Of a stretch of DNA of 64,000 nt, positions 1 through 64,000 are shown in pieces. The DNA is taken from contig JAIPJM010000002.1 in NCBI GenBank assembly GCA_021734255.1, forward strand, positions 1 to 64,000, written 5' to 3'. A program made the position numbers and the translations under genes. Position 1 is the first letter of the stretch, and each line of letters begins with the position of its first letter. The notes below the pieces were generated by a model. It was not told the DNA's origin. It saw only the letters and a list, made by a program, of their open reading frames with translations, and did no database searches. The stretch is from Fidelibacterota bacterium (GTDB taxonomy: Bacteria > Fidelibacterota > UBA8477 > JABMPR01).

Positions 1-95
1 TGAACAGGGTTACATTCATCTCGCCTCCGCTATTGTTGGGTTACAGAATGGCAGAGACACTCCTTATAGCCCTGCCCTCTAGTTGCGGGGCTATT

Positions 96-521
96 CTATT
101 TTATTAAAGCCAGATATTCAATCGTTTTGGACAGGTATGCAAAAATAGTGCGAAACTGATTTTGTTGTCGTTCTGAGAGGACCACGGCCACCATATTGAC
201 CAGATTCTCGATGAAGGGTCGATAAGGTGAGAATTCCCGCTCACTGGATATTGTCAGGTGGAGCTTCCCATGGCTAATATCCCTGTAGGTCAGTGGAAAT
301 GTAAACTCAGAATAACTGGTTTCAGGAGCGCTCTGTTTTGATGACCCAAGGTCTGCAGTATCGAACTCAACCTTAGAAATACCAGGAACCTCGATCAGCC
401 CACTGCAAATAAGATCAGAGATCTGATCTGTCCCTTGCATACTTGTGATCATACCCTGCATAAGGGTGATCTGTCCCAATACCTGGGCAGAAAGTGATCC
501 TGCTTCAGTTTTTGGAGGCAT
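96..521 (-). CDS. Small GAF-like / signalling-associated hypothetical protein
   Basis: 141 aa ORF overlapping the end of the upstream MEDS gene by 17 bp; sequence pattern (FPLTYRDISHGKLHLTIS...FIENLVNMVAVVLSERQ) resembles the second half of a GAF domain. Confidence 0.55.
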   Translation of the reverse strand: MPPKTEAGSLSAQVLGQITLMQGMITSMQGTDQISDLICSGLIEVPGISKVEFDTADLGSSKQSAPETSYSEFTFPLTYRDISHGKLHLTISSEREFSPYRPFIENLVNMVAVVLSERQQNQFRTIFAYLSKTIEYLALIK

Positions 522-1131
522 GCGCTAGATATGTTTCGGGTGGAATGTGAAAGGGATTATTCAGAATACTTCCATTAACAATTGTCTTCGGATGAACGCT
601 TAAAATGTTCATGAGGGTAGCACCATCGAGGGAATTAATGTTATACTGGCATACGGTCAACATGGGATGCTTTTCAAGCAGCATGGTGACTTTGGACTCG
701 TACTCCAGCAGCCTGTCCCCGCCCACAGCCTGCATGATATCAGCTGTCATCTCGCCAATGATCCGGGCAAAGGGAAATCCCAGTTCCTGAGTTTCTTGAT
801 AAAATGCCTTCAATTCCCCGATGGAGCGCTCGATATCGAAGACATTTTCCTTTAAGTAAGTTTCCCGAATACCTGCCAGGTTTAAGATCCCTTTTGCTCT
901 ACAGTCTGCATAAGAAATATTTTCTGCCAGGAAACGCTTCTCAATGAGATCATCATTCAAGCGGTCAGAAAAGCAGGCAATACGCTCGTCCCCATTTATA
1001 CCGCTTACCAGATAATCCAAGAGCGCTTTATCCTGTTCTTCATGATCAGAATAGAGCTGACAGATATGTGTTCCCGGTGGCACTTGTTCATTTACGATCC
1101 CCAAAGGTACCAGTTGATGATTGTGTTCCAT
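505..1131 (-). CDS. MEDS-domain (DcmR-like sensory) protein
   Basis: 208 aa; PPGTHICQLY near the N-terminus and CQYNINSLDGATLMNILSVHPKTIVNGSILNNPFHIPP at the C-terminus are typical of MEDS domains. Confidence 0.85.
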   Translation of the reverse strand: MEHNHQLVPLGIVNEQVPPGTHICQLYSDHEEQDKALLDYLVSGINGDERIACFSDRLNDDLIEKRFLAENISYADCRAKGILNLAGIRETYLKENVFDIERSIGELKAFYQETQELGFPFARIIGEMTADIMQAVGGDRLLEYESKVTMLLEKHPMLTVCQYNINSLDGATLMNILSVHPKTIVNGSILNNPFHIPPETYLAHASKN

Positions 1132-1411
1132 CGCGATCCTTCCTCAATTACCAGAATACCAAATCAATTGCTGTGATGTTGGTCTCGTTTCATATTTCAT
1201 AATTTTCTAGAATTTAACAAAGATTGTTACTTATCCAAGTCATGCGGTAATTGACAAGATTCAGACACAGCCAAAACCCTGTGTGGTGTGTAGTGCTAAT
1301 AACTGTTCCCAGGCATCCTGGATCCGAGGGTACAGTGTTCGTGACAGAGCCAAATGAAATGGTGGGTTAGGTAACCTGGAAGACTGCTGGGTTTAGCTGT
1401 CCTGCTGATCA

Positions 1412-1424
1412 TGCATTTTTTGCA
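1412..1424. promoter_or_regulatory. Candidate activator-binding palindrome TGCAT-N4-TGCA (site 1)
   Basis: tgcattttttgca, intergenic, upstream of ORF 1579; same pattern at four other intergenic sites. Confidence 0.55.
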
Positions 1425-1523
1425 TGGTTGGATGCACTTTTATTCAATTCGTCGCCTTGATCATATGACGCCCTTAATTTGTATCTATATATTTCTTTGT
1501 GACTTACAGCCTTAATTCCGTGT

Positions 1524-1539
1524 TGGCATATATTTTGGG
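1524..1539 (+). promoter_or_regulatory. Candidate sigma54 promoter TGGCATA-N4-TTGGG
   Basis: tggcatatattttggg with -24/-12 spacing, 106 bp downstream of the centre of site 1. Confidence 0.5.
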
Positions 1540-1578
1540 TATACTTATGCAGAAAACATGAAAATAAAGGAATAACAC

Positions 1579-1941
1579 GTGGAATATAATATCGATCGCA
1601 ACATACGAGAAAATGAAGAGGGGCTTATCCTCATCGTTGATACCAACCCTGAAACATCTCAGATGACATCGAATCTACTGAAGATCTATGGCTTTCAAAC
1701 GATAGCAACCGACAAATCCAGTGGTACCCACTCACTATGCCGGGACCTGCCCATATCAATTATCATTGCAGATAAGTTGATCAGTGGACTCAACGACATC
1801 AACTACAGTAGAAAGATCATGATCGATCATTTGCAGGAACGATTCATTGGCATTCCAAACGGCAATGAACGGGATGATCGTATGCAGGAGGAGATGGCAG
1901 ATATGCTGTCAGCGCTCTTGTCTGTAAACAGTTATAATTGA
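1579..1941 (+). CDS. Truncated/atypical response-regulator receiver domain protein
   Basis: N-terminal receiver pattern (LILIVDTNPETSQMTSNLLKIYGFQTIATD...ISIIIADKLISGL) but the C-terminal third with the conserved Lys is not recognisable. Confidence 0.6.
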   Translation: MEYNIDRNIRENEEGLILIVDTNPETSQMTSNLLKIYGFQTIATDKSSGTHSLCRDLPISIIIADKLISGLNDINYSRKIMIDHLQERFIGIPNGNERDDRMQEEMADMLSALLSVNSYN

Positions 1942-2268
1942 ATCCATCAATTCCAGTCTTGCACTTTCCAGTTTACGCGATCATGGCCAATCAGGACTTA
2001 CTCCGAATGGCCCTCTGTTCTGAGGTCCAAAGAGCTGCAGGCATGGGTCTGATAAGTGTGCAATTTCTGAAATTGGGCCATGAAATTACTACATATCCGA
2101 ACACAATTGACCTTAAGGCAATATTTATAAGATATTAATTATTATTATTTTATATAGACATACAAGCGTTGGTATGGTTCTTTCATAATATGAAGTGTAA
2201 TAATTTGGTAATCAATGAACGAAGACCAGGAATCGCCCCTAAAACAGCAGGGATTCCAGGAGGTAAAG

Positions 2269-2829
2269 ATGAAGCAACGAGTCCTGAATATTCTGATCCT
2301 TTCTACCATCCTTTTCACAGGAAGCGCTCTCGCTAATGACGCCAATAATTGTATGAATATACTTCCCAAAGGGATCTACTCGGAACTCAGCAAGATCGGA
2401 TGGTTTGCAGAATACGAGTTATGCACTGAGGTCAACCCCATGTATCAACGCGGAGATTTCAATGGGGATGGTGCAATAGATTTTGCCGTTCAAATTCGTG
2501 CAAAAAAGACTGGGAAACGCGGTATTCTCATTATGCATGCCAATGATTCCTTTCTGCACGTCATTGGAGCTGGTGTAAAAATGGGTGATCTTGGGGACAA
2601 TTTTGATTGGTTGAACCAGTGGAAGATAGACTCGTATACCGTGCGCCGTTCACGTTATGGGTCTTCGGTGGAAGCCCTGGTATTGAATCACCCAACACAC
2701 CCGGGCACACTTGTGTTCTGGGATGGCAAAGGCTACATCGCCCATGAGCTGGAAGCCTATTATTACTATTCCGACTCAATCCATATCACACAATCCCTGG
2801 ATTCGGATTTAGCGGCTAACTTACCTTAG
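2269..2829 (+). CDS. Secreted hypothetical protein
   Basis: ATG at 2269 preceded by AGGAGG; signal peptide MKQRVLNILILSTILFTGSALA; contains RGDFNGDGAIDFAV (FG-GAP-like). Confidence 0.75.
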   Translation: MKQRVLNILILSTILFTGSALANDANNCMNILPKGIYSELSKIGWFAEYELCTEVNPMYQRGDFNGDGAIDFAVQIRAKKTGKRGILIMHANDSFLHVIGAGVKMGDLGDNFDWLNQWKIDSYTVRRSRYGSSVEALVLNHPTHPGTLVFWDGKGYIAHELEAYYYYSDSIHITQSLDSDLAANLP

Positions 2830-2951
2830 GATCCGATCTTACTCTGTGCCTGCCCCTATACACCTCCCAACATCGTCTATAAGAGGCAGGCTCCAGAGGT
2901 CCGGCATTCAGACTTACTCCCTTTCCCAAAACATACGCTGAGACTGAAAAG

Positions 2952-2981
2952 AGCAAGCCCCATGCTGAGATGGGGCTTGCT
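2952..2981. terminator. Rho-independent (possibly bidirectional) terminator
   Basis: Perfect 12-bp stem AGCAAGCCCCAT/ATGGGGCTTGCT with 6-nt loop, between convergent genes; T-rich flank. Confidence 0.75.
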
Positions 2982-3008
2982 TGTGCTCATCTTTTTTAGT
3001 GTCAGGAT

Positions 3009-4355
3009 CTAGATATCATACTTCTCCAGACGATTATAAAGCGTACGCAGGCTGATCCCAAGCACACGTGCTACCTGGGATTTATTACCCCCCAATTCGT
3101 GATAAGCTTTCAGGATATGTTCCCTTTCAATCTCCTCAAGGGGTAGGATATCTGACTCTCCCTGATAACTATTGTCGATATTTTCGCTCACCTGTAGAAT
3201 CTCGGGCGGCAGTTTTTCAATTTTAAGATCCTTACCACCGGATAGGAGCAAGACCCGTTCTAAGGCATTTTGCAGTTCCCTCACATTGCCCGGCCAACTA
3301 TAATTCATGAGCCTTTGAATAAATTCAGACTCACTATCATACCTGACACCTTCCAAACCCTTTTTCGTACAGACGTATTCAACCAGTTTGGGAATATCTG
3401 ATTTCCGCTTGCTTAAGGGTGGCACATCTATGATGAACGGACTGAGCCGATAAAACAGATCTTCTCTAAAGCTACCAGATCCCACCATACTCTTTAAGTC
3501 CCGATTTGTGGAGGTGAGGACGCGGAAATCCGATTCCAATTCCTTGTGTCCACCCACTCTTCGAAATTGCCCGGATTCTAAGGTTCTGAGTAGCTTGGCC
3601 TGAAGTCTCTCATCCATCTCCCCAATTTCGTCAAGCAGGATCGTCCCTTTATTGGCGACTTCAAAAAGACCGTATTTTCTTGCATTTGCTCCGGAAAAGG
3701 CGCCTCGTTCATGTCCGAATAATTCACTTTCCAGGAGGTCGTGCGGTATTGCCGCACAATTGATGGCCACAAAGGGATGATCTTTCCTTTTCCCCTTTTC
3801 ATGAATGGATCTGGCAACGAGTTCCTTACCGGTACCCGTTTTACCAGTGATCAGGACAGCGATATCCGATTGGCTCACTTGCTCAATATCAGATTTAACT
3901 TTTCGAATACCAGACGAATTACCGATAATGACGGTAGATTCGCTTCCAGAGATCGCCTGACGCAAGGCTTTATTGTTAAGCCTGATCTTGTAAACATTGT
4001 GGATCTTTTTGGCGATCTTTAATAGTTCTTCGTTTGAGACTGGTTTCACCAGATATTCATCTGCACCCGTCTTAATGGCTTCCACAGCGGTCTCAATAGA
4101 CGAGTACCCGGTGAATAGTACGATATACGTATCTTCAGATTTTTTCCTTATCTCTGTTGTAAGATCAAGACCTGTCATGGACGGCATCATGATATCTGAA
4201 AATATCAGTTCATAGGAGGCATCATTGAACATCTGCAGTGCTTCCTTGCCATCCTGAGCCGTATCAACGTCATATCCCTCCGAAGTAAGCACCTTCTTAA
4301 GACCTTTACGAATCCCTTCTTCATCGTCTACAATCAGGATTTTATAATCTTCCAC
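3009..4355 (-). CDS. Sigma54-dependent response regulator, NtrC family (receiver - AAA+ - Fis HTH)
   Basis: Receiver KILIVDDEEGI; Walker A GKTGTGKE; GAFSGA loop; DEIGEM; C-terminal Fis HTH GNKSQVARVLGISLRTLYNRLEKY. Confidence 0.95.
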   Translation of the reverse strand: MEDYKILIVDDEEGIRKGLKKVLTSEGYDVDTAQDGKEALQMFNDASYELIFSDIMMPSMTGLDLTTEIRKKSEDTYIVLFTGYSSIETAVEAIKTGADEYLVKPVSNEELLKIAKKIHNVYKIRLNNKALRQAISGSESTVIIGNSSGIRKVKSDIEQVSQSDIAVLITGKTGTGKELVARSIHEKGKRKDHPFVAINCAAIPHDLLESELFGHERGAFSGANARKYGLFEVANKGTILLDEIGEMDERLQAKLLRTLESGQFRRVGGHKELESDFRVLTSTNRDLKSMVGSGSFREDLFYRLSPFIIDVPPLSKRKSDIPKLVEYVCTKKGLEGVRYDSESEFIQRLMNYSWPGNVRELQNALERVLLLSGGKDLKIEKLPPEILQVSENIDNSYQGESDILPLEEIEREHILKAYHELGGNKSQVARVLGISLRTLYNRLEKYDI

Positions 4356-4372
4356 AATATACCTCCGACCTA

Positions 4373-7054
4373 TTATTTAGGTTCATCATCTTGATTGCTC
4401 ATCGCCAGGTTTACCTTAATAAGCAATTGATCCTTATCCCACGGTTTTCTTAAATAACTGGTATTTGGTAGTTTATCTATGCTCTCTTCCACATCAAGTT
4501 CAATGTTCCCACTACTGATGATGATGTGGGTATCGATCTCTTTTTTACGAACGACCTCGATGAATTCGAGTCCTGACATTCCTGGCAGCGCGAGATCACA
4601 AATGATCAGATCAAAAACCGTGTGGTCTTTCAATAAAATATCCAATGCCTCTTCAGCGGTTTCGTACGCCTGGATCTTATGACCCTTCCTGACTAATATT
4701 TTCTCAGCAGCAGACCTTATTATTTCTTCATCGTCGATGAATAGAATGTTCAAGTCAGTCCTGTCCACCAAGTCCTCCATTTCAGTTTGTCCGTCTTCTT
4801 CTTTTTCTTCGCCCTCCGTAATTGGGAATAGAACATGAAAACAAGTTCCTCTATCCAACTCCGTGTCGACCCTTATTGCACCGCCCATATCTGTGATCAT
4901 ACCGTAGGCTACAGACAATCCCAGACCGGTACCCTGACCTGATGATCTCTTTGTAAAAAATGGATCGTACATGTGTTTGGCTGTTTCTTCATCCATGCCC
5001 TGGCCGGTGTCACAGATCTTCAACTCCAGGTAATCATTCCCTGCTGGTACTTCAAATAACTCCAGCGCTTTTGCGTCGGCATAATCGTAATGGATTCTCA
5101 GGATCTTATCTCTACCCTCAATATCCTCCATTGCCTGCACAGCATTCTCGCAGAGGCACAACACTATTTGATCAATGTAAGTGGGATCACACTGGATCAT
5201 CTTAACCTCTTTGTTGATCGACTGTTCAATTTTTATGGCTTTTGGAGCTGTGGCGCTGATCAGTTTCAGTACTTCGCTAATAATTGCCTGACTACGTACC
5301 CGCTGGATTTGTGGTTTGTTATGTCGGCTAAATGTTAATATCTGTCTTACCAACTGGGAGGCACGCTCCCTTACCTTTTCTATTTGCAGGTAATTCTCAT
5401 ATAGCTCATCATCCTCAGATAGATATCCTTTCATGAGCCCCAGGTTCAAACTTTGCACCTGCAGAATATTATTGAATTCATGGCCAATGCCACCAGCCAA
5501 ACGCCCGATCGCCTCTAATCTTTGAGATTGATGCAGCTGATTGGTCAGCTCAGCTTGTTTTTCTTCCAGCAAAGCCCGCTCAGTCTCATCCCGGGACACT
5601 GCGATAATACCACGCACCTTGCCTTTATTATCGAGCATGGGTGTATACTTGACCCTGAGCAGCCTTCTGCCCTTCTGCGGAAGGGTGACCCATTCACTGA
5701 AGTTCACAACGTTTCCCTCACGGCAGCTGATCAATTTTTGCTCAATGGAGTCAAAAGTTTCTATGCCGAGAACTTCCCTCAGTGATTTTCCAGCCAAATT
5801 CTCGCCTTCCCTATTGAATGCTTTATTATAGGCTGTATTGGTACTCTCATACTTAAAATCTAACGATATAAGCGTGATGATATCATCCGATTGTTCAACC
5901 AACTCAGCAATGAGCGTTTTCTGTTCTTCTGTAACTTTCCGCTCGGTAATATCCGTACCCGTCGACAGTATTGTCACCAATTCTTCATTCGTGTTCTTGT
6001 GTGCTGAGCTCCGCCATTCAATAATTCGCAGGTCACCACTTTTTGTAAGCACTGGAGATTCAGTTATGATAGGTTCATCCTCGCCGGATTCCATCACGTC
6101 TTTTAATGATTGTCTCACTGCGTTCTGTTTATAGCCCGGGATACAGGTAGTAATCCAGTCCTTACCGATTAGATCACTTGTCGGGTAACCCAGAAGTTTT
6201 GATCCAGACGTATTTATCTTTCTAACCTTGCCAGTCCCATCCAGCAACAGGATGATCTCTGACGCCAGATCAAAATACTGCTCCAGTTCCTGTTTCTGTG
6301 TTTTAAGCTCATCCTCAATCCGAACGAGTTTAGAGATGTCAGTTGCACAGATAAGTACAGCATCTTTCTGCTGATAGCTAACCGGAATAATTATTTCTTG
6401 AACTGGGTATTTCTCTCCAGCAGCATTTTTATAATTATGTCGCTCCCAGAGACGATCGCGTGAACCTGAAAATAGCGTCTTGATCGAACGCTTAAGTTTT
6501 TCCTCGTAGCTCTCATCGCGGATTTCCCGTACGTGCAATCCAACTATCCCGCCCCCTTGATTGGCCTGCTGCGCCGCGCTGTTATTAAAGAGGTAGATCA
6601 AATCTTGAATATCAACAATGTACAACTCAATGGGTATCTTACCAATTATGCCTGCGAATGCCTCCAATTCTAAGGCCATATCACCTGATGTAGTCAGGTG
6701 CTCTTTAATGGCCAGATAATGACTTATCTGGTTCTTGTTATCTCTGACAGGAATGATCTGGGCACTTTCAGTGTAGAGCTCACCATCTTTCTTTTTATTT
6801 TGAAAAAGTCCATGCCACACGTTTCCAGAGGTGATGGTCTCCCACATATCCTTGTAGAAGTCTTTCGATTGGCGACCTGATTGGAGCATCCGGGCGTTTG
6901 CCCCCAGTAATTCTGATTCAGAATATCCTGTAAGTTCCACAAATTTGGGATTCACATATTCTATGCTCCCCTCAGAATCCGTAATCATAATGGAAGCTGT
7001 ACTATTCTGGAGTATGAGGTCCAGGATCTGGCTGTTGGCTTTGATATCATCCAT
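4373..7054 (-). CDS. Multi-PAS hybrid sensor histidine kinase with C-terminal receiver
   Basis: Several PAS repeats, GGIGHEFNNILQ H-box, CDTGQGMDEET / GTGLGLSVAYGM ATPase motifs, C-terminal ILFIDDEE receiver; 18 bp upstream of the NtrC-type regulator. Confidence 0.95.
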   Translation of the reverse strand: MDDIKANSQILDLILQNSTASIMITDSEGSIEYVNPKFVELTGYSESELLGANARMLQSGRQSKDFYKDMWETITSGNVWHGLFQNKKKDGELYTESAQIIPVRDNKNQISHYLAIKEHLTTSGDMALELEAFAGIIGKIPIELYIVDIQDLIYLFNNSAAQQANQGGGIVGLHVREIRDESYEEKLKRSIKTLFSGSRDRLWERHNYKNAAGEKYPVQEIIIPVSYQQKDAVLICATDISKLVRIEDELKTQKQELEQYFDLASEIILLLDGTGKVRKINTSGSKLLGYPTSDLIGKDWITTCIPGYKQNAVRQSLKDVMESGEDEPIITESPVLTKSGDLRIIEWRSSAHKNTNEELVTILSTGTDITERKVTEEQKTLIAELVEQSDDIITLISLDFKYESTNTAYNKAFNREGENLAGKSLREVLGIETFDSIEQKLISCREGNVVNFSEWVTLPQKGRRLLRVKYTPMLDNKGKVRGIIAVSRDETERALLEEKQAELTNQLHQSQRLEAIGRLAGGIGHEFNNILQVQSLNLGLMKGYLSEDDELYENYLQIEKVRERASQLVRQILTFSRHNKPQIQRVRSQAIISEVLKLISATAPKAIKIEQSINKEVKMIQCDPTYIDQIVLCLCENAVQAMEDIEGRDKILRIHYDYADAKALELFEVPAGNDYLELKICDTGQGMDEETAKHMYDPFFTKRSSGQGTGLGLSVAYGMITDMGGAIRVDTELDRGTCFHVLFPITEGEEKEEDGQTEMEDLVDRTDLNILFIDDEEIIRSAAEKILVRKGHKIQAYETAEEALDILLKDHTVFDLIICDLALPGMSGLEFIEVVRKKEIDTHIIISSGNIELDVEESIDKLPNTSYLRKPWDKDQLLIKVNLAMSNQDDEPK

Positions 7055-7112
7055 GTTAGGCTCTTTCAGGTCTTCATCTAATTAATTTCTGGTGTTCATC
7101 CTCTGCATTATC

Positions 7113-7128
7113 TACAAGCATGATGCCA
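7113..7128 (-). promoter_or_regulatory. Candidate sigma54 promoter TGGCATC-N4-TTGTA
   Basis: Minus strand TTGGCATCATGCTTGTA upstream of the hybrid kinase; 103 bp downstream of the centre of palindrome site 2. Confidence 0.55.
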
Positions 7129-7224
7129 AGCCACATTCAATCGTTATCTACTAGTATATATTAGTGTTAAGGTCGTCTTACCTTAGGTTATAATAATCCT
7201 TTTTGCAGATTATGCAAGGCGTTT

Positions 7225-7237
7225 TGCATAATTTGCA
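7225..7237. promoter_or_regulatory. Candidate activator-binding palindrome TGCAT-N4-TGCA (site 2)
   Basis: tgcataatttgca; overlaps the perfect inverted repeat TTATGCAA-N6-TTGCATAA (7210-7231). Confidence 0.55.
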
Positions 7238-7365
7238 TGGTCTCGCTCCGACGTAGTGATCAAGCGACCAGTACCCACCAATCACATCAGATCAATCACT
7301 ATTTCCGCCTCCAGCACCTCCTGTATTAATGGCGGGAATGGTATGAATAATATTCAAACCCGGCA

Positions 7366-7378
7366 TGCATATCGTGCA
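7366..7378. promoter_or_regulatory. Candidate activator-binding palindrome TGCAT-N4-TGCA (site 3)
   Basis: tgcatatcgtgca, identical to the 13-mer at 10584-10596. Confidence 0.55.
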
Positions 7379-7455
7379 AAACGGTGAGTTCTCGATCGAC
7401 TGTCACACTAATATATCTATATGTTTATATTAATGTTATATCTCATTCATCAAAC

Positions 7456-7471
7456 TGGCATGATTATCTCC
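7456..7471 (+). promoter_or_regulatory. Weak sigma54-like -24 element (TGGCAT) upstream of ORF 7561
   Basis: ctggcatgattatctcc; good -24, poor -12; 84 bp from the centre of site 3. Confidence 0.25.
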
Positions 7472-7560
7472 ATAGTATGTTGTAGAGATGATGATATGAA
7501 AATCCTTGCCATCAGCATACATGACCACTCACTGAAACGCTTCAGTTATGATCCAATACC

Positions 7561-8094
7561 ATGTCTCTTGGGTTCACCCTGGGTAAGCGAGCGTGCAGCA
7601 TGCTGAGACGACTGGTCATATTGTCCTTCTTACCCATTATGCTCCTGGGCCAATTCTTCTCCTACCTTCCGTTTGAATATCAAAGCGAGGACACGGTGAG
7701 CTCGCGCGTTGTGCTTCTGTCCAACGATACGCTCTATTTTTCATTCATCAGGTTTGACGACGAATATGTATATGGTCATGATATAGCTGAACAGGTTGAC
7801 CACATCCTTGATTGGGATGAGGTCCTTGTCATCGAATTCAATCTCGACATTTCCCTCGGTGATTTCAGTACACCAATCGTAGCCAAGGACTTGTTGGTTA
7901 CAAATAATGGTGAGCGCATCGCTTGCGCAGTCCTGGAAATAAGTAGTCTGAAGGCAACATTTGTTCGATCTAATTCGCGTAGGAAAGAACAACTGGATGT
8001 TCGTAAAGTGGATAATCTAGCGCTCTTCAATAATACACGACCAAATCCCTATGCTACTCCACCGCCAGCCTTAGCAGAACAGCTGGGTGGATAA
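7561..8094 (+). CDS. Hypothetical protein, possibly exported (start may be the internal ATG at 7600)
   Basis: 177 aa ORF; from the internal Met: MLRRLVILSFLPIMLLGQFF, signal/anchor-like. Confidence 0.5.
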   Translation: MSLGFTLGKRACSMLRRLVILSFLPIMLLGQFFSYLPFEYQSEDTVSSRVVLLSNDTLYFSFIRFDDEYVYGHDIAEQVDHILDWDEVLVIEFNLDISLGDFSTPIVAKDLLVTNNGERIACAVLEISSLKATFVRSNSRRKEQLDVRKVDNLALFNNTRPNPYATPPPALAEQLGG

Positions 8095-8252
8095 GCTCCG
8101 TCACATCCCACACGCCACGTATTTAGTCCCAGATCTCACACTTCCGATTCTCCTCCTGGGTAGCCTGGAATGAATTGCAGAACTTCCTGCACGTATTACA
8201 GTGAAATATCTGCAAATGAGTTTTGCGCTATGCATATTTTTCAAACCAAGCA

Positions 8253-8265
8253 TGCATTATATGCA
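8253..8265. promoter_or_regulatory. Candidate activator-binding palindrome TGCAT-N4-TGCA (site 4)
   Basis: tgcattatatgca, intergenic, upstream of kinase 8423. Confidence 0.55.
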
Positions 8266-8353
8266 TTTTCTACAGTCCTGGCCCGCATGTATTATTTTAT
8301 AATTAATTATTATTATTGATTTTGGATGCCTTTTTGGGATAGCGGTACACAAT

Positions 8354-8369
8354 TGGCATTTTAAGGATG
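8354..8369 (+). promoter_or_regulatory. Weak sigma54-like element TTGGCAT upstream of kinase 8423
   Basis: ttggcattttaaggatg; strong -24, poor -12; 95 bp from the centre of site 4. Confidence 0.3.
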
Positions 8370-8422
8370 TGAAAAGCTGACAAATAAAGCAAAAAACCCT
8401 CATTGTTAGCCAGGAGTATATT

Positions 8423-9559
8423 ATGGAACTTCATATCGATTCATACCTCGAGCAAGAAATTACTCCCTTCCCTACGGACCCTAAAAATTTTATCGGGAGT
8501 TTACAGCAAAAACGCCCTGAAATCTGGAAGAATGTGCTGACCAGTTTAATATCCGATGCTATCATCATTGTTGATGGCAACGATCAATCGGTCTATACAA
8601 ATAATAAACTTTTGGAAATACTTGGAATAAATGATACTGCGGTCCATGGTGCAAAAACAAGTGACATTCTGAATTGTGTGCACACCGATCCGATGGGTGG
8701 AGGTTGTGGATCAACGGAATTCTGTAACGATTGTGAGCTGCGAAAAACAATTCAACTGGCACAGAATCGCGGCCAAAGTAGAAGAGAATGCAGGATCAGA
8801 GCAAAGGGTGGTCGTGCACTTGAACTGGAGGTTAAGGCGGAGCACTTTGAGTTTGACTATGAACAATTCACCATTTTGACCTTACGTGATATCAGTAGTG
8901 AGAAGCGCAGGAAGGCACTGGAGAGAACCTTTTTCCACGATATTTTGAACACTGCTGGCGTTATTCATTCTGCATCGAAACTACTTAATGGAGATGAGAG
9001 CAAAAATCAGACATTTATGGACATGATCACGCGAAGCTCTCTAAACCTGATCGAAGAGATCAAATCTCATCGACTCCTTTTACAGGCAGAGAATGGTGAC
9101 CTGACTCCCCACATGACCCTCTTCAGTCCAAAGTCCAAAATTGTCGAAGTTGTGAAAGACCTTGAATACAATCCGATTTCCAAGGGAAAAACGCTGATTA
9201 CTGATGAATTCCTATCAAGTGCCGTTGTCGAATCTGATCCGGTGATTTTTGGAAGAGTGCTTCTCAACCTGGTAAAAAATGCCCTGGAAGCGTCCAATCA
9301 TGATGAGGCGGTTTCAGTCGGCTGCTTCGACTCTGCAGGCGGTGTTACCATATCCATCCACAATCCAACATATATTCCCCTTGATGTTCAACATCAGATC
9401 TTTCAAAGATCCTACTCTACAAAAGGTGAGGGCCGCGGCATAGGAACGTATAGCGTCAAGCTATTTGTCGAAGAATACCTTGAAGGTCGTGTGTGGTTTG
9501 AATCCTCTGTGCACACGGGGACTGTATTTTATGTATTTCTTCCAACAAATGAGGGTTGA
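8423..9559 (+). CDS. PAS sensor histidine kinase with Cys-rich PAS domain
   Basis: NCVHTDPMGGGCGSTEFCNDCELRKTI; H-box FFHDILNTAG; N-box LLNLVKNALEAS; G-box GRGIGTYSVKLFVE. Confidence 0.9.
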   Translation: MELHIDSYLEQEITPFPTDPKNFIGSLQQKRPEIWKNVLTSLISDAIIIVDGNDQSVYTNNKLLEILGINDTAVHGAKTSDILNCVHTDPMGGGCGSTEFCNDCELRKTIQLAQNRGQSRRECRIRAKGGRALELEVKAEHFEFDYEQFTILTLRDISSEKRRKALERTFFHDILNTAGVIHSASKLLNGDESKNQTFMDMITRSSLNLIEEIKSHRLLLQAENGDLTPHMTLFSPKSKIVEVVKDLEYNPISKGKTLITDEFLSSAVVESDPVIFGRVLLNLVKNALEASNHDEAVSVGCFDSAGGVTISIHNPTYIPLDVQHQIFQRSYSTKGEGRGIGTYSVKLFVEEYLEGRVWFESSVHTGTVFYVFLPTNEG

Positions 9560-9612
9560 GGAATAAAACAGGATCGCATCATGATCCTGCATTCCTCATA
9601 CGTAGGAAACGA

Positions 9613-9641
9613 GAGAGGGGCCAAATACTCCGGTCCCTCTC
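9613..9641 (+). terminator. Probable terminator hairpin downstream of kinase 8423
   Basis: GAGAGGGGCC / GGTCCCTCTC stem with one wobble pair; weak T-tract. Confidence 0.45.
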
Positions 9642-9782
9642 TTCATTGATCTATTTTTACATTCAAACGCTTACACCAAACCAAAACTATATTCAGATCG
9701 AAAGCTTCATCCGCTCAAAGCAGTATCCATATTCCTTATTGTGCATGAATACGTAGAAATCAATCCCATATTGAGTCAAAAT

Positions 9783-9902
9783 ATGTTTAGGGTTGAGCTT
9801 GAAGAACCACGCTCACTTTCGTACATAGCCGCTCCTGAGCATATTGTGACTGCGGAATACGTCCGAAGGGCCTTGAAGGATGCCATATTACCAGGTTCGT
9901 GA
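9783..9902 (+). pseudogene. Short ORF resembling the N-terminus of a GntR-family regulator (possible remnant)
   Basis: Translation MFRVELEEPRSLSYIAAPEHIVTAEYVRRALKDAILPGS*; the VRRALKDAILPG part resembles GntR wHTH N-termini. Confidence 0.25.
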
Positions 9903-10020
9903 AGTCCCCTATTGGACCCTAACTTCAACCTACTGAAACCCTATTTATCCGTACTAAGGCCTGCCATTAGGTGGCACATAGATAGAAAGGGAATTGATTT
10001 AAAGTTGGGGCCCGAAATTT

Positions 10021-10461
10021 TTATTCGGGTATTATGGTTTGGTATTGATGTTTCTCTGAGTGCATGACTGAATTAATAACATTCACGAAATCAACGTGGC
10101 TAAACGGTTTGACAAAAGAATCTTTTGCCCCCAAGGATTTCGCCCATTCCAAACATTCAGGAAGGTAAGTTCCGCCGCTACCGGACATCGCTACAATTTT
10201 TACGTCAGGGTCTATTTCCCGTAAATCACTAATCAGGGAAAGACCATCCTTTTCCGGCATGTAGACATCTGTAATTATCAAATCCACAGGGGTCGTTTTA
10301 TAGATCAATTCAGCTTCACAACCATTACCGGCCTCAATACATAGGTATCCATACATGGTTAAAACTACATTCAAAAGTTCACGCACCTCAACCTTGTCAT
10401 CGACAATCAGAACGACTTTTTGTTCACCTGGGTAATAAGTATCTTCATGTGAGTTTGTCAT
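10021..10461 (-). CDS. Single-domain response regulator (CheY-like)
   Basis: KVVLIVDDKVEVRELLNVVL...LIITDVYMPEKDGLSLI...KDSFVKPFSH; start set to 10461 because GGAGGG lies 7 nt upstream (ORF track start 10476). Confidence 0.9.
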   Translation of the reverse strand: MTNSHEDTYYPGEQKVVLIVDDKVEVRELLNVVLTMYGYLCIEAGNGCEAELIYKTTPVDLIITDVYMPEKDGLSLISDLREIDPDVKIVAMSGSGGTYLPECLEWAKSLGAKDSFVKPFSHVDFVNVINSVMHSEKHQYQTIIPE

Positions 10462-10491
10462 TTTGTGACCCTCCACTCTCGTATGAGTAGA

Positions 10492-10507
10492 TTCAATCTC
10501 TATGCCA
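10492..10507 (-). promoter_or_regulatory. Candidate sigma54 promoter TGGCATA-N4-TTGAA
   Basis: Minus strand tggcatagagattgaa; 83 bp downstream of the centre of palindrome site 5. Confidence 0.55.
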
Positions 10508-10583
10508 CCCTTTTAATATGGGCTTTATATACTGTTATTATTGCTCTTAGAGGATTTTATGATTTCTCCATCTCGACATAAAG

Positions 10584-10596
10584 TGCATATCGTGCA
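10584..10596. promoter_or_regulatory. Candidate activator-binding palindrome TGCAT-N4-TGCA (site 5)
   Basis: tgcatatcgtgca, identical to site 3. Confidence 0.55.
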
Positions 10597-10734
10597 TACG
10601 GGTCTATGCATTTTTTACCTATAGTGAAATATTGATTCAGCTTTGGGACCAACCTACGTTCGCCCTGGCCAAAAGGGCTGGTATGGCTACGGCTCTGTAA
10701 GCAGGGCTAGGCGACTGCAGCTGTATCCCTTGAA

Positions 10735-10764
10735 ACAAAAAACCCCCGGCAATACCAGGGGTTT
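10735..10764 (-). terminator. Terminator of the cytochrome c gene
   Basis: Minus strand AAACCCC-loop-GGGGTTTTTT. Confidence 0.75.
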
Positions 10765-10791
10765 AAAATCGAGCAAATGAGTACGATACAC

Positions 10792-11217
10792 TTAGAGCGC
10801 ACCGCCCATTGATAGCTGGTAATGTACAGCGTCAATAATATCCTGCTCGCTACAGTCCATGCAAGTGCCCATAGGTGGCAGTACACCATACTGCCCCTGA
10901 TAACCCTCAGTCGCATGGGTGATCAGTGTTGGTATCCCCTTGGCGGCACTTTCTGCCCAGCGTTCCTGGTCAGCGTGCTTTGCTGCACCGGCCAAGCCTG
11001 CATCGTGGCAAGCGAAACAATACTTCTTGTATACAGCCTCACCATTGGCCAGGTCGTATTCATAATCTGCTGCCATGCTGCTTTCTGTAGCTGGTGCTGC
11101 CGATTCTGCTGCAGGAGCGGCAGACTCAGCGCTTGCTTTTTCTTTTTCTCCCCCACCGCACTGGATGACCAAAAGTCCCAGAGACAGTGCCAGGATCATA
11201 AGTCCTAATCGTTTCAT
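10792..11217 (-). CDS. Cytochrome c5-like c-type cytochrome lipoprotein
   Basis: Lipobox VIQC after a signal peptide; CFACH haem motif; PPMGTCMDCSEQDIIDAVHYQL; start at 11217 with upstream GGAG. Confidence 0.85.
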   Translation of the reverse strand: MKRLGLMILALSLGLLVIQCGGGEKEKASAESAAPAAESAAPATESSMAADYEYDLANGEAVYKKYCFACHDAGLAGAAKHADQERWAESAAKGIPTLITHATEGYQGQYGVLPPMGTCMDCSEQDIIDAVHYQLSMGGAL

Positions 11218-11554
11218 TTTTACTCCACTGTTTTTATTCATGTCTTTCGCAATTATATACTTGGCTGAAAGTAAATAAGAATCGCTTCCAAACCACAATA
11301 TTTCACTGTTAGCACAGAGATGATCCTGCTTTCACCAACACGCTTATATACAGGTAATAAAGATTAATTCAGTAATAATTAGGTAATCCCCTGTAATCGG
11401 GCTATATAGTCACGCTTTCGCAGGAGCCAGGTGGCTTTTGCACTTAATTCAGGTGATTCGAGTGTGATCTACGGATCCATTCTCCGCGATGATCGCGGCC
11501 CTTTCTTTTCCACGTGTCCGGCGGGCAGAGATTTGTTAGACCCCGGACCAGGAA

Positions 11555-12865
11555 ATGATGAAAAATTATACACGCGCCAATGACGCGCAAAACAACTCAC
11601 ACAATCAAAATGTACCACCCATTGCTGTCACAGGCGCTTTTGCACAACTCATGCCAGAATTACAGCGGGCAATTACCAGAGAAGGCTATTCCACACCTAC
11701 TCCGATCCAGGAACAAGCCATCCCGCGACTGCTGGAAGGCCGGGATCTTATCGGTACCGCGCAGACCGGTACAGGCAAAACCGCAGCCTTTGCCTTACCC
11801 ATTCTCCAACATTTGAGTAAACATCCTAAGAAGCCCCAAAAAGGTGCCCCACGGTGTCTCGTCCTCTCACCAACACGTGAGCTAGCTGCTCAGATCGGTG
11901 CCAGTTTTACTCGGTACGGAAAGTACCTTAAAATCAGCAATACAACCATTTTTGGTGGTGTTAACCAACATTCACAGGTTCAAGCACTCAGGGCCAGCGT
12001 TGATATAGTTGTTGCCACGCCAGGCCGGCTGCTTGACCTCATGCGTCAGGGACACCTGCGACTGGATGCCGTTGATATCTTTGTTCTCGATGAGGTAGAC
12101 AGAATGCTGGATATGGGTTTCCTCCCAGATATCAAACACGTACTCAAAAGTCTGTCTCCAAAGCGTCAGACCTTGTTCTTCTCAGCGACCATGCCACCTA
12201 AATTGCGCATACTTGCCAGTACAATGGTGAATGATCCAATCCAGGTGAGTATCGAGCCCGATAAACCTGCTGTGGACCGAATAACCCAGAAGGTCATGTT
12301 CGTTGGAAAGAAAAATAAGAATGCACTGCTTCTTTCACTCATGAATGAGCACAATATTAACAAGGCTATTGTCTTCACTCAGATGAAGCATGTGGCTAAC
12401 CGAGTGGCCAAGCAGCTGCAGAACGCTGGCTTTAAAGGTGAGGCTATCCATGGAAATAAGAGCCAGGCTACCAGAACACGGACATTGAACGGCTTCAAAC
12501 GGGGTCACTTCCAGGTCCTCGTGGCAACTGATGTGGCTGCTAGAGGCTTGGATGTCGACGACATTACGCATGTGATCAACTATGATCTCCCGGTAGAAGC
12601 TGAGACCTATGTCCATCGTATTGGCCGAACCGGTAGAGCGGGAGCCGATGGTGATGCCATCTCCTTCTGTAGTACAGAGGAAAGATCTTATCTCAGAGAT
12701 ATAGAGCGACTGCTGGGTAATCCAGTAACCGCAGATCTGGAACATGCTTTTCATTCACCAGAAGCGCTTCAAACAACTTCAGGGAGCAAAGCAGTCAACC
12801 ACAGTAATGGCAGCGGTAACAGAAAACGCAGGAACTCCAGGAATTTCAATCGCTCAAGGCGTTAG
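11555..12865 (+). CDS. rhlE: DEAD-box RNA helicase, RhlE-like
   Basis: AQTGTGKTAAF, PTRELAAQI, VLDEVDRM, SATMPP, VATDVAARGLDV, HRIGRTGRAG. Confidence 0.92.
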   Translation: MMKNYTRANDAQNNSHNQNVPPIAVTGAFAQLMPELQRAITREGYSTPTPIQEQAIPRLLEGRDLIGTAQTGTGKTAAFALPILQHLSKHPKKPQKGAPRCLVLSPTRELAAQIGASFTRYGKYLKISNTTIFGGVNQHSQVQALRASVDIVVATPGRLLDLMRQGHLRLDAVDIFVLDEVDRMLDMGFLPDIKHVLKSLSPKRQTLFFSATMPPKLRILASTMVNDPIQVSIEPDKPAVDRITQKVMFVGKKNKNALLLSLMNEHNINKAIVFTQMKHVANRVAKQLQNAGFKGEAIHGNKSQATRTRTLNGFKRGHFQVLVATDVAARGLDVDDITHVINYDLPVEAETYVHRIGRTGRAGADGDAISFCSTEERSYLRDIERLLGNPVTADLEHAFHSPEALQTTSGSKAVNHSNGSGNRKRRNSRNFNRSRR

Positions 12866-12886
12866 ACCTATCTAAGGTCCGGACGA

Positions 12887-13852
12887 TCAGACCGTCGATG
12901 ATATCTTCACGGAGGTCATGGTCAATGAACCACCCACAGCCTGTTCATTAAAAAAGCTTACCTGATCGCCCTTCTCTTGGAGGGCGATCGCGTATAGCAG
13001 CGGCAAGTAGTGTTCTGGCGTGGGAATAGCCAATTGAAAGGCTCTACCCTGCGTTGGTAGATCGATCAATCGCTCATGCTCTCCTGCTAAGATCAACGCT
13101 TTCATGGTCGTATCGGCTTCCAGGGCCCAGTCGAATCCAAAACCGGGAACATCCAGTTTATTCCAAGCCACCATTCGCAGATTGTGGACCATATTCCCAC
13201 TACCGATGATCAAGACACCCTTGTCGCGCAGATATTTTAACTCTTGCGCCAATTCGTAATGCGCCCTGAACGATCGGCGCCGATCCAGGCTGAGCTGAAT
13301 AACCGGAATATCGGCTTTTGGAAAAAGATGCACAAGCACACTCCAGGTCCCGTGATCCAGTCCCCAGGAATAGTCCAGGTCAAGCGGTGTACTCTTCAGC
13401 ATCTTTTTAGTTTCGATAGCGAGTGCCGGGTCCCCTGCAGCAGGATATTCAACCTTGTAGAGTTCCCTGGGGAAACCTGAGAAGTCATGAATTGTTTTCG
13501 GATCTTGCATTGCTGTGACTTGAGTACCCATAGTTTCCCAGTGCGCAGACACACACACGATCGCTGTTGGCCGGGGTAATGATTCTCCTACCGATCGCAT
13601 ATTCTGAGTAAATACATTGTCTTCGATGGCATTCATGGGACTGCCATGGCCTACAAATAGGACGGGCATGCGCCCCTTCGAGTCTGGTCTGGGTTTCAAT
13701 TGCGATAATTTTTCATTCACGCTAACTCCTATCCACGTTGCCCCCACTAAAAGGCTGAGAAACTTCCTTCGTTCCACTCTGTATTCCCTGATAATTGAAC
13801 ATTGCACTCGGATGAAACATAATTTCTGGATATTAGGCTGGACACAGCTCAA
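12887..13852 (-). CDS. LigB/DODA-type extradiol dioxygenase family protein (YgiD-like)
   Basis: MPVLFVGHGSPMNAIEDN...VSAHWE...SGNMVHNLR; ERRKFLSLLVGA twin-Arg-like leader; N-terminal extension uncertain. Confidence 0.85.
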   Translation of the reverse strand: MSCVQPNIQKLCFIRVQCSIIREYRVERRKFLSLLVGATWIGVSVNEKLSQLKPRPDSKGRMPVLFVGHGSPMNAIEDNVFTQNMRSVGESLPRPTAIVCVSAHWETMGTQVTAMQDPKTIHDFSGFPRELYKVEYPAAGDPALAIETKKMLKSTPLDLDYSWGLDHGTWSVLVHLFPKADIPVIQLSLDRRRSFRAHYELAQELKYLRDKGVLIIGSGNMVHNLRMVAWNKLDVPGFGFDWALEADTTMKALILAGEHERLIDLPTQGRAFQLAIPTPEHYLPLLYAIALQEKGDQVSFFNEQAVGGSLTMTSVKISSTV

Positions 13853-13921
13853 CCGTGGTTACTCGGCCTTACTGATCTTTCTGGCTCAGAAATAGGATGA
13901 TCAATGCCATTGCGATGCTTG

Positions 13922-14263
13922 TCAGATCGTGATCAATTTCTCTTCAGCTTTAAGGAGGTTGGACAGTCGCTCGCCCCAGTAAACGACCTCAACGCCCAGC
14001 GTCCTCAGGGTCTCAGATGCTCCCAGATTATCTGCACACGACTTGCAAGCTGAGAATCGAACCCCTTCCTCTATCCCTTCACGAACCAGATCCTGAAATT
14101 TTGGATCAGCGGCCACCAGATTTGCAGAGCTCCCCCAGATAATGACCAGTACGTCTTCCCACCAGCCCTGTCGAGGCGCATTTACGACATACTTGAATAG
14201 CATTTCTTCCGCTGTTATGGAATCAGCATTCATCCAAAGAATATTCATTTTCTCCTGTTTCAT
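13922..14263 (-). CDS. DsrE/DsrF-like family protein
   Basis: LVIIWGSSANLVAADPKFQDLVREGIEEGVRFSACKSCADNLG. Confidence 0.75.
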   Translation of the reverse strand: MKQEKMNILWMNADSITAEEMLFKYVVNAPRQGWWEDVLVIIWGSSANLVAADPKFQDLVREGIEEGVRFSACKSCADNLGASETLRTLGVEVVYWGERLSNLLKAEEKLITI

Positions 14264-14529
14264 TCCGTTTTCTCCTCAAGCCTTTCTGATTCATGTGAAT
14301 TTTTAAACGTAACGATACGGTACAGAGCGACGGAGCCCCACACGAATTCCAGAATGATGAAGGGGATGTTCTCAAGTATGACAGCATACCAGGTAAGGAT
14401 GTATCCCCCCACTGCGTTCATCATATGATACCAAAAAGCATTTGCATGCAGCTTGCCCAGCTGATTCAAAACAAATGCCGTAAGCAGCAGGGTCAATCCA
14501 ATAAATCCCAATGCATCAATTATATTCAT
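14260..14529 (-). CDS. Small membrane protein, CBU_0592-like
   Basis: IIDALGFIGLTLLLTAFVLNQLGKLHANAFWYHMMNAVGGYIL; 4-nt overlap with the DsrE gene. Confidence 0.75.
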   Translation of the reverse strand: MNIIDALGFIGLTLLLTAFVLNQLGKLHANAFWYHMMNAVGGYILTWYAVILENIPFIILEFVWGSVALYRIVTFKNSHESERLEEKTE

Positions 14530-14596
14530 ACGCTTATTATTCCTTTATCTGGCTTTCTATTAACTTATTATAGCTTTTATTTAATGTTATACTTAA

Positions 14597-15460
14597 TCAT
14601 GGAAACATAACAGCGCTGAAGCCTCCAAAACGTGGAGCTGTTGTGCTGAAATGTAATGTTAATCCATAGTGGGGATCATTCAAGCCATATTGGTTCTCAG
14701 TATACCAGAATGAGATGCCGAGTTTTTCGACCAGTGCCATATTCAACATGATCCCGAAGACCGGACCTTTATCAAATGCTGGCTCGATGATATCGTTCGC
14801 CACCAGGTAGTTCACATAGCCTAATCTAAGCTGTAGGGATCCATTCACCGCTAAATTTCCCAGGCTCCACGGGAATGTAGACTCCACACCCGTTCTTATC
14901 GCACTGGGACCTGCTCCTATGCGGGCATTCAGTGTGACAAAGGGCTGAATTGAGAGCCATGTGGACTCGATCACTGATCGGCTCAGCTTGATCAGTCCTA
15001 TCCCGCCCAGACGATATCCTGGCAACTGGTCCAGCTCCACCAATTGATAGCCATTTGCCCTGTGGTATGCGTTCTGGAGCTCATCACCACCAAGATCTCC
15101 ACGGATCAGGCCACCTGCCGCATAGCGATATGACCAACCCTTATGCACACCCTCCCTGGCAAGGCGATATGCGAACATATCGTATCGATAGCCCTGATCG
15201 CGGTCTGTAAAAATGGAATAATAAAATTCAAAGCTCCTTAAATTAATTCGGCCAATCTGGGAGAATTGGAGGCGAAAACTGGCCGTCATATAGTCGTCAT
15301 CACCTGGCAGGCGGAAAGCACTGAGTTGTCGCTGAATCAAATGATTGTCATTCCAATAGCTGATGCTGATCTGCTTAGCATCCAGAGTGTTCTCACCACC
15401 AAGCACCCACGACAAGGGAAGAACCAGAAACAGTATGCCCAGGAATATTTTTCGAAACAC
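14597..15460 (-). CDS. Predicted outer-membrane beta-barrel / exported protein
   Basis: Signal peptide, alternating amphipathic segments; abuts the upstream barrel gene. Confidence 0.6.
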   Translation of the reverse strand: MFRKIFLGILFLVLPLSWVLGGENTLDAKQISISYWNDNHLIQRQLSAFRLPGDDDYMTASFRLQFSQIGRINLRSFEFYYSIFTDRDQGYRYDMFAYRLAREGVHKGWSYRYAAGGLIRGDLGGDELQNAYHRANGYQLVELDQLPGYRLGGIGLIKLSRSVIESTWLSIQPFVTLNARIGAGPSAIRTGVESTFPWSLGNLAVNGSLQLRLGYVNYLVANDIIEPAFDKGPVFGIMLNMALVEKLGISFWYTENQYGLNDPHYGLTLHFSTTAPRFGGFSAVMFP

Positions 15461-16296
15461 TAGAAGATGACCTGAAAGCCCACTGACCCAAGATAGGACT
15501 CATTATCAAAGGAGTAGGTGTCATACAAATGATAGGCGTAGTAGAAGCCGGCAAAGTTATGCAATTGTTTGCGGAACAGGTTCAGACGGAGTACCGTTCG
15601 ATATTCCCAATCCCCTGTCTCCCGTAACCAGGCCGTTACATCCGTACCTGCAAAGTAAGCCCACTTATTGAAAGAGCCGATCTGGAAGCGTAGTCTGCCA
15701 CCAATCTTCCATTCATAATCGTGATACCGACCCGTCCAGATCGTCCCTGCAGAATCTCGATACCTGGCCAGGAATACATACCCATCCAAATCATTGATGA
15801 ACTGATTCTTATAGGGCTTGAACTGCTCACGAATAAATAGGTAATTCGAGCCCTTGGTTCCGATCGAGACTTGTAAACTGTTCATCCAGACATAGCCAGC
15901 AGGATCTGCTTGACTTACAGTATGATTGGACTCATGGTTAATACCTGCCCGAATAATGGCTGTGGGCAGCTCATAGCGAATATCTGGCCTGATATTGTAC
16001 ATCAGTTGGTAAAGGGTGAATTCACCTCGACTCAACTCTCCCCTGATAACGGTTTTATTGGAGATCAGACCGGCGAGGTAGATATTGTTCCAGCGAACAA
16101 AATCAGTGAGCGCAAGAAATTCAACACGATAACCGGGATTTTCGGCACTGGTTCTTTCCTGGCCATGCACATGATCGATGAGATTGATATAGCCTTGAGT
16201 GTCCATGGCTAACTCAGGAGCCTGCATGGCCAGAGAGCTCACCCCAACAAAGAGTAGAGACACACAGACCGTCAGTTGAATATGCTTATGTATCAA
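15460..16296 (-). CDS. Predicted beta-barrel exported protein (paralogue A)
   Basis: Signal peptide; alignable over its length with 16293..17117; C-terminal YLGSVGFQVIF (terminal Phe). Confidence 0.65.
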   Translation of the reverse strand: MIHKHIQLTVCVSLLFVGVSSLAMQAPELAMDTQGYINLIDHVHGQERTSAENPGYRVEFLALTDFVRWNNIYLAGLISNKTVIRGELSRGEFTLYQLMYNIRPDIRYELPTAIIRAGINHESNHTVSQADPAGYVWMNSLQVSIGTKGSNYLFIREQFKPYKNQFINDLDGYVFLARYRDSAGTIWTGRYHDYEWKIGGRLRFQIGSFNKWAYFAGTDVTAWLRETGDWEYRTVLRLNLFRKQLHNFAGFYYAYHLYDTYSFDNESYLGSVGFQVIF

Positions 16297-17117
16297 AACA
16301 ATATCCGTAATCCGACTGATCCCAATCGGCCTTCCCTATCCTTCTCGTAGCTGTCGGGGAAATGATATTCATAAAAGAGACCCAAATACTGTTCCTTTCC
16401 TCGGTACATGGCATTTAAAGTGATTTCGCCTTTGTATTCACGCTCTCCATCCCAGGTGATCCAAAGTTTGTTGGTCTGATCAGCAAACATGATCCAGCGG
16501 TCCAATTTGGCTAAATGTAGACGCGTTAAATTACTCCATTCGTATTTGTAATTATGATTCTGGCCTGTTTGCAGTGAGCTTCCAGCCTTGCGAAAGGCCG
16601 AAAACCCAACCCGGGCATCCAGATTTCCGATGAGACCATTCTGCTCTTTTTGATAGTCACTGGGTACATACAGAAAGAAGCTCCCCTTACTACCAACTCT
16701 CACCTGAAATGCATTCCACCAGGTGGACCCATTGATCTCTGGCCGGTTCAATAAATGGATGCAGTCGTGGTGATAGTCCGCCCGAATGACCAATTTCTTA
16801 AGGTCAATTCTACCTCCATAGGTGTAAGTATAAATAATGCGATCCAGGTATTTGGTTTCATCCTGCTGATTAGAGATGTCAGTGGTCGTGCCGATCAGGA
16901 GCGTTAGCGTCAGCTGTCTCCAGCGGTATAGATCAACAATACCAAGGAATTCAGACCGGTGACTTCTTTGCAGCGCCGCCTTTTTGTCCTGACCATGTGT
17001 GTAAGCCTCGAAAGTGATCCAGCCGTGGGTCTCCATGAGTGTTTGGGCGCTCAATTCTTCTGGTACAACCGTGAATATGAGAAGCGTTAGCACGATTTTG
17101 GATGTGAATCGAGACAT
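16293..17117 (-). CDS. Predicted beta-barrel exported protein (paralogue B)
   Basis: Signal peptide; C-terminal RLGSVGLRILF; overlaps the next gene by 4 nt. Confidence 0.65.
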   Translation of the reverse strand: MSRFTSKIVLTLLIFTVVPEELSAQTLMETHGWITFEAYTHGQDKKAALQRSHRSEFLGIVDLYRWRQLTLTLLIGTTTDISNQQDETKYLDRIIYTYTYGGRIDLKKLVIRADYHHDCIHLLNRPEINGSTWWNAFQVRVGSKGSFFLYVPSDYQKEQNGLIGNLDARVGFSAFRKAGSSLQTGQNHNYKYEWSNLTRLHLAKLDRWIMFADQTNKLWITWDGEREYKGEITLNAMYRGKEQYLGLFYEYHFPDSYEKDREGRLGSVGLRILF

Positions 17118-17120
17118 GGT

Positions 17121-19334
17121 CTATACCAACATACTCTCCTCACCCCCGTCTTTTACAAAAATGCAGGATGAATTGATATTCTCTGCAAGATCGTGCATGA
17201 TATCTGCATCCAGGTCATTACTGAGCCCAAAGACATTCAGATCAGCCGCCGGTGCTTCCGCCAGAGACGTCTGAAAATCACCGACCAGGGCCCGTGCTTC
17301 CGTACCTGCAGGCATCCGCGTACTATCAATGAGACGTTCCAGAACCATTTGAGATTTCTGCTGAGTTTGCTCATCTAGAGCTACCGTGATGAACCGGAGC
17401 CTGGCATCCCAACTGCGTTTTAGTTGTAATGCCATGAGAACCGCCAGGTCCTTGTTTGGACTAGATCGCCGCAACCACACATTGATCACATTGCGATTGC
17501 CAAGCGCATTTTTTGGATGCAGAGATAATACAACAATTCCCAATTGCTCACGTATGGCTATAACGATCATCTCTTCCAGACGGTTATCTTTATTGCGATC
17601 AGAACTCATGGTAAGGAAGATCACATTGGGCGGGAAATGCATCCCCTGCATTACCTGGGTAATGATACTCATACCCTCAAGGAAGTTATGACATTCCACA
17701 ACATTTGATGTTGCCAGGATCCCCTCATCACGAACAGGCGCCAGTAGCTCATCTAGCTTGGTCTCAAGCTTGCTGGTCTCTTCCTCTTCCACGTGAGCAT
17801 GCACATGTTCCTTTTCTCTATAGCGTTTTCCAAATATCTGACTGGCCAGGCCGCGAATGGCAACCTGAACCCCCTCTCCAATGATTCGCACTGAGAACAC
17901 TCGCAATGTCCCTGCAGGAAACACGATGTCCCTTAAAAATGTCATCAACTGTGGCCAATTCGTGGGATCTTCCACAGGGATCATCAGGTTTGGTTTCCAG
18001 GTCTTGGGATGTTTTGGCATCTGGGCCACTTTACGGGCACCCCATTCCGCAATAGCATTCATTAAGCCGACCCGGACGTCTCCCCAGGGTGTACGGAGAC
18101 CCCGTTTAATTTGAATGACATAGAATATGAGGATCAGTGTCCAGGCCACACCTGCAAAGATAGGATCTATCATGAACATGATAACGATGGCCCATAGGGC
18201 TCCGATGATCGGGACCCAGATCGGACTGCTGAAACGGGGGCGAAAGGAAGGAATACCGATCCCTTTTTCTATGGCAACTGCAATGTTTATCGTTGCATAG
18301 GTAATGAGGAAGAACATGGTTAGGAGGGGTGCGATACTATTTAAGTCACCGAGAACAAGGGCAACCAGGATGGCCACCGATGTAAAGATGATCGCTGGGA
18401 CAGGTTCACCTTTTTTGGTCTTTTTCCCAAGTATTCGATCAAAGGGAAAGGCACGGTCCTGGGCCATTGCCATCAGGGTCCGAGGTGCCCCTACCACGCT
18501 CCCAAGTGCACTGGAAAATGTTGCGCCCAACACACCGGCTGCCAACAGCACACGCCAGCGGGAAAGCTCAAACATGATCGTGTTATTGGACACGAGTTGC
18601 TCTGCACTCGCCTGGTGATCCAGCCAGAATGCTACTCCGATATATACAAACAATGAGATACCGATGGCTGAAAGCATACCTGCAGGCAGACTTTTACGAG
18701 AGTCTTTCAGGTCCCCTGACATGGCAGCACCAGCTTCAATTCCTGTCACCGCTGGGAAGAAAATTGAGAAAACGACCCAAAAACCAGCCGTTTCAAAGGT
18801 CCCCCAAACGGTGATAGTCGATTGTTCGGGTTGATCACCTAAAAAGAATGAAGCGAGTGACACAATGATGACCCCCATGATTACGAATTGGAAGCGCATG
18901 GCAAATTGAGCACCTATCAGGCTGATCACCACTGTGAGAAAAAGGAGAGAAAAACCCACCAATAGGGCTGGGTGGGATGGAAATAGTGCCAGCCACGCTT
19001 CGGTAAAGCCGGTGATATACATAGCACCACCGAGCGTCTGTGAAAGAAACAGGGGTACCCCTACGGCACTCCCGACTTCTAACCCCAGGGAACGAGAGAT
19101 AAGGGCGTATGAGCCTCCTGCTCCAACTTTGGTATTGGTGGCAATCGAGGCTATTGAAAGACCTGTGGTAATGGTGATGACCTTCGCCAGCAGGATGATA
19201 AGGATGGCTCCACCCAGGCCGGCATTACCGACGACCCAACCCAACCTTAGATACATGATGACTCCCAGGATGGTTAGGATCGTGGGCGTAAAGACACCTT
19301 CAAATGTACTTAGACCACCTTTTTTCTCGTTCAC
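17121..19334 (-). CDS. APC-superfamily transporter, SLC12 (cation-chloride cotransporter)-like, with C-terminal cytosolic domain
   Basis: GVFTPTILTILGVIMYLRLGWVVGNAGLGGAILIILLAKVITITTGLSIASIATN; GTG start at 19334 with AGGAG upstream is preferred over the ORF-track start. Confidence 0.88.
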   Translation of the reverse strand: MNEKKGGLSTFEGVFTPTILTILGVIMYLRLGWVVGNAGLGGAILIILLAKVITITTGLSIASIATNTKVGAGGSYALISRSLGLEVGSAVGVPLFLSQTLGGAMYITGFTEAWLALFPSHPALLVGFSLLFLTVVISLIGAQFAMRFQFVIMGVIIVSLASFFLGDQPEQSTITVWGTFETAGFWVVFSIFFPAVTGIEAGAAMSGDLKDSRKSLPAGMLSAIGISLFVYIGVAFWLDHQASAEQLVSNNTIMFELSRWRVLLAAGVLGATFSSALGSVVGAPRTLMAMAQDRAFPFDRILGKKTKKGEPVPAIIFTSVAILVALVLGDLNSIAPLLTMFFLITYATINIAVAIEKGIGIPSFRPRFSSPIWVPIIGALWAIVIMFMIDPIFAGVAWTLILIFYVIQIKRGLRTPWGDVRVGLMNAIAEWGARKVAQMPKHPKTWKPNLMIPVEDPTNWPQLMTFLRDIVFPAGTLRVFSVRIIGEGVQVAIRGLASQIFGKRYREKEHVHAHVEEEETSKLETKLDELLAPVRDEGILATSNVVECHNFLEGMSIITQVMQGMHFPPNVIFLTMSSDRNKDNRLEEMIVIAIREQLGIVVLSLHPKNALGNRNVINVWLRRSSPNKDLAVLMALQLKRSWDARLRFITVALDEQTQQKSQMVLERLIDSTRMPAGTEARALVGDFQTSLAEAPAADLNVFGLSNDLDADIMHDLAENINSSCIFVKDGGEESMLV

Positions 19335-19365
19335 TTTGCTCCTATTCCTTTTGTAAATGTGATAA

Positions 19366-19690
19366 TGGATCCCCCCGGATAAGCCCGGGGTCCCATTCAT
19401 TACCCGCCTACGCTCCACCCGCCGCCGTTGGCCACCGCCTCCTTCGGGGTCCCGGGGTTCAGCTACGGCGTGGTTATCCGCCCGGCACTGGTGGTGATCC
19501 GTCTATGCCGAGGCTTCGATGGGACATGCATCGCGCCGAAGCGACTAACTTTACATTCATCCCCATGTGAACACAGCGTGTCAAGCCATAGCTCGATAGA
19601 GCGACGGCTGAGGGTGTTCTGTTCTCACCCCCGCATCCTGCGGGGCTGGAGAAGGCGGATAAAATATGATCGCCCATTCAGCGAATCAGG
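19366..19690. other. GC-rich, hairpin-bearing intergenic element of unknown nature
   Basis: Stems CCCCGG/CCGGGG and CCCCGCA/TGCGGGG; composition differs from its surroundings; no recognisable protein in any frame. Confidence 0.45.
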
Positions 19691-19953
19691 GTGTATATTA
19701 ATTCAAAATTAAGAATAGTTGAATTAATTTTGATAGCGATTTTGAATGCTTATGATCCCCGTCTCTCAGCTTATTCGACTTATTGCTGGAATTGACGTAA
19801 ATGAATACACATGGCGCTGAAAACAATGCTAGAATTGTTTATTGACCCAAAAACGGAGAGGGATATTTTAAGTACCACAAAGGACCCGGCACCAGCGGCG
19901 TTTTTTTAGGCTTTTTTGCAAATAGCAGAAAGTGATATAAAATAGGGCACGAC

Positions 19954-21264
19954 ATGGATAATTTTGACCTGAATAATCTAAAAGCACTTTACTCAGATAT
20001 TTTGACATGGGGAAACACTCACATCCTCAATTGGGAGAATCTCGGCCAGGTATTGATCATTCTTTTGCTCTTTACCGCTAGTTATTTCCTGGCAAAAGCT
20101 GTTCGGCCACTTATTAATAACTCATTAAAACGTTTCTTCGACTTCAATCCCCGGTCGATCAATATTTTTAATGCCTTCCTCGATCAGTTAGGAAATATCC
20201 ATTTTATGATCCTACTCTGGATCGCATCGCTGATCCTGACTCAGTTCGGTAGTGGGATAGCGATCGTGCGTCTCATGCTTACCCTGGTCCTGGTATGGAT
20301 CATCATCAAGATCGCCTCGGCTGTTTTAATAAACCGCTTCATATCGCTGACCATTTCAATTGGAGCCTGGACCTTGGCTGCCCTAAGTATTCTGGGTGTT
20401 TTAAAGCCCATGCTGGGGTTTCTGGATAACCTCGGTTTCACATTGGGAAGCGTCCATCTGTCCGTACTCTCGCTGATCAAGGCAGCGATCCTGCTCCTGA
20501 TCGCTCTGCGTCTGGGTCACTGGCTGAGTCAACGACTTGAAAAGCAACTTCACCGAATACCGCAGATGAACCCATCCGTGCGCGTCCTTGCAACCAAGAC
20601 GATCACTGGATTTATCTATTTCATCATTGTCCTTATCGTCCTCAATAGCATCGGCATTGATTTCACAGCCCTGGCGGTCTTTGGAGGTGCGCTTGGTGTT
20701 GGTATTGGTTTTGGATTACAAAAGGTCATTTCGAATCTCTTGAGTGGGATCATCCTTCTGTCTGATAGATCTATCAAACCTGGTGATGTCATTCAGATCG
20801 GCTCTGTCTACGGTTGGATATCCAGTCTCCGGGGGAGATATGTCAGCGTGGTAACGAGGGATGGCCATGAATACCTGATTCCTAATGAGGACCTGATCAC
20901 ACAGCAGGTAATCAACTAGTCCTATTCAGACCCTAAAGTAAGGTTGCAGGTACCCTTTGGCGTTTCATATGAATCGGATCCACATCAGGTGAGCGAATTG
21001 GTACTTGCTGCCATGGAGGATGTATCACGCGTGCTTAAGGATCCGTCACCGGTGTGTCTTTTCAAAGGATTTGGAGATAGTTCTGTTGATATGGAGCTCC
21101 GATTGTGGATTGATGATCCAAAAAATGGCGTTGGAAATATCAAAAGTGAGATCTATTTCAAAGTCTGGGATGTGTTGAAGGAAAACAATATCACTATTCC
21201 ATTTCCGCAACGTGATGTGCATATCAAGGAGGCACCCCCATCCGAGGGTGAAGCCGAGTCTTGA
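19954..21264 (+). pseudogene. mscS: MscS-family mechanosensitive channel interrupted by an in-frame TAG (20917-20919)
   Basis: ...[39 protein letters not shown]...; both halves in the same frame; TAG at the usual position of Trp in the VINWSYSD motif. Confidence 0.85.
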
Positions 21265-21319
21265 GGATGTATCCCACCCGCCAGTATTGAACATAATCTG
21301 TAAAGGAAGGTAAGTCCTT

Positions 21320-23137
21320 ATGGCCTCCCAACCTGCGATTTACCTACGTGTACTGCTTGTCTTTTTGCTTGTTTCCATCGGATTCAGCGCACCACACCGC
21401 CCGGATATTTACATACGAGTGAATCAAGTGGGTTATTTGCCCCAGGACCTCAAAAAGGCCATCGCTTTTTCCAACGAGGATCTCAGTGGAATGAAATTCC
21501 AGCTGGTAACAGCGAATAAAGGCAAAAGAGCCTCTTCCCGCATAAAGATCCCTGCCAGCGAGGGCAGCTATGGCGATTTTGGCTTTCACCACCTACTGGA
21601 TTTCTCAACCATGGTTAAGCCAGGCCGCTACAAGATCAAGATCGAAGGGACAAGGATCGAGTCTCTCCCCTTTTCCATAGGCGAGCATGCCTACGACAAA
21701 GCGCATATTACGACGCTTGACTACATTCGGCAGCAGCGTTGCGGATACAATCCTTTTTATGGTGAAGTGTGCCACCAGAAGGACGGGAAAACAGCGTACG
21801 GTCCAATGCCGGACAGCACATACATTGATGTTAGCGGTGGTTGGCATGATGCCGGTGATCACCTGCGCTATCTCTTGACCTCCGGTAATACGGTCTGCCG
21901 TCTGCTCCTGGCCTACCGTGAGAATCCCTCCATTTTTGGCGATGACTATAACGAACTGGGTGATCCTGGGTCAAATGGTGTACCGGACATCCTGGATGAG
22001 GCGCGCTGGGGGTTGGAATGGATGCTCAAAATGCATCCAGAACCTGACCAACTCTTTCACCAGGTTGCAGATGACAGGGATCATATCGGCTTCAAGCTAC
22101 CATTCGCAGACTCAGCAGATTATGGTTGGGGACCTGGCAGCTATCGGACCGTCTATTATGCTACAGGAGAGCCCCAGGGTCTGGGAAAATACCAAAATAC
22201 CTCGACTGGAATCGCTAATCTGGCCGGTCGTTACGCTGCAGCCATGTCCATGGCAGCGCAAATATGGGAATCCGAGCTGGCTGATCCAGATTTTGTGGAC
22301 CAGTGTCTACAAGCTGGCGAAGAGGTTTATCAAATGGGGCTACAGCAGCCTGGTTGTCAAGAAGGCACACCCAATCGGGCGCCTTATCGCTATCATGAGG
22401 TCACCTGGGCAGATGATATGGAATGGGGGGCTGCTGAACTTTATCGGATCACAACTGAGACCCAATACCTGAAGGACGCCAAAAGGTTTGCCCGCCTGGC
22501 TGGTTCAGACCCCTGGATGGGAGCAGATACCGCCCGTCACTATGAATTCTATCCCTTCATGAATATGGGTCACTATGCCCTCTTCGACCTGACTGATGAA
22601 AGCTTTCAGGATACGCTGATCGCTTATTATCGGACCGGCATAGAAGCTGTAGGGAAACGAGCGCAGCAGTTTGTCTATGGATTTGGCGCGCCCTTCATCT
22701 GGTGCTCAAATAACCTGGCCTCAGCCTTTGTAAACCAGGTGCTGTTGTATGAGAAGATGAGCGGAGATCGATCCTACCAGCAGCTGATGGCAAACCATCG
22801 GGACTGGCTCCTGGGTCGCAACCCCTGGGGGGTCAGTCAATTTGTAGGGATCCCATCAAGCGGCGGAATTACACCGCTTTACCCGCATGCCACCGCAACA
22901 TTGCAGTGGCCGGACCCCATCAACGGTGGTTTAAATGATGGACCGGTGTATGGTAACATCTTTAAACTGCTAAAGGGTATTCGATTGTCAAAAGAGGATG
23001 AGTTGAAGCCCTTCCAATCCGACCTGGTGGTTTATCATGATGACGTGTGGGATTATTCCACCAATGAGCCAACTCTGGATGGTACGGCTGAAGCTTTATT
23101 TTTCCTGGCGCTCCACGCAACTGGACGTGCTGATTAG
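21320..23137 (+). CDS. Glycoside hydrolase family 9 (endoglucanase-type) with N-terminal Ig-like domain
   Basis: Signal peptide; IRVNQVGYLPQDLKKA (CelD_N); SGGWHDAGDHLRYLL; GRNPWGVSQFVG; ...TNEPTLDGTAEALFFLA. Confidence 0.93.
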   Translation: MASQPAIYLRVLLVFLLVSIGFSAPHRPDIYIRVNQVGYLPQDLKKAIAFSNEDLSGMKFQLVTANKGKRASSRIKIPASEGSYGDFGFHHLLDFSTMVKPGRYKIKIEGTRIESLPFSIGEHAYDKAHITTLDYIRQQRCGYNPFYGEVCHQKDGKTAYGPMPDSTYIDVSGGWHDAGDHLRYLLTSGNTVCRLLLAYRENPSIFGDDYNELGDPGSNGVPDILDEARWGLEWMLKMHPEPDQLFHQVADDRDHIGFKLPFADSADYGWGPGSYRTVYYATGEPQGLGKYQNTSTGIANLAGRYAAAMSMAAQIWESELADPDFVDQCLQAGEEVYQMGLQQPGCQEGTPNRAPYRYHEVTWADDMEWGAAELYRITTETQYLKDAKRFARLAGSDPWMGADTARHYEFYPFMNMGHYALFDLTDESFQDTLIAYYRTGIEAVGKRAQQFVYGFGAPFIWCSNNLASAFVNQVLLYEKMSGDRSYQQLMANHRDWLLGRNPWGVSQFVGIPSSGGITPLYPHATATLQWPDPINGGLNDGPVYGNIFKLLKGIRLSKEDELKPFQSDLVVYHDDVWDYSTNEPTLDGTAEALFFLALHATGRAD

Positions 23138-23350
23138 AGCTACCTGTCTTCGTTCCAATGCTCGGTAGCATGACCCAGCCGGGATCCTGGTTATTGATAC
23201 AGCAGTCAAGGCTATTAGCAACATGCATACATAGCTGATTATCAGTCTTTTATATAATATTAATTAAAGTATAACTTTTACTAATATCCCTACTTGTTTC
23301 ATTCACAAAAATACTTAAATAAGGGATTAATTCACCAGGGAGAAAATTCA

Positions 23351-24751
23351 ATGGCAAGGGACTCGGTTATAGACATTAAAGATTTTCAGGATTCCACTGA
23401 GTATAAACGTGACCTTGGGATCATTGAGGCGGTTTCCATTGTCATCGGCAGGATCATTGGGTCTGGGATATTCAGAACACCTGCCCCCATTATGGCACTC
23501 GTTGGTTGTACCTCCCTCTTTGGCCTGGTCTGGGTTCTGGGTGGTATTGTGACCATATTTGGCGCCGTTGTCTATGCTGAGCTGTCTGCCATGATGCCGC
23601 GCTCCGGCGGTCCTTACGTCTATTTAAAAATGGCCTACGGTCCTTTCTGGGCATTCTTACGTGGATGGGCCATGTTCTTTGTCTCAGAAACTGCCTCCAT
23701 TGCAGCTGTGGCGTTGATCTTTGGTGAGTACCTTAATGCGCTATGGAAAGTTGCTTTTCATGCCTCCTTCAGCCAGATGACCCTGTATTTCATCGCTCTT
23801 ATCACCATTTGGCTGCTGACGGTAGTCAACCTGTTCGGAGTCAGCCTCAGCGGTAAAGTTCAAAATGTGTTCGGTGCCATCAAGGTCGTAGCTGTAGGCG
23901 GCATTATCGGTGTCAGCTTCACCAGTTGGTCAACTGGGTCGTTGAGCAATTTCGCCAGCCCCATGTGGCCCGATTCCTTCGATGGATCCACCTTTCTGGC
24001 TATAGGCGCGGCCCTGAGATATGCCTTTTTTGCCTTCAGTGGTTGGGAGGGCGCTACCTATATTGCCGAGGAAGTAAAAAATCCACGGCGTAATCTGCCC
24101 CTCTCCCTCTTTATTGGTATCGCCGGTGTGATGGTTCTCTATCTGGGAGCCAATGCAGCCTATATCTATCAGATACCCGCCGGTGAGATCGCTGATTCGA
24201 AGTGGGTTGCAACAGATGCCATGGAAGTGGCGCTGGGAGCAACAGGTGGCATCCTCATCTCCATCGCTGTCATGTTCAATACGTTCGGGAATGTGAGCAC
24301 ACAAATACTCTGTAAAGCTCGTACCTGGCAATCCATGGCAAGAGATGGAATGTTCTTCAAAAAGTTTGCTGAACTGAGTAAGAAACACAAGACCCCGAAT
24401 AATGCTCTCCTCGGTCAGGGTATCTGGGCAACCGTGCTCCTTACTTTTGCCGTTATGGCTGCAAATTCCTATGAGACCATTATCGATTTCTTCTCAGCTA
24501 CTTCAACCGTATTCAATCTCATGGTCTTCGGATCGATCTGGATACTGAGGAAGAAGTATCCTGATGTGAACAGACCCTATAAGGCCTGGCTCTATCCCTG
24601 GAGTCTGATTATCGTCTTTGTGATCTACGCAGTATTTTTCGTGATCACTCTGATGACCACTCTTATTCCCTCACTGATCGGCCTGGTATTAACAAGTACA
24701 GGATCGATCTACTACTACTTCTTCGTATATCGGAGGAAGACTATCGGATAA
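23351..24751 (+). CDS. APC-family amino acid permease (LAT-like)
   Basis: GIIEAVSIVIGRIIGSGIFRTPAPI; start at 23351 with upstream GGGAG. Confidence 0.9.
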   Translation: MARDSVIDIKDFQDSTEYKRDLGIIEAVSIVIGRIIGSGIFRTPAPIMALVGCTSLFGLVWVLGGIVTIFGAVVYAELSAMMPRSGGPYVYLKMAYGPFWAFLRGWAMFFVSETASIAAVALIFGEYLNALWKVAFHASFSQMTLYFIALITIWLLTVVNLFGVSLSGKVQNVFGAIKVVAVGGIIGVSFTSWSTGSLSNFASPMWPDSFDGSTFLAIGAALRYAFFAFSGWEGATYIAEEVKNPRRNLPLSLFIGIAGVMVLYLGANAAYIYQIPAGEIADSKWVATDAMEVALGATGGILISIAVMFNTFGNVSTQILCKARTWQSMARDGMFFKKFAELSKKHKTPNNALLGQGIWATVLLTFAVMAANSYETIIDFFSATSTVFNLMVFGSIWILRKKYPDVNRPYKAWLYPWSLIIVFVIYAVFFVITLMTTLIPSLIGLVLTSTGSIYYYFFVYRRKTIG

Positions 24752-24865
24752 GAGGATCGTGTGCATTATTTCACACACAAGCAGGATAGTAGTAAATATT
24801 GCTAAGCTTGCTTGCTAAATTTTTCTAATATTGTGCGGGTTATATTTTGGAAATGAAAAGGGCAT

Positions 24866-27241
24866 ATGGGAACACGAACCGCCAAGTATTCGAGTAAAAT
24901 TACCAATCTCCATTCACAATTAGCTGACCTGCTTGATAGTACACTTTCGTTGGCAGAATTTTGTGAGCAATCCATCGAAATATTTACTTCTGGCCATAAA
25001 ATCGAGCAAATGAGTCTCGTTTTGTATGAAGAAGCCAAGGGTGTAGTGACCGCTCCTTTCTCGCGAAAAATGCACGAAAGTTTGAAACCTCAAACTTTTG
25101 GTGATATCAACTCTCCCCTTAAAACCCTCCTGCTAAAAAATGAGCCTCTGCTCGTAACGGCGCTGGAATATCTGGATTATTGTCAGGACAAATCCATTGT
25201 CGCTTCGATCCCCAAGGTTTGGTCCGGATGTCCAATTGTAAAAGACGGTAAGATATTTGCGGCTCTCCTGCTCTCAGCCGACCAGGAGGATAATGTACGA
25301 TCCATAAGAGATCTGCACGAACAGATACAATCCTTTTGTAGCGTATTCTCACCCTTTCTCCACACCAGGGTTTTGCTTGAGAATATGCGTAGCAGTGAGG
25401 CAAAATACAGAAAATTGGCGGATTCATCACTCGACATTACCTACCAGGTCACCTTAAAGGGGTATATCAGTTATGTCAGCCCCAATATTAAAACGATCTT
25501 CGGGGTTGAGCCGTCCAAGCTCATCGGCATGCATTATGAGAAATTCACGCCAACCAACCAATTATCAGCAGTTGTAAGAGCCTTATCTGATATTGCCAAT
25601 GAAAAGGAGGTTACCAATCTTCGCCTGACCCCAATGAAACCCATGGGCAATACCAACCAGCTTGAAATAACCGGTGCGCCCATTTATAAAGAGGGCAATG
25701 TAATTGGTGCACAGGGTACAGTCAGGGACATCAGCGAGAGACATCAGGCTCAACAGGAGATCGAGCGGCTTTCCTTCTTTCCCATGACAAATCCTATGCC
25801 CGTCGTTGAGATCGATAAGGAAGGAACACCCAGCTATATCAACCCTGCTGGAATCCAATTGCTTGACCGGATGAGTTTAGATATGAGTCAGGTGGCACTG
25901 ATCCTCCCGCCTACCTTCAAAGAAGATATTGAGATCGCCCAAAATAATAATACCAGTATCCCTTCAAGAGAAGTCTCTCTGGATGGTCGCTACCTGCTCT
26001 GGTCTGCTTTTTTCCTCGAAAATCAAAATATTTTACACTATTACGGCACTGACATTACGGCCCAGAAAAATACGGAGCTGGAGCTGATCGAAGCACAGCA
26101 GATCGCAGTTCAGAATGAACAGGTAAAAACGCTCTTTCTCGCAAATATGAGCCATGAGATCCGTACACCGCTTAACTCGATCCTCGGATTCCTTGAGCTC
26201 ATTGAGGAGGAGGTAAAGCAGAAGTATGATCAGGACCTGCGATCCTACTTTGACATCATCCGGGCCAGTGGAAAGCGATTGTGGCATACGGTGCATGAGA
26301 TCCTGGATATTTCTCAGATCGAAACAGGCACCTTCCCACTTAAGATCGTCACGGTTGACTTGGCCCTCGTTCTCAAGGATTTGAAGAGCACCTTTTCATC
26401 AATTGCTGAAGAAAAACAGATCGACCTGCAGATAGAGATCCCTGATGAACCCATCTGGATCGCCGCAGACGAGTATTGTACCAGCCAAGCCCTGTCCAAT
26501 ATCCTGGATAACGCAATTAAATATACCAATGAAGGTCATGTAAAGGTCAGGTTCTCCGTGGTCGATAAGACCACGGAGGTAACGATCGAAGATACCGGTA
26601 TCGGTATGTCTAAAGAATACCAGGATGAGATGTTCAATGCCTTTTCTCAAGAGAGCACAGGCTATACGAAGCATTTTCAGGGCGTAGGACTGGGACTTGC
26701 CCTGGCCCATCGATATCTCAAGCTGATCGAAAGTGATATTCGACTGACCAGTGAGCAGGATGTGGGGACAAGCTTTACCATATCATTTCCTGCAGATACC
26801 GGCCTCCCAAAATTCCAGGCAGATCCAGCACATTCAGTTGCAGAAAAAGCTAGCGAATATCCTGAAGAAGACCAAAACAAACCTACCAGGGTGTTGGTGG
26901 TTGAAGACGATCCAAATTCCCAAAAACTAGCTGAGCTGATCCTCAAGAAAGATTTTGAACTTTATTTTGCTGAATCTGTCTATGATGCCAAATGTGTTCT
27001 GGAGTCCAATAAGATACAGATCATCCTGCTGGACCTGTCACTGAAAGGTAATGAGGATGGATTGGACCTTGCTCGTTACGTTCGAAATGATTCCCCATAC
27101 AAGCTTATTCCCATTATTGCACTGACCGCCCATGCATTTACTACAGATCGGGAGAAATGCTTTGAAGTCGGCTGTAATGAGTTCCTGACCAAACCATTTC
27201 GACGGACAGACCTTATCGAACTTATTTATGAACTCACCTGA
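24866..27241 (+). CDS. Hybrid sensor histidine kinase (GAF-like, PAS, HisKA, HATPase, receiver)
   Basis: FLANMSHEIRTPLNSILGFLE; DTGIGMSKEYQDEMFNAFSQ; VLVVEDDPNSQKLAELIL...LTKPF. Confidence 0.95.
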   Translation: MGTRTAKYSSKITNLHSQLADLLDSTLSLAEFCEQSIEIFTSGHKIEQMSLVLYEEAKGVVTAPFSRKMHESLKPQTFGDINSPLKTLLLKNEPLLVTALEYLDYCQDKSIVASIPKVWSGCPIVKDGKIFAALLLSADQEDNVRSIRDLHEQIQSFCSVFSPFLHTRVLLENMRSSEAKYRKLADSSLDITYQVTLKGYISYVSPNIKTIFGVEPSKLIGMHYEKFTPTNQLSAVVRALSDIANEKEVTNLRLTPMKPMGNTNQLEITGAPIYKEGNVIGAQGTVRDISERHQAQQEIERLSFFPMTNPMPVVEIDKEGTPSYINPAGIQLLDRMSLDMSQVALILPPTFKEDIEIAQNNNTSIPSREVSLDGRYLLWSAFFLENQNILHYYGTDITAQKNTELELIEAQQIAVQNEQVKTLFLANMSHEIRTPLNSILGFLELIEEEVKQKYDQDLRSYFDIIRASGKRLWHTVHEILDISQIETGTFPLKIVTVDLALVLKDLKSTFSSIAEEKQIDLQIEIPDEPIWIAADEYCTSQALSNILDNAIKYTNEGHVKVRFSVVDKTTEVTIEDTGIGMSKEYQDEMFNAFSQESTGYTKHFQGVGLGLALAHRYLKLIESDIRLTSEQDVGTSFTISFPADTGLPKFQADPAHSVAEKASEYPEEDQNKPTRVLVVEDDPNSQKLAELILKKDFELYFAESVYDAKCVLESNKIQIILLDLSLKGNEDGLDLARYVRNDSPYKLIPIIALTAHAFTTDREKCFEVGCNEFLTKPFRRTDLIELIYELT

Positions 27242-27292
27242 TATTCTGGTTTCCTTATATTACATTGGGAGTGATCTATAACCGAGGGGGAA

Positions 27293-27769
27293 ATTATCAA
27301 CTGGAAAAACACCTTAATTCTGCGCTATTTTGGCTTCAGCAAGGTTCCCATGATCTATTATGCTCGACCACGGGTCATGCGGGTCGATGCTGACTTCTGC
27401 GAGATCATGATCCCATTACGAAGGCGAACCAGAAATCATCTGAAAAGCATGTACATTGCCACACTTATCATGGGCGCTGATCTTGCAGCAGGCTTATTGG
27501 GAATGGACCTGATTCAAAAAAGTGGGCACCGCCTATCACTGGTATTCAAGGACGTGCAGGGAGACTTTTTAAAGCGAGTGGACGGGCATGCTCACTTTGT
27601 CTGCGAAGACGGGGCAGCCATTCAAGCACTTATTGATGAAGTGATCACCTCGGGAGAGCGTCAGCATCGCCAAATCCCCGTTCGTGTATATGCTCCAGAT
27701 AAATATGGTGAGGAAGTTCTCGCTCGAATTTCATTGACACTTTCCCTTAAGGAAAAGACAGCGGTTTAG
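27293..27769 (+). CDS. Hotdog-fold DUF4442/thioesterase-like protein (ATG at 27350 or non-canonical start further upstream)
   Basis: PMIYYARPRVMRVDADFCEIMIPLRRRTRNHLKSMYIATLIMGADLAAGLLG; homologous-looking sequence continues upstream of the first ATG. Confidence 0.7.
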   Translation: MINWKNTLILRYFGFSKVPMIYYARPRVMRVDADFCEIMIPLRRRTRNHLKSMYIATLIMGADLAAGLLGMDLIQKSGHRLSLVFKDVQGDFLKRVDGHAHFVCEDGAAIQALIDEVITSGERQHRQIPVRVYAPDKYGEEVLARISLTLSLKEKTAV

Positions 27770-29418
27770 TAATCAGAAGGCTTGGCTGTTCCTGCCAGGA
27801 TCTCCAGTACCTCTTCCCGCGAATTCAGTAGATCAATGCTTTGCTGGACCACGGGATCATATTTCAAGGATGCTGCAACCCTTGCTCCAGTACCACCAAT
27901 AACATTGGCTAGTTCGATCTCCAGACCGTTGATGATCTGGATCCTATTCGCTGCCAGGATCTCCTCTTGCTGTTCTAAGGCAAGCGCCAGGAGTTGATGC
28001 CGGAGTTCATCCAGTTTTTGAAAAGAGACTGCGGACGAATCTACCAGATCGCGTCCGTTATCGATCCACTCCTTCATACTGCTTGTTGGAAAAGCATCTA
28101 TTGATACCATCCATTGATAAAAACTGTCGATCTGTGCATCCTCCAGGGAGATGGGAAGCATCAATTCGGGGTTTTTGGTTTTATAGTCCAGGGCATATTT
28201 ATAGAACAGGCGCTTGCGCCAAATACCACGTTCAAAATCACTCAGAGCAAGAGGTTCGATCTCAAGATCAGGCTGAACACCGATACCGGAATCAAACTCT
28301 CTATTGTTCTCAGAATAGAAACCTCCACTGGCATCTGATTCAAGCAGGTCCTCGTAAAGAACTGCTTCGGCAATGGGCCGCTTCTGTATGAGTCTGCCGC
28401 TGGGTAAGTAATATTTGGCCGTTGTTAGTTTCAGGCGGGTCTCAGGACCAAGTCTGGTAATCGTTTGCACCAACCCTTTACCATAGGTGGGTTCACCAAT
28501 AACAATGGCACGATCATAGTCCTGCAGAATTCCTGAGAGGATCTCTGAAGCTGAAGCTGAGCCACCATCCACGAGGATGGCGACAGGAAGTTCCCGGCGA
28601 ACGATGGGATTGCGTCGAGAATAATACTGTCGCTTCGACTGTGTTACCCGCCCCCTGGTCTCCAGAAGGAGTTCGCCCTTATCAATGAACAGGTCGGCGC
28701 TCATAAGGGAGGCATTCAACAGTCCACCTGGATTTCCGCGAACATCGAGGATCAATCCAATGAGATTAAGCTTGTTTAATTTTCTAACGGCCCGCTCCAG
28801 GTCTTCTCCAGAATATTTAGTGAAATTTGCCAGGCGGATATAGCCCACATTATCACGAAGCAATCCAGAATATGAAATGTCGGGAACTTTGATCATTTCC
28901 CGGATCAACTCAAATTCCAGGATATCTTGATCACCTGCGCGCTTAATGCTCAGGGTTACGGGCTTGCCGACCGGTCCCCGCATGAGCTTCGCAGCGTCGG
29001 CAATGCGCAAACCTTTTGTCCAGACTGAGTCAATTCTGATAATCCGATCACCTGCCAGGATTCCCTGTAAAAATGCGGGCGTTCCATCCATGGGTGACAC
29101 GGCAATCAGGGTATCATTCATTCGGCCCAGATGGATACCTACTCCCCCATACTCACCCGTGGTGATATCATCGATCCGGTTTGACTCGCCGTCATAGATA
29201 TACTCGGAATAGGGATCCAATTCCCTCAGCATGCCCTCAATGGCTGCATCAGACAGTTTACGGGGATCGATCTCAGCTACATATCGTTCCAGGATAGCCT
29301 GATAGGCTTCCTCGATAGCTGCCTGCCCCTGTTTGTCCGGGGATATGTTCTGAGCATAGGACAGGGGTACCGCAAGAAGTAGTACCAGACCAAGAAATAA
29401 TTTAAGTTTGTTCAACAT
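27766..29418 (-). CDS. ctpA: C-terminal processing peptidase, S41 family
   Basis: PDZ followed by LILDVRGNPGGLL, VDGGSASASEILSGILQD, TYGKGLVQT. Confidence 0.93.
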   Translation of the reverse strand: MLNKLKLFLGLVLLLAVPLSYAQNISPDKQGQAAIEEAYQAILERYVAEIDPRKLSDAAIEGMLRELDPYSEYIYDGESNRIDDITTGEYGGVGIHLGRMNDTLIAVSPMDGTPAFLQGILAGDRIIRIDSVWTKGLRIADAAKLMRGPVGKPVTLSIKRAGDQDILEFELIREMIKVPDISYSGLLRDNVGYIRLANFTKYSGEDLERAVRKLNKLNLIGLILDVRGNPGGLLNASLMSADLFIDKGELLLETRGRVTQSKRQYYSRRNPIVRRELPVAILVDGGSASASEILSGILQDYDRAIVIGEPTYGKGLVQTITRLGPETRLKLTTAKYYLPSGRLIQKRPIAEAVLYEDLLESDASGGFYSENNREFDSGIGVQPDLEIEPLALSDFERGIWRKRLFYKYALDYKTKNPELMLPISLEDAQIDSFYQWMVSIDAFPTSSMKEWIDNGRDLVDSSAVSFQKLDELRHQLLALALEQQEEILAANRIQIINGLEIELANVIGGTGARVAASLKYDPVVQQSIDLLNSREEVLEILAGTAKPSDY

Positions 29419-29431
29419 GGTCAGAGTTAGA

Positions 29432-30061
29432 TCAGCCATTCAGAAGGTTTGTCACCCGATTAATAACGCGTGCTTTCAAAGATTCGATACTTTCACGACC
29501 ATCCAGAATCAGCCAACGATCCGGTTCCTGTTTGGCCAGCTCTAAATAACCTTTGCGGGTGTTTTCCTTAAAATCTCTATTTTCCGCTTCCAAACGATCC
29601 AATTCGCGGTCATCCATGCGATTTTCTGCAGTCTCGAGTGGGGTGTCGACCAGGATCGTCAAGTGGGGCATGACGTCACCGATGGCGACATCAGCCACCT
29701 GGCGTATACTTTCCAGGGGTAGGTCTCGCCCGTATCCCTGATACGCAAGGGTGCTGTCAACAAAGCGGTCCAGAAGAACCACTTCTCCTCTTTTCAGGGC
29801 TGGGATAACCTTCTCTGTGATCAGCTGATTCCGGCTGGCAAAATAGAGCAGCATCTCAGTGATCGGGCTAATCTCAGTATGTTCTTTGTCGAGCAGAATA
29901 TCCCTTATCTTTTCAGAAATGTGCGTACCACCAGGTTCTCTGAACAGGTGTACCTTATAGCCTCTACCAAGCAGCTCATGATAAAGCTTTTGGCACTGGG
30001 TGGATTTCCCAGAGCCGTCAATGCCCTCAAAACTTATAAATAAGGGAGCGAATGGTTTCAT
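29432..30061 (-). CDS. tmk: Thymidylate kinase
   Basis: FISFEGIDGSGKSTQ; LFREPGGTHISEKIRDILL; DRFVDSTLAYQGYGR. Confidence 0.95.
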   Translation of the reverse strand: MKPFAPLFISFEGIDGSGKSTQCQKLYHELLGRGYKVHLFREPGGTHISEKIRDILLDKEHTEISPITEMLLYFASRNQLITEKVIPALKRGEVVLLDRFVDSTLAYQGYGRDLPLESIRQVADVAIGDVMPHLTILVDTPLETAENRMDDRELDRLEAENRDFKENTRKGYLELAKQEPDRWLILDGRESIESLKARVINRVTNLLNG

Positions 30062-30684
30062 TTCTTCTTCTTGGCTAATTGAATAAGGATCCAGATATAG
30101 TCATAGTAGGTCAGAGCTGCCAGAAACCAGGCCAGCAGGACCACAAATAGATAGGCTCGCTCTCCCGGCCATGCGCCCAGAAGGGTAAATAGAAAAATGA
30201 TCCCCATGCGATCCCATCTCAGAAAATACAACTGTGGAATATGGATGGCCGAAAGATCGTATTTCATCTGAAGGTTCGTCAGAAGATAAAGCCCACTGAT
30301 GCCGATCAGCGCCGCCAGACCAGTCCACAGATGTCCTTCAAACCACATATGCATGGTGAGACCTAGCCCGAGCGGGATCTCTTCCAGCAGATGTTTGAAA
30401 CGACTGGCAGGAACACTCCTATCCACATTGAGATGCAGGTTAAGCTGATCCATGAATATCCACACTCCCATGATCAAAGCTGATAAAAAGTAGGAACTGA
30501 GTAGAAGTGCAAGGATAGCCAGACCCAGGAGCCCATAACGCATATTCTGCAGTGTCTTTTTATCAAGATCACTATTTTCTACATAGGATATTGCCTTATT
30601 CAGACTTTTCTGAAGCAGGTTCTGGATAAACCTGGGGTAATTGAAATCATCTCTGGCATATTCATAGTTGGGTTCTGAGGTCAT
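30058..30684 (-). CDS. Integral membrane protein of unknown function
   Basis: Multiple hydrophobic segments; 4-nt overlaps with tmk and rsmI. Confidence 0.7.
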   Translation of the reverse strand: MTSEPNYEYARDDFNYPRFIQNLLQKSLNKAISYVENSDLDKKTLQNMRYGLLGLAILALLLSSYFLSALIMGVWIFMDQLNLHLNVDRSVPASRFKHLLEEIPLGLGLTMHMWFEGHLWTGLAALIGISGLYLLTNLQMKYDLSAIHIPQLYFLRWDRMGIIFLFTLLGAWPGERAYLFVVLLAWFLAALTYYDYIWILIQLAKKKK

Positions 30685-31355
30685 TTTTGTTCTCCTATCA
30701 AGATAACTACTTCACCTTTAATGCTGCGAGTATCCAACTGTTCCCTTACCTGCGAGACACTCCCCCGAATAAATTCTTCATACTTCTTGGTGATCTCGCG
30801 AGCGATCACTACGGGTCGATCGCCAAGATGTTCAGCAATGTCCTTCAATGTTCTCCCGATCCGGTGAGGCGATTCATACAGGATAATTGTCTTTCGACAT
30901 TCCGCCAGTTGCTTGAAGCGGCTCTGACGCCCCTTTTTCCTTGGCAGGAATCCCTCAAAAGTGAAGCGATCTGATGGCAAACCGGATGCCACAAGGCCAG
31001 CCAGAACCGCAGAGGCTCCCGGTATGGGAATTACACTGATATCATTGCGCAGGGCTTCTCTCACCAGATAGAAGCCGGGATCGCTGACCATGGGTGTACC
31101 TGCATCTGTGATCAAACCCACATCATCACCCTTTTCCAGCTTACGAATAAGTCCAGGTGTAGCCTGAACCTTATTGTGGTCATGATACGGAAGCATGGGG
31201 GTTGAAATGCTGTAATGCTTGAGGAGGACGCCGGATACACGGGTATCTTCAGCAGCGATCAGATCAACTGCTTTCAGGGTATCGACTGCACGAAAGGTGA
31301 AATCGCCCAAATTCCCAATGGGTGTTGATACCACATATAAAGTACCGCTTGGCAT
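30681..31355 (-). CDS. rsmI: 16S rRNA (cytidine-2'-O)-methyltransferase RsmI
   Basis: LYVVSTPIGNLGDFTFRAVDTLKAVDLIAAEDTR; IPGASAVLAGLVASGLPSDRFTFEGFLPRK. Confidence 0.95.
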   Translation of the reverse strand: MPSGTLYVVSTPIGNLGDFTFRAVDTLKAVDLIAAEDTRVSGVLLKHYSISTPMLPYHDHNKVQATPGLIRKLEKGDDVGLITDAGTPMVSDPGFYLVREALRNDISVIPIPGASAVLAGLVASGLPSDRFTFEGFLPRKKGRQSRFKQLAECRKTIILYESPHRIGRTLKDIAEHLGDRPVVIAREITKKYEEFIRGSVSQVREQLDTRSIKGEVVILIGEQK

Positions 31356-31488
31356 GGTTTAATATAACCGTTTGCTAATTAGAGAGTGAGTAATTTTGGC
31401 CCGTTCCAATAATGGTGATCACCGGGTATGAGGGTGCCGCATTCTTGACCCCTGGTACCCGGTGTCCATTAATTTGATCCAATAGGAA

Positions 31489-33009
31489 TTAAAGATCGAA
31501 TGAAATTCCCTGCGCCAGCGGAAGGTCTTTGCTCCAATTGATGGTGTTGGTCTGTCGACGCATGTAGGCTTTCCAGGCATCCGATCCAGATTCACGACCA
31601 CCACCCGTTTCCTTTTCACCGCCAAATGCACCACCGATCTCAGCACCAGATGTACCGATATTGATGTTTGCGATCCCACAGTCTGATCCTGTGTGGGACA
31701 GGAATTGCTCTGCATGCTGCACATTCATGGTAAACATGGCTGAGGATAGTCCCTGAGGTACACCGTTATGCAGCGCGATGGCTTCATCGATGGTCTTGAA
31801 GGGAATGATATAAAGAATGGGAGCAAAGGTCTCTTTCTGGACGATCTCCCAATGGTTCTCAGCCTTTACGATGGTGGGCTCTACAAAGAACCCTGCTTTC
31901 CCCTCAATCGCTTTTCCTCCAGATAGCACCTCACCGCCAGCTGCATGAACCTCCTTCATGGCCTGTTCGTAGTCAGACACGGCTGCCTCATTGACCAACG
32001 GACCCATGAGCGTTCCATCTTCCAGAGGATCTCCTATACGAACCTGACCATATGCCTTCACCAAGCGGTCGACGAAACCATCCATGATATTTTCCTGAAT
32101 GATGATCCTGCGGGTCGATGTGCAACGCTGGCCCGCTGTACCAACTGCACCGAATACGGTGGCGGGAACAGCCATATCCAGATTAGCTGTATCGTCAATG
32201 ACAATGGCATTATTACCACCCAATTCAAGGATGGTCTTGCCAAAGCGTTTGCTTACAACTTCACCAACATGACGTCCCATATAAGTTGATCCCGTGAATG
32301 ACACCAAGGGGATACGCTTATCATTGATCAGACGTTCACCGATCGTTGAGCCTTTACCGATGACCAGGTTAAAGATCCCTTTGTATCCATTCTCTTCCAG
32401 GACCTGGTTACAGATATTCTGCACCGCTACTGCACACAGTGGCGTTGTTGATGATGGTTTCCAGATGGTCGTATCACCAGCAATGGCGGCTAAAAATGAA
32501 TTCCAGGCCCATACCGCTACAGGGAAATTGAAGGCTGAGATGACGCCGACAATACCTAAAGGATGGTACTGATCATACATACGATGTTGGAATCGTTCTG
32601 AGTGCATGGTTGATCCATACAGCATCCGTGATTGTCCGACAGCAAAGTCGGCAATATCGATCATTTCCTGAACTTCTCCATCGCCTTCCTGCTTGATCTT
32701 GCCCATTTCCAGGGATACAAGACTACCCAGGGCATCCTTCTTTGCTCTCAAGGCTTCCCCCATTTTGCGCACAAGCTCACCGCGCACAGGAGCCGGGACC
32801 TCTCGCCATTCAAGAAATGCCTCGTGGGAAGCTGCCACCACTTTTTCATAATCCTCAACACCACACTGATATACATTTGCGATGAGTTCACCCGTCGCTG
32901 GATTATATGATTTCAGTACATCATCACCCTTTGTGGATAGCCAATTCTCGGCTCCAACACAGGCTCCAGCATTAAATTCCTGAATGCCCAGTTCCTCTAA
33001 AAAGTCCAT
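31489..33009 (-). CDS. Aldehyde dehydrogenase, ALDH7/antiquitin-like (alpha-aminoadipate semialdehyde dehydrogenase)
   Basis: [88 protein letters not shown]. Confidence 0.92.
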
Positions 33010-33051
33010 ATTCTATCTCCTGAATTAACAATCTTATCTTTAAATATTCAT

Positions 33052-34368
33052 TTATGCTACGGCAGTCTTCTCTTCAAAAACAATACCGGCATCCCTTAAT
33101 TCTTTCAGCACCGGTTCGTAAATAATTGGATCAACGGGGATCTGCACGCCAGTCAAATTGATCGCACCATCCAGTATTAGGCGTATAGCAATGGCCATGG
33201 GCAATGAGACCGTCCGCGCCATCGAACTTGCCCCATGGGGGACACCATAGTCTATCAGAGTAGATGTGATCAGCTCTGTATGGTCTGAAAAAGAGGCGGT
33301 AAATTGATGCTGTAAAGCCACCATATCCCTTTCACCCTTTTTGAATGCCATCTTGCGACTCATCAAATCAGCGATACAATCCAACACCGTTTTATCGCTA
33401 AAATCCTGAGTGTCTTCACTGAACAGACCCAGCCAATCGAATGCTTTGATCTCATCTGCCTCTGCGCTTAAGCCCAGGGTCTCGATCACTCCGGATTTAA
33501 TATTTGCAGCATCCAGGTCATTTTGTGCTGCGAGCAATTCTGCATAGCACTTGATCTCTGACGAGACTGGCTCCTCTACCAGGAGGTTAAGCGATTTAAG
33601 TGCCAGGACATATCGATGCCAACCCGCATAGCGCAGGGTTCCACGCATGAGCAAGTCGATCTTATTCAGGCCATAAACCTGCTCATAACTGGTCGAATCT
33701 CTATTGGGATACGCTTCGAATTCAAAGGAGTCAACCTGCATAGGGGTCGTCGAATGGAAAAGCTCATCGGCACTAATCTCTTTCACATCGCCTTCGCTGA
33801 TGTAACGGGCTGAATTGTTACCGGCCAGGAGTACTCCTTTGGGACTCCAGGAAAATTTATAGCCAAATGGATTATCATTGGCATCCGGCGCAGGGAGTCC
33901 TCCACATACGGATACGAATTCTTTGATCCGTCCTCCCCGGGACTGGACATCGTGGATGATCTGCATGGCGGACATATGATCAATGCCTGGATCCAGGCCA
34001 ATTTCACAGAGGAATAGCAGCCCCTTCTCCCGGGCTTCCGCATCCAGCGACCGCAGTTCCTCCGATACATAAGATGCATTCACCATCGATTTACCGTGGT
34101 GAATACACTGACGGGCAACAAGTGCATGCAGGGTGTAGGGCAGCAACGAAACCACCAGATCACACGTCGATATCAGTGCACCCAGGGCTGCTTCATCCGT
34201 TACATCCAGCTCGCTTGCCCGGCCCCGCTTATGCCCATTGATCGCCTGCCTGGCATTCTCCGCCTGGACATCGGCTACAACCAGCTCATGGGTCGTATTT
34301 TCAAACAAATAGTCGATAAGGGGTTGAGATACAAGACCTGCCCCCAGAACCAGTACTTGTTTACTCAT
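33052..34368 (-). CDS. Saccharopine dehydrogenase (glutamate-forming, LYS9/AASS C-half type)
   Basis: KQVLVLGAGLVSQPLIDYL...DLVVSLLPYTLHALVARQCIHHGKSMVNASYVSEELRSLDAEA...EIGLDPGIDHMSAMQII. Confidence 0.93.
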   Translation of the reverse strand: MSKQVLVLGAGLVSQPLIDYLFENTTHELVVADVQAENARQAINGHKRGRASELDVTDEAALGALISTCDLVVSLLPYTLHALVARQCIHHGKSMVNASYVSEELRSLDAEAREKGLLFLCEIGLDPGIDHMSAMQIIHDVQSRGGRIKEFVSVCGGLPAPDANDNPFGYKFSWSPKGVLLAGNNSARYISEGDVKEISADELFHSTTPMQVDSFEFEAYPNRDSTSYEQVYGLNKIDLLMRGTLRYAGWHRYVLALKSLNLLVEEPVSSEIKCYAELLAAQNDLDAANIKSGVIETLGLSAEADEIKAFDWLGLFSEDTQDFSDKTVLDCIADLMSRKMAFKKGERDMVALQHQFTASFSDHTELITSTLIDYGVPHGASSMARTVSLPMAIAIRLILDGAINLTGVQIPVDPIIYEPVLKELRDAGIVFEEKTAVA

Positions 34369-34374
34369 GTGTAA

Positions 34375-35670
34375 TCATACCTCAACAAATATTGATAAAT
34401 ATTCAAATTTCGGTGCAAGTTTTCCGTGGTGAGCGATGACTGCTTTCTTCACCTCCATGGGCAGATCAAGATCTTCATATTTTTTGGAGTAGTCGCAAGC
34501 TCCCATCGCATATACGAATGGTGCCAGGGCATCACCAAAGGCTTCTGAAGCCTCTCTTGGTAGCTCAGCGGGCAGATTGTCTACTGCCATGACAAGTGGG
34601 CCCTTACCCTGAAATCCAGATATTGCTTCGCCATCCTCTATTTGATAGACATATACCGGATCTGAACTGGGTGTAGAACCCACATTAAACTGAATGGATC
34701 CATCAATATCACACGTAATATCACCGACCACCTGCAATCTGGGCACAAGGCTATAGTGCGCTCTGATCTCATCCAGAGTGATGAGGCGAGGGCAGTCAGC
34801 TGTCCAATAAATACAATTTACCAGTATATCCAATCGCTCCAGATAGAGGTAAAACTTGGATTCATATTCACCTGCATTAATAAAATAGTCCTTCAGATCA
34901 AAACCCTCACCATCATGACGCTGAAACATATCTGATTCTTCGAAAACGACCTTGACCAGTTTTCCCTTGTAAGCACCAAGCTCAGCATGAAGAAGTTCCT
35001 GGGGTGAGATTTCAACGAGTGGCAAGAGATCGAGGATCTCCTGTGCCCCTTTTGAGACATTACCATAGCCAGTTAGACCAACAACAAGCGCTGGTTTGTC
35101 AGCCAACCAGGATGTGAGCTCTGGACCCAGTGCACTTAGTTCTGCCTTAATATGCGAAAGATCCTTGTATTCCTTGGCCTGTTTGATCTTCAGGAAGGGG
35201 GTCTCCTGACCAAGAACCTGCATTCTTTGACCATAAGCCCATAATGAGTTCACCATACCAGCCAACCCGGCATGCACGCCAAAGAAGACCAATCGTCTGT
35301 CATTTTCGTCAGCGATCAGTTCATAATCCAAGAGGGTTGCACCCACATCCAGGATATGCTGGAGCATGGGCATGTTGTAGTCCTGTCCCTTGATCGTATG
35401 CGAAAAATAGAGGTAGGCCTGTCCACCCCGGATATCCTTGGTCTTGATCTCTTTTACGGCGATCACCAGGTTCTCATCTTGCAGATCTTCGGACATTTTT
35501 ATCCCACGTGAGGTAAATTCAGTGTTGTCAAACTTACGCTGATCTGAGGGTGAAACCGTGATGGTTAGATCTGGATATTTTTGCTGTAATTTCTCTATCT
35601 GAGCAGGGGTTAGAGGGATTCGTCCTTCCCCAGATTTATGCTCAGCCATGATACCGATTTTGACTGTCAT
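34375..35670 (-). CDS. Lysine-ketoglutarate reductase / saccharopine dehydrogenase (LYS1/AASS N-half type)
   Basis: IGIMAEHKSGEGRIPLTP...YLYFSHTIKGQDYNMPMLQHILDVGATLLDYELI...FFGVHAGLAGMV. Confidence 0.9.
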   Translation of the reverse strand: MTVKIGIMAEHKSGEGRIPLTPAQIEKLQQKYPDLTITVSPSDQRKFDNTEFTSRGIKMSEDLQDENLVIAVKEIKTKDIRGGQAYLYFSHTIKGQDYNMPMLQHILDVGATLLDYELIADENDRRLVFFGVHAGLAGMVNSLWAYGQRMQVLGQETPFLKIKQAKEYKDLSHIKAELSALGPELTSWLADKPALVVGLTGYGNVSKGAQEILDLLPLVEISPQELLHAELGAYKGKLVKVVFEESDMFQRHDGEGFDLKDYFINAGEYESKFYLYLERLDILVNCIYWTADCPRLITLDEIRAHYSLVPRLQVVGDITCDIDGSIQFNVGSTPSSDPVYVYQIEDGEAISGFQGKGPLVMAVDNLPAELPREASEAFGDALAPFVYAMGACDYSKKYEDLDLPMEVKKAVIAHHGKLAPKFEYLSIFVEV

Positions 35671-35824
35671 TTATCCCTGATTCCTATCCTAAAAGATGTG
35701 AACAAAATAAAGCCGTTGAATATAGTTTCAGGCCCATCTTTCTCAAGCGATAAGCGTTCCAAAATGATTTGAGTTTATCAATTTATCCGGAGGCTTGTTC
35801 ACAGGTGTTTATTGAAGGCTATTA

Positions 35825-36457
35825 TTACTTATTGTGGTTGATCCTGGCCCATTTGTCCGCCATTTCCTCAAACCACTTGCCATCTAATTTTGATTGTGGG
35901 TACTCGCCAGCTTCAAGGCGTTGCCGACATGCTTCAAAGAGGATCACAGCAGTGGCGACAGACACATTCAGGCTCTCTACCATACCAAACATGGGGATGA
36001 GGATATTCTGATCTGCAAACTCAGTCATTTGTGCTGAGACACCACGATTCTCATTTCCCAGGACAATGGCTGAGGGTTGGGTCCAATCAATGTTGTGGAT
36101 CGGAACGGAATCAACATCCAGATGAGTAGTATAGATCTTATAATTTCTGGCCCTCAGGTCCTCAACCAGTTTTAGTGGGTCATCGTATTGATTCTGCTTT
36201 ACCCATTTACCCCCTGAGGCTGTTACCTTCGGATGTAAAGCCGGAAATGTTTCCTTCGTATAAAGGAGTTGTACTTCTTCTATCCCAACAGCATCTGCAG
36301 AGCGAAATATTGCACCTACATTATGTGGATCGTGGATGTTCTCGATAACAACGGTGAGGTCTCGTTGCCGATTGGCCAGAACCCTCTGGATGGTGGATAA
36401 GCGCTTTTCGGTGATCTGACGAAGGAGGCGGTCCTTATGTTCATCTGAGATCAACTT
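35825..36457 (-). CDS. SpoU/TrmH-family RNA methyltransferase
   Basis: VVIENIHDPHNVGAIFRSADAVGIEEVQLL; SAIVLGNENRGVS; ESLNVSVATAVILFE. Start uncertain: the ORF-track start (36610) overlaps the YbjQ-like gene; an internal TTG near 36455 is plausible. Confidence 0.88.
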   Translation of the reverse strand, partial: KLISDEHKDRLLRQITEKRLSTIQRVLANRQRDLTVVIENIHDPHNVGAIFRSADAVGIEEVQLLYTKETFPALHPKVTASGGKWVKQNQYDDPLKLVEDLRARNYKIYTTHLDVDSVPIHNIDWTQPSAIVLGNENRGVSAQMTEFADQNILIPMFGMVESLNVSVATAVILFEACRQRLEAGEYPQSKLDGKWFEEMADKWARINHNK

Positions 36458-36461
36458 GGGT

Positions 36462-36779
36462 TTATCGACACTTAACCGCTGTTCCGTAAGCCATAACTTC
36501 TGCAGTCCCCTGCATGACCATGGCTGTTGAAAACCGAACGGATACAATGGCATCGCCTCCCATTTCTTCGGCGCGCTGCTGCATCCTCTCGATGGCCTGG
36601 TTTCGGGCATGGGCCATCATTTCAGTGTACTCTGGCAGTTCACCGCCAACCAGGGTACGCAAGCCTGCAATGATATCTCGTCCAATATTTCTGGCACGAA
36701 TTGTACTGCCCATGGCTACACCCAGGTGCTGAATTATTTCTTTTCCTGCCACTGTTTCAGTTGTATACCACTCTACCAT
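36462..36779 (-). CDS. YbjQ/UPF0145 family protein
   Basis: GSTIRARNIGRDIIAGLRTLVGGELPEYTEMMAHARNQAIERMQQRAEEMGGDAIVSVRF. Confidence 0.9.
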   Translation of the reverse strand: MVEWYTTETVAGKEIIQHLGVAMGSTIRARNIGRDIIAGLRTLVGGELPEYTEMMAHARNQAIERMQQRAEEMGGDAIVSVRFSTAMVMQGTAEVMAYGTAVKCR

Positions 36780-37033
36780 TTATCCCTCCTGAATGTTTCT
36801 TTCTCTTCCCTTTTCCATTTTTGCGACAATACAATTGCGACACCAACTGCAGCCACAAGCAGACTCGACCCGAACAATATTTTTCCACCTGCTGACAGGG
36901 GTGCCTGGGTCAGAATGACCGGTACGATCCTGACTAAAGCCAGTGCCGAAGCGATGATGATGAGGGCGATGACGATCCAGGCAAAAAGATCTGCTTCATG
37001 CCTTTCATTCATTTTCATCCTCCTCTGTTCCAA
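36773..37033 (-). CDS. Small two-TM membrane protein
   Basis: 86 aa with two hydrophobic helices; overlaps its neighbours. Confidence 0.6.
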   Translation of the reverse strand: MEQRRMKMNERHEADLFAWIVIALIIIASALALVRIVPVILTQAPLSAGGKILFGSSLLVAAVGVAIVLSQKWKREEKETFRRDKW

Positions 37034-37319
37034 GCTTTCTCAGGAGATCCAGAGTATATATCCCCGAATCATGTCTGTCCTCCCAGACAAATTGGAGGGC
37101 ATAATGTCCCACCCAACGGAACGAATCGAGCTGATAGGTTTTTTCCGATTTCAACATGGGGAGACCGAAGGTCTTATTGCCAAAAAGATCGCTTTCACCT
37201 GAACAATTGGCACAGGGGCATGCATCGCGTAATTTGTGAAGATCGATGAACATTTCGACATCATCCTCCCAGCGAATGGCAATCCCGACGGGGAACTGTT
37301 TAATTTCTTTTATTTTCAT
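37005..37319 (-). CDS. DUF971-family (gamma-butyrobetaine hydroxylase N-terminal-like) protein
   Basis: GIAIRWEDDVEMFIDLHKLRDACPCANC...SFRWVGHYALQFVWEDRHDSGIYTLDLLRKL. Confidence 0.85.
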   Translation of the reverse strand: MKIKEIKQFPVGIAIRWEDDVEMFIDLHKLRDACPCANCSGESDLFGNKTFGLPMLKSEKTYQLDSFRWVGHYALQFVWEDRHDSGIYTLDLLRKLGTEEDENE

Positions 37320-37380
37320 AGTCCTGCTCTTTTGGTGATAAATATAATTCGATGTGTCACTACCTGGCTATGAAAATAAT

Positions 37381-37462
37381 ATCATCCTGAGTGGTACGAA
37401 GGATCTTGATCCTGCATGTTCCATTTCAAATGTGAGATTCTTCGCTTACGCCCCGAATGACA
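37381..37462. repeat. Intergenic imperfect inverted-repeat (REP/MITE-like) element
   Basis: Left arm TCATCCTGAGTGGTACGAAGGATCT pairs imperfectly with right arm AGATTCTTCGCTTACGCCCCGAATGA. Confidence 0.5.
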
Positions 37463-37488
37463 CCTTCCTGGGGTAGGCGCATACCAAA

Positions 37489-37513
37489 GAAAAGCCCCAG
37501 AATGATCCCGGGG
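37489..37513 (-). terminator. Terminator of the UMF1 MFS gene
   Basis: Minus strand GAAGCCCC-loop-GGGGCTTTTCTTT. Confidence 0.65.
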
Positions 37514-37542
37514 CTTCGATTTTTATTTTTGGTAATAGCTGG

Positions 37543-38883
37543 CTAATCAGAATGTGCTTCAATATATGCTGCTTCACGCTTGCCTTCTTCTTCATCAACA
37601 AATTTGAAGAGAACGGCTCCAACGACGAAGAGGATCACCACAGAACCGATGCCCCAGCGGGACGCGATCTGGCCAATAGCCTCCAGCTCTTCGGGCGTTG
37701 AGGCCAACGGTGCCAGGGTTCCTTTAATGGTAAGACCTACGATACCAATGAGCATTGGACCAAGAATGGCGGCAAATTTACCCAGCATATTAAAGAATCC
37801 GTAGAATTCACCCTCCTGACCCTTGGGGATCAATCTGGAGAAATATGACCGACTCAAGGCCTGGATGCCCCCCTGAACAAGTCCAATGGCAATTGCGAGG
37901 GAGTAGAATTCTATGGGCTTGGTCATGAGAACGCCCCAGAAGGTGATGATCATGTAGGCAAAGATGGCGAGATAAATAGATCGTCGCACGCCCCATCTCT
38001 CTCCCATCCGACCAAAAATAATCGCAGCTGGAAAGCCGACGAACTGGGTGATCAGAAGGGCGATGATCAGGTCAGTAGATTCAAAACCCAGGGACATACC
38101 ATAGTCAACGGCCATGCGGATAATGGTATCCACACCATCAATATAGAACCAATAAGCTGCAAGGAATAGGGAGACTGTCTGCAGGTGTCTGATCTTCTTC
38201 CAGGTGTCCAAATATTGCTTTATTCCAGCCTTAACAATGGCCAGAGCATTCATAGAATGTGTTTTTTTTGCCTCATCTACCCAAAAGATGGTAAATAGAG
38301 TAAATCCTCCCCACCAGAGTGCAACTGAGAGAAAGGCATAACGTACCGCCTCACTTGCATCTGCCAATCCAAAGGTCTCTGGCATGAGCGTCATGGCAAC
38401 ATTCAGGGCGAACAGAACACCACCACCCAGGTACCCCATTCCAAATCCGAGTCCAGATACGCGATCGATCTCATGTTTTCCTGCTACGCTGGGGAGCAGA
38501 GAATCATAAAATATATTCGCTCCGGAGAATCCAATAATACCCATGACATAGACAAATACAGCCATGGCCCAATCCCCTTGTTGAACGAGGAACAGACCAG
38601 CTGTCATGAGAGCACCCAGATATGCGAAGAAAATGAGGAATTTCTTCTTGGCTGACCCCTTATCAGCAATGGCCCCAAGGATGGGTGCCATAAGGGCGAC
38701 GATGAGGCTGGCGATCGAATTTGCTACTCCCAGCTGAGCAGTACTCACATTCACATCCGTACCGACACTCCAATACTCCTTGAAAAAGATCGGGAAGAAT
38801 CCAGCCATAACGGTGGTGGCAAAGGCTGAATTGGCCCAATCATACATGGCCCATCCCCATATTTGTTTCTTCGGTTTATCCAT
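37543..38883 (-). CDS. MFS transporter, UMF1/Atg22-like family
   Basis: IWGWAMYDWANSAFATTVMAGFFPIFFKEYW. Confidence 0.9.
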   Translation of the reverse strand: MDKPKKQIWGWAMYDWANSAFATTVMAGFFPIFFKEYWSVGTDVNVSTAQLGVANSIASLIVALMAPILGAIADKGSAKKKFLIFFAYLGALMTAGLFLVQQGDWAMAVFVYVMGIIGFSGANIFYDSLLPSVAGKHEIDRVSGLGFGMGYLGGGVLFALNVAMTLMPETFGLADASEAVRYAFLSVALWWGGFTLFTIFWVDEAKKTHSMNALAIVKAGIKQYLDTWKKIRHLQTVSLFLAAYWFYIDGVDTIIRMAVDYGMSLGFESTDLIIALLITQFVGFPAAIIFGRMGERWGVRRSIYLAIFAYMIITFWGVLMTKPIEFYSLAIAIGLVQGGIQALSRSYFSRLIPKGQEGEFYGFFNMLGKFAAILGPMLIGIVGLTIKGTLAPLASTPEELEAIGQIASRWGIGSVVILFVVGAVLFKFVDEEEGKREAAYIEAHSD

Positions 38884-39119
38884 TAAATGTCCTCCAGGTC
38901 AGGTTGCTATATTCAAGGCTAACCTGAATGTGTATTGTTATAAACACCCGTAATTTTGAATCGAATTCATGAGCAATATAGGCCAATCTCTTAAGAAGCG
39001 AAGCAATTTTCATATGGCCCAACACCTGAATACTGGCCCCATACAAGAGGATCTGTATCTGTATGAGGCCAATATTCTGTTCCACGGGCTAGCTCACCAG
39101 GAGCAAGTGGATACGAATG

Positions 39120-40919
39120 CTATGCTGACTTCTTCTTTCCAAATTCTGGATCAATAGGCAGGAATTTCAGCATGACCAAACCAGGGATCGTTGCAATCAG
39201 GACCCAGATGAAGAATAGCTGATAGCCAATGGTCTCCTGCAGCCAACCACTGAACATACCTGGGATCATCATGCCAAGGGCCATAAAGCCGGTACAGATG
39301 GCGTAGTGAGCTGTCTTATGTTCACCTTCTGCCACCGTGATCATGTAAAGCATATATGCGGTGAAACCAAAGCCGTAACCGAACTGTTCAATGCCAACCA
39401 TGGTGGCAACCATGTAAAAGTTCTCTGGCTGGGCATAGGATAGATAAACATAAACAACATCTGGTAATTTCATAGCCAGGGCCATCCATAGGATCCAGAA
39501 TTTCAATCCCTGTCGGGCGGCTACGATACCACCCAGAATGCCACCCAGCGTGAGCATGATCGCTCCCAGGGTACCATAAATAAATCCATACTGTTGAGTT
39601 GTTAATCCAATCCCACCCGCCTCGATACTATCGATCATGAAGAGAGGTGCGATCTTGACTAACTGGGCCTCTCCAAAGCGATAGATCAGGATAAAGGTAA
39701 TAGCCAGACCGATCTTCTCCTTGGTGAAGAAGGAAACGAAAGTATGGAGGTAATTTTTAACAAAAGCGGCTGTATTTTCAACCACCATCCTTTTGTCCTC
39801 AGCCGGCTTGGGAAGTACAAAATAATGATAGATACAGAAGACCAAGAACATACCTGCCAGGACAAGGAAGGACAGGGTCCAGGCGAGTCTGATATTTCCC
39901 GAGCGTGCAATAAATAAGGCATCTGAGTTCGTCTTCAAGTTCGGATGAAGCTGAATAACAGCAATATAAGGGATGTTCCAGTTATCCTGATGAAAGACCA
40001 GGCGGGTGTCAGTCTGCAACCTGATGCTCTTGTCCCCGGAATCGATACCAAAGGTTACGACAATCTCCTCATCTACTTCCGGTCGAGCGCTCAAGGCAAT
40101 ATATGCCAAGCCAGCATTACCAACGCGCTCACCAGTTGGCGGTCCCTGGTGGTCAGCAAATGCAAGTGCAGCCAGATCCGTACTGTCAGTCATGCTCAGT
40201 CGGTTTGCGTTCCAGTAATTCGCCATGGTGATGAGCGAATCATACTGAACATTGGTCTGCGATCCCACGTGGATATTCAATTCTGCAGGTTGGATCTGGA
40301 TTCCCAGATCACCATCCACCGCTTCCAGCTCAGCCTTGCTCATATCTACGGTGTGGGTAATGCTGCCATTTTTCCTGGCGTGGACTTCGAAACTATAGTC
40401 TTCCAAGCCAGTATTACTCTCGATCATACCTGCGAAGATGATCAGTCCTCCCTGTCCAGCAATGATAGCCAAACGATAGAAGGTGGATCGAATGCCCACC
40501 CACCAGGCTTGTTCATGTTGGGATAGCCCGATCATGTAAAAGCCATCAGCAGCTATATCATGCGTCGCCGAACTGAAGGCCAGCAGCCAGAAGAAACCAA
40601 GCGTTAATTGAAAGAAAAAAGGTAAAGGAATGGTGAGCACGACCCCACCGAGTCCAGCACCGATGAGAAGCTGCATGGTGATGATCCAGAACCGTTTGGT
40701 CCGAACAATGTCTACCAGTGGGCTCCAGAAAGGTTTGATCACCCACGGAAGATATAGCCAGCTTGTATACAAGGCGATCTCAGTGTTTGAAATACCCATC
40801 CGCTTGTAAAAAACAACAGCGATAAGCATAACCACTGTGTATGGCACGCCCTCAGCAAAGTAGAGTGATGGGATCCAAAACCAGCCATTCCGTTTCTTCT
40901 GATCGGGAGCTTGCGACAT
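39120..40919 (-). CDS. PAT-family MFS transporter, AmpG (muropeptide permease)-like, with large extracytoplasmic insert
   Basis: WIPSLYFAEGVPYTVVMLIAVVFYKRMGISNTEIALYTSWLYLPWVIKPFWSPLVD. Confidence 0.85.
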   Translation of the reverse strand: MSQAPDQKKRNGWFWIPSLYFAEGVPYTVVMLIAVVFYKRMGISNTEIALYTSWLYLPWVIKPFWSPLVDIVRTKRFWIITMQLLIGAGLGGVVLTIPLPFFFQLTLGFFWLLAFSSATHDIAADGFYMIGLSQHEQAWWVGIRSTFYRLAIIAGQGGLIIFAGMIESNTGLEDYSFEVHARKNGSITHTVDMSKAELEAVDGDLGIQIQPAELNIHVGSQTNVQYDSLITMANYWNANRLSMTDSTDLAALAFADHQGPPTGERVGNAGLAYIALSARPEVDEEIVVTFGIDSGDKSIRLQTDTRLVFHQDNWNIPYIAVIQLHPNLKTNSDALFIARSGNIRLAWTLSFLVLAGMFLVFCIYHYFVLPKPAEDKRMVVENTAAFVKNYLHTFVSFFTKEKIGLAITFILIYRFGEAQLVKIAPLFMIDSIEAGGIGLTTQQYGFIYGTLGAIMLTLGGILGGIVAARQGLKFWILWMALAMKLPDVVYVYLSYAQPENFYMVATMVGIEQFGYGFGFTAYMLYMITVAEGEHKTAHYAICTGFMALGMMIPGMFSGWLQETIGYQLFFIWVLIATIPGLVMLKFLPIDPEFGKKKSA

Positions 40920-40938
40920 AGGTATGTTTCCTTCCTAA

Positions 40939-42249
40939 TTATTTATAGATGATATATTTTTGCTGAAGGTCTGAATATGCCTGTAGTTCATCCTGGTAAA
41001 CGGCGATGATCTCCTGAGCAGCATGACCTGCATCAACCATCTCACGAAGATAAGTGCCACCCCAAAGTCTGTCAGGACCAGTCGCTCGTCGCCATCCAAA
41101 ATCATTGGGATATTCCTGTTTGGCTATGACCAGTAGATGAATAAGAAATTCAACCGGTTTGAAGGCATCCGGGTCAGTCACGTTAATTCTAAAGCCATTG
41201 ACCAGTTCGCCCTCAAAGATCGGGTTCATGGCAACGCCAGGCATATCAATTGGTGTAAACACGGCCGGTTCTAGGGTGTATCCCGTAATATCGGTATTTC
41301 GCAATCCGTTAATGATCGTCTGTGAATCAAAATAAGGGGTTCCGATCAGCTCAAATGGATATTCGGTCCCACGACCCTCAGAGATTGCCACACCTTCCAA
41401 TAAACACAGCCCTGGATAGGTCAGGGTTTCGTTGGTATTTCTCATATTCGGTGAGGGTGGTGTCCACTTCAGGTCGGTCTGGTCCCAATAGGTCCCCGTC
41501 CAGCCGTCACATTGAACCACATGCAGTTCTACAGAGTCTACGCCTTCTATCATCTTTTCTCCCACCACCATCTGGGCCAGTTCACCAATGGTAAGACCAT
41601 AGCGAATAGGGATCGGGTATAAACCGACAAAACTTTCGAATCCTTCATCACGAACATTCCCACCGATGGCCCTGCCGATGGGATTGGGTCGATCAAGGAT
41701 CATCACTGGGATATTGTACTGGGCCCCTGCCTGCATCACATAACCCATGGTGGAAATGTAGGTATAGAAACGTGCGCCTACATCCTGGATATCAAAAATG
41801 AGGACATCGATCTCTTCTATCATCTCTTCATCCGGCTGACGGGTTGCCCCATAAAGACTATATATCGGTACCTGGGTTTTTGGATCGATGGCAGTATCAA
41901 TGTGATCCCCGCCCTGTACATCCCCCCTAAAGCCGTGTTCAGGTGCATAGATGGCTTTTAATTCAACATCTGGTGCCTTGAAAAGTAGATCCACCAGGTG
42001 TTCACCATCGCGACTGAGTGCGGTATGATTGGTCACAACGCCAACACGTTTCCCCATCAGTGGTCTGAATTTCATCTGCTTCAACACATCCAGTCCAGTC
42101 AGGACGTGTTCGATCTCCTGGCTTACCTGTGTCTCTCCATACTGCTCTTGCTGTTCCTGATGTTGTCCCTTTGTTTCTGTCACCTCTGTTGTTGAGGCAC
42201 AGGTCCAGATGAAGAGTGGTATGACGAGTAATAATAAATTTCTTTTCAT
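40939..42249 (-). CDS. namZ: DUF1343/YbbC lipoprotein, NamZ-type exo-beta-N-acetylmuramidase
   Basis: Lipobox FIWTC; RVGVVTNHTALSRDGEHLVDLLF; YAPEHGFRGDVQGGDHID; LIFDIQDVGARFYTYISTMGYVM; VMILDRPNPIGR. Confidence 0.9.
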   Translation of the reverse strand: MKRNLLLLVIPLFIWTCASTTEVTETKGQHQEQQEQYGETQVSQEIEHVLTGLDVLKQMKFRPLMGKRVGVVTNHTALSRDGEHLVDLLFKAPDVELKAIYAPEHGFRGDVQGGDHIDTAIDPKTQVPIYSLYGATRQPDEEMIEEIDVLIFDIQDVGARFYTYISTMGYVMQAGAQYNIPVMILDRPNPIGRAIGGNVRDEGFESFVGLYPIPIRYGLTIGELAQMVVGEKMIEGVDSVELHVVQCDGWTGTYWDQTDLKWTPPSPNMRNTNETLTYPGLCLLEGVAISEGRGTEYPFELIGTPYFDSQTIINGLRNTDITGYTLEPAVFTPIDMPGVAMNPIFEGELVNGFRINVTDPDAFKPVEFLIHLLVIAKQEYPNDFGWRRATGPDRLWGGTYLREMVDAGHAAQEIIAVYQDELQAYSDLQQKYIIYK

Positions 42250-42258
42250 GATCTACTC

Positions 42259-44682
42259 CTATTTAAGATAGGTGATTCGTTGCACGTGATGTTGCGTCCC
42301 CCCTGTGATCTGAAGTAGATACAGGCCCGAACTAATAGCGCTATTGGAAAAGGATTGAAGCGAGAGATTGTTATTCCCTGCCTGCAATTCTTCTTGAGAA
42401 TGATACACCCGTTGGCCCTTCATATTATAAATATTCAAGCTGACCTGCATCGACTCTGGTGATTGAATCTCAATCCTGAACGCAGAATTAAATGGGTTAG
42501 GATAAGCCGGAGATACGCGAAAAGTCTCAGGGATCTCAATTTCAGGTACGCGATCCACGGTCTGCTCAAAGTAATCCAACACCCGAGCCATGATCGCTGT
42601 TCTTGATGCTTCAGGGTATATGGTCTCCAAACCTACGGATAAGTAAACCAGGCTACTCGTTATATAGCTCGAGCCAAACGTGCCTGTGTACTGGATCCCT
42701 GCGCCGCCATTCGTGGTGTAATCGGCGCCACTGAATGTCAGGTTGGAGGCAGCGCCCCCAACGGGTTTGATGCCATCCGGATAATCCACATCGTAAGTGC
42801 CGTGGGTTCCATCATCAAAGGTGAGTGGTCCAAGACTGTTGAATATCCCCTGTGGTGATGGTTGCATGGTATAGCTGGCAGCGTCATCAACAATATAATC
42901 AGCCTTCAGATAGTCGCGATAGAATGCCTGATCGTTGATATCCCCAGACCGCTCCAGATCCCATCCGATCTCTGATCCGGAAACCATGAAGCGACCACCG
43001 CCATCCAGATAATCCATGACCATGGCTTGCTCCAGCGCTGAAAACGATTCGTTAATTGTGGCTTCTTCCCCACTGATCCAATCCACGATGTCATATTCAG
43101 ACAGATTCACTTTCCCCGATTCCACCGCTTCGTTACTGGTCGAACTAAAGCTGTAGCCATTGGCATGAATGGCTTCCCCATGCTGAATGATATAATCAAG
43201 ATTATTTACGGTGCCACTGCTTCTGTCAAATCCTTGAACAATGAGTACGCGGGTACTTTTTGAGCCAATACCAAGAGCCAGGGTTTCTGAAAAACCGCTG
43301 CTGCCATATGTGTTCCTATTCCGCACCTTTAGAAAAGTCACGGTACCTGTGGGCAGGTCCTTTATAGGAAAGGACGGGAATCCGGAGCTGTCAGCCAGGG
43401 TATAATTGACGCCATCAGTACTGGTATGGATCTCATATTGATCGGTGTGGGAGGATGGTGCACAATTGATCAGGGCGCTGTCACCCCCCAGGTATTCTAC
43501 TGAAAAATAGGGCGAAGCTATGGGTGGTGAATCTGCCCCAAAAGCGTCCTGGAGCCCACCCCAGATCTCAGGTCGTCCACCGTCATATCCCAGGGCCCAT
43601 ATCCCAATTCCCTTGATACCCTTCACTTTGGCATAATTGTACTTGGTTGACAGACTCAGGCTGTCATCATACCAGACCTGATGGATCTCGCCATTGTTGT
43701 AATTATACCAGGCTGCTTGGATTGTGTTATCATACTGCTTATCGTTTGACAGGGCTTGTGGTTCTGCATTATAATAGAAAACGGAGGAGCCATTTCGATC
43801 AGCGAGCACCGATGCCCCTTTGTCAGTACTGGTGACCGGGAAATCAATCCCATACCAGGGCAGCCCCAGAATGAGTTGAGATCCATCGCCACCTGTCTTG
43901 CTTAGATAATCCTCGATCGTGCGCGTGATGTGCCAACTGGAGCGTCCCTCATTCAAAGGTGAAAGCGGACCTGCATTCGCACTCCCACTATAATAATACC
44001 CATAGGCCATGATCATGAGTCCATCTGAATTATCGGACAGATAGTTATAATCGTAGGACCCCCACCAGTCGACTGATGGCATGGCGATACTTACCTCGGA
44101 TCCGGGGATCTGGTCGTGAAATGCCTGGGTGAGATCATGGATAAAGGTATTGAAATGTTCCCGGGAAGCAGATTTCACAAACTCAAAATCGATATTCACC
44201 CCATCTGCATTCCCAGCAGAAACCCGAGCGATCAGATTGTCAATTGCAGTCTGCCGATAGGTGGCACTTCCAAGCAGTGTGGCAATACTGGCATCATCAA
44301 AAAGTGTGACTGTGACAATGACTTTGACGCCATTCGCATGGGCCTTGTCTACCAAACTATGTATGGGCCAACCGTGGGCATTATCAATACCACCAGAAGC
44401 ATTCATTGCCAGTCCAAACCATGCCAGATGGGTCAGGACCTGATAATTGTAATTATTCCAGGCGGTTCCATTCCAGTACGGATGATATCCAAATACAACA
44501 TGACTGGGAGATCGTAGCCCCTGTTTCGAAAGGCTCCCGGATAATTCAGTAGCTGATTCTAACTCCTGAGGAATCTCGCGGCCACCAAAGCGCAGCATGT
44601 GCTCCTCATGTGGTGCTATACTCCCCTCATCACCGAACAGCAATGAGCCAATGGCCAGCAGTAAAAACGAGAGACGGATCAT
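42259..44682 (-). CDS. GH18-family glycoside hydrolase with C-terminal type-IX-secretion-like sorting domain
   Basis: DGVNIDFEF catalytic motif; GLPWYGIDFPV; C-terminal FRVSPAYPNPFNSAFRIEIQ...ISSGLYLLQITGGTQHHVQRITYLK. Confidence 0.9.
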   Translation of the reverse strand: MIRLSFLLLAIGSLLFGDEGSIAPHEEHMLRFGGREIPQELESATELSGSLSKQGLRSPSHVVFGYHPYWNGTAWNNYNYQVLTHLAWFGLAMNASGGIDNAHGWPIHSLVDKAHANGVKVIVTVTLFDDASIATLLGSATYRQTAIDNLIARVSAGNADGVNIDFEFVKSASREHFNTFIHDLTQAFHDQIPGSEVSIAMPSVDWWGSYDYNYLSDNSDGLMIMAYGYYYSGSANAGPLSPLNEGRSSWHITRTIEDYLSKTGGDGSQLILGLPWYGIDFPVTSTDKGASVLADRNGSSVFYYNAEPQALSNDKQYDNTIQAAWYNYNNGEIHQVWYDDSLSLSTKYNYAKVKGIKGIGIWALGYDGGRPEIWGGLQDAFGADSPPIASPYFSVEYLGGDSALINCAPSSHTDQYEIHTSTDGVNYTLADSSGFPSFPIKDLPTGTVTFLKVRNRNTYGSSGFSETLALGIGSKSTRVLIVQGFDRSSGTVNNLDYIIQHGEAIHANGYSFSSTSNEAVESGKVNLSEYDIVDWISGEEATINESFSALEQAMVMDYLDGGGRFMVSGSEIGWDLERSGDINDQAFYRDYLKADYIVDDAASYTMQPSPQGIFNSLGPLTFDDGTHGTYDVDYPDGIKPVGGAASNLTFSGADYTTNGGAGIQYTGTFGSSYITSSLVYLSVGLETIYPEASRTAIMARVLDYFEQTVDRVPEIEIPETFRVSPAYPNPFNSAFRIEIQSPESMQVSLNIYNMKGQRVYHSQEELQAGNNNLSLQSFSNSAISSGLYLLQITGGTQHHVQRITYLK

Positions 44683-45978
44683 CTAGTTATACAGCAGGTA
44701 TTTCTGTCGTAGTTGCTCGAACTGAGCCAGTTCATCCTGCCAGGACTTTTGCATTTCCAGCGGATCCTGTCCTGCTTGAATGGCTTCACGGATGGCGTCA
44801 CTACCGGTAACCTTGGCGAACATACTCCAGCGATTCTCTTTTTCGAACAGATCGATCTCAGGGTATAGTTCCTGGTGAACCGACATGAGAAGCAGCCCGG
44901 TCACATATGGGTTGAATTTGACGGGATCTGTCACATGGATCTGGACACCACCACAGGTTTGACCTTTATGCCTGCCGTAATAGGGCTTGAAAAATGTAGG
45001 TCGATAGGTCACACCCGTTCCCGCTTTTGCCTGCAGGGCTCGGGCATACTCGTGGGGATTGGTGATCCAGGGACCACCTGCAAATTCAAATGGGACGGTG
45101 GTCCCGACTCCCTCTGACAGCATCTGAAGTTCGCCATAGGTTCCAGTTGCGATCATGGGTAAAATGGTTGCCGCATCCGGTACATGGGGAGAGGTTGGCA
45201 CCCACGGTAAACCAGTATCCTCGAACCACATGCCTCTGGACCAACCCTGCATTTTGACAATTTCCAGATCGCAGTTGATATCATATTCCGAATTAAATAA
45301 TAAAGCCAATTCTCCGATGGTCATGGCATGCCTGTAAGGTATTGGGTATAAGCCAACAAAGCTGGAGATCCCCTCATCGATAAGATTGCCTTCCATCTGG
45401 ACACCATTGACGGGATTGGGTCGGTCCAGGACGACGACTTTCTTCCCTGCCATTGCAGCAGCTTCCATGAGGTAAGCCATCGAATAGATATACGTATAGG
45501 AACGCACGCCAATATCCTGAATATCGAATAAGACTACATCCAGATCTGCGATCAGTTCAGCTATCTCCTTGGGATTTTTCCGGTACGTGGTCTTGGAGAT
45601 AATGCCCGAGTCAACATCCTTTTCAGAACCAATGGCGTCACCGGCATTTTCGGCTCCAAACAGTCCATGTTCAGGAGAAAGTAGCAATTGTAGGTCGATC
45701 TGCTCCTTGAGCAGATCAATACCATGTATCAGGTTGTGGTCCACGCAGGTTTGATTTGCAAGCAGACCATACTTTTGTGCGTCATCACTATGATCCTGGG
45801 CAAGGAATACCTCAAGACCAGAAAGCACGTTCACCTCCTGTGGATGAGCGATAGGTTCATAATCCCTGACGACGGGCGTTACAGGTGCCTGAGTGGTGGC
45901 ACAGGAAAAAACAAATAATAACATCGGTAGTAATAGCAAATAGCGAAATTTGCTTCTACTCTGTGTGTACCTAAACAT
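44683..45978 (-). CDS. namZ: DUF1343/YbbC lipoprotein, NamZ-type exo-beta-N-acetylmuramidase (second copy)
   Basis: Lipobox FVFSC; LLSPEHGLFGAENAGDAIGSEKD; VVLFDIQDIGVRSYTYIYSMAYLMEAA; VVLDRPNPVNG. Confidence 0.9.
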   Translation of the reverse strand: MFRYTQSRSKFRYLLLLPMLLFVFSCATTQAPVTPVVRDYEPIAHPQEVNVLSGLEVFLAQDHSDDAQKYGLLANQTCVDHNLIHGIDLLKEQIDLQLLLSPEHGLFGAENAGDAIGSEKDVDSGIISKTTYRKNPKEIAELIADLDVVLFDIQDIGVRSYTYIYSMAYLMEAAAMAGKKVVVLDRPNPVNGVQMEGNLIDEGISSFVGLYPIPYRHAMTIGELALLFNSEYDINCDLEIVKMQGWSRGMWFEDTGLPWVPTSPHVPDAATILPMIATGTYGELQMLSEGVGTTVPFEFAGGPWITNPHEYARALQAKAGTGVTYRPTFFKPYYGRHKGQTCGGVQIHVTDPVKFNPYVTGLLLMSVHQELYPEIDLFEKENRWSMFAKVTGSDAIREAIQAGQDPLEMQKSWQDELAQFEQLRQKYLLYN

Positions 45979-46108
45979 GGGAAAAACTCCTTATATTGGT
46001 GTAAACTAGGTTTGTACATACATTTAACAAACACTATTTACGGATTGCCGCAAGGATGACCTAAAATTAAGACCTGAACGGATCAGATGATATAGAAAGA
46101 TTGTTCGA

Positions 46109-47404
46109 TTACAGGTTTTCCAGGGTAGTTCCTGGGTAATAGTGCGAGAGGATATCCCTGTAATTGATCCCCTCCAGTGCCATACCCAATGCGCCCATTT
46201 GACACAGCCCTACACCATGTCCCCAACCGACGCCTTTGAGTGCAATGTGATCGTCCGACTCGAGTGTTTTACTATTCATGACAATGAATGCCGATGAATA
46301 CAAGAAAGATTCGCTAAGCATCTGTCGAATCCCATATTCAGACACCAGTTTTTGTTCAACTGCATGACCATGTGTGTCTAGACCCTGCAAATAAACATAT
46401 TTAGCCCTGGCACTGGCCCCTCGCTCACCGACTTGAAGACCGGTGATCTTTGTCCAGCTCAGGTCGTGATACTTTTTCAGATTAGCCAGTAGAAGCTGCT
46501 TTTCCACCACTTGTTCCCAGCGGTAATAGCTCCCGGAGACATCGACCTTGCCCAGCATACCAGCCAGATCAACGGATTCAAATCGCTTTGAGGAGCAGTA
46601 GGCATCCATATAATTCCACAGGCGTTGAAAATCATCGACAGCCAGGCCTTCCAGGGGCTCAGGGCCATCCCAGAAATGGGTAAGGTAAGGGACTGTCCCG
46701 CCCTCCCATACTGTATCATAATCCTCAGCCATGCCCCCGCAATTCTTAGAATATCTGGCATCAATGACCGCATTCTCATAGGTCAGCACTTCACCTCTGG
46801 TATCGAGCGCTGCTTTCAGGGAGTGCTCAGTCAAATAGGTCGTTCCCTGGTACCGCTGGCAGCAGTCATCATTACACACATCAAAGCCGGCGTCCAGATG
46901 CTTTGCTTCAGCCAGTGCCAAGGACCAGCAGCGTGCGACCACTGTCTGAGCAGCGAGTAGATCATCAGGTGCCTCAGCACCCATTTCTGAAGTTGCTACG
47001 CAGGCAACGTAGGCTTCCACATCCAGCGTATTGATGAGTTTAAAGTTGCCCTTCTCAATTGTGATCGTCAGTTGGCCCGGCAGATAGACCGGGATCTGCT
47101 TTTCCCAATGGAAGCCACGGCCAGCGATGACTGGGTCGACCTTGATACCAGAGCGTGATGATAGTGAATCGACCTGATCTGAAGCAGTGATTATTAGTTC
47201 AGTGAGAACCTGATCAGTCTGCGATACGGAAAATGAGTCTGTATCTGCTGACAGGTTCAGCGTACAACTGTTTTGGGGAATACTGGCTGAACTCTCTACA
47301 TCCAGCGACTCAGCCCAATGCAGGGTAAGTTCTTTGATACCATCCTCAGGCAGGATGATCCCCACCCGGATCAGATCACTGTTCAATCCACTCGAGATAG
47401 GCAT
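46109..47404 (-). CDS. SpoIID/LytB domain protein
   Basis: LINTLDVEAYVACVATSEMGAEAPDDLLAAQTVVARCWSL; KGVGWGHGVGLCQMGALGMALEGINYRDILSHYYPGTTLE. Confidence 0.9.
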   Translation of the reverse strand: MPISSGLNSDLIRVGIILPEDGIKELTLHWAESLDVESSASIPQNSCTLNLSADTDSFSVSQTDQVLTELIITASDQVDSLSSRSGIKVDPVIAGRGFHWEKQIPVYLPGQLTITIEKGNFKLINTLDVEAYVACVATSEMGAEAPDDLLAAQTVVARCWSLALAEAKHLDAGFDVCNDDCCQRYQGTTYLTEHSLKAALDTRGEVLTYENAVIDARYSKNCGGMAEDYDTVWEGGTVPYLTHFWDGPEPLEGLAVDDFQRLWNYMDAYCSSKRFESVDLAGMLGKVDVSGSYYRWEQVVEKQLLLANLKKYHDLSWTKITGLQVGERGASARAKYVYLQGLDTHGHAVEQKLVSEYGIRQMLSESFLYSSAFIVMNSKTLESDDHIALKGVGWGHGVGLCQMGALGMALEGINYRDILSHYYPGTTLENL

Positions 47405-48584
47405 CGACTGCGGCCCCTAATGCAGGTGCGTGTCTTAATTCAGAATTAATGATGAGGTCGTCCCTCAATCGATTGGTCTTGGTCAAGTATTCACCCTTGA
47501 TCGCCTGGGGAAGATCGGAAGCATGGATCATACGCCCCAGCTTCTCATTAACAGGATCATTCAACAGTGAATCAAATTTCTTAAATTCCCAGATATCTCC
47601 CAGTCGTTGTCCAATAACGATCCGTTCGAAGACCTTGCCGAGGTGATCATGCTCCGTCTCAAGGACGCGTTTTTTATCCAGAAAATGAGTTTCCGGTGCA
47701 CCAACCGCCAGGGTTCGGATCCTATGGTAGAGGAGGTCGGCCAGGGCCTGAGCTGTTTCTTCTACGATCTCCGCCGCGGCTTCCTCACCCCCCAATGCTC
47801 GTTCAAATATCTGCCAGGGGTAAACTTCATTCAACTGAAGTTGCTCCTGGGTAGTCCCCGTCAGGTGTGCATAGCGCGTCTGGATTCCTTTTGCTGAGAG
47901 AAGGTTCTCATAGGTCTCTTTTTCGGTGGCCTTCATTTCCCAGGTTTTACCTATCCATTGTTTGCATTCATCAAAGGGAACAATCGCTTTATCCAGGAGC
48001 ATGGCATCTGCGATACCAGTCCCACCACCGAAGTAGTACGCAGAGTTAACACCACGCATGCCACCATGGTCCCCCCAGCGTTCGCCCAAGCCACAATAAT
48101 CAGCATCACTACCAATGGCGTGAATTCTGTTCAGGTTCTTAAAGCCTTCTTTTTTCAGTTGCTTCTCAAGTTGGCCCAGAAACTGAGGCATTCGTGGTCC
48201 ATTTGCCATGGCGGAAATGCCCCGTTTATCTTTGGTCTTCAATCCGGGCAAGCCCACTCCAATAATGACTTCATTTCCATTGCTTCCATTCAGAATGGTC
48301 TTAATGGCTTTGGTGAAGCTATCAAGAACAGCTTTTTCCTGTTGAGCTTCAGTCTTGGTTTGCTCTATCTTCCCACCGGCATTGTGTTCCTTGATCTGCC
48401 TGGAAAGAACAATAGGTTTGAAACTAGATCGGTAATGATCAGAGCTCTCATACGTGACTTCGATAAATGGTTTAAGAGCAACAAACCGCATCGGGTTTGT
48501 AAGGATGTCCACCTTGTGGACAAGAACTTTGGATGCTCCCCCATCTATTCCAATGAGAGTAATATCATCCATGTGATACCTCAT
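47376..48584 (-). CDS. ASKHA-fold sugar kinase-like protein (BadF/ROK-like)
   Basis: LIGIDGGASKVLVHKVD; VIIGVGLPGL; IGSDADYCGLGERWG; YYFGGGTGIADAM. Confidence 0.75.
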   Translation of the reverse strand: MRYHMDDITLIGIDGGASKVLVHKVDILTNPMRFVALKPFIEVTYESSDHYRSSFKPIVLSRQIKEHNAGGKIEQTKTEAQQEKAVLDSFTKAIKTILNGSNGNEVIIGVGLPGLKTKDKRGISAMANGPRMPQFLGQLEKQLKKEGFKNLNRIHAIGSDADYCGLGERWGDHGGMRGVNSAYYFGGGTGIADAMLLDKAIVPFDECKQWIGKTWEMKATEKETYENLLSAKGIQTRYAHLTGTTQEQLQLNEVYPWQIFERALGGEEAAAEIVEETAQALADLLYHRIRTLAVGAPETHFLDKKRVLETEHDHLGKVFERIVIGQRLGDIWEFKKFDSLLNDPVNEKLGRMIHASDLPQAIKGEYLTKTNRLRDDLIINSELRHAPALGAAVDAYLEWIEQ

Positions 48585-50100
48585 TCATTATTTGACGTCT
48601 GATGATGGCCTCGCGGCGCATCTCATCCTTGGCGTTATTATTTCTATCAACTGTTACCTGGTCAATATTATGATCGGTTCCCCCACCATGGCGGATCACT
48701 TTGTAGACTGGGTCCCATACGCGACCGATCCGATGATGCTCACTCATCCGGGAAACAAATTCATAATCTTCACCATAATTGCGAGCAAAGGGAGTGGTGT
48801 TCATATCGAGATATCCAAGGTCTCTGGCTAACTCCACGTAGAAGGAACGCGGCGCTCCAGCACCGTTGATCCTCAAGAGATTGTTTCTGCCATTTTCCTC
48901 AGTCCATTCATCATGGGTTACAACCGGAATGGACTCCATGCGGTGGATTTCTCCAGTTTTTTCGTCCTTTTCATAGACTTCGTACGATCCGATCACCATC
49001 CCGATCTTCTGGTCAGCTTCAAATACCTTCGCGATAGCTTCTACAGCACCAACAGTGAGTTGGTCATCTGAATCCAACTGGACATAGAATTTGCCTCGGG
49101 CTTTCTTTAAGCCAGAATTAATACAGAGACCAATATTGTTGATATCAAGAATGATCAACTGTACCTCAGGTTTATCTGCTTCATACAACTCACCACCAGG
49201 TAAGTATTTCTGAACGGCGGGAACGGTTGGATCGGCTTCCCCACCGTTGACGACAACGATAACCTCCACGTCTTTCACCGTCTGAGACAGCACGGATTCG
49301 ATCGCATCACCAATAAACTCAGGTCGATTGTTCACAGGAATGATCACACTGGCTGTCAGCTCGTAATCCTTATCTGCATAGGGAACAGCGGAATAGAATT
49401 CACCAGGAGCGAGATAAGCGTTTATCCGTTTTAAATGACTACTCACAATGGCTTCACATTCCAACTGGGAATCTTTGCTTGCCATAAGATAATCAAAAAC
49501 ATTCTGCCCATCCTTTGCGCTATAGACCTTATACGGGGATCCTGCATAGCGATTGGCAATGTGGACAAGCTCTCCAACTTCACTCAGTCGTAAACGGAGC
49601 TCGTAGAAGAAATGCTGTTTTGTGGTCTCATCTAAAGGGAGTACCTGTCGTGCTTTTTCTAGATTAATGAGCCAGACCTTACCATAATCGGTATTATCTC
49701 TTACCCGACCCAGGTGGTGATCAAGCAGGTGCTCATCATGACGTGTACCGTTATCATCTACTTCATAGTCTGCGTAGATCATGGACCAATCGCTTGAGAC
49801 CTCCGCAACCAGCTCATATAGATCCCGGGCACTTTGTTTAAATTCCACCTTGTTGGCTCGCCCATCTACCAGGAGAACTGAATCCCCTTCGGAATTTTGA
49901 ATTTTTTCACTAAATGTTGTCGCAGTCAGGTCATCAGGATCGATGGTGTCAATCTGGGACTCTGGAAAAGACTTTTGAAAGTTCGTCACACCGTGGTCTT
50001 TGTCACCACTGATCATTAGGATATTCAAGATTGGAACTCCTTCAGCACACATAATCAAGGAAGCGTCGACATAGCTCTTCATCAGAGGCAACACTTCCAT
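48565..50100 (-). CDS. Family 2 glycosyltransferase with long N-terminal extension
   Basis: TASVIIPVNNRPEFIGDAIESVLSQTVKDVEVIVVVNGG; YVQLDSDDQLTVGAVEAIAKVFE. Confidence 0.88.
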   Translation of the reverse strand: MEVLPLMKSYVDASLIMCAEGVPILNILMISGDKDHGVTNFQKSFPESQIDTIDPDDLTATTFSEKIQNSEGDSVLLVDGRANKVEFKQSARDLYELVAEVSSDWSMIYADYEVDDNGTRHDEHLLDHHLGRVRDNTDYGKVWLINLEKARQVLPLDETTKQHFFYELRLRLSEVGELVHIANRYAGSPYKVYSAKDGQNVFDYLMASKDSQLECEAIVSSHLKRINAYLAPGEFYSAVPYADKDYELTASVIIPVNNRPEFIGDAIESVLSQTVKDVEVIVVVNGGEADPTVPAVQKYLPGGELYEADKPEVQLIILDINNIGLCINSGLKKARGKFYVQLDSDDQLTVGAVEAIAKVFEADQKIGMVIGSYEVYEKDEKTGEIHRMESIPVVTHDEWTEENGRNNLLRINGAGAPRSFYVELARDLGYLDMNTTPFARNYGEDYEFVSRMSEHHRIGRVWDPVYKVIRHGGGTDHNIDQVTVDRNNNAKDEMRREAIIRRQIMNEVSHG

Positions 50101-50228
50101 AGCTCTGATGTAGCGATGGAGTTAATAAATATTTAAGGAAATTCAACTCTTTTTTGTTGATATGGGGTAATCGGGTATCTCTCTCATGTTTTTCTTCACA
50201 AGGTGAGGAACCTTTTCTTAATATTGAG

Positions 50229-51311
50229 TTAATCGATCAGATGGATTCTTTGCACACGCCTGGAGATGCCGCAGCAGACCTCGTACGGTATGGTACCCAG
50301 ACGGTCAGCCACATCAGCTATGCTCACGGGACGCTTATCACCACCCAGCACGGTAAAATAAGTGCCTGGCTCAATGCGTTTATGCCCCAGGTCGATCATA
50401 ATGTGATCCATGGTTACGGTACCCACCACTGGAAATTCTTCATCATTCAGTGAGACGGACCCATTATTCGTGAGTAAACGATTGTAGCCATCCGCGTAGC
50501 CAATTCTCAGTGTGCCGATATTGGTGTCCCGGTCGGCATGCCATTTCTCAGCATAACTGACAGGCTCTCCGGCTTTGACCTGGTCTACGCGTACCAGCGG
50601 AGCGATCACCTGCATTGCCGGTCTTAATGCTGCCTGGTGGCTACCTCCGGGAGACGTATCGTAGCCGTACAATCCGATTCCGAGGCGCATGGCATCATAA
50701 GTATTAAAATCATCATGCAGCATGGCGGCACTGTTTGACATGTGGACTAAACCACGAAAGCCAAGCGTACGAATATCGCTGACAAAGGATTCAAATAAAG
50801 CACGCTGCTTTTCGAATTGCCTGTGAGAGGCGGTGTCTGACGATGAGAAGTGACTATAAACACCAACGATATTCAGGTTTGAGTATTTGTTCTTTATTAG
50901 GAGCCGTGCTTCCTCGGGACTGACTCCCAACCGATTCATCCCAGTATTCACATTGAGGTGAACATCAATGGTCTTTCCAGTATTGCCTAGTGCTTCTGCA
51001 TGTTCCATCGAGACAAGGGTGAGAATGGCCCGCTCCGGCAACTGGTCTAGCTCTGAAGTAAAAACCCGTGAAAAAATAAGTGTAGATACAGCCGGTAAGC
51101 TGGCAGCCAGTTCCCGGGCTTCCTGAAGAGTAGCGACTGCAAAGAGGTCAACCTCTTCCAGTTCATGTAAGTGCTTACTTACTTCAAGTGCACCGTGGCC
51201 ATAAGCATTCGCTTTGACAACAGGGATGATCTTGCTCTTCCCCATGCGTTCTTTAAAAAATTGGTAGTTGCTGCTGATCGCTTTAAGCGAGACCTGACAG
51301 ATGGCTTCCAT
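50229..51311 (-). CDS. alr: Alanine racemase
   Basis: VVKANAYGHGALEVSKHL; HLNVNTGMNRLGV; MRLGIGLYGYDTS; start placed at 51311 because a terminator lies at 51334-51361. Confidence 0.95.
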   Translation of the reverse strand: MEAICQVSLKAISSNYQFFKERMGKSKIIPVVKANAYGHGALEVSKHLHELEEVDLFAVATLQEARELAASLPAVSTLIFSRVFTSELDQLPERAILTLVSMEHAEALGNTGKTIDVHLNVNTGMNRLGVSPEEARLLIKNKYSNLNIVGVYSHFSSSDTASHRQFEKQRALFESFVSDIRTLGFRGLVHMSNSAAMLHDDFNTYDAMRLGIGLYGYDTSPGGSHQAALRPAMQVIAPLVRVDQVKAGEPVSYAEKWHADRDTNIGTLRIGYADGYNRLLTNNGSVSLNDEEFPVVGTVTMDHIMIDLGHKRIEPGTYFTVLGGDKRPVSIADVADRLGTIPYEVCCGISRRVQRIHLID

Positions 51312-51333
51312 ATCCCAACTCCAGATAGAAAAA

Positions 51334-51361
51334 GGGCGTGAAAAAATCACGCCCTTTTTTT
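51334..51361. terminator. Bidirectional-looking terminator between hup and alr
   Basis: GGGCGTGA-AAAAA-TCACGCCC perfect 8-bp stem flanked by A/T tracts on both sides. Confidence 0.85.
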
Positions 51362-51382
51362 ATTGATGTACAAGCAAGGTGT

Positions 51383-51655
51383 TTAGTTAACGGAGTCTTT
51401 TAAACCCTTACCAGCTTTAAAACGAGGAACGTTCATTGCAGGTACATTGATCGGCTCACCCGTACGTGGGTTCCGAGCAACTCTAGCTGCACGAGCTGAT
51501 ACGTCGAAAGTTCCGAAGCCTACTAGAGCAAGTTTGTTGCCAGATTTCAGGGAATTAGTAACAGCGCCTGTAAAAGCACCAAGTGCTTTCTCAGCCTCCA
51601 CTTTTGTAATTCCTGCATCGGCTGCCATCTTTGCAATTAATTCAGCTTTGTTCAT
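51383..51655 (-). CDS. hup: HU-family DNA-binding protein
   Basis: MNKAELIAKMAADAGITKVEAEKALGAF...GFGTFDVSARAARVARNPRTGEPINVPAMNVPRFKAGKGLKDSV. Confidence 0.95.
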   Translation of the reverse strand: MNKAELIAKMAADAGITKVEAEKALGAFTGAVTNSLKSGNKLALVGFGTFDVSARAARVARNPRTGEPINVPAMNVPRFKAGKGLKDSVN

Positions 51656-51826
51656 TGGTGTTTCCTCCTTGTTGTTTTCTTAAAAGAATTTTTCCTGCAT
51701 ATAGTTACTCGAGTCTATTCTCATGAGAATGTCTCAAGTCGGTGCAAACCCTTATCCATCTTAGGATAACGTTAAAAAGGTAAGGGGTCAGTTTTGAAAG
51801 TCAAGCAGTTATTCCGCTCAAGCAAT

Positions 51827-52285
51827 TCAGGCTTTTTTCAATAAAAATTGCTTCAGATCGTCAAAATTTTCGAATACTTCAGTTGTACATCCAATGATCC
51901 AGGAGGGAACCTGAGCAATGGGCATACCCAAAACAAGATAAACGGGCATTTTATGTTCGTAGGCAAGCGTAAGCTCACCATGCGTGCCTCCTCCCTGCTT
52001 GACATGGGAATCCCAGAGACAAATAATTCTGTCACATTTTTTCAGGAGTTGGTGAATATCCCGGTCCATTATTTTTTTCATAACAGGCATAAACCTATTA
52101 ATATCAGTACTTTTCCACTGACGAAAATTGTCTTTTTCTTCTGCGGTAAGGAGGTCCTGCTCGTGCACTGATGGATCGAACACATCCCAGGATAGATTGA
52201 CATTCAGAAAGGTTGTGAGGTCTCTTCTCCAGGCTGTGCCCCCATCAGGAGCCGCTTCAATAGCACCAGCCAGGTATACTCTCAA
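51827..52285 (-). CDS. Nucleoside 2-deoxyribosyltransferase-like protein
   Basis: MRVYLAGAIEAAPDGGTAWRRDL...RDIHQLLKKCDRIICLWDSHVKQGGGTHGELTLAYEHKMPVYLV. Confidence 0.8.
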   Translation of the reverse strand: MRVYLAGAIEAAPDGGTAWRRDLTTFLNVNLSWDVFDPSVHEQDLLTAEEKDNFRQWKSTDINRFMPVMKKIMDRDIHQLLKKCDRIICLWDSHVKQGGGTHGELTLAYEHKMPVYLVLGMPIAQVPSWIIGCTTEVFENFDDLKQFLLKKA

Positions 52286-53040
52286 TTATCACCATCCAGG
52301 TGAAAGAATGCAGCTGAGACCCAGATCAGGAAGACGGTTTCGATCAGGCTAATGAGCAGAAATCCATAATCGATCATTCCATTAAGAAATGCAATATCAA
52401 GTCCGGTCAGCCAATTGTAGGGTGACAAATAGAAGGCGATATTGGGAATTTTGGCCAAAGGTCCACCCCTGACCAGGAACATCCCACTGATCATCATTAT
52501 AGGTAAAAAACCGATATAGAGCAGCTTGCTCAAGCTTTCCACATGTTTTACAAAGAGACCGATGATCTTGCTTAAGGCGACGATCTGGAACGCACCCAGG
52601 AGCAAGAACAGGATACTTGCCTGATAATTGATCTGTGAAAGCGACATCTCTGTCAGGAAGATCAGAATGGCCCAGACCACAAGTAAGTGTATAAATCCCT
52701 TGCCCAGACTGATGATGGCCTGTGCGATAAAGAATGACGGCTGCCTGTGAAAACGACCCATCTCGTAGATACTTGCCATCCGGTTATGATTCTTTGCTTC
52801 CCAATAGAATCTGGCGGTAGATTCGTAAAGTGTGATAAGCAGTGTGAGCAGCAGTGAGTCCAGAACAAGTGCTGGCGTAATTTTGCTCATCTCAACCGGA
52901 TTCAGTAAAGATTTATAGGGGAGGAAAAACATAAAAAAGAAGATCAGCCCGGTCAGAATCGGCATGAGACCAACGGTAAAGAACTGTCTCCGATAGATAA
53001 TGGATTCACGATGCCAGAGTGCAGCAAATATATTATTCAT
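52282..53040 (-). CDS. ABC-2 type transporter permease
   Basis: Six-TM-like profile; 8-bp overlap with an ABC ATPase gene. Confidence 0.8.
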   Translation of the reverse strand: MNNIFAALWHRESIIYRRQFFTVGLMPILTGLIFFFMFFLPYKSLLNPVEMSKITPALVLDSLLLTLLITLYESTARFYWEAKNHNRMASIYEMGRFHRQPSFFIAQAIISLGKGFIHLLVVWAILIFLTEMSLSQINYQASILFLLLGAFQIVALSKIIGLFVKHVESLSKLLYIGFLPIMMISGMFLVRGGPLAKIPNIAFYLSPYNWLTGLDIAFLNGMIDYGFLLISLIETVFLIWVSAAFFHLDGDN

Positions 53041-53959
53041 GGATCGCCTCCACCTTCACCATGCGCTTGAAGATATCTGCCAGCGTCGGTAATCTTGGTA
53101 CGGCTTCTGTTACCCTCCCATTGAACAGAGCGATGACAGTCTCCGAGTTCACGGAGCTTTCCATAACGATCTCATATTGATTCCCGCGAGCGCGGTACGA
53201 AATTATTCCTTCGGCTGCGTCCAGAATATTAATATCCTTTTCATCTGTCTCAGAGAGCGTGATGTCCAGGATTCGGTCTTCCTGCTCCGACTCCTTCAAC
53301 TCCTTGAGGGTACCATCTGCTACTAACCTTCCGTCATCCAGTATGGATATCCGATCAGCGATCTTTTCCACCTGATCGATATTACTGGAAACCAGGACAG
53401 TTGTGAATCTGAGCTTCTGTTCATGGAGGAAGGTTTCCATCAGTTCCTTACACTCCAGGTCCAATGATGCTGATGGCTCATCCAGCAAAAGAATGGATGG
53501 GTTATGGAGTACAGCTCTGATGAATTCCATTTTACGCCGTGTCCCATGGCTGACCTCTGATGGAAAGGCATGGAGTTGGTCCACAACATTAAAGCGCGTG
53601 ACAAAACCAGAAATTCGGTTCAGGAGATCAGCTTGATCGATACCATGTAGCTTGCCTTGAAGCACCAGGTTTTCCAGCAGGGTCAGGGATTCTTCAAAGC
53701 GACTATCCTGAGCCATGTAACCGATCTGTTGCCTGATCTGATTCTGCCGAGCTCCCAGGTTCAGACCATTTATATAGCCTGAGCCCAGGCTGGGCGCACT
53801 GAGCGTAGCGATCACTCGAAGCAGGGTAGATTTACCCGAGCCAGTGGTACCGATTATGGCATGAATGTGACCTTTTTCAACGCCCAAAGTGACGTTATTT
53901 AAGGCCGTTTTATCACCATATTTCTTGATGATATTTCTGAGTGTGATCGAAACAGCCAT
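53033..53959 (-). CDS. ABC transporter ATP-binding protein
   Basis: IIGTTGSGKSTLLRV; VSHGTRRKMEFIRAVLHNPSILLLDEPSASLD. Confidence 0.93.
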   Translation of the reverse strand: MAVSITLRNIIKKYGDKTALNNVTLGVEKGHIHAIIGTTGSGKSTLLRVIATLSAPSLGSGYINGLNLGARQNQIRQQIGYMAQDSRFEESLTLLENLVLQGKLHGIDQADLLNRISGFVTRFNVVDQLHAFPSEVSHGTRRKMEFIRAVLHNPSILLLDEPSASLDLECKELMETFLHEQKLRFTTVLVSSNIDQVEKIADRISILDDGRLVADGTLKELKESEQEDRILDITLSETDEKDINILDAAEGIISYRARGNQYEIVMESSVNSETVIALFNGRVTEAVPRLPTLADIFKRMVKVEAIHE

Positions 53960-53988
53960 CCTTAGCTGATCTCCTTACCCCTTAACAA

Positions 53989-54840
53989 TTATTCTTCAAC
54001 AGGTGTCTTATTATCACCCTTGATCGTCCAAATAGTCAACAAGACGATCATCGATAGTAGTACCCAGATAGAAGCATAATAATAATTCTCGCCACCGTAA
54101 GTGATCAAATCTGTAAAGCGACCGATCAGTAGAGATATACGACCCATAACTGCAAATCCAAATGATGCGCCGAAGCTGATCATCAGGAAGTAGATACCAA
54201 CTCTGGTCACCTTGCCAAAATTTCCTGAATGCTCTTTGGAAAAGTAGAAATAAAGCAATCCTGATATGGTACCAACTAAGATGAGTATATTATTAAAGAT
54301 ACTTGCATCTGTAAGACTAAACCAGGGAAGCCCGACAAACGAGACCGCAGAGCCTTTGAGCTGTCCGAGTACATTCGAATTCAAAAATGCATAAGCCCTC
54401 AATCCTGCTGCCATACCTACTGTGTAGGCAATTCCCATTCTAGCGAGCCAGCTCCATTTGGAGACCACACTCAGAAGCATCATCACGCCCAGAATGAATG
54501 GAAGGATATAAATGAAATGCGGATGGGTTCCATGCCCCTTATCAATGCCACCATCAGGAAAAACAGTGGGTAAAATGAATCCAAATAGATTATAGATCCC
54601 ATACCAGGCTTTCATAAAGAAGCCTGAGATGGTTCCTTCTGGGACAGGCCACAATCTTCCAAATAGATTCGGCTGGATCTGGGTCCAGAAAAACATAGAC
54701 ATCCAATAACCGGCAGAAACACCGACAAAGACATGCTCGGCGATCTTATAGAATGGATTGTCCTTATACAGATAGGAGAATATGCCCAGGGTTAGGAAAA
54801 CCGCAACCCAAGCTCCAAATATTTCAGAACCGTTCATCAT
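53989..54840 (-). CDS. Uncharacterised multi-pass membrane protein (GlmL-like operon)
   Basis: Many hydrophobic segments; tight operon organisation. Confidence 0.75.
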   Translation of the reverse strand: MMNGSEIFGAWVAVFLTLGIFSYLYKDNPFYKIAEHVFVGVSAGYWMSMFFWTQIQPNLFGRLWPVPEGTISGFFMKAWYGIYNLFGFILPTVFPDGGIDKGHGTHPHFIYILPFILGVMMLLSVVSKWSWLARMGIAYTVGMAAGLRAYAFLNSNVLGQLKGSAVSFVGLPWFSLTDASIFNNILILVGTISGLLYFYFSKEHSGNFGKVTRVGIYFLMISFGASFGFAVMGRISLLIGRFTDLITYGGENYYYASIWVLLSMIVLLTIWTIKGDNKTPVEE

Positions 54841-54847
54841 TCACCTC

Positions 54848-55699
54848 CTAATATTTCTTGGAACGTCTACGTTCAACGAAGAACGAGATGTTTCCAAAAA
54901 TAATAAATGCAACAATAACAACATGTGCTACAGATTGGGCATCCATACCACTCGTCCCAATCCCAGGCTGGCCGATTAGTTTTTCATATTCGGCAGCGCC
55001 AGGCATACCACCAAGGATACCCTTGATCTGACCAGCTTGTACATATGGCATGACTTCATTCACCTGAATGGATGTCGTACCCGTACCCATAATGATTCCA
55101 GTTGGATCAGCTGCATACTGAACCCATTCAACGGTGCCAGGATATCCGGCTGAGGCAGAGAAGAGATAATCAAAATCGGCGACCTGATTGATACCATCCA
55201 TCATTGGAATATCATCGAGGAAATTTCCCCGAGCATCAACAGTGTAGACCTTCCGGAAATTACTAACCAGACCTTTGATCACAGCCTCATTCCCTGGCCT
55301 GAAGCCAAGGAGTACATAATCTTCTCCATAGGTCTTATTGTATTGATCTTCCGCGACCTGCTCAATGGCCTCCATGGCCATGAATTGACCATCTGGCCAT
55401 AGACATGTGATGTAGATTTTCACATCTTTTTCGAAAAGATGTCTCATAATGCCAACCGCCATTGGATGGATCTCAGGTTTGGTACTGGGACCATATTCAA
55501 AAGATACCAAGGCTTTGTCACCAGCTTCAAGTTTCTCCACTTCATCATAGATTGTTTGAGAAGACACAGTTGGTCTGATGGGCAAGCCCAGAGGGAAAAA
55601 CAATGGCATGATAACCACAAATGCAATCACAATAAAAATGTATCGTCTATCAAGACTACCGGCACGAACGATAAAATCTAAGAATTTTTCCATGATCAT
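54848..55699 (-). CDS. Uncharacterised protein with N- and C-terminal TM helices (GlmL-like operon)
   Basis: YIFIVIAFVVIMPLFFPLGLPI near the N-terminus; VAHVVIVAFIIFGNISFFVERRRSKKY at the C-terminus; central soluble domain. Confidence 0.75.
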   Translation of the reverse strand: MIMEKFLDFIVRAGSLDRRYIFIVIAFVVIMPLFFPLGLPIRPTVSSQTIYDEVEKLEAGDKALVSFEYGPSTKPEIHPMAVGIMRHLFEKDVKIYITCLWPDGQFMAMEAIEQVAEDQYNKTYGEDYVLLGFRPGNEAVIKGLVSNFRKVYTVDARGNFLDDIPMMDGINQVADFDYLFSASAGYPGTVEWVQYAADPTGIIMGTGTTSIQVNEVMPYVQAGQIKGILGGMPGAAEYEKLIGQPGIGTSGMDAQSVAHVVIVAFIIFGNISFFVERRRSKKY

Positions 55700-56724
55700 T
55701 CTCCGATATATGATTTTTCAATACCAAGGATGTAGCGAATGGAGGTGGCAAAAATACCAAGACCGATACCGATCATGATAGCCCGTGCTCCTGCTACATT
55801 GGGATTGTTATAGATCCAGTCCTGTAGAACTGGAAGATAAAATATTGCTGGTTGGTCTACAGGCCAGCCAGTGATAAAGCCAGCAATGGTGACAATAAGC
55901 AGTCCCCCACCCACAGCCGCCAATGTATAGGTCCTGTTCTTAAACCAGCTATTCACACCTGCACCAGCGCTTAGCACCAGGATGTACATGATAAACCATG
56001 CTGAAATATTGCCTCCAATAGGAACACGACCCAGCATGATAATGATACCAGAGATAAGCAGCAGAGTGGCTTCGAAGTTCCTGATCTTAAAAGCACGATA
56101 GGAAGCTGACGCAACAAAAAATGCTAATAGCGCAAACATGGTGGCCGAAAGTGGCGTGAATACAAATCTAAACATCCAATTAAAGAGGGAGCCCCTGGTG
56201 GATATATGAGAACCCCATTCAGTGGCACGCATATTCGCAGTTCCACCGGCAGCGTTGATCGCGGCGACTACCTTGTCAGCACCCCTTTTTGTAAAATAGG
56301 GTGCGTTAATTAAGTATGTATCACCTTCAGGCATGGCCAGAAGAATATTCTCTGCACTCTTTTCATCCAGATTGATCTCGCTGGCAAGGACTGTCGCTAC
56401 TTTTGCGGGGTCATCATACTGACTGATCTCAACATTGTAGGATCCAAGCATGAAAAAACCAGCTGTAAATGAAAATGTGAAGCCAACAATAGCAAGAGCA
56501 GCATATGGCCACCCCTTTTGCTGCTTCATGATCTTCATGGCTTGCAGCTTCAGCAAATTCAAAGCACCCAAAAAGATGGCAAAGCTAGCCAGGATATCGA
56601 ACCATTGGGTGGCATCATCATCAACGAATGATCGAATATTGGGTTCATCAACAAACCATCCAAAGAGCGTTATAAAGCCAATGGTGGCTGCGATGGCAAT
56701 TGGTAATTGTCTCTTCATGAACAT
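55696..56724 (-). CDS. Uncharacterised multi-pass membrane protein (GlmL-like operon)
   Basis: Several TM segments with a soluble loop; 4-nt overlap with the next gene. Confidence 0.75.
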   Translation of the reverse strand: MFMKRQLPIAIAATIGFITLFGWFVDEPNIRSFVDDDATQWFDILASFAIFLGALNLLKLQAMKIMKQQKGWPYAALAIVGFTFSFTAGFFMLGSYNVEISQYDDPAKVATVLASEINLDEKSAENILLAMPEGDTYLINAPYFTKRGADKVVAAINAAGGTANMRATEWGSHISTRGSLFNWMFRFVFTPLSATMFALLAFFVASASYRAFKIRNFEATLLLISGIIIMLGRVPIGGNISAWFIMYILVLSAGAGVNSWFKNRTYTLAAVGGGLLIVTIAGFITGWPVDQPAIFYLPVLQDWIYNNPNVAGARAIMIGIGLGIFATSIRYILGIEKSYIGE

Positions 56725-56734
56725 ATCAAACCTC

Positions 56735-57646
56735 CTATTGTACTGTCAGGTAACCCAGGATATCCCAGGAGATCCAGTTCAGATCATGAAAAACGTTCAT
56801 TATCGTTGCTATCAGCATGACAGCTACCGCCATTATCTTAAGTGTGTCCTGCCCCTTGACCCCACCAATTAACTCAGGCTCTTGAGACAAATACGCAGAC
56901 GCAGCAAAAAATTCTTCACCGATAAGGGTATAGTCACAAGCCGTGACGAAGAAGGGAATTTGTGAGGGAGATGCTGTTCCAGCTATCTGGATGGCGCCAA
57001 TGGAGTTACCCGTTTCAGCCAGCAGCAGTGATTCAGCATAGAATTTACCCATATACAGACAGGCGGCAGGCTCCTCGCGAAGCATGATCCCATTCACACC
57101 GGCCGCATAAGCAAACTGATCATCCGTCAGGTAATGGACCATGTCATTGTGGAAGAGGTCCGGGCGACCCTCTAATAAATAGGATTCTCGGCAAGATTCT
57201 CTGGCAGCTTTCATCACAATCGCCCTGGAAACAGGTACATTTAGGCTTGTCTCATAGCGAGCTGTCATCTTGGCAACATGACCAAGTACGACAACACCAG
57301 CGACAGTTTCAACCTGATCCATATCCATAATCCCAGGAACATACAGGACAGGTTTTCCCATTTCAGTGGATCGTCCAACAGCTTCTTCCACGGCCTTAAG
57401 GCCAGGAATTGTACGCAGGAAAATCTTCTCACCCCTCTTCGCCATGCGGGTTGAATATATTAACACACCCCCGACGATCAGAATGGACCAAAACATGACA
57501 GCGCGTTCCGCGACAAAATGTGGATGTCCCGCAAACCAATAAATCATGAATGGCACGAAGATCAAACCGGCAACAGACCAGAATTGTTTATCTTTCACTG
57601 TGCTTCTCCGTTTGCTTGTTGTTTTTTTCTTCCTCATATTGCTCAA
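56735..57646 (-). CDS. Uncharacterised membrane protein, DUF6754-like
   Basis: VLYVPGIMDMDQVETVAGVVVLGHVAKMTARYETSLNVPVSRAIVMKAARESCRESYLLEGR. Confidence 0.7.
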   Translation of the reverse strand: MSNMRKKKTTSKRRSTVKDKQFWSVAGLIFVPFMIYWFAGHPHFVAERAVMFWSILIVGGVLIYSTRMAKRGEKIFLRTIPGLKAVEEAVGRSTEMGKPVLYVPGIMDMDQVETVAGVVVLGHVAKMTARYETSLNVPVSRAIVMKAARESCRESYLLEGRPDLFHNDMVHYLTDDQFAYAAGVNGIMLREEPAACLYMGKFYAESLLLAETGNSIGAIQIAGTASPSQIPFFVTACDYTLIGEEFFAASAYLSQEPELIGGVKGQDTLKIMAVAVMLIATIMNVFHDLNWISWDILGYLTVQ

Positions 57647-57917
57647 GTCTGGCGATTAAAAACTCGACGTTTCGCGGTTCCTCAAACAATTCTGCGGCAC
57701 GATAGTAGCCATCTGCTTTGATGAAGGCGCTTACTATCGGCCCAAAAAATATCATGGTATGACTGCCTAACAAAGCTAAAGGTTTAACCATTTCCAGGGC
57801 AAATACTGCTGCAGTTATAAAACCTGAATCATATATGCGCTTAGCTATGCGTTCAATAAACGCCCTATCTTCTTCAGACAGGAGTTCTTGAACAGAAGTG
57901 TCAGCAGTTTTAATCAA
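57588..57917 (-). CDS. Small membrane protein (GlmL-like operon)
   Basis: 109 aa with a central hydrophobic segment; overlaps both neighbours. Confidence 0.65.
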   Translation of the reverse strand: MIKTADTSVQELLSEEDRAFIERIAKRIYDSGFITAAVFALEMVKPLALLGSHTMIFFGPIVSAFIKADGYYRAAELFEEPRNVEFLIARLEQYEEEKNNKQTEKHSER

Positions 57918-59037
57918 TTTCTACCATCTCTAAATTCGCCCGGGGGATGGTCATCACTTCGTCATCGATCTTTATCTCTGCCACCCGCACCATAGTCTCA
58001 GACTCCATCTTATGTAAGGCTGACGGCAATGAGACAACGGTTCCAATTCGGCCAAAATATGGAGCGCGGATGACTCGGACCAGGCTACCAGCCTGGATAC
58101 CTTCGTTGATCTTCACTGCCTGAGCATCTCCCTTCAGGTCTTCCTTATTTAAAGGAATCACAATCTCCGGGCGTATGACACCTGCCCTGATCTGAGTCGC
58201 TCCATTAATGGAGGTAAATTTACCATGATGGAGCTTTAGAAGATCAAAAGTCCGGGATCCCATCCTGATCTCACCATAACCCTCCGTGAGGATAAGGGAA
58301 GTGACCAGATCCTCGGAACCTGTAATAGCAACACCCAGGGTATAACCCAAGATCTCTTCCAGGTCATAATAATTAAAACCACCAACGACGATCCCGGCAA
58401 CCTTCATTTCAAGTGCTTTTTTATAGGCGTTTAAGCTTAGGAAGGATCCACCAACCAAAACTTTGCCAGCGTGTTCAGGCTTGATCATGTCAGCTGTCAA
58501 CTCATCCTCTCGACTCTCTGCAAGAACAACGAGTTCACCACGGCTTTCTCCACCAATACCAAAAATACCCTGGATGAATACGGCATCAGCTTCGATGACA
58601 ACGCCCTCTTCAGGTACCACCTCTGCAACCGTTCCACGCATATAGGCATCGACTTCCACAGGGATGGGTGCGTCTCTCAGCACGACTTGGCCAGTAATTG
58701 CAGAAACTGATTCACAAGTACAATCAATAGGTGCCACAACATTGGATTTGAATAAGCCAAAGAAGCCCTTGGTCTCAGCGATAATCTCCCCTTTGGCGTA
58801 TTTTGAACCAATGGGTTTAAGCATAACAGCTTCCACATCAGTAGGATCTATGTTCAATAAATTACCTACATTCATCATCTGCACATTGCCAGGCAAGTGA
58901 GTGCGAGCAACGATATCATCAGGTGTTACCTGATCATTAAGTTTAACAACGACCTCACCCTTTAAGGGCAGGATTCGATCTTTTTTAACTTTTGTTTCGT
59001 GAAGGACTTTTAGTCCGGGAGTATACGAATGGGCCAT
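57910..59037 (-). CDS. Uncharacterised protein with biotinyl/RnfC-like beta domain and C-terminal KOW-like domain
   Basis: KDRILPLKGEVVVKLNDQVTPDDIVART at the N-terminus; GSLVRVIRAPYFGRIGTVVSLPSALHKMESETMVRVAEIKIDDEVMTIPRANLEMVE at the C-terminus; start at 59037 with GGAGG upstream. Confidence 0.7.
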   Translation of the reverse strand: MAHSYTPGLKVLHETKVKKDRILPLKGEVVVKLNDQVTPDDIVARTHLPGNVQMMNVGNLLNIDPTDVEAVMLKPIGSKYAKGEIIAETKGFFGLFKSNVVAPIDCTCESVSAITGQVVLRDAPIPVEVDAYMRGTVAEVVPEEGVVIEADAVFIQGIFGIGGESRGELVVLAESREDELTADMIKPEHAGKVLVGGSFLSLNAYKKALEMKVAGIVVGGFNYYDLEEILGYTLGVAITGSEDLVTSLILTEGYGEIRMGSRTFDLLKLHHGKFTSINGATQIRAGVIRPEIVIPLNKEDLKGDAQAVKINEGIQAGSLVRVIRAPYFGRIGTVVSLPSALHKMESETMVRVAEIKIDDEVMTIPRANLEMVEID

Positions 59038-59039
59038 GA

Positions 59040-60881
59040 CTATGCTCCTCCCAGTAATTCGCTGTCGGGATATTCGTTGGTTGCTTTGGACCACTTGTTA
59101 AGATTCTGAATGCGCTGAGCTCTTTCTGTGCTCAACTCAAACGGCCGACCACGACCATCGAGAATCAATCCTACTGTTCCCCCATAAACTTCGGTGACAA
59201 GTGCTTCACCCCTGCCTTTTCCCATGGTCATATTTTTGGCTGGAGTCAATACCGCTTTAATTGGCTCATATGGAGCTGGAATGACGATGATTTCTCCTGT
59301 CTTCAATTCAAACGTCTTTTTCCCTTCACCTGGGAGGTCAAATTCAGCAGTTAGCATAACTGCACCAGGTTTTGGTTTGCCAGCAGGCGCAATACAAGTA
59401 CCGAGGCGGATCAAGCAATCCTTCTCAAAGACTTCAACGGCTGCCTTGCGAGCACTTTCAGCCATGTCATCATGTTCAATGTTAGCCATGACACCAAGCT
59501 GGGGCATCATGAAGATGGAATCTACAGCCAATTGTGTAATACCCTCAGGTACGAATGCATCGATCAACATTCTCATGGCCTGTTCACGACGTGGCGCGTG
59601 GGATAGAACACCTCCGGAGCCAACCAGAAGGTCTAGTTCCATCATATCCACCAGGGTTTCACCTGATCCAGACTGATCGAACGCGTCAGATATGGTTCGT
59701 TGTGATTGTACACCCTTGAGGCTCACCGCAAAAGATTTGTGCTGAATAAATGATAATCTCAAGGCTTCACGTGCAATGGCTTGTTCAATAATCAGCTCTT
59801 CTAGAGATTGAGGAACGGTTGTGGGACGAATCATTTTGTTACCAATTCGATTGGTCAATTCACCTTCATCTATATCGATGGGCACCCAGCGCAAAACATT
59901 TTCAAGGGTCGCTTCCGCCAGGACATTACAGACCGAATAGCTCATGCCAAGATTGGCACTCACTGTCCGATTGAAATGTCCCTGGAACACGGAGAAGATA
60001 TCAGTAGTTGCTCCACCAATATCCACACCGACCACGGAAATATTTTCCTGTTTGGCAACCATTTCGATAAGCGAACCCACAGCACCTGGTGTAGGCATTA
60101 TGGGTGCATCAGTCCAGGACATCAGTTTTTTATAACCAGGCGCCTGAGCCATGACATGTTCCATAAACAAGTCGTGGATCTTATCACGGGCTGGCCCCAG
60201 ATTCTCAACTTCCAGAACGGGTCGAATATTCTCGATGAGATCCAAGTCAGTTATCTCACCCAGCGTTTCTTTTATATTTTTCTGAGCTTTCGTGTTGCCT
60301 GCATAAATAACAGGTAGCTTGTAGTTCTGGCCAAGACGAGGCTTGGGATTGGCAGCTGCCAGCACCTCTGCCAGCTCAACCACATGAGACACGGTTCCGC
60401 CATCGATGCCACCCGACAGGAGGATCATATCAGGACGGAGCTGACGAATTCTTTCGATCTTCTGATGAGGTAGGCGACCATCGTTAGATGCAAGCACATC
60501 CATAACGATAGAACCTGCTCCCAATGCTGCTCTTTCAGCACTCTCGCCCGTCATTGCCTTCACAACCCCGGCGACCATCATCTGTAATCCACCACCGGCA
60601 GATGAGGTCGATACGTACACATCTACCCCAGTCTTTTCATCTCGCATGGGATGTATGATCTGGTCACCATCCAGGATCGTTAAGCCGGATAGCTCTTCTA
60701 CTTCCATAATGGCATTCAAAACACCTTTGGTAACATCCTCAAAGGGTGCTTCGACTGTCGTTGGGGCTTCGCCCCTCGTTTTTAGACGATAGCCCTGATC
60801 GGTCAATTCGATCAGAATGGCTTTGGTTGTGGTGGAACCACAATCTGTTGCCAGGATCGTCTTTAATTCCTTACCAGCCAC
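59040..60881 (-). CDS. GlmL/MutL-family ASKHA ATPase-like protein
   Basis: ILATDCGSTTTKAILIE; STSSAGGGLQMMVAGVV; LLSGGIDGGTVSHVVELAEVL; SVVGVDIGGATTDIFSV. Confidence 0.9.
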   Translation of the reverse strand: MAGKELKTILATDCGSTTTKAILIELTDQGYRLKTRGEAPTTVEAPFEDVTKGVLNAIMEVEELSGLTILDGDQIIHPMRDEKTGVDVYVSTSSAGGGLQMMVAGVVKAMTGESAERAALGAGSIVMDVLASNDGRLPHQKIERIRQLRPDMILLSGGIDGGTVSHVVELAEVLAAANPKPRLGQNYKLPVIYAGNTKAQKNIKETLGEITDLDLIENIRPVLEVENLGPARDKIHDLFMEHVMAQAPGYKKLMSWTDAPIMPTPGAVGSLIEMVAKQENISVVGVDIGGATTDIFSVFQGHFNRTVSANLGMSYSVCNVLAEATLENVLRWVPIDIDEGELTNRIGNKMIRPTTVPQSLEELIIEQAIAREALRLSFIQHKSFAVSLKGVQSQRTISDAFDQSGSGETLVDMMELDLLVGSGGVLSHAPRREQAMRMLIDAFVPEGITQLAVDSIFMMPQLGVMANIEHDDMAESARKAAVEVFEKDCLIRLGTCIAPAGKPKPGAVMLTAEFDLPGEGKKTFELKTGEIIVIPAPYEPIKAVLTPAKNMTMGKGRGEALVTEVYGGTVGLILDGRGRPFELSTERAQRIQNLNKWSKATNEYPDSELLGGA

Positions 60882-60923
60882 TATTATTTGTCCTTCATTT
60901 TAATATTACATCTCACAAATTTT

Positions 60924-61958
60924 TTATTGTTTCAGTCTTGGATCCAGTGCATCCCGCAGTCCTTCACCGACCAGATTATAGACAGTCACTGTGATAAATA
61001 TTGCCAGACCCGGGAAGGTGGTCAACCACCAACCTGAAGGCAACATATCCCTGGCGCTACTCAATAAAGAACCCCAGGTTGCCTGCTCTGGAGGAGCGCC
61101 AAAACCCAGAAAACTCAGTCCGGATTCTATCAGTATTGCCGCAGCAACACCAAAGGTTGCTGTTACCAGAACTGGTGTTAAGGTATTGGGTAACACGTGC
61201 CTGAAGATAGTTCTAAAGTCCTTATATCCCAGCGCTTTGGCGGCAACGACATAATCCTCATTTTTTACCTTTAAGAACTCACCACGCGTGAATCGGGCAA
61301 CCCCGGTCCAACCAGTGAGTCCCAGGATCACCATAATATTGATAATGGATTGGGTTTCCATAACGGCCACGATGGTTATGATGAGAAACATACGCGGGAA
61401 CGTGATCATGATCTCTATCATTCTCTGGATGATAATATCTATGAGACCACCATAAAATCCGGCTAAGGCACCGAGTATGATGCCAATGAACACATAGATG
61501 GCAACGGCAACAAATCCAACGAGCAGACTCACCCGTGCTCCGTGGATCATCTGAGACATGACATCCCGACCAAGCTCATCCGTCCCAAATAAATGAATGG
61601 AACTGGGTGGATGTAGTTTCGCCTCAAGATTGTATTCATTGGGAGAATAGGGAATGACCGGGTAGATCGCCCAATCCCCCTCTTCATAGCTATGCTCTAG
61701 GATCTTGAATTGTTGACTTTTGAATTGGTCCTGCCAATTTATCCCGAACCAATCCACGGCATACTCCCTGAAAACTGGGAAGTACATTTTCCCATGGTAC
61801 TTCATTGCAATGGGCTTGTCATTGGCCAGGAAATCAGCAAAAATAAAGATAAAGAGTAAAATAAAAATGATGTGCAGGGAAAACACTGCCAACTTATTTC
61901 GCTTGAATTGGGAAGCGACGATCTGCCGATAGGAACGTGCTGGTGCCATCTGACTCAT
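60924..61958 (-). CDS. Oligopeptide ABC transporter permease (OppC/YejE-like)
   Basis: LFGTDELGRDVMSQMIHGARVSLLVGFVAVAIYVFIGIILGALAGFYGG; EDYVVAAKALGYKDFRTIFRHVLPNTLTPVLV. Confidence 0.92.
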   Translation of the reverse strand: MSQMAPARSYRQIVASQFKRNKLAVFSLHIIFILLFIFIFADFLANDKPIAMKYHGKMYFPVFREYAVDWFGINWQDQFKSQQFKILEHSYEEGDWAIYPVIPYSPNEYNLEAKLHPPSSIHLFGTDELGRDVMSQMIHGARVSLLVGFVAVAIYVFIGIILGALAGFYGGLIDIIIQRMIEIMITFPRMFLIITIVAVMETQSIINIMVILGLTGWTGVARFTRGEFLKVKNEDYVVAAKALGYKDFRTIFRHVLPNTLTPVLVTATFGVAAAILIESGLSFLGFGAPPEQATWGSLLSSARDMLPSGWWLTTFPGLAIFITVTVYNLVGEGLRDALDPRLKQ

Positions 61959-63343
61959 TACCGCTTCCCCTCAAATGTGATTCGTGGATCGACAATGGCA
62001 TACAAAAGGTCAGACAGCAATATTCCGAAGAGGGTAAGCATTGCACTGATCGTCGTAACGGCCATAATGATCGGATAGTCCCTGAACAGTACGGCATTGA
62101 AACTGAGCTGACCCATACCGGGTATTGAGAAAATGGATTCTATGATGATAGAGCCAGAGATCGCCAATGGCAGTAAATTCGCCAGCATCGTGATAATAGG
62201 GATGAGAGAATTTCTTAAGGCATGTTTGTAGGTGACAACCCGCTCACTCAGGCCCTTGGCCCGGGCAGTACGAATATAATCCTGGCGGATAACCTCAAGC
62301 ATAGAGCCACGCATATATCTGGAGAGCGCGCTGAAACTGCCATAGGTCCAGATGATCAAGGGTAAGGCGATGTGATGCAGGAGATCCACTAATCGATCCC
62401 AGGAACCCATTTCCTCATATCCTACACTGTGGAGACCTGAAACAGGGAAAACATTAAGGAAGTCCCCCCCTCCAAAGAATACGATTGCCATGGTGGCTAC
62501 CCAGAAATTGGGCAGCGAATACAGAATAAAGAGGATGACGGTGGTGATCTTGTCTCCAGCCGTATACTGGTGTGTGGCAGAATAAATACCCAAAGGGATG
62601 GCGATCAAGTAGGCGATGATAAAGGATGTGAAAGTGAAGATCAACGACACCGGGACGCTCTCCTTGATATGCTCCATGACGGGTCGATTGTCCTTGATCG
62701 ACGTCCCGAAATCCAGGGTCATCATATTCACAAACCATCTGGGATACTGAGCATCCGTAAAAATACGGGTGAACTTGTTCCACCCGCTGAATTGATAGGC
62801 ATCCCGGGCAGAACTCCTGGCCACACCAGATGTATCCGTCCCCCCATACCACCAGTTTTGCACATATTCCAATTGCTTCTCCACACTCATATCCGCACTG
62901 ATACTCAATTTTTGTTTCAGGGTAAGCAATTCAAGTGCAACCAGCTTTTCCTGCTCGCTCACAGATTCCTGTTCTAATAGTTCGACAAGGAAAGGTACAG
63001 CAACTTCGTCTGCCTGCTTGATCGGCTCAACGATCTCATCATACTCTCGCCCGGTCGTTGGATTACCAGCGGCTAAATAAGCAGACACATCGGCCCAGTT
63101 TTCCTCATAATTGAAAATGGTAAAATTAAGAAGCAGGGGTTTATCCAGACCATAAATTTCCCTGGTTTGTTCGACGACCTGCTTGGCAAGATTCTGGTCT
63201 GAGGACAAGCCTGACTGCTGATTCCCCATTTTAAAGGCAGTGGGGTCACCTGGGGCCATCTTGATAATGATAAATGTAATGATAGAGATCCCGAACAGCG
63301 TGGGAAAGATCAACAGGATCCTTTTTAGAAAATATTGCCACAT
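61958..63343 (-). CDS. Oligopeptide ABC transporter permease (OppB-like) with internal insertion
   Basis: FLKRILLIFPTLFGISIITFIIIKMAPGDP; SMLEVIRQDYIRTARAKGLSERVVTYKHALRNSLIPII. Confidence 0.92.
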   Translation of the reverse strand: MWQYFLKRILLIFPTLFGISIITFIIIKMAPGDPTAFKMGNQQSGLSSDQNLAKQVVEQTREIYGLDKPLLLNFTIFNYEENWADVSAYLAAGNPTTGREYDEIVEPIKQADEVAVPFLVELLEQESVSEQEKLVALELLTLKQKLSISADMSVEKQLEYVQNWWYGGTDTSGVARSSARDAYQFSGWNKFTRIFTDAQYPRWFVNMMTLDFGTSIKDNRPVMEHIKESVPVSLIFTFTSFIIAYLIAIPLGIYSATHQYTAGDKITTVILFILYSLPNFWVATMAIVFFGGGDFLNVFPVSGLHSVGYEEMGSWDRLVDLLHHIALPLIIWTYGSFSALSRYMRGSMLEVIRQDYIRTARAKGLSERVVTYKHALRNSLIPIITMLANLLPLAISGSIIIESIFSIPGMGQLSFNAVLFRDYPIIMAVTTISAMLTLFGILLSDLLYAIVDPRITFEGKR

Positions 63344-64000
63344 TACAGGGCTTCCCCCAGAGCAGCATCATAACGCCACCAACTGGTCAGATTATAACCG
63401 GGACGTATGGGGATCCATTTTGTGCCTCTAAATTGCTTGAGATACGCACCGGGGTCGCGCTGATAGAACATGAAGGTGTATGGCTGTTCCTCATGCAGGA
63501 TCTCCTGGAATCTATAGTACATGGCATTTCGCTTGTCTTTGTCCAATTCCTGACGAGCCGCTTCAATTAGCGAATCCGCTTCGGCATTGCGGAAACCGAC
63601 ATAATTGGATCCTCGGTCCCCAATATTATCCGAATGCCATATCTGATAAGGATCGGTTTGTAAGCCCCCGATCCAGAGGAGACTCACCACATCGAATTGG
63701 CGGTCCCTTAAATTCTCCACATAGACTGACCACTCCAATTGACGGATCAGAACCTCTATACCGATCTTCCGCAGGTCCTCTTTCAGCATAAGTGCCATAT
63801 ATTTGGAGTTTTTTGATCCGGCAGAGATGGAGAATGTAAATCTAAAAGGAATCCCATCCTTATCCCGGATACCATCTCCATCTGTATCGACCCAACCGGC
63901 TTCCTCGATCAACTCAACCGCACGTAGTGGATCGTAGGGCCATGGTTCAATATTATGATTGTACTGCTCACCGTAGATATAGAACGGTCCGATCGTCGGG
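63343..64000 (-). CDS. Extracellular solute-binding protein family 5 (peptide-binding), partial at window edge
   Basis: Frame stays open to 64000 (...GPFYIYGEQYNHNIEPWPYDPLRAVELIEEAGWVDTDGDGIRDKDG...). Confidence 0.9.
   Translation of the reverse strand, partial: PTIGPFYIYGEQYNHNIEPWPYDPLRAVELIEEAGWVDTDGDGIRDKDGIPFRFTFSISAGSKNSKYMALMLKEDLRKIGIEVLIRQLEWSVYVENLRDRQFDVVSLLWIGGLQTDPYQIWHSDNIGDRGSNYVGFRNAEADSLIEAARQELDKDKRNAMYYRFQEILHEEQPYTFMFYQRDPGAYLKQFRGTKWIPIRPGYNLTSWWRYDAALGEAL

Follow-up and report, generated by a model that had tools for sequence, protein, structure and literature searches.

In E. coli, the atoDAEB enhancer, a sigma-54 target of AtoC, comprises two neighboring sites, spaced 21 bp from each other, whose half-sites are TGCA (GCTATGCAGAAATTTGCACA; PMC3118216). 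Vibrio LuxO recognizes TTGCAW3TGCAA, one or two copies of which lie ~90–120 bp upstream of the qrr starts at a sigma-54 promoter (PMC11443567). Work on Caulobacter FlbD (GGCAxxxxxTGCC) and, by DAP-chip, on D. vulgaris response regulators indicates that binding of a regulator ahead of its own operon is common (PMC3333781).

Here we describe TGCA-N5-TGCA palindromes in an island of signaling genes within a 64,000-nucleotide window (the whole stretch of DNA analyzed). It is very likely, judging from sequence, that they serve the NtrC-type activator encoded at 3009–4355 as upstream activating sequences (UAS), or bacterial enhancers. Like AtoC, its best NCBIfam match, this activator is an NtrC-family response regulator, but the AtoC half-sites are separated by six bases rather than five, and AtoC has other partners and targets; an assignment as AtoC itself was rejected (421 bits, below the equivalog cut-off of 714). 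LuxO shares the TGCA half-site and the sigma-54 promoter, whereas its gap is three bases and its targets are small RNAs. The LuxO box (TTGCA-N3-TGCAA) was rejected, the gap being five bases in six of six sites, as was an assignment of 3009–4355 as LuxO (355 bits, cut-off 800). The 4-bp inverted repeat with a 5-bp gap of FlbD and the D. vulgaris regulators is the geometry found here, although the FlbD half-site is GGCA, not TGCA. The mechanism belongs to a known type, the regulon itself is new, and the circuit is undescribed and unusually regular.

A first-pass annotation of the window had reported five copies of TGCAT-N4-TGCA. All five were confirmed in position and are intergenic, and the count rises to six intergenic copies of TGCA-N5-TGCA inside 9.2 kb (Poisson P = 1.8e-9) with the one at 7204–7216, which had been overlooked (Table 1). 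The accompanying claim that the motif is confined to the signaling island holds for the intergenic copies, another match in the window (17638–17650) lying inside a gene, and the estimate of fewer than one copy expected by chance was too low: dinucleotide shuffling gives 1.25 matches per window with both strands counted. Counted in the same way, the window contains 8 matches, a number reached in 0 of 100 dinucleotide shuffles. The plain motif is not rare genome-wide (43 strand-counted matches in 2.87 Mb). The annotation had proposed to judge its reading by whether the motif is equally common in coding and unrelated regions; in the scan of the whole 2.87 Mb genome, all 33 distinct TGCATN4TGCA sites beyond the island fell within ORFs (>160 aa long for 32 of them, 63 aa for the remaining one) and none was clearly intergenic, against six of six intergenic sites in the island.

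Table 1. Sites, promoter elements and genes of the signaling island
Feature	Position	Strand	Details
Site A, TGCATTTTTTGCA	1412..1424	+	Exact match; centre 106 bp upstream of TGGCAT at 1524; putative UAS for gene at 1579
Sigma-54-like promoter A, TGGCATATATTTTGG (-24/-12)	1524..1538	+	TGGCAY-N5-TTG
Divergent or truncated receiver-domain protein	1579..1941	+	Probable target; weak Response_reg match, E 0.005
NtrC-type activator	3009..4355	-	Proposed binder of all sites; Pfam: receiver, AAA+ sigma-54 interaction domain, Fis-type HTH
Hybrid histidine kinase (PAS repeats, HATPase, receiver)	4373..7054	-	First gene of proposed autoregulated operon; Pfam
Sigma-54-like promoter B, TGGCATCATGCTTG	7115..7128	-	TGGCAY-N5-TTG; 74 nt ahead of kinase start codon
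Site B proximal, TGCATAATCTGCA	7204..7216	-	82 bp upstream of -24 box; 21 bp from partner at 7225
Site B distal	7225..7237	-	Exact match; 103 bp upstream of -24 box
Probable degenerate second C site, TGAATAATATTCA	7344..7356	+	Palindrome; 6/8 half-site letters; conserved position 106 bp upstream of TGGCAT
Site C, TGCATATCGTGCA	7366..7378	+	84 bp upstream of TGGCAT 7456
-24-like box C, TGGCAT	7456..7461	+	Without TTG at -12
Small, probably exported protein	7561..8094	+	Probable target; ORF, hydrophobic N-terminus
Second D site, TGCATATTTTTCA	8231..8243	+	7/8 letters; 117 bp upstream of TGGCAT
Site D, TGCATTATATGCA	8253..8265	+	95 bp upstream of TGGCAT 8354
-24-like box D, TGGCAT	8354..8359	+	Without TTG at -12
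Cys-rich PAS histidine kinase	8423..9559	+	Probable target; HATPase_c E 3e-14, PAS_9 E 1e-4
CheY-like stand-alone receiver	10021..10476	-	Conserved core target; Response_reg E 7e-20
Sigma-54-like promoter E, TGGCATAGAGATTG	10494..10507	-	TGGCAY-N5-TTG
Site E, read TGCACGATATGCA on - strand	10584..10596	-	83 bp upstream of -24 box; kept in G003 and G015 orthologues
Degenerate second E site, GGTAAAAAATGCA	10607..10619	-	6/8 letters; 106 bp upstream of -24 box

The activator gene, 17 bp from the kinase gene, encodes the domains of a bEBP: an N-terminal receiver (Response_reg, 114 bits), an AAA+ sigma-54 interaction domain (Sigma54_activat, 225 bits) with Walker motifs GKTGTGK and LLDEIGEM, and a C-terminal Fis-type HTH (HTH_8, 50 bits). 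Its closest solved full-length homologue is chain 4l4u, 'Transcriptional regulator (NtrC family)' (338 bits), which we take to be the Aquifex protein, of the Aquifex aeolicus NtrC4 type. The recognition helices of the two are near-identical (GIPLRTLYRRLKEYGI versus GISLRTLYNRLEKYDI); the sigma-54-contact loop is GAFTGA in 4l4u and GAFSGA in 3009–4355. A Pfam search with the small protein at 7561–8094 gave no family, and weak homologues of it (22–26%) are found near sites in G003 and G015.

Downstream of the sites, TGGCAT (the −24 box) is present on the strand of the gene in all five island promoters and on the opposite strand in none of them, with shuffle chances of 0.02–0.13 per promoter; a −12 TTG accompanies it in A, B and E. 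Measured against the criterion of a −24 GG and a −12 TGC 12 bp apart, the −12 element has A, G or T instead of C. The palindromes were rejected as −24/−12 promoters in their own right, the GG–GC spacing in C being 12, not 10. The genome encodes RpoN (Sigma54_DBD, E 2e-57). Two side observations concern the same elements: sigma-54 promoters here read TTGA, TTGT or TTGG and very rarely TTGC, and the E378 position of RpoN is occupied by Ile.

UAS are expected roughly 70–150 bp upstream, and nearly all sites lie 81–106 bp from the −24 box. Among exact sites in the window and relatives, centre-to-TGGCAY distances take only the values 81–84, 95 or 103–106. Tested for helical phasing at 10.5 bp, they give a Rayleigh R of 0.82 (P ~2e-5 for 16 sites, ~2e-4 for one site per promoter), the promoters of related genomes being not fully independent observations. 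Averaged over all distances, the palindrome profile is noisy and unconvincing alone, whereas the exact distances are convincing. Most of the 14 promoters in the window and relatives have two sites, with centres ~83 and ~105 bp ahead of TGGCAY, and 12 of the 14 have this pair if the second site is permitted one to two mismatches in its half-sites.

The full composite of site and promoter was found in 15 of 245 genomes of the phylum, versus one match for a reversed control, and its matches concentrate in G000, G003, G015, G016 and G012. Eight matches fall in the source genome, five of them the island promoters. A wider regulon there found no support: the outside match whose context was checked, on C3, lies in an ORF, and the others are on C34 and C50. 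Activator homologues at 49–61% adjoin sites in G003, G015 and G016, and orthologues of the CheY-like receiver at 61–63%, both with sites, occur in G003 and G015, which within the genus are the only genomes with receiver orthologues of at least 60%. Conservation in orthologous promoters, which the annotation had named as a check, is borne out by the receiver, whose promoters keep their sites in all three genomes. In a collection of named genomes, the closest homologues reach only 43%, and TGCA-N-TGCA with gaps of 2–9 accompanied none of 33 TGGCAY-N5-TTG sites in 80 loci.

The sequence itself shows the sites and their placement, the −24 boxes, RpoN and the conservation in relatives, and these observations, together with the helical spacing and the paralogues, lend support to the annotation's proposal that the activator would bind the sites and define a local regulon. 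Autoregulation, also proposed there, is predicted because site B lies upstream of the kinase–activator operon itself. We infer which protein binds, that it is phosphorylated and activates, and in which direction it regulates. The adjacent hybrid kinase would be expected to phosphorylate the activator, whose dimers would occupy a pair of 13-bp TGCA-N5-TGCA palindromes located ~83 and ~105 bp ahead of the −24 box. Their separation of 21–23 bp, or two helical turns, would put both on the same face of the DNA. Assembly of the AAA+ ring and looping of the DNA would follow, and sigma-54 RNA polymerase at TGGCAY-N5-TTG would be opened. Targets would comprise the kinase–activator operon (through positive autoregulation), the CheY-like receiver, the Cys-rich PAS kinase, the small exported protein and the divergent receiver-like protein.

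Several observations count against enhancers bound by this activator: site A is a single good palindrome only, the sites of promoter D lie one helical turn further from the −24 box, and the loop is GAFSGA in 3009–4355 and most of its subfamily, as opposed to G[AS]FTGA in the other seven bEBPs encoded by the genome. Those seven also raise the question of whether the sites, as enhancers of sigma-54 promoters, are bound by another bEBP or shared between two. We regard this as unlikely. Also in its favor, G012 has a textbook tandem-site promoter, and a close homologue of 3009–4355 was not found in its assembly (91% complete, fragmented), which counts against our preferred reading, as does the position of the TGCA-linked activator of G016 outside the main TGCA clade of the activator tree; moreover, G003 and G015 carry extra, partly degenerate activator paralogues beside their sites. 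However, sites are local to the 3009–4355-type operon in G000, G003, G015 and G016, the recognition helices of TGCA-linked homologues are near-alike (ISLRTLYNRL, ISLRSLYNKL, ISVRSLYNKL) and differ from those of the other seven, and among the 14 other genomes of the genus only G012 gave a composite match that includes a −12 box.

Promoters C and D, whose lack of a recognizable −12 box also counts against the enhancer reading, would fit use of the palindromes by a silencer or by a repressor or activator of the sigma-70 type, with TGGCAT coincidental, and lone palindromic sites are typical of many dimeric regulators; this is very improbable given TGGCAT on the correct strand in five of five promoters, the helical spacing and the recurrence of full TGGCAY-N5-TTG at site-bearing promoters in relatives. 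Less credible still is the idea that the sites arose by chance, from base composition or through duplication of intergenic sequence: the coding sequence of the genome has many TGCA palindromes, but the clustering (P 2e-9) and the intergenic-only placement speak against it, the conservation in relatives already contradicts it, and the flanks are unrelated except for ~20 bp common to C and D, on which ground a repeated or mobile intergenic element was also rejected.

Read as enhancers of the 3009–4355 activator, the sites define, in an uncultured phylum, a sigma-54 regulon resolved at the sequence level, for which an activator, a binding site and a promoter can be assigned. At five promoters of paralogous cassettes, a different palindrome takes up these positions (P 6e-7 in a joint shuffle). 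We tentatively suggest, as a possibility with somewhat less than even prospects, that in this lineage paralogous hybrid kinase–activator–receiver cassettes share one rigid geometry (two 4-N5-4 palindromes, ~83/105 bp from the −24 box) and have become insulated from one another by swapping only the half-site (TGCA, GGCA, AGAA, GTAA, GGTA) and the recognition helix, with a sigma-54 that has lost the need for C in its −12 element (RpoN Ile at the E378 position). Such a series, with fixed geometry and changed half-sites, would be a test set for DNA choice by NtrC-type Fis helices and for the insulation of duplicated two-component systems, and the altered −12 element and RpoN residue would make the long-standing question of −12 recognition directly testable. 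The GGCA-N5-TGCC form occurs at the G011 paralogue.

The five TGCATNNNNTGCA matches reported by the first-pass annotation in the signalling island, the site-bearing ~9.2 kb of the window, are all present and all intergenic. We found a sixth intergenic copy and one further window match, which is coding (table). The motif is best described as TGCA-N5-TGCA, a 13-bp inverted repeat; among gaps of 0–19 bases, five is the commonest between half-sites in the window. Searching the genome (2.87 Mb, 59 contigs, with the window as contig 22:1-64000) gave 43 matches counted per strand, and with ORFs called mechanically, all 33 distinct sites outside the island fall within open reading frames. Under a Poisson model, the probability of six intergenic copies in 9.2 kb is 1.8e-9.

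Features discussed in the text, with their locations in the window, elsewhere in its genome (G000) or in relatives
Feature	Location	Remark
Sixth intergenic palindrome	window 7204-7216, - strand	reads TGCATAATCTGCA; 21 bp from the 7225 site
Coding match	window 17638	
NtrC-type activator	window 3009-4355	17 bp downstream of hybrid kinase gene
Stretch around palindrome, promoters C and D	window 7344-7378, 8240-8265	extended TTCAAACCNNGCATGCAT, common to both
PAS histidine kinase	window 8423-9559	Cys-rich motif CVHTDPMGGGCGSTEFCNDC
CheY-like receiver	window 10021-10476	
RpoN	G000 contig 20, L147:6199-7554	HTH MDISTISRV
Sigma-54-like promoter near bEBP gene	G000 contig 6:2966-2981 (L032, L257)	tandem TCGAC/GTCGA-type palindromes
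Activator paralogues	G003 L080:2886-4259; G015 L081:3058-4413	degraded loops (ETFPET, GAFPGA)
Shared sequence	window left edge, 60-130; G000 contig 43 start (L242)	TAGCCCTGCCCTCTAGTTGCGGGGCTATTCTATTTTATTAAAGCCAGATATTCAATCG

In all five intergenic regions (promoters A–E), the stretch separating the palindrome from the gene contains TGGCAT, and only on the strand of the gene; shuffle probabilities per region are 0.02–0.13, and its presence in all five is unlikely to be due to chance. Promoters A, B and E carry TTG at -12 (TGGCAY-N5-TTG), and inspection of that position in C and D revealed no recognisable -12 box. Besides RpoN, the genome has genes for eight convincing sigma-54 activators, among them the NtrC-type protein of the island, whose upstream kinase gene is preceded by promoter B. 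The sigma-54 contact loop is GAFSGA in this protein and most of its subfamily, and G[AS]FTGA in the genome's seven other bEBPs.

Six congeneric genomes encode activator homologues clearly closer than the usual 40-43%. Intergenic TGCA-N5-TGCA occurs near both copies in G003, both in G015 and one of the two in G016, each site then followed by TGGCAY-N5-TTG. Additional site-bearing promoters lie on G015 contig 165 (two, divergent) and on contig 156 of G012, an assembly in which we found no close activator homologue. Within 125 bp, exact sites place the palindrome centre only 81-84, 95 or 103-106 bp from TGGCAY, and a pair at ~83 and 105 is present in 12 of 14 promoters, allowing one or two half-site mismatches; the pair of promoter D is shifted one turn further away (95/117), and promoter A has a single good site. 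A Rayleigh test at 10.5 bp gave R 0.82, with P ~2e-5 for 16 sites and 2e-4 for one site per promoter, homologous promoters being not fully independent. The composite of site and promoter, -12 box included, occurs in 15/245 phylum genomes (control, one match), its intergenic examples mostly in G003, G015, G016 and G012. Contig 21 of G020, an order-level relative, likewise has paired palindromes, at 82 and 104, and a TGGCACGAAAGTTGG promoter at the contig end, a bEBP lying ~4 kb away. The collection of named genomes yielded no close relative.

Within the genus, orthologues of the CheY-like receiver (61-63%) were found only in G003 and G015, and the sites are conserved in both orthologous promoters, at a distance of 82 in each versus 83 in the window; the three promoters are otherwise poorly alignable. 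Sites also lie upstream of a methyl-accepting chemotaxis protein gene (G016) and of a gene whose product has a type IX secretion sorting tail (G015). Two activator paralogues with degraded sigma-54 contact loops retain receiver and HTH and adjoin TGCA sites; they could be competitors or anti-activators.

Homologues at 45-49%, namely the second copy of G016 and those of G011, G017 and G002, have no TGCA sites nearby. The sigma-54-like promoters there have fully matched (4/4) palindromes that keep the 4-N5-4 layout and lie at 83-84 or 105-106; their sequences are AGAA-N5-TTCT (in two promoters), GGCA-N5-TGCC, GTAA-N5-TTAC and GGTA-N5-TACC (joint shuffle probability at conserved positions, 6e-7). 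A stand-alone receiver gene, beside hybrid kinase and NtrC-type genes, follows the promoter in G017 and G002, and a receiver-domain gene follows it in G016; the whole cassette therefore recurs with a changed site. Few residues separate the recognition helices, ISLRTLYNRL (window), ISTRTLFTKL (AGAA), ISLRSLFNKL (GGCA) and ISLKTLYNKL (GTAA and GGTA), and the helix/half-site correlation is based on few proteins.

None of the examined promoters with TTG at -12 reads TTGC, and genome-wide the next base is C in 2 of 45 TGGCAY-N5-TTG matches. The RpoN HTH differs from that of E. coli (MHESTISRV), with an Ile opposite E378. E378 is genetically implicated in -12 GC recognition (PMC4496707), and Salmonella sigma-54 promoters mostly carry TTGC or TGC (PMC3844500). 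The co-occurrence of the Ile with the scarcity of C after TTG is a correlation within one lineage.

The anatomy and conservation of the sites are direct observations, and the arrangement fits a classical enhancer. Two activator dimers would sit on one DNA face, two turns apart; looping would bring them to the promoter-bound sigma-54 closed complex, which would be opened in an ATP-driven step. Binding by the activator, as the first-pass annotation proposed, together with phosphorylation and activation, we infer from family knowledge. LuxO (TTGCA-N3-TGCAA; PMC11443567) and AtoC (TGCA-N6-TGCA, two sites 21 bp apart; PMC3118216) share the TGCA half-site, but with gaps of N3 and N6 rather than N5. 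The FlbD site is GGCA-N5-TGCC (PMC3333781), and in a D. vulgaris survey most such sites were inverted repeats of 4-6 bp with gaps of 3-8 bp. The palindrome type is therefore expected; what is new is the particular regulon together with its activator. Among solved structures, the closest homologue of the activator is 4l4u, whose recognition helix is nearly identical.

On contig 6 of G000, the tandem palindromes lie ~97 and 118 bp upstream (read by hand), 21 bp apart, which suggests a second regulator of this genome using the same architecture. The Cys-rich motif of the PAS kinase might serve metal binding or redox sensing. The sequence shared with contig 43 may reflect a repeat or a join in the assembly.
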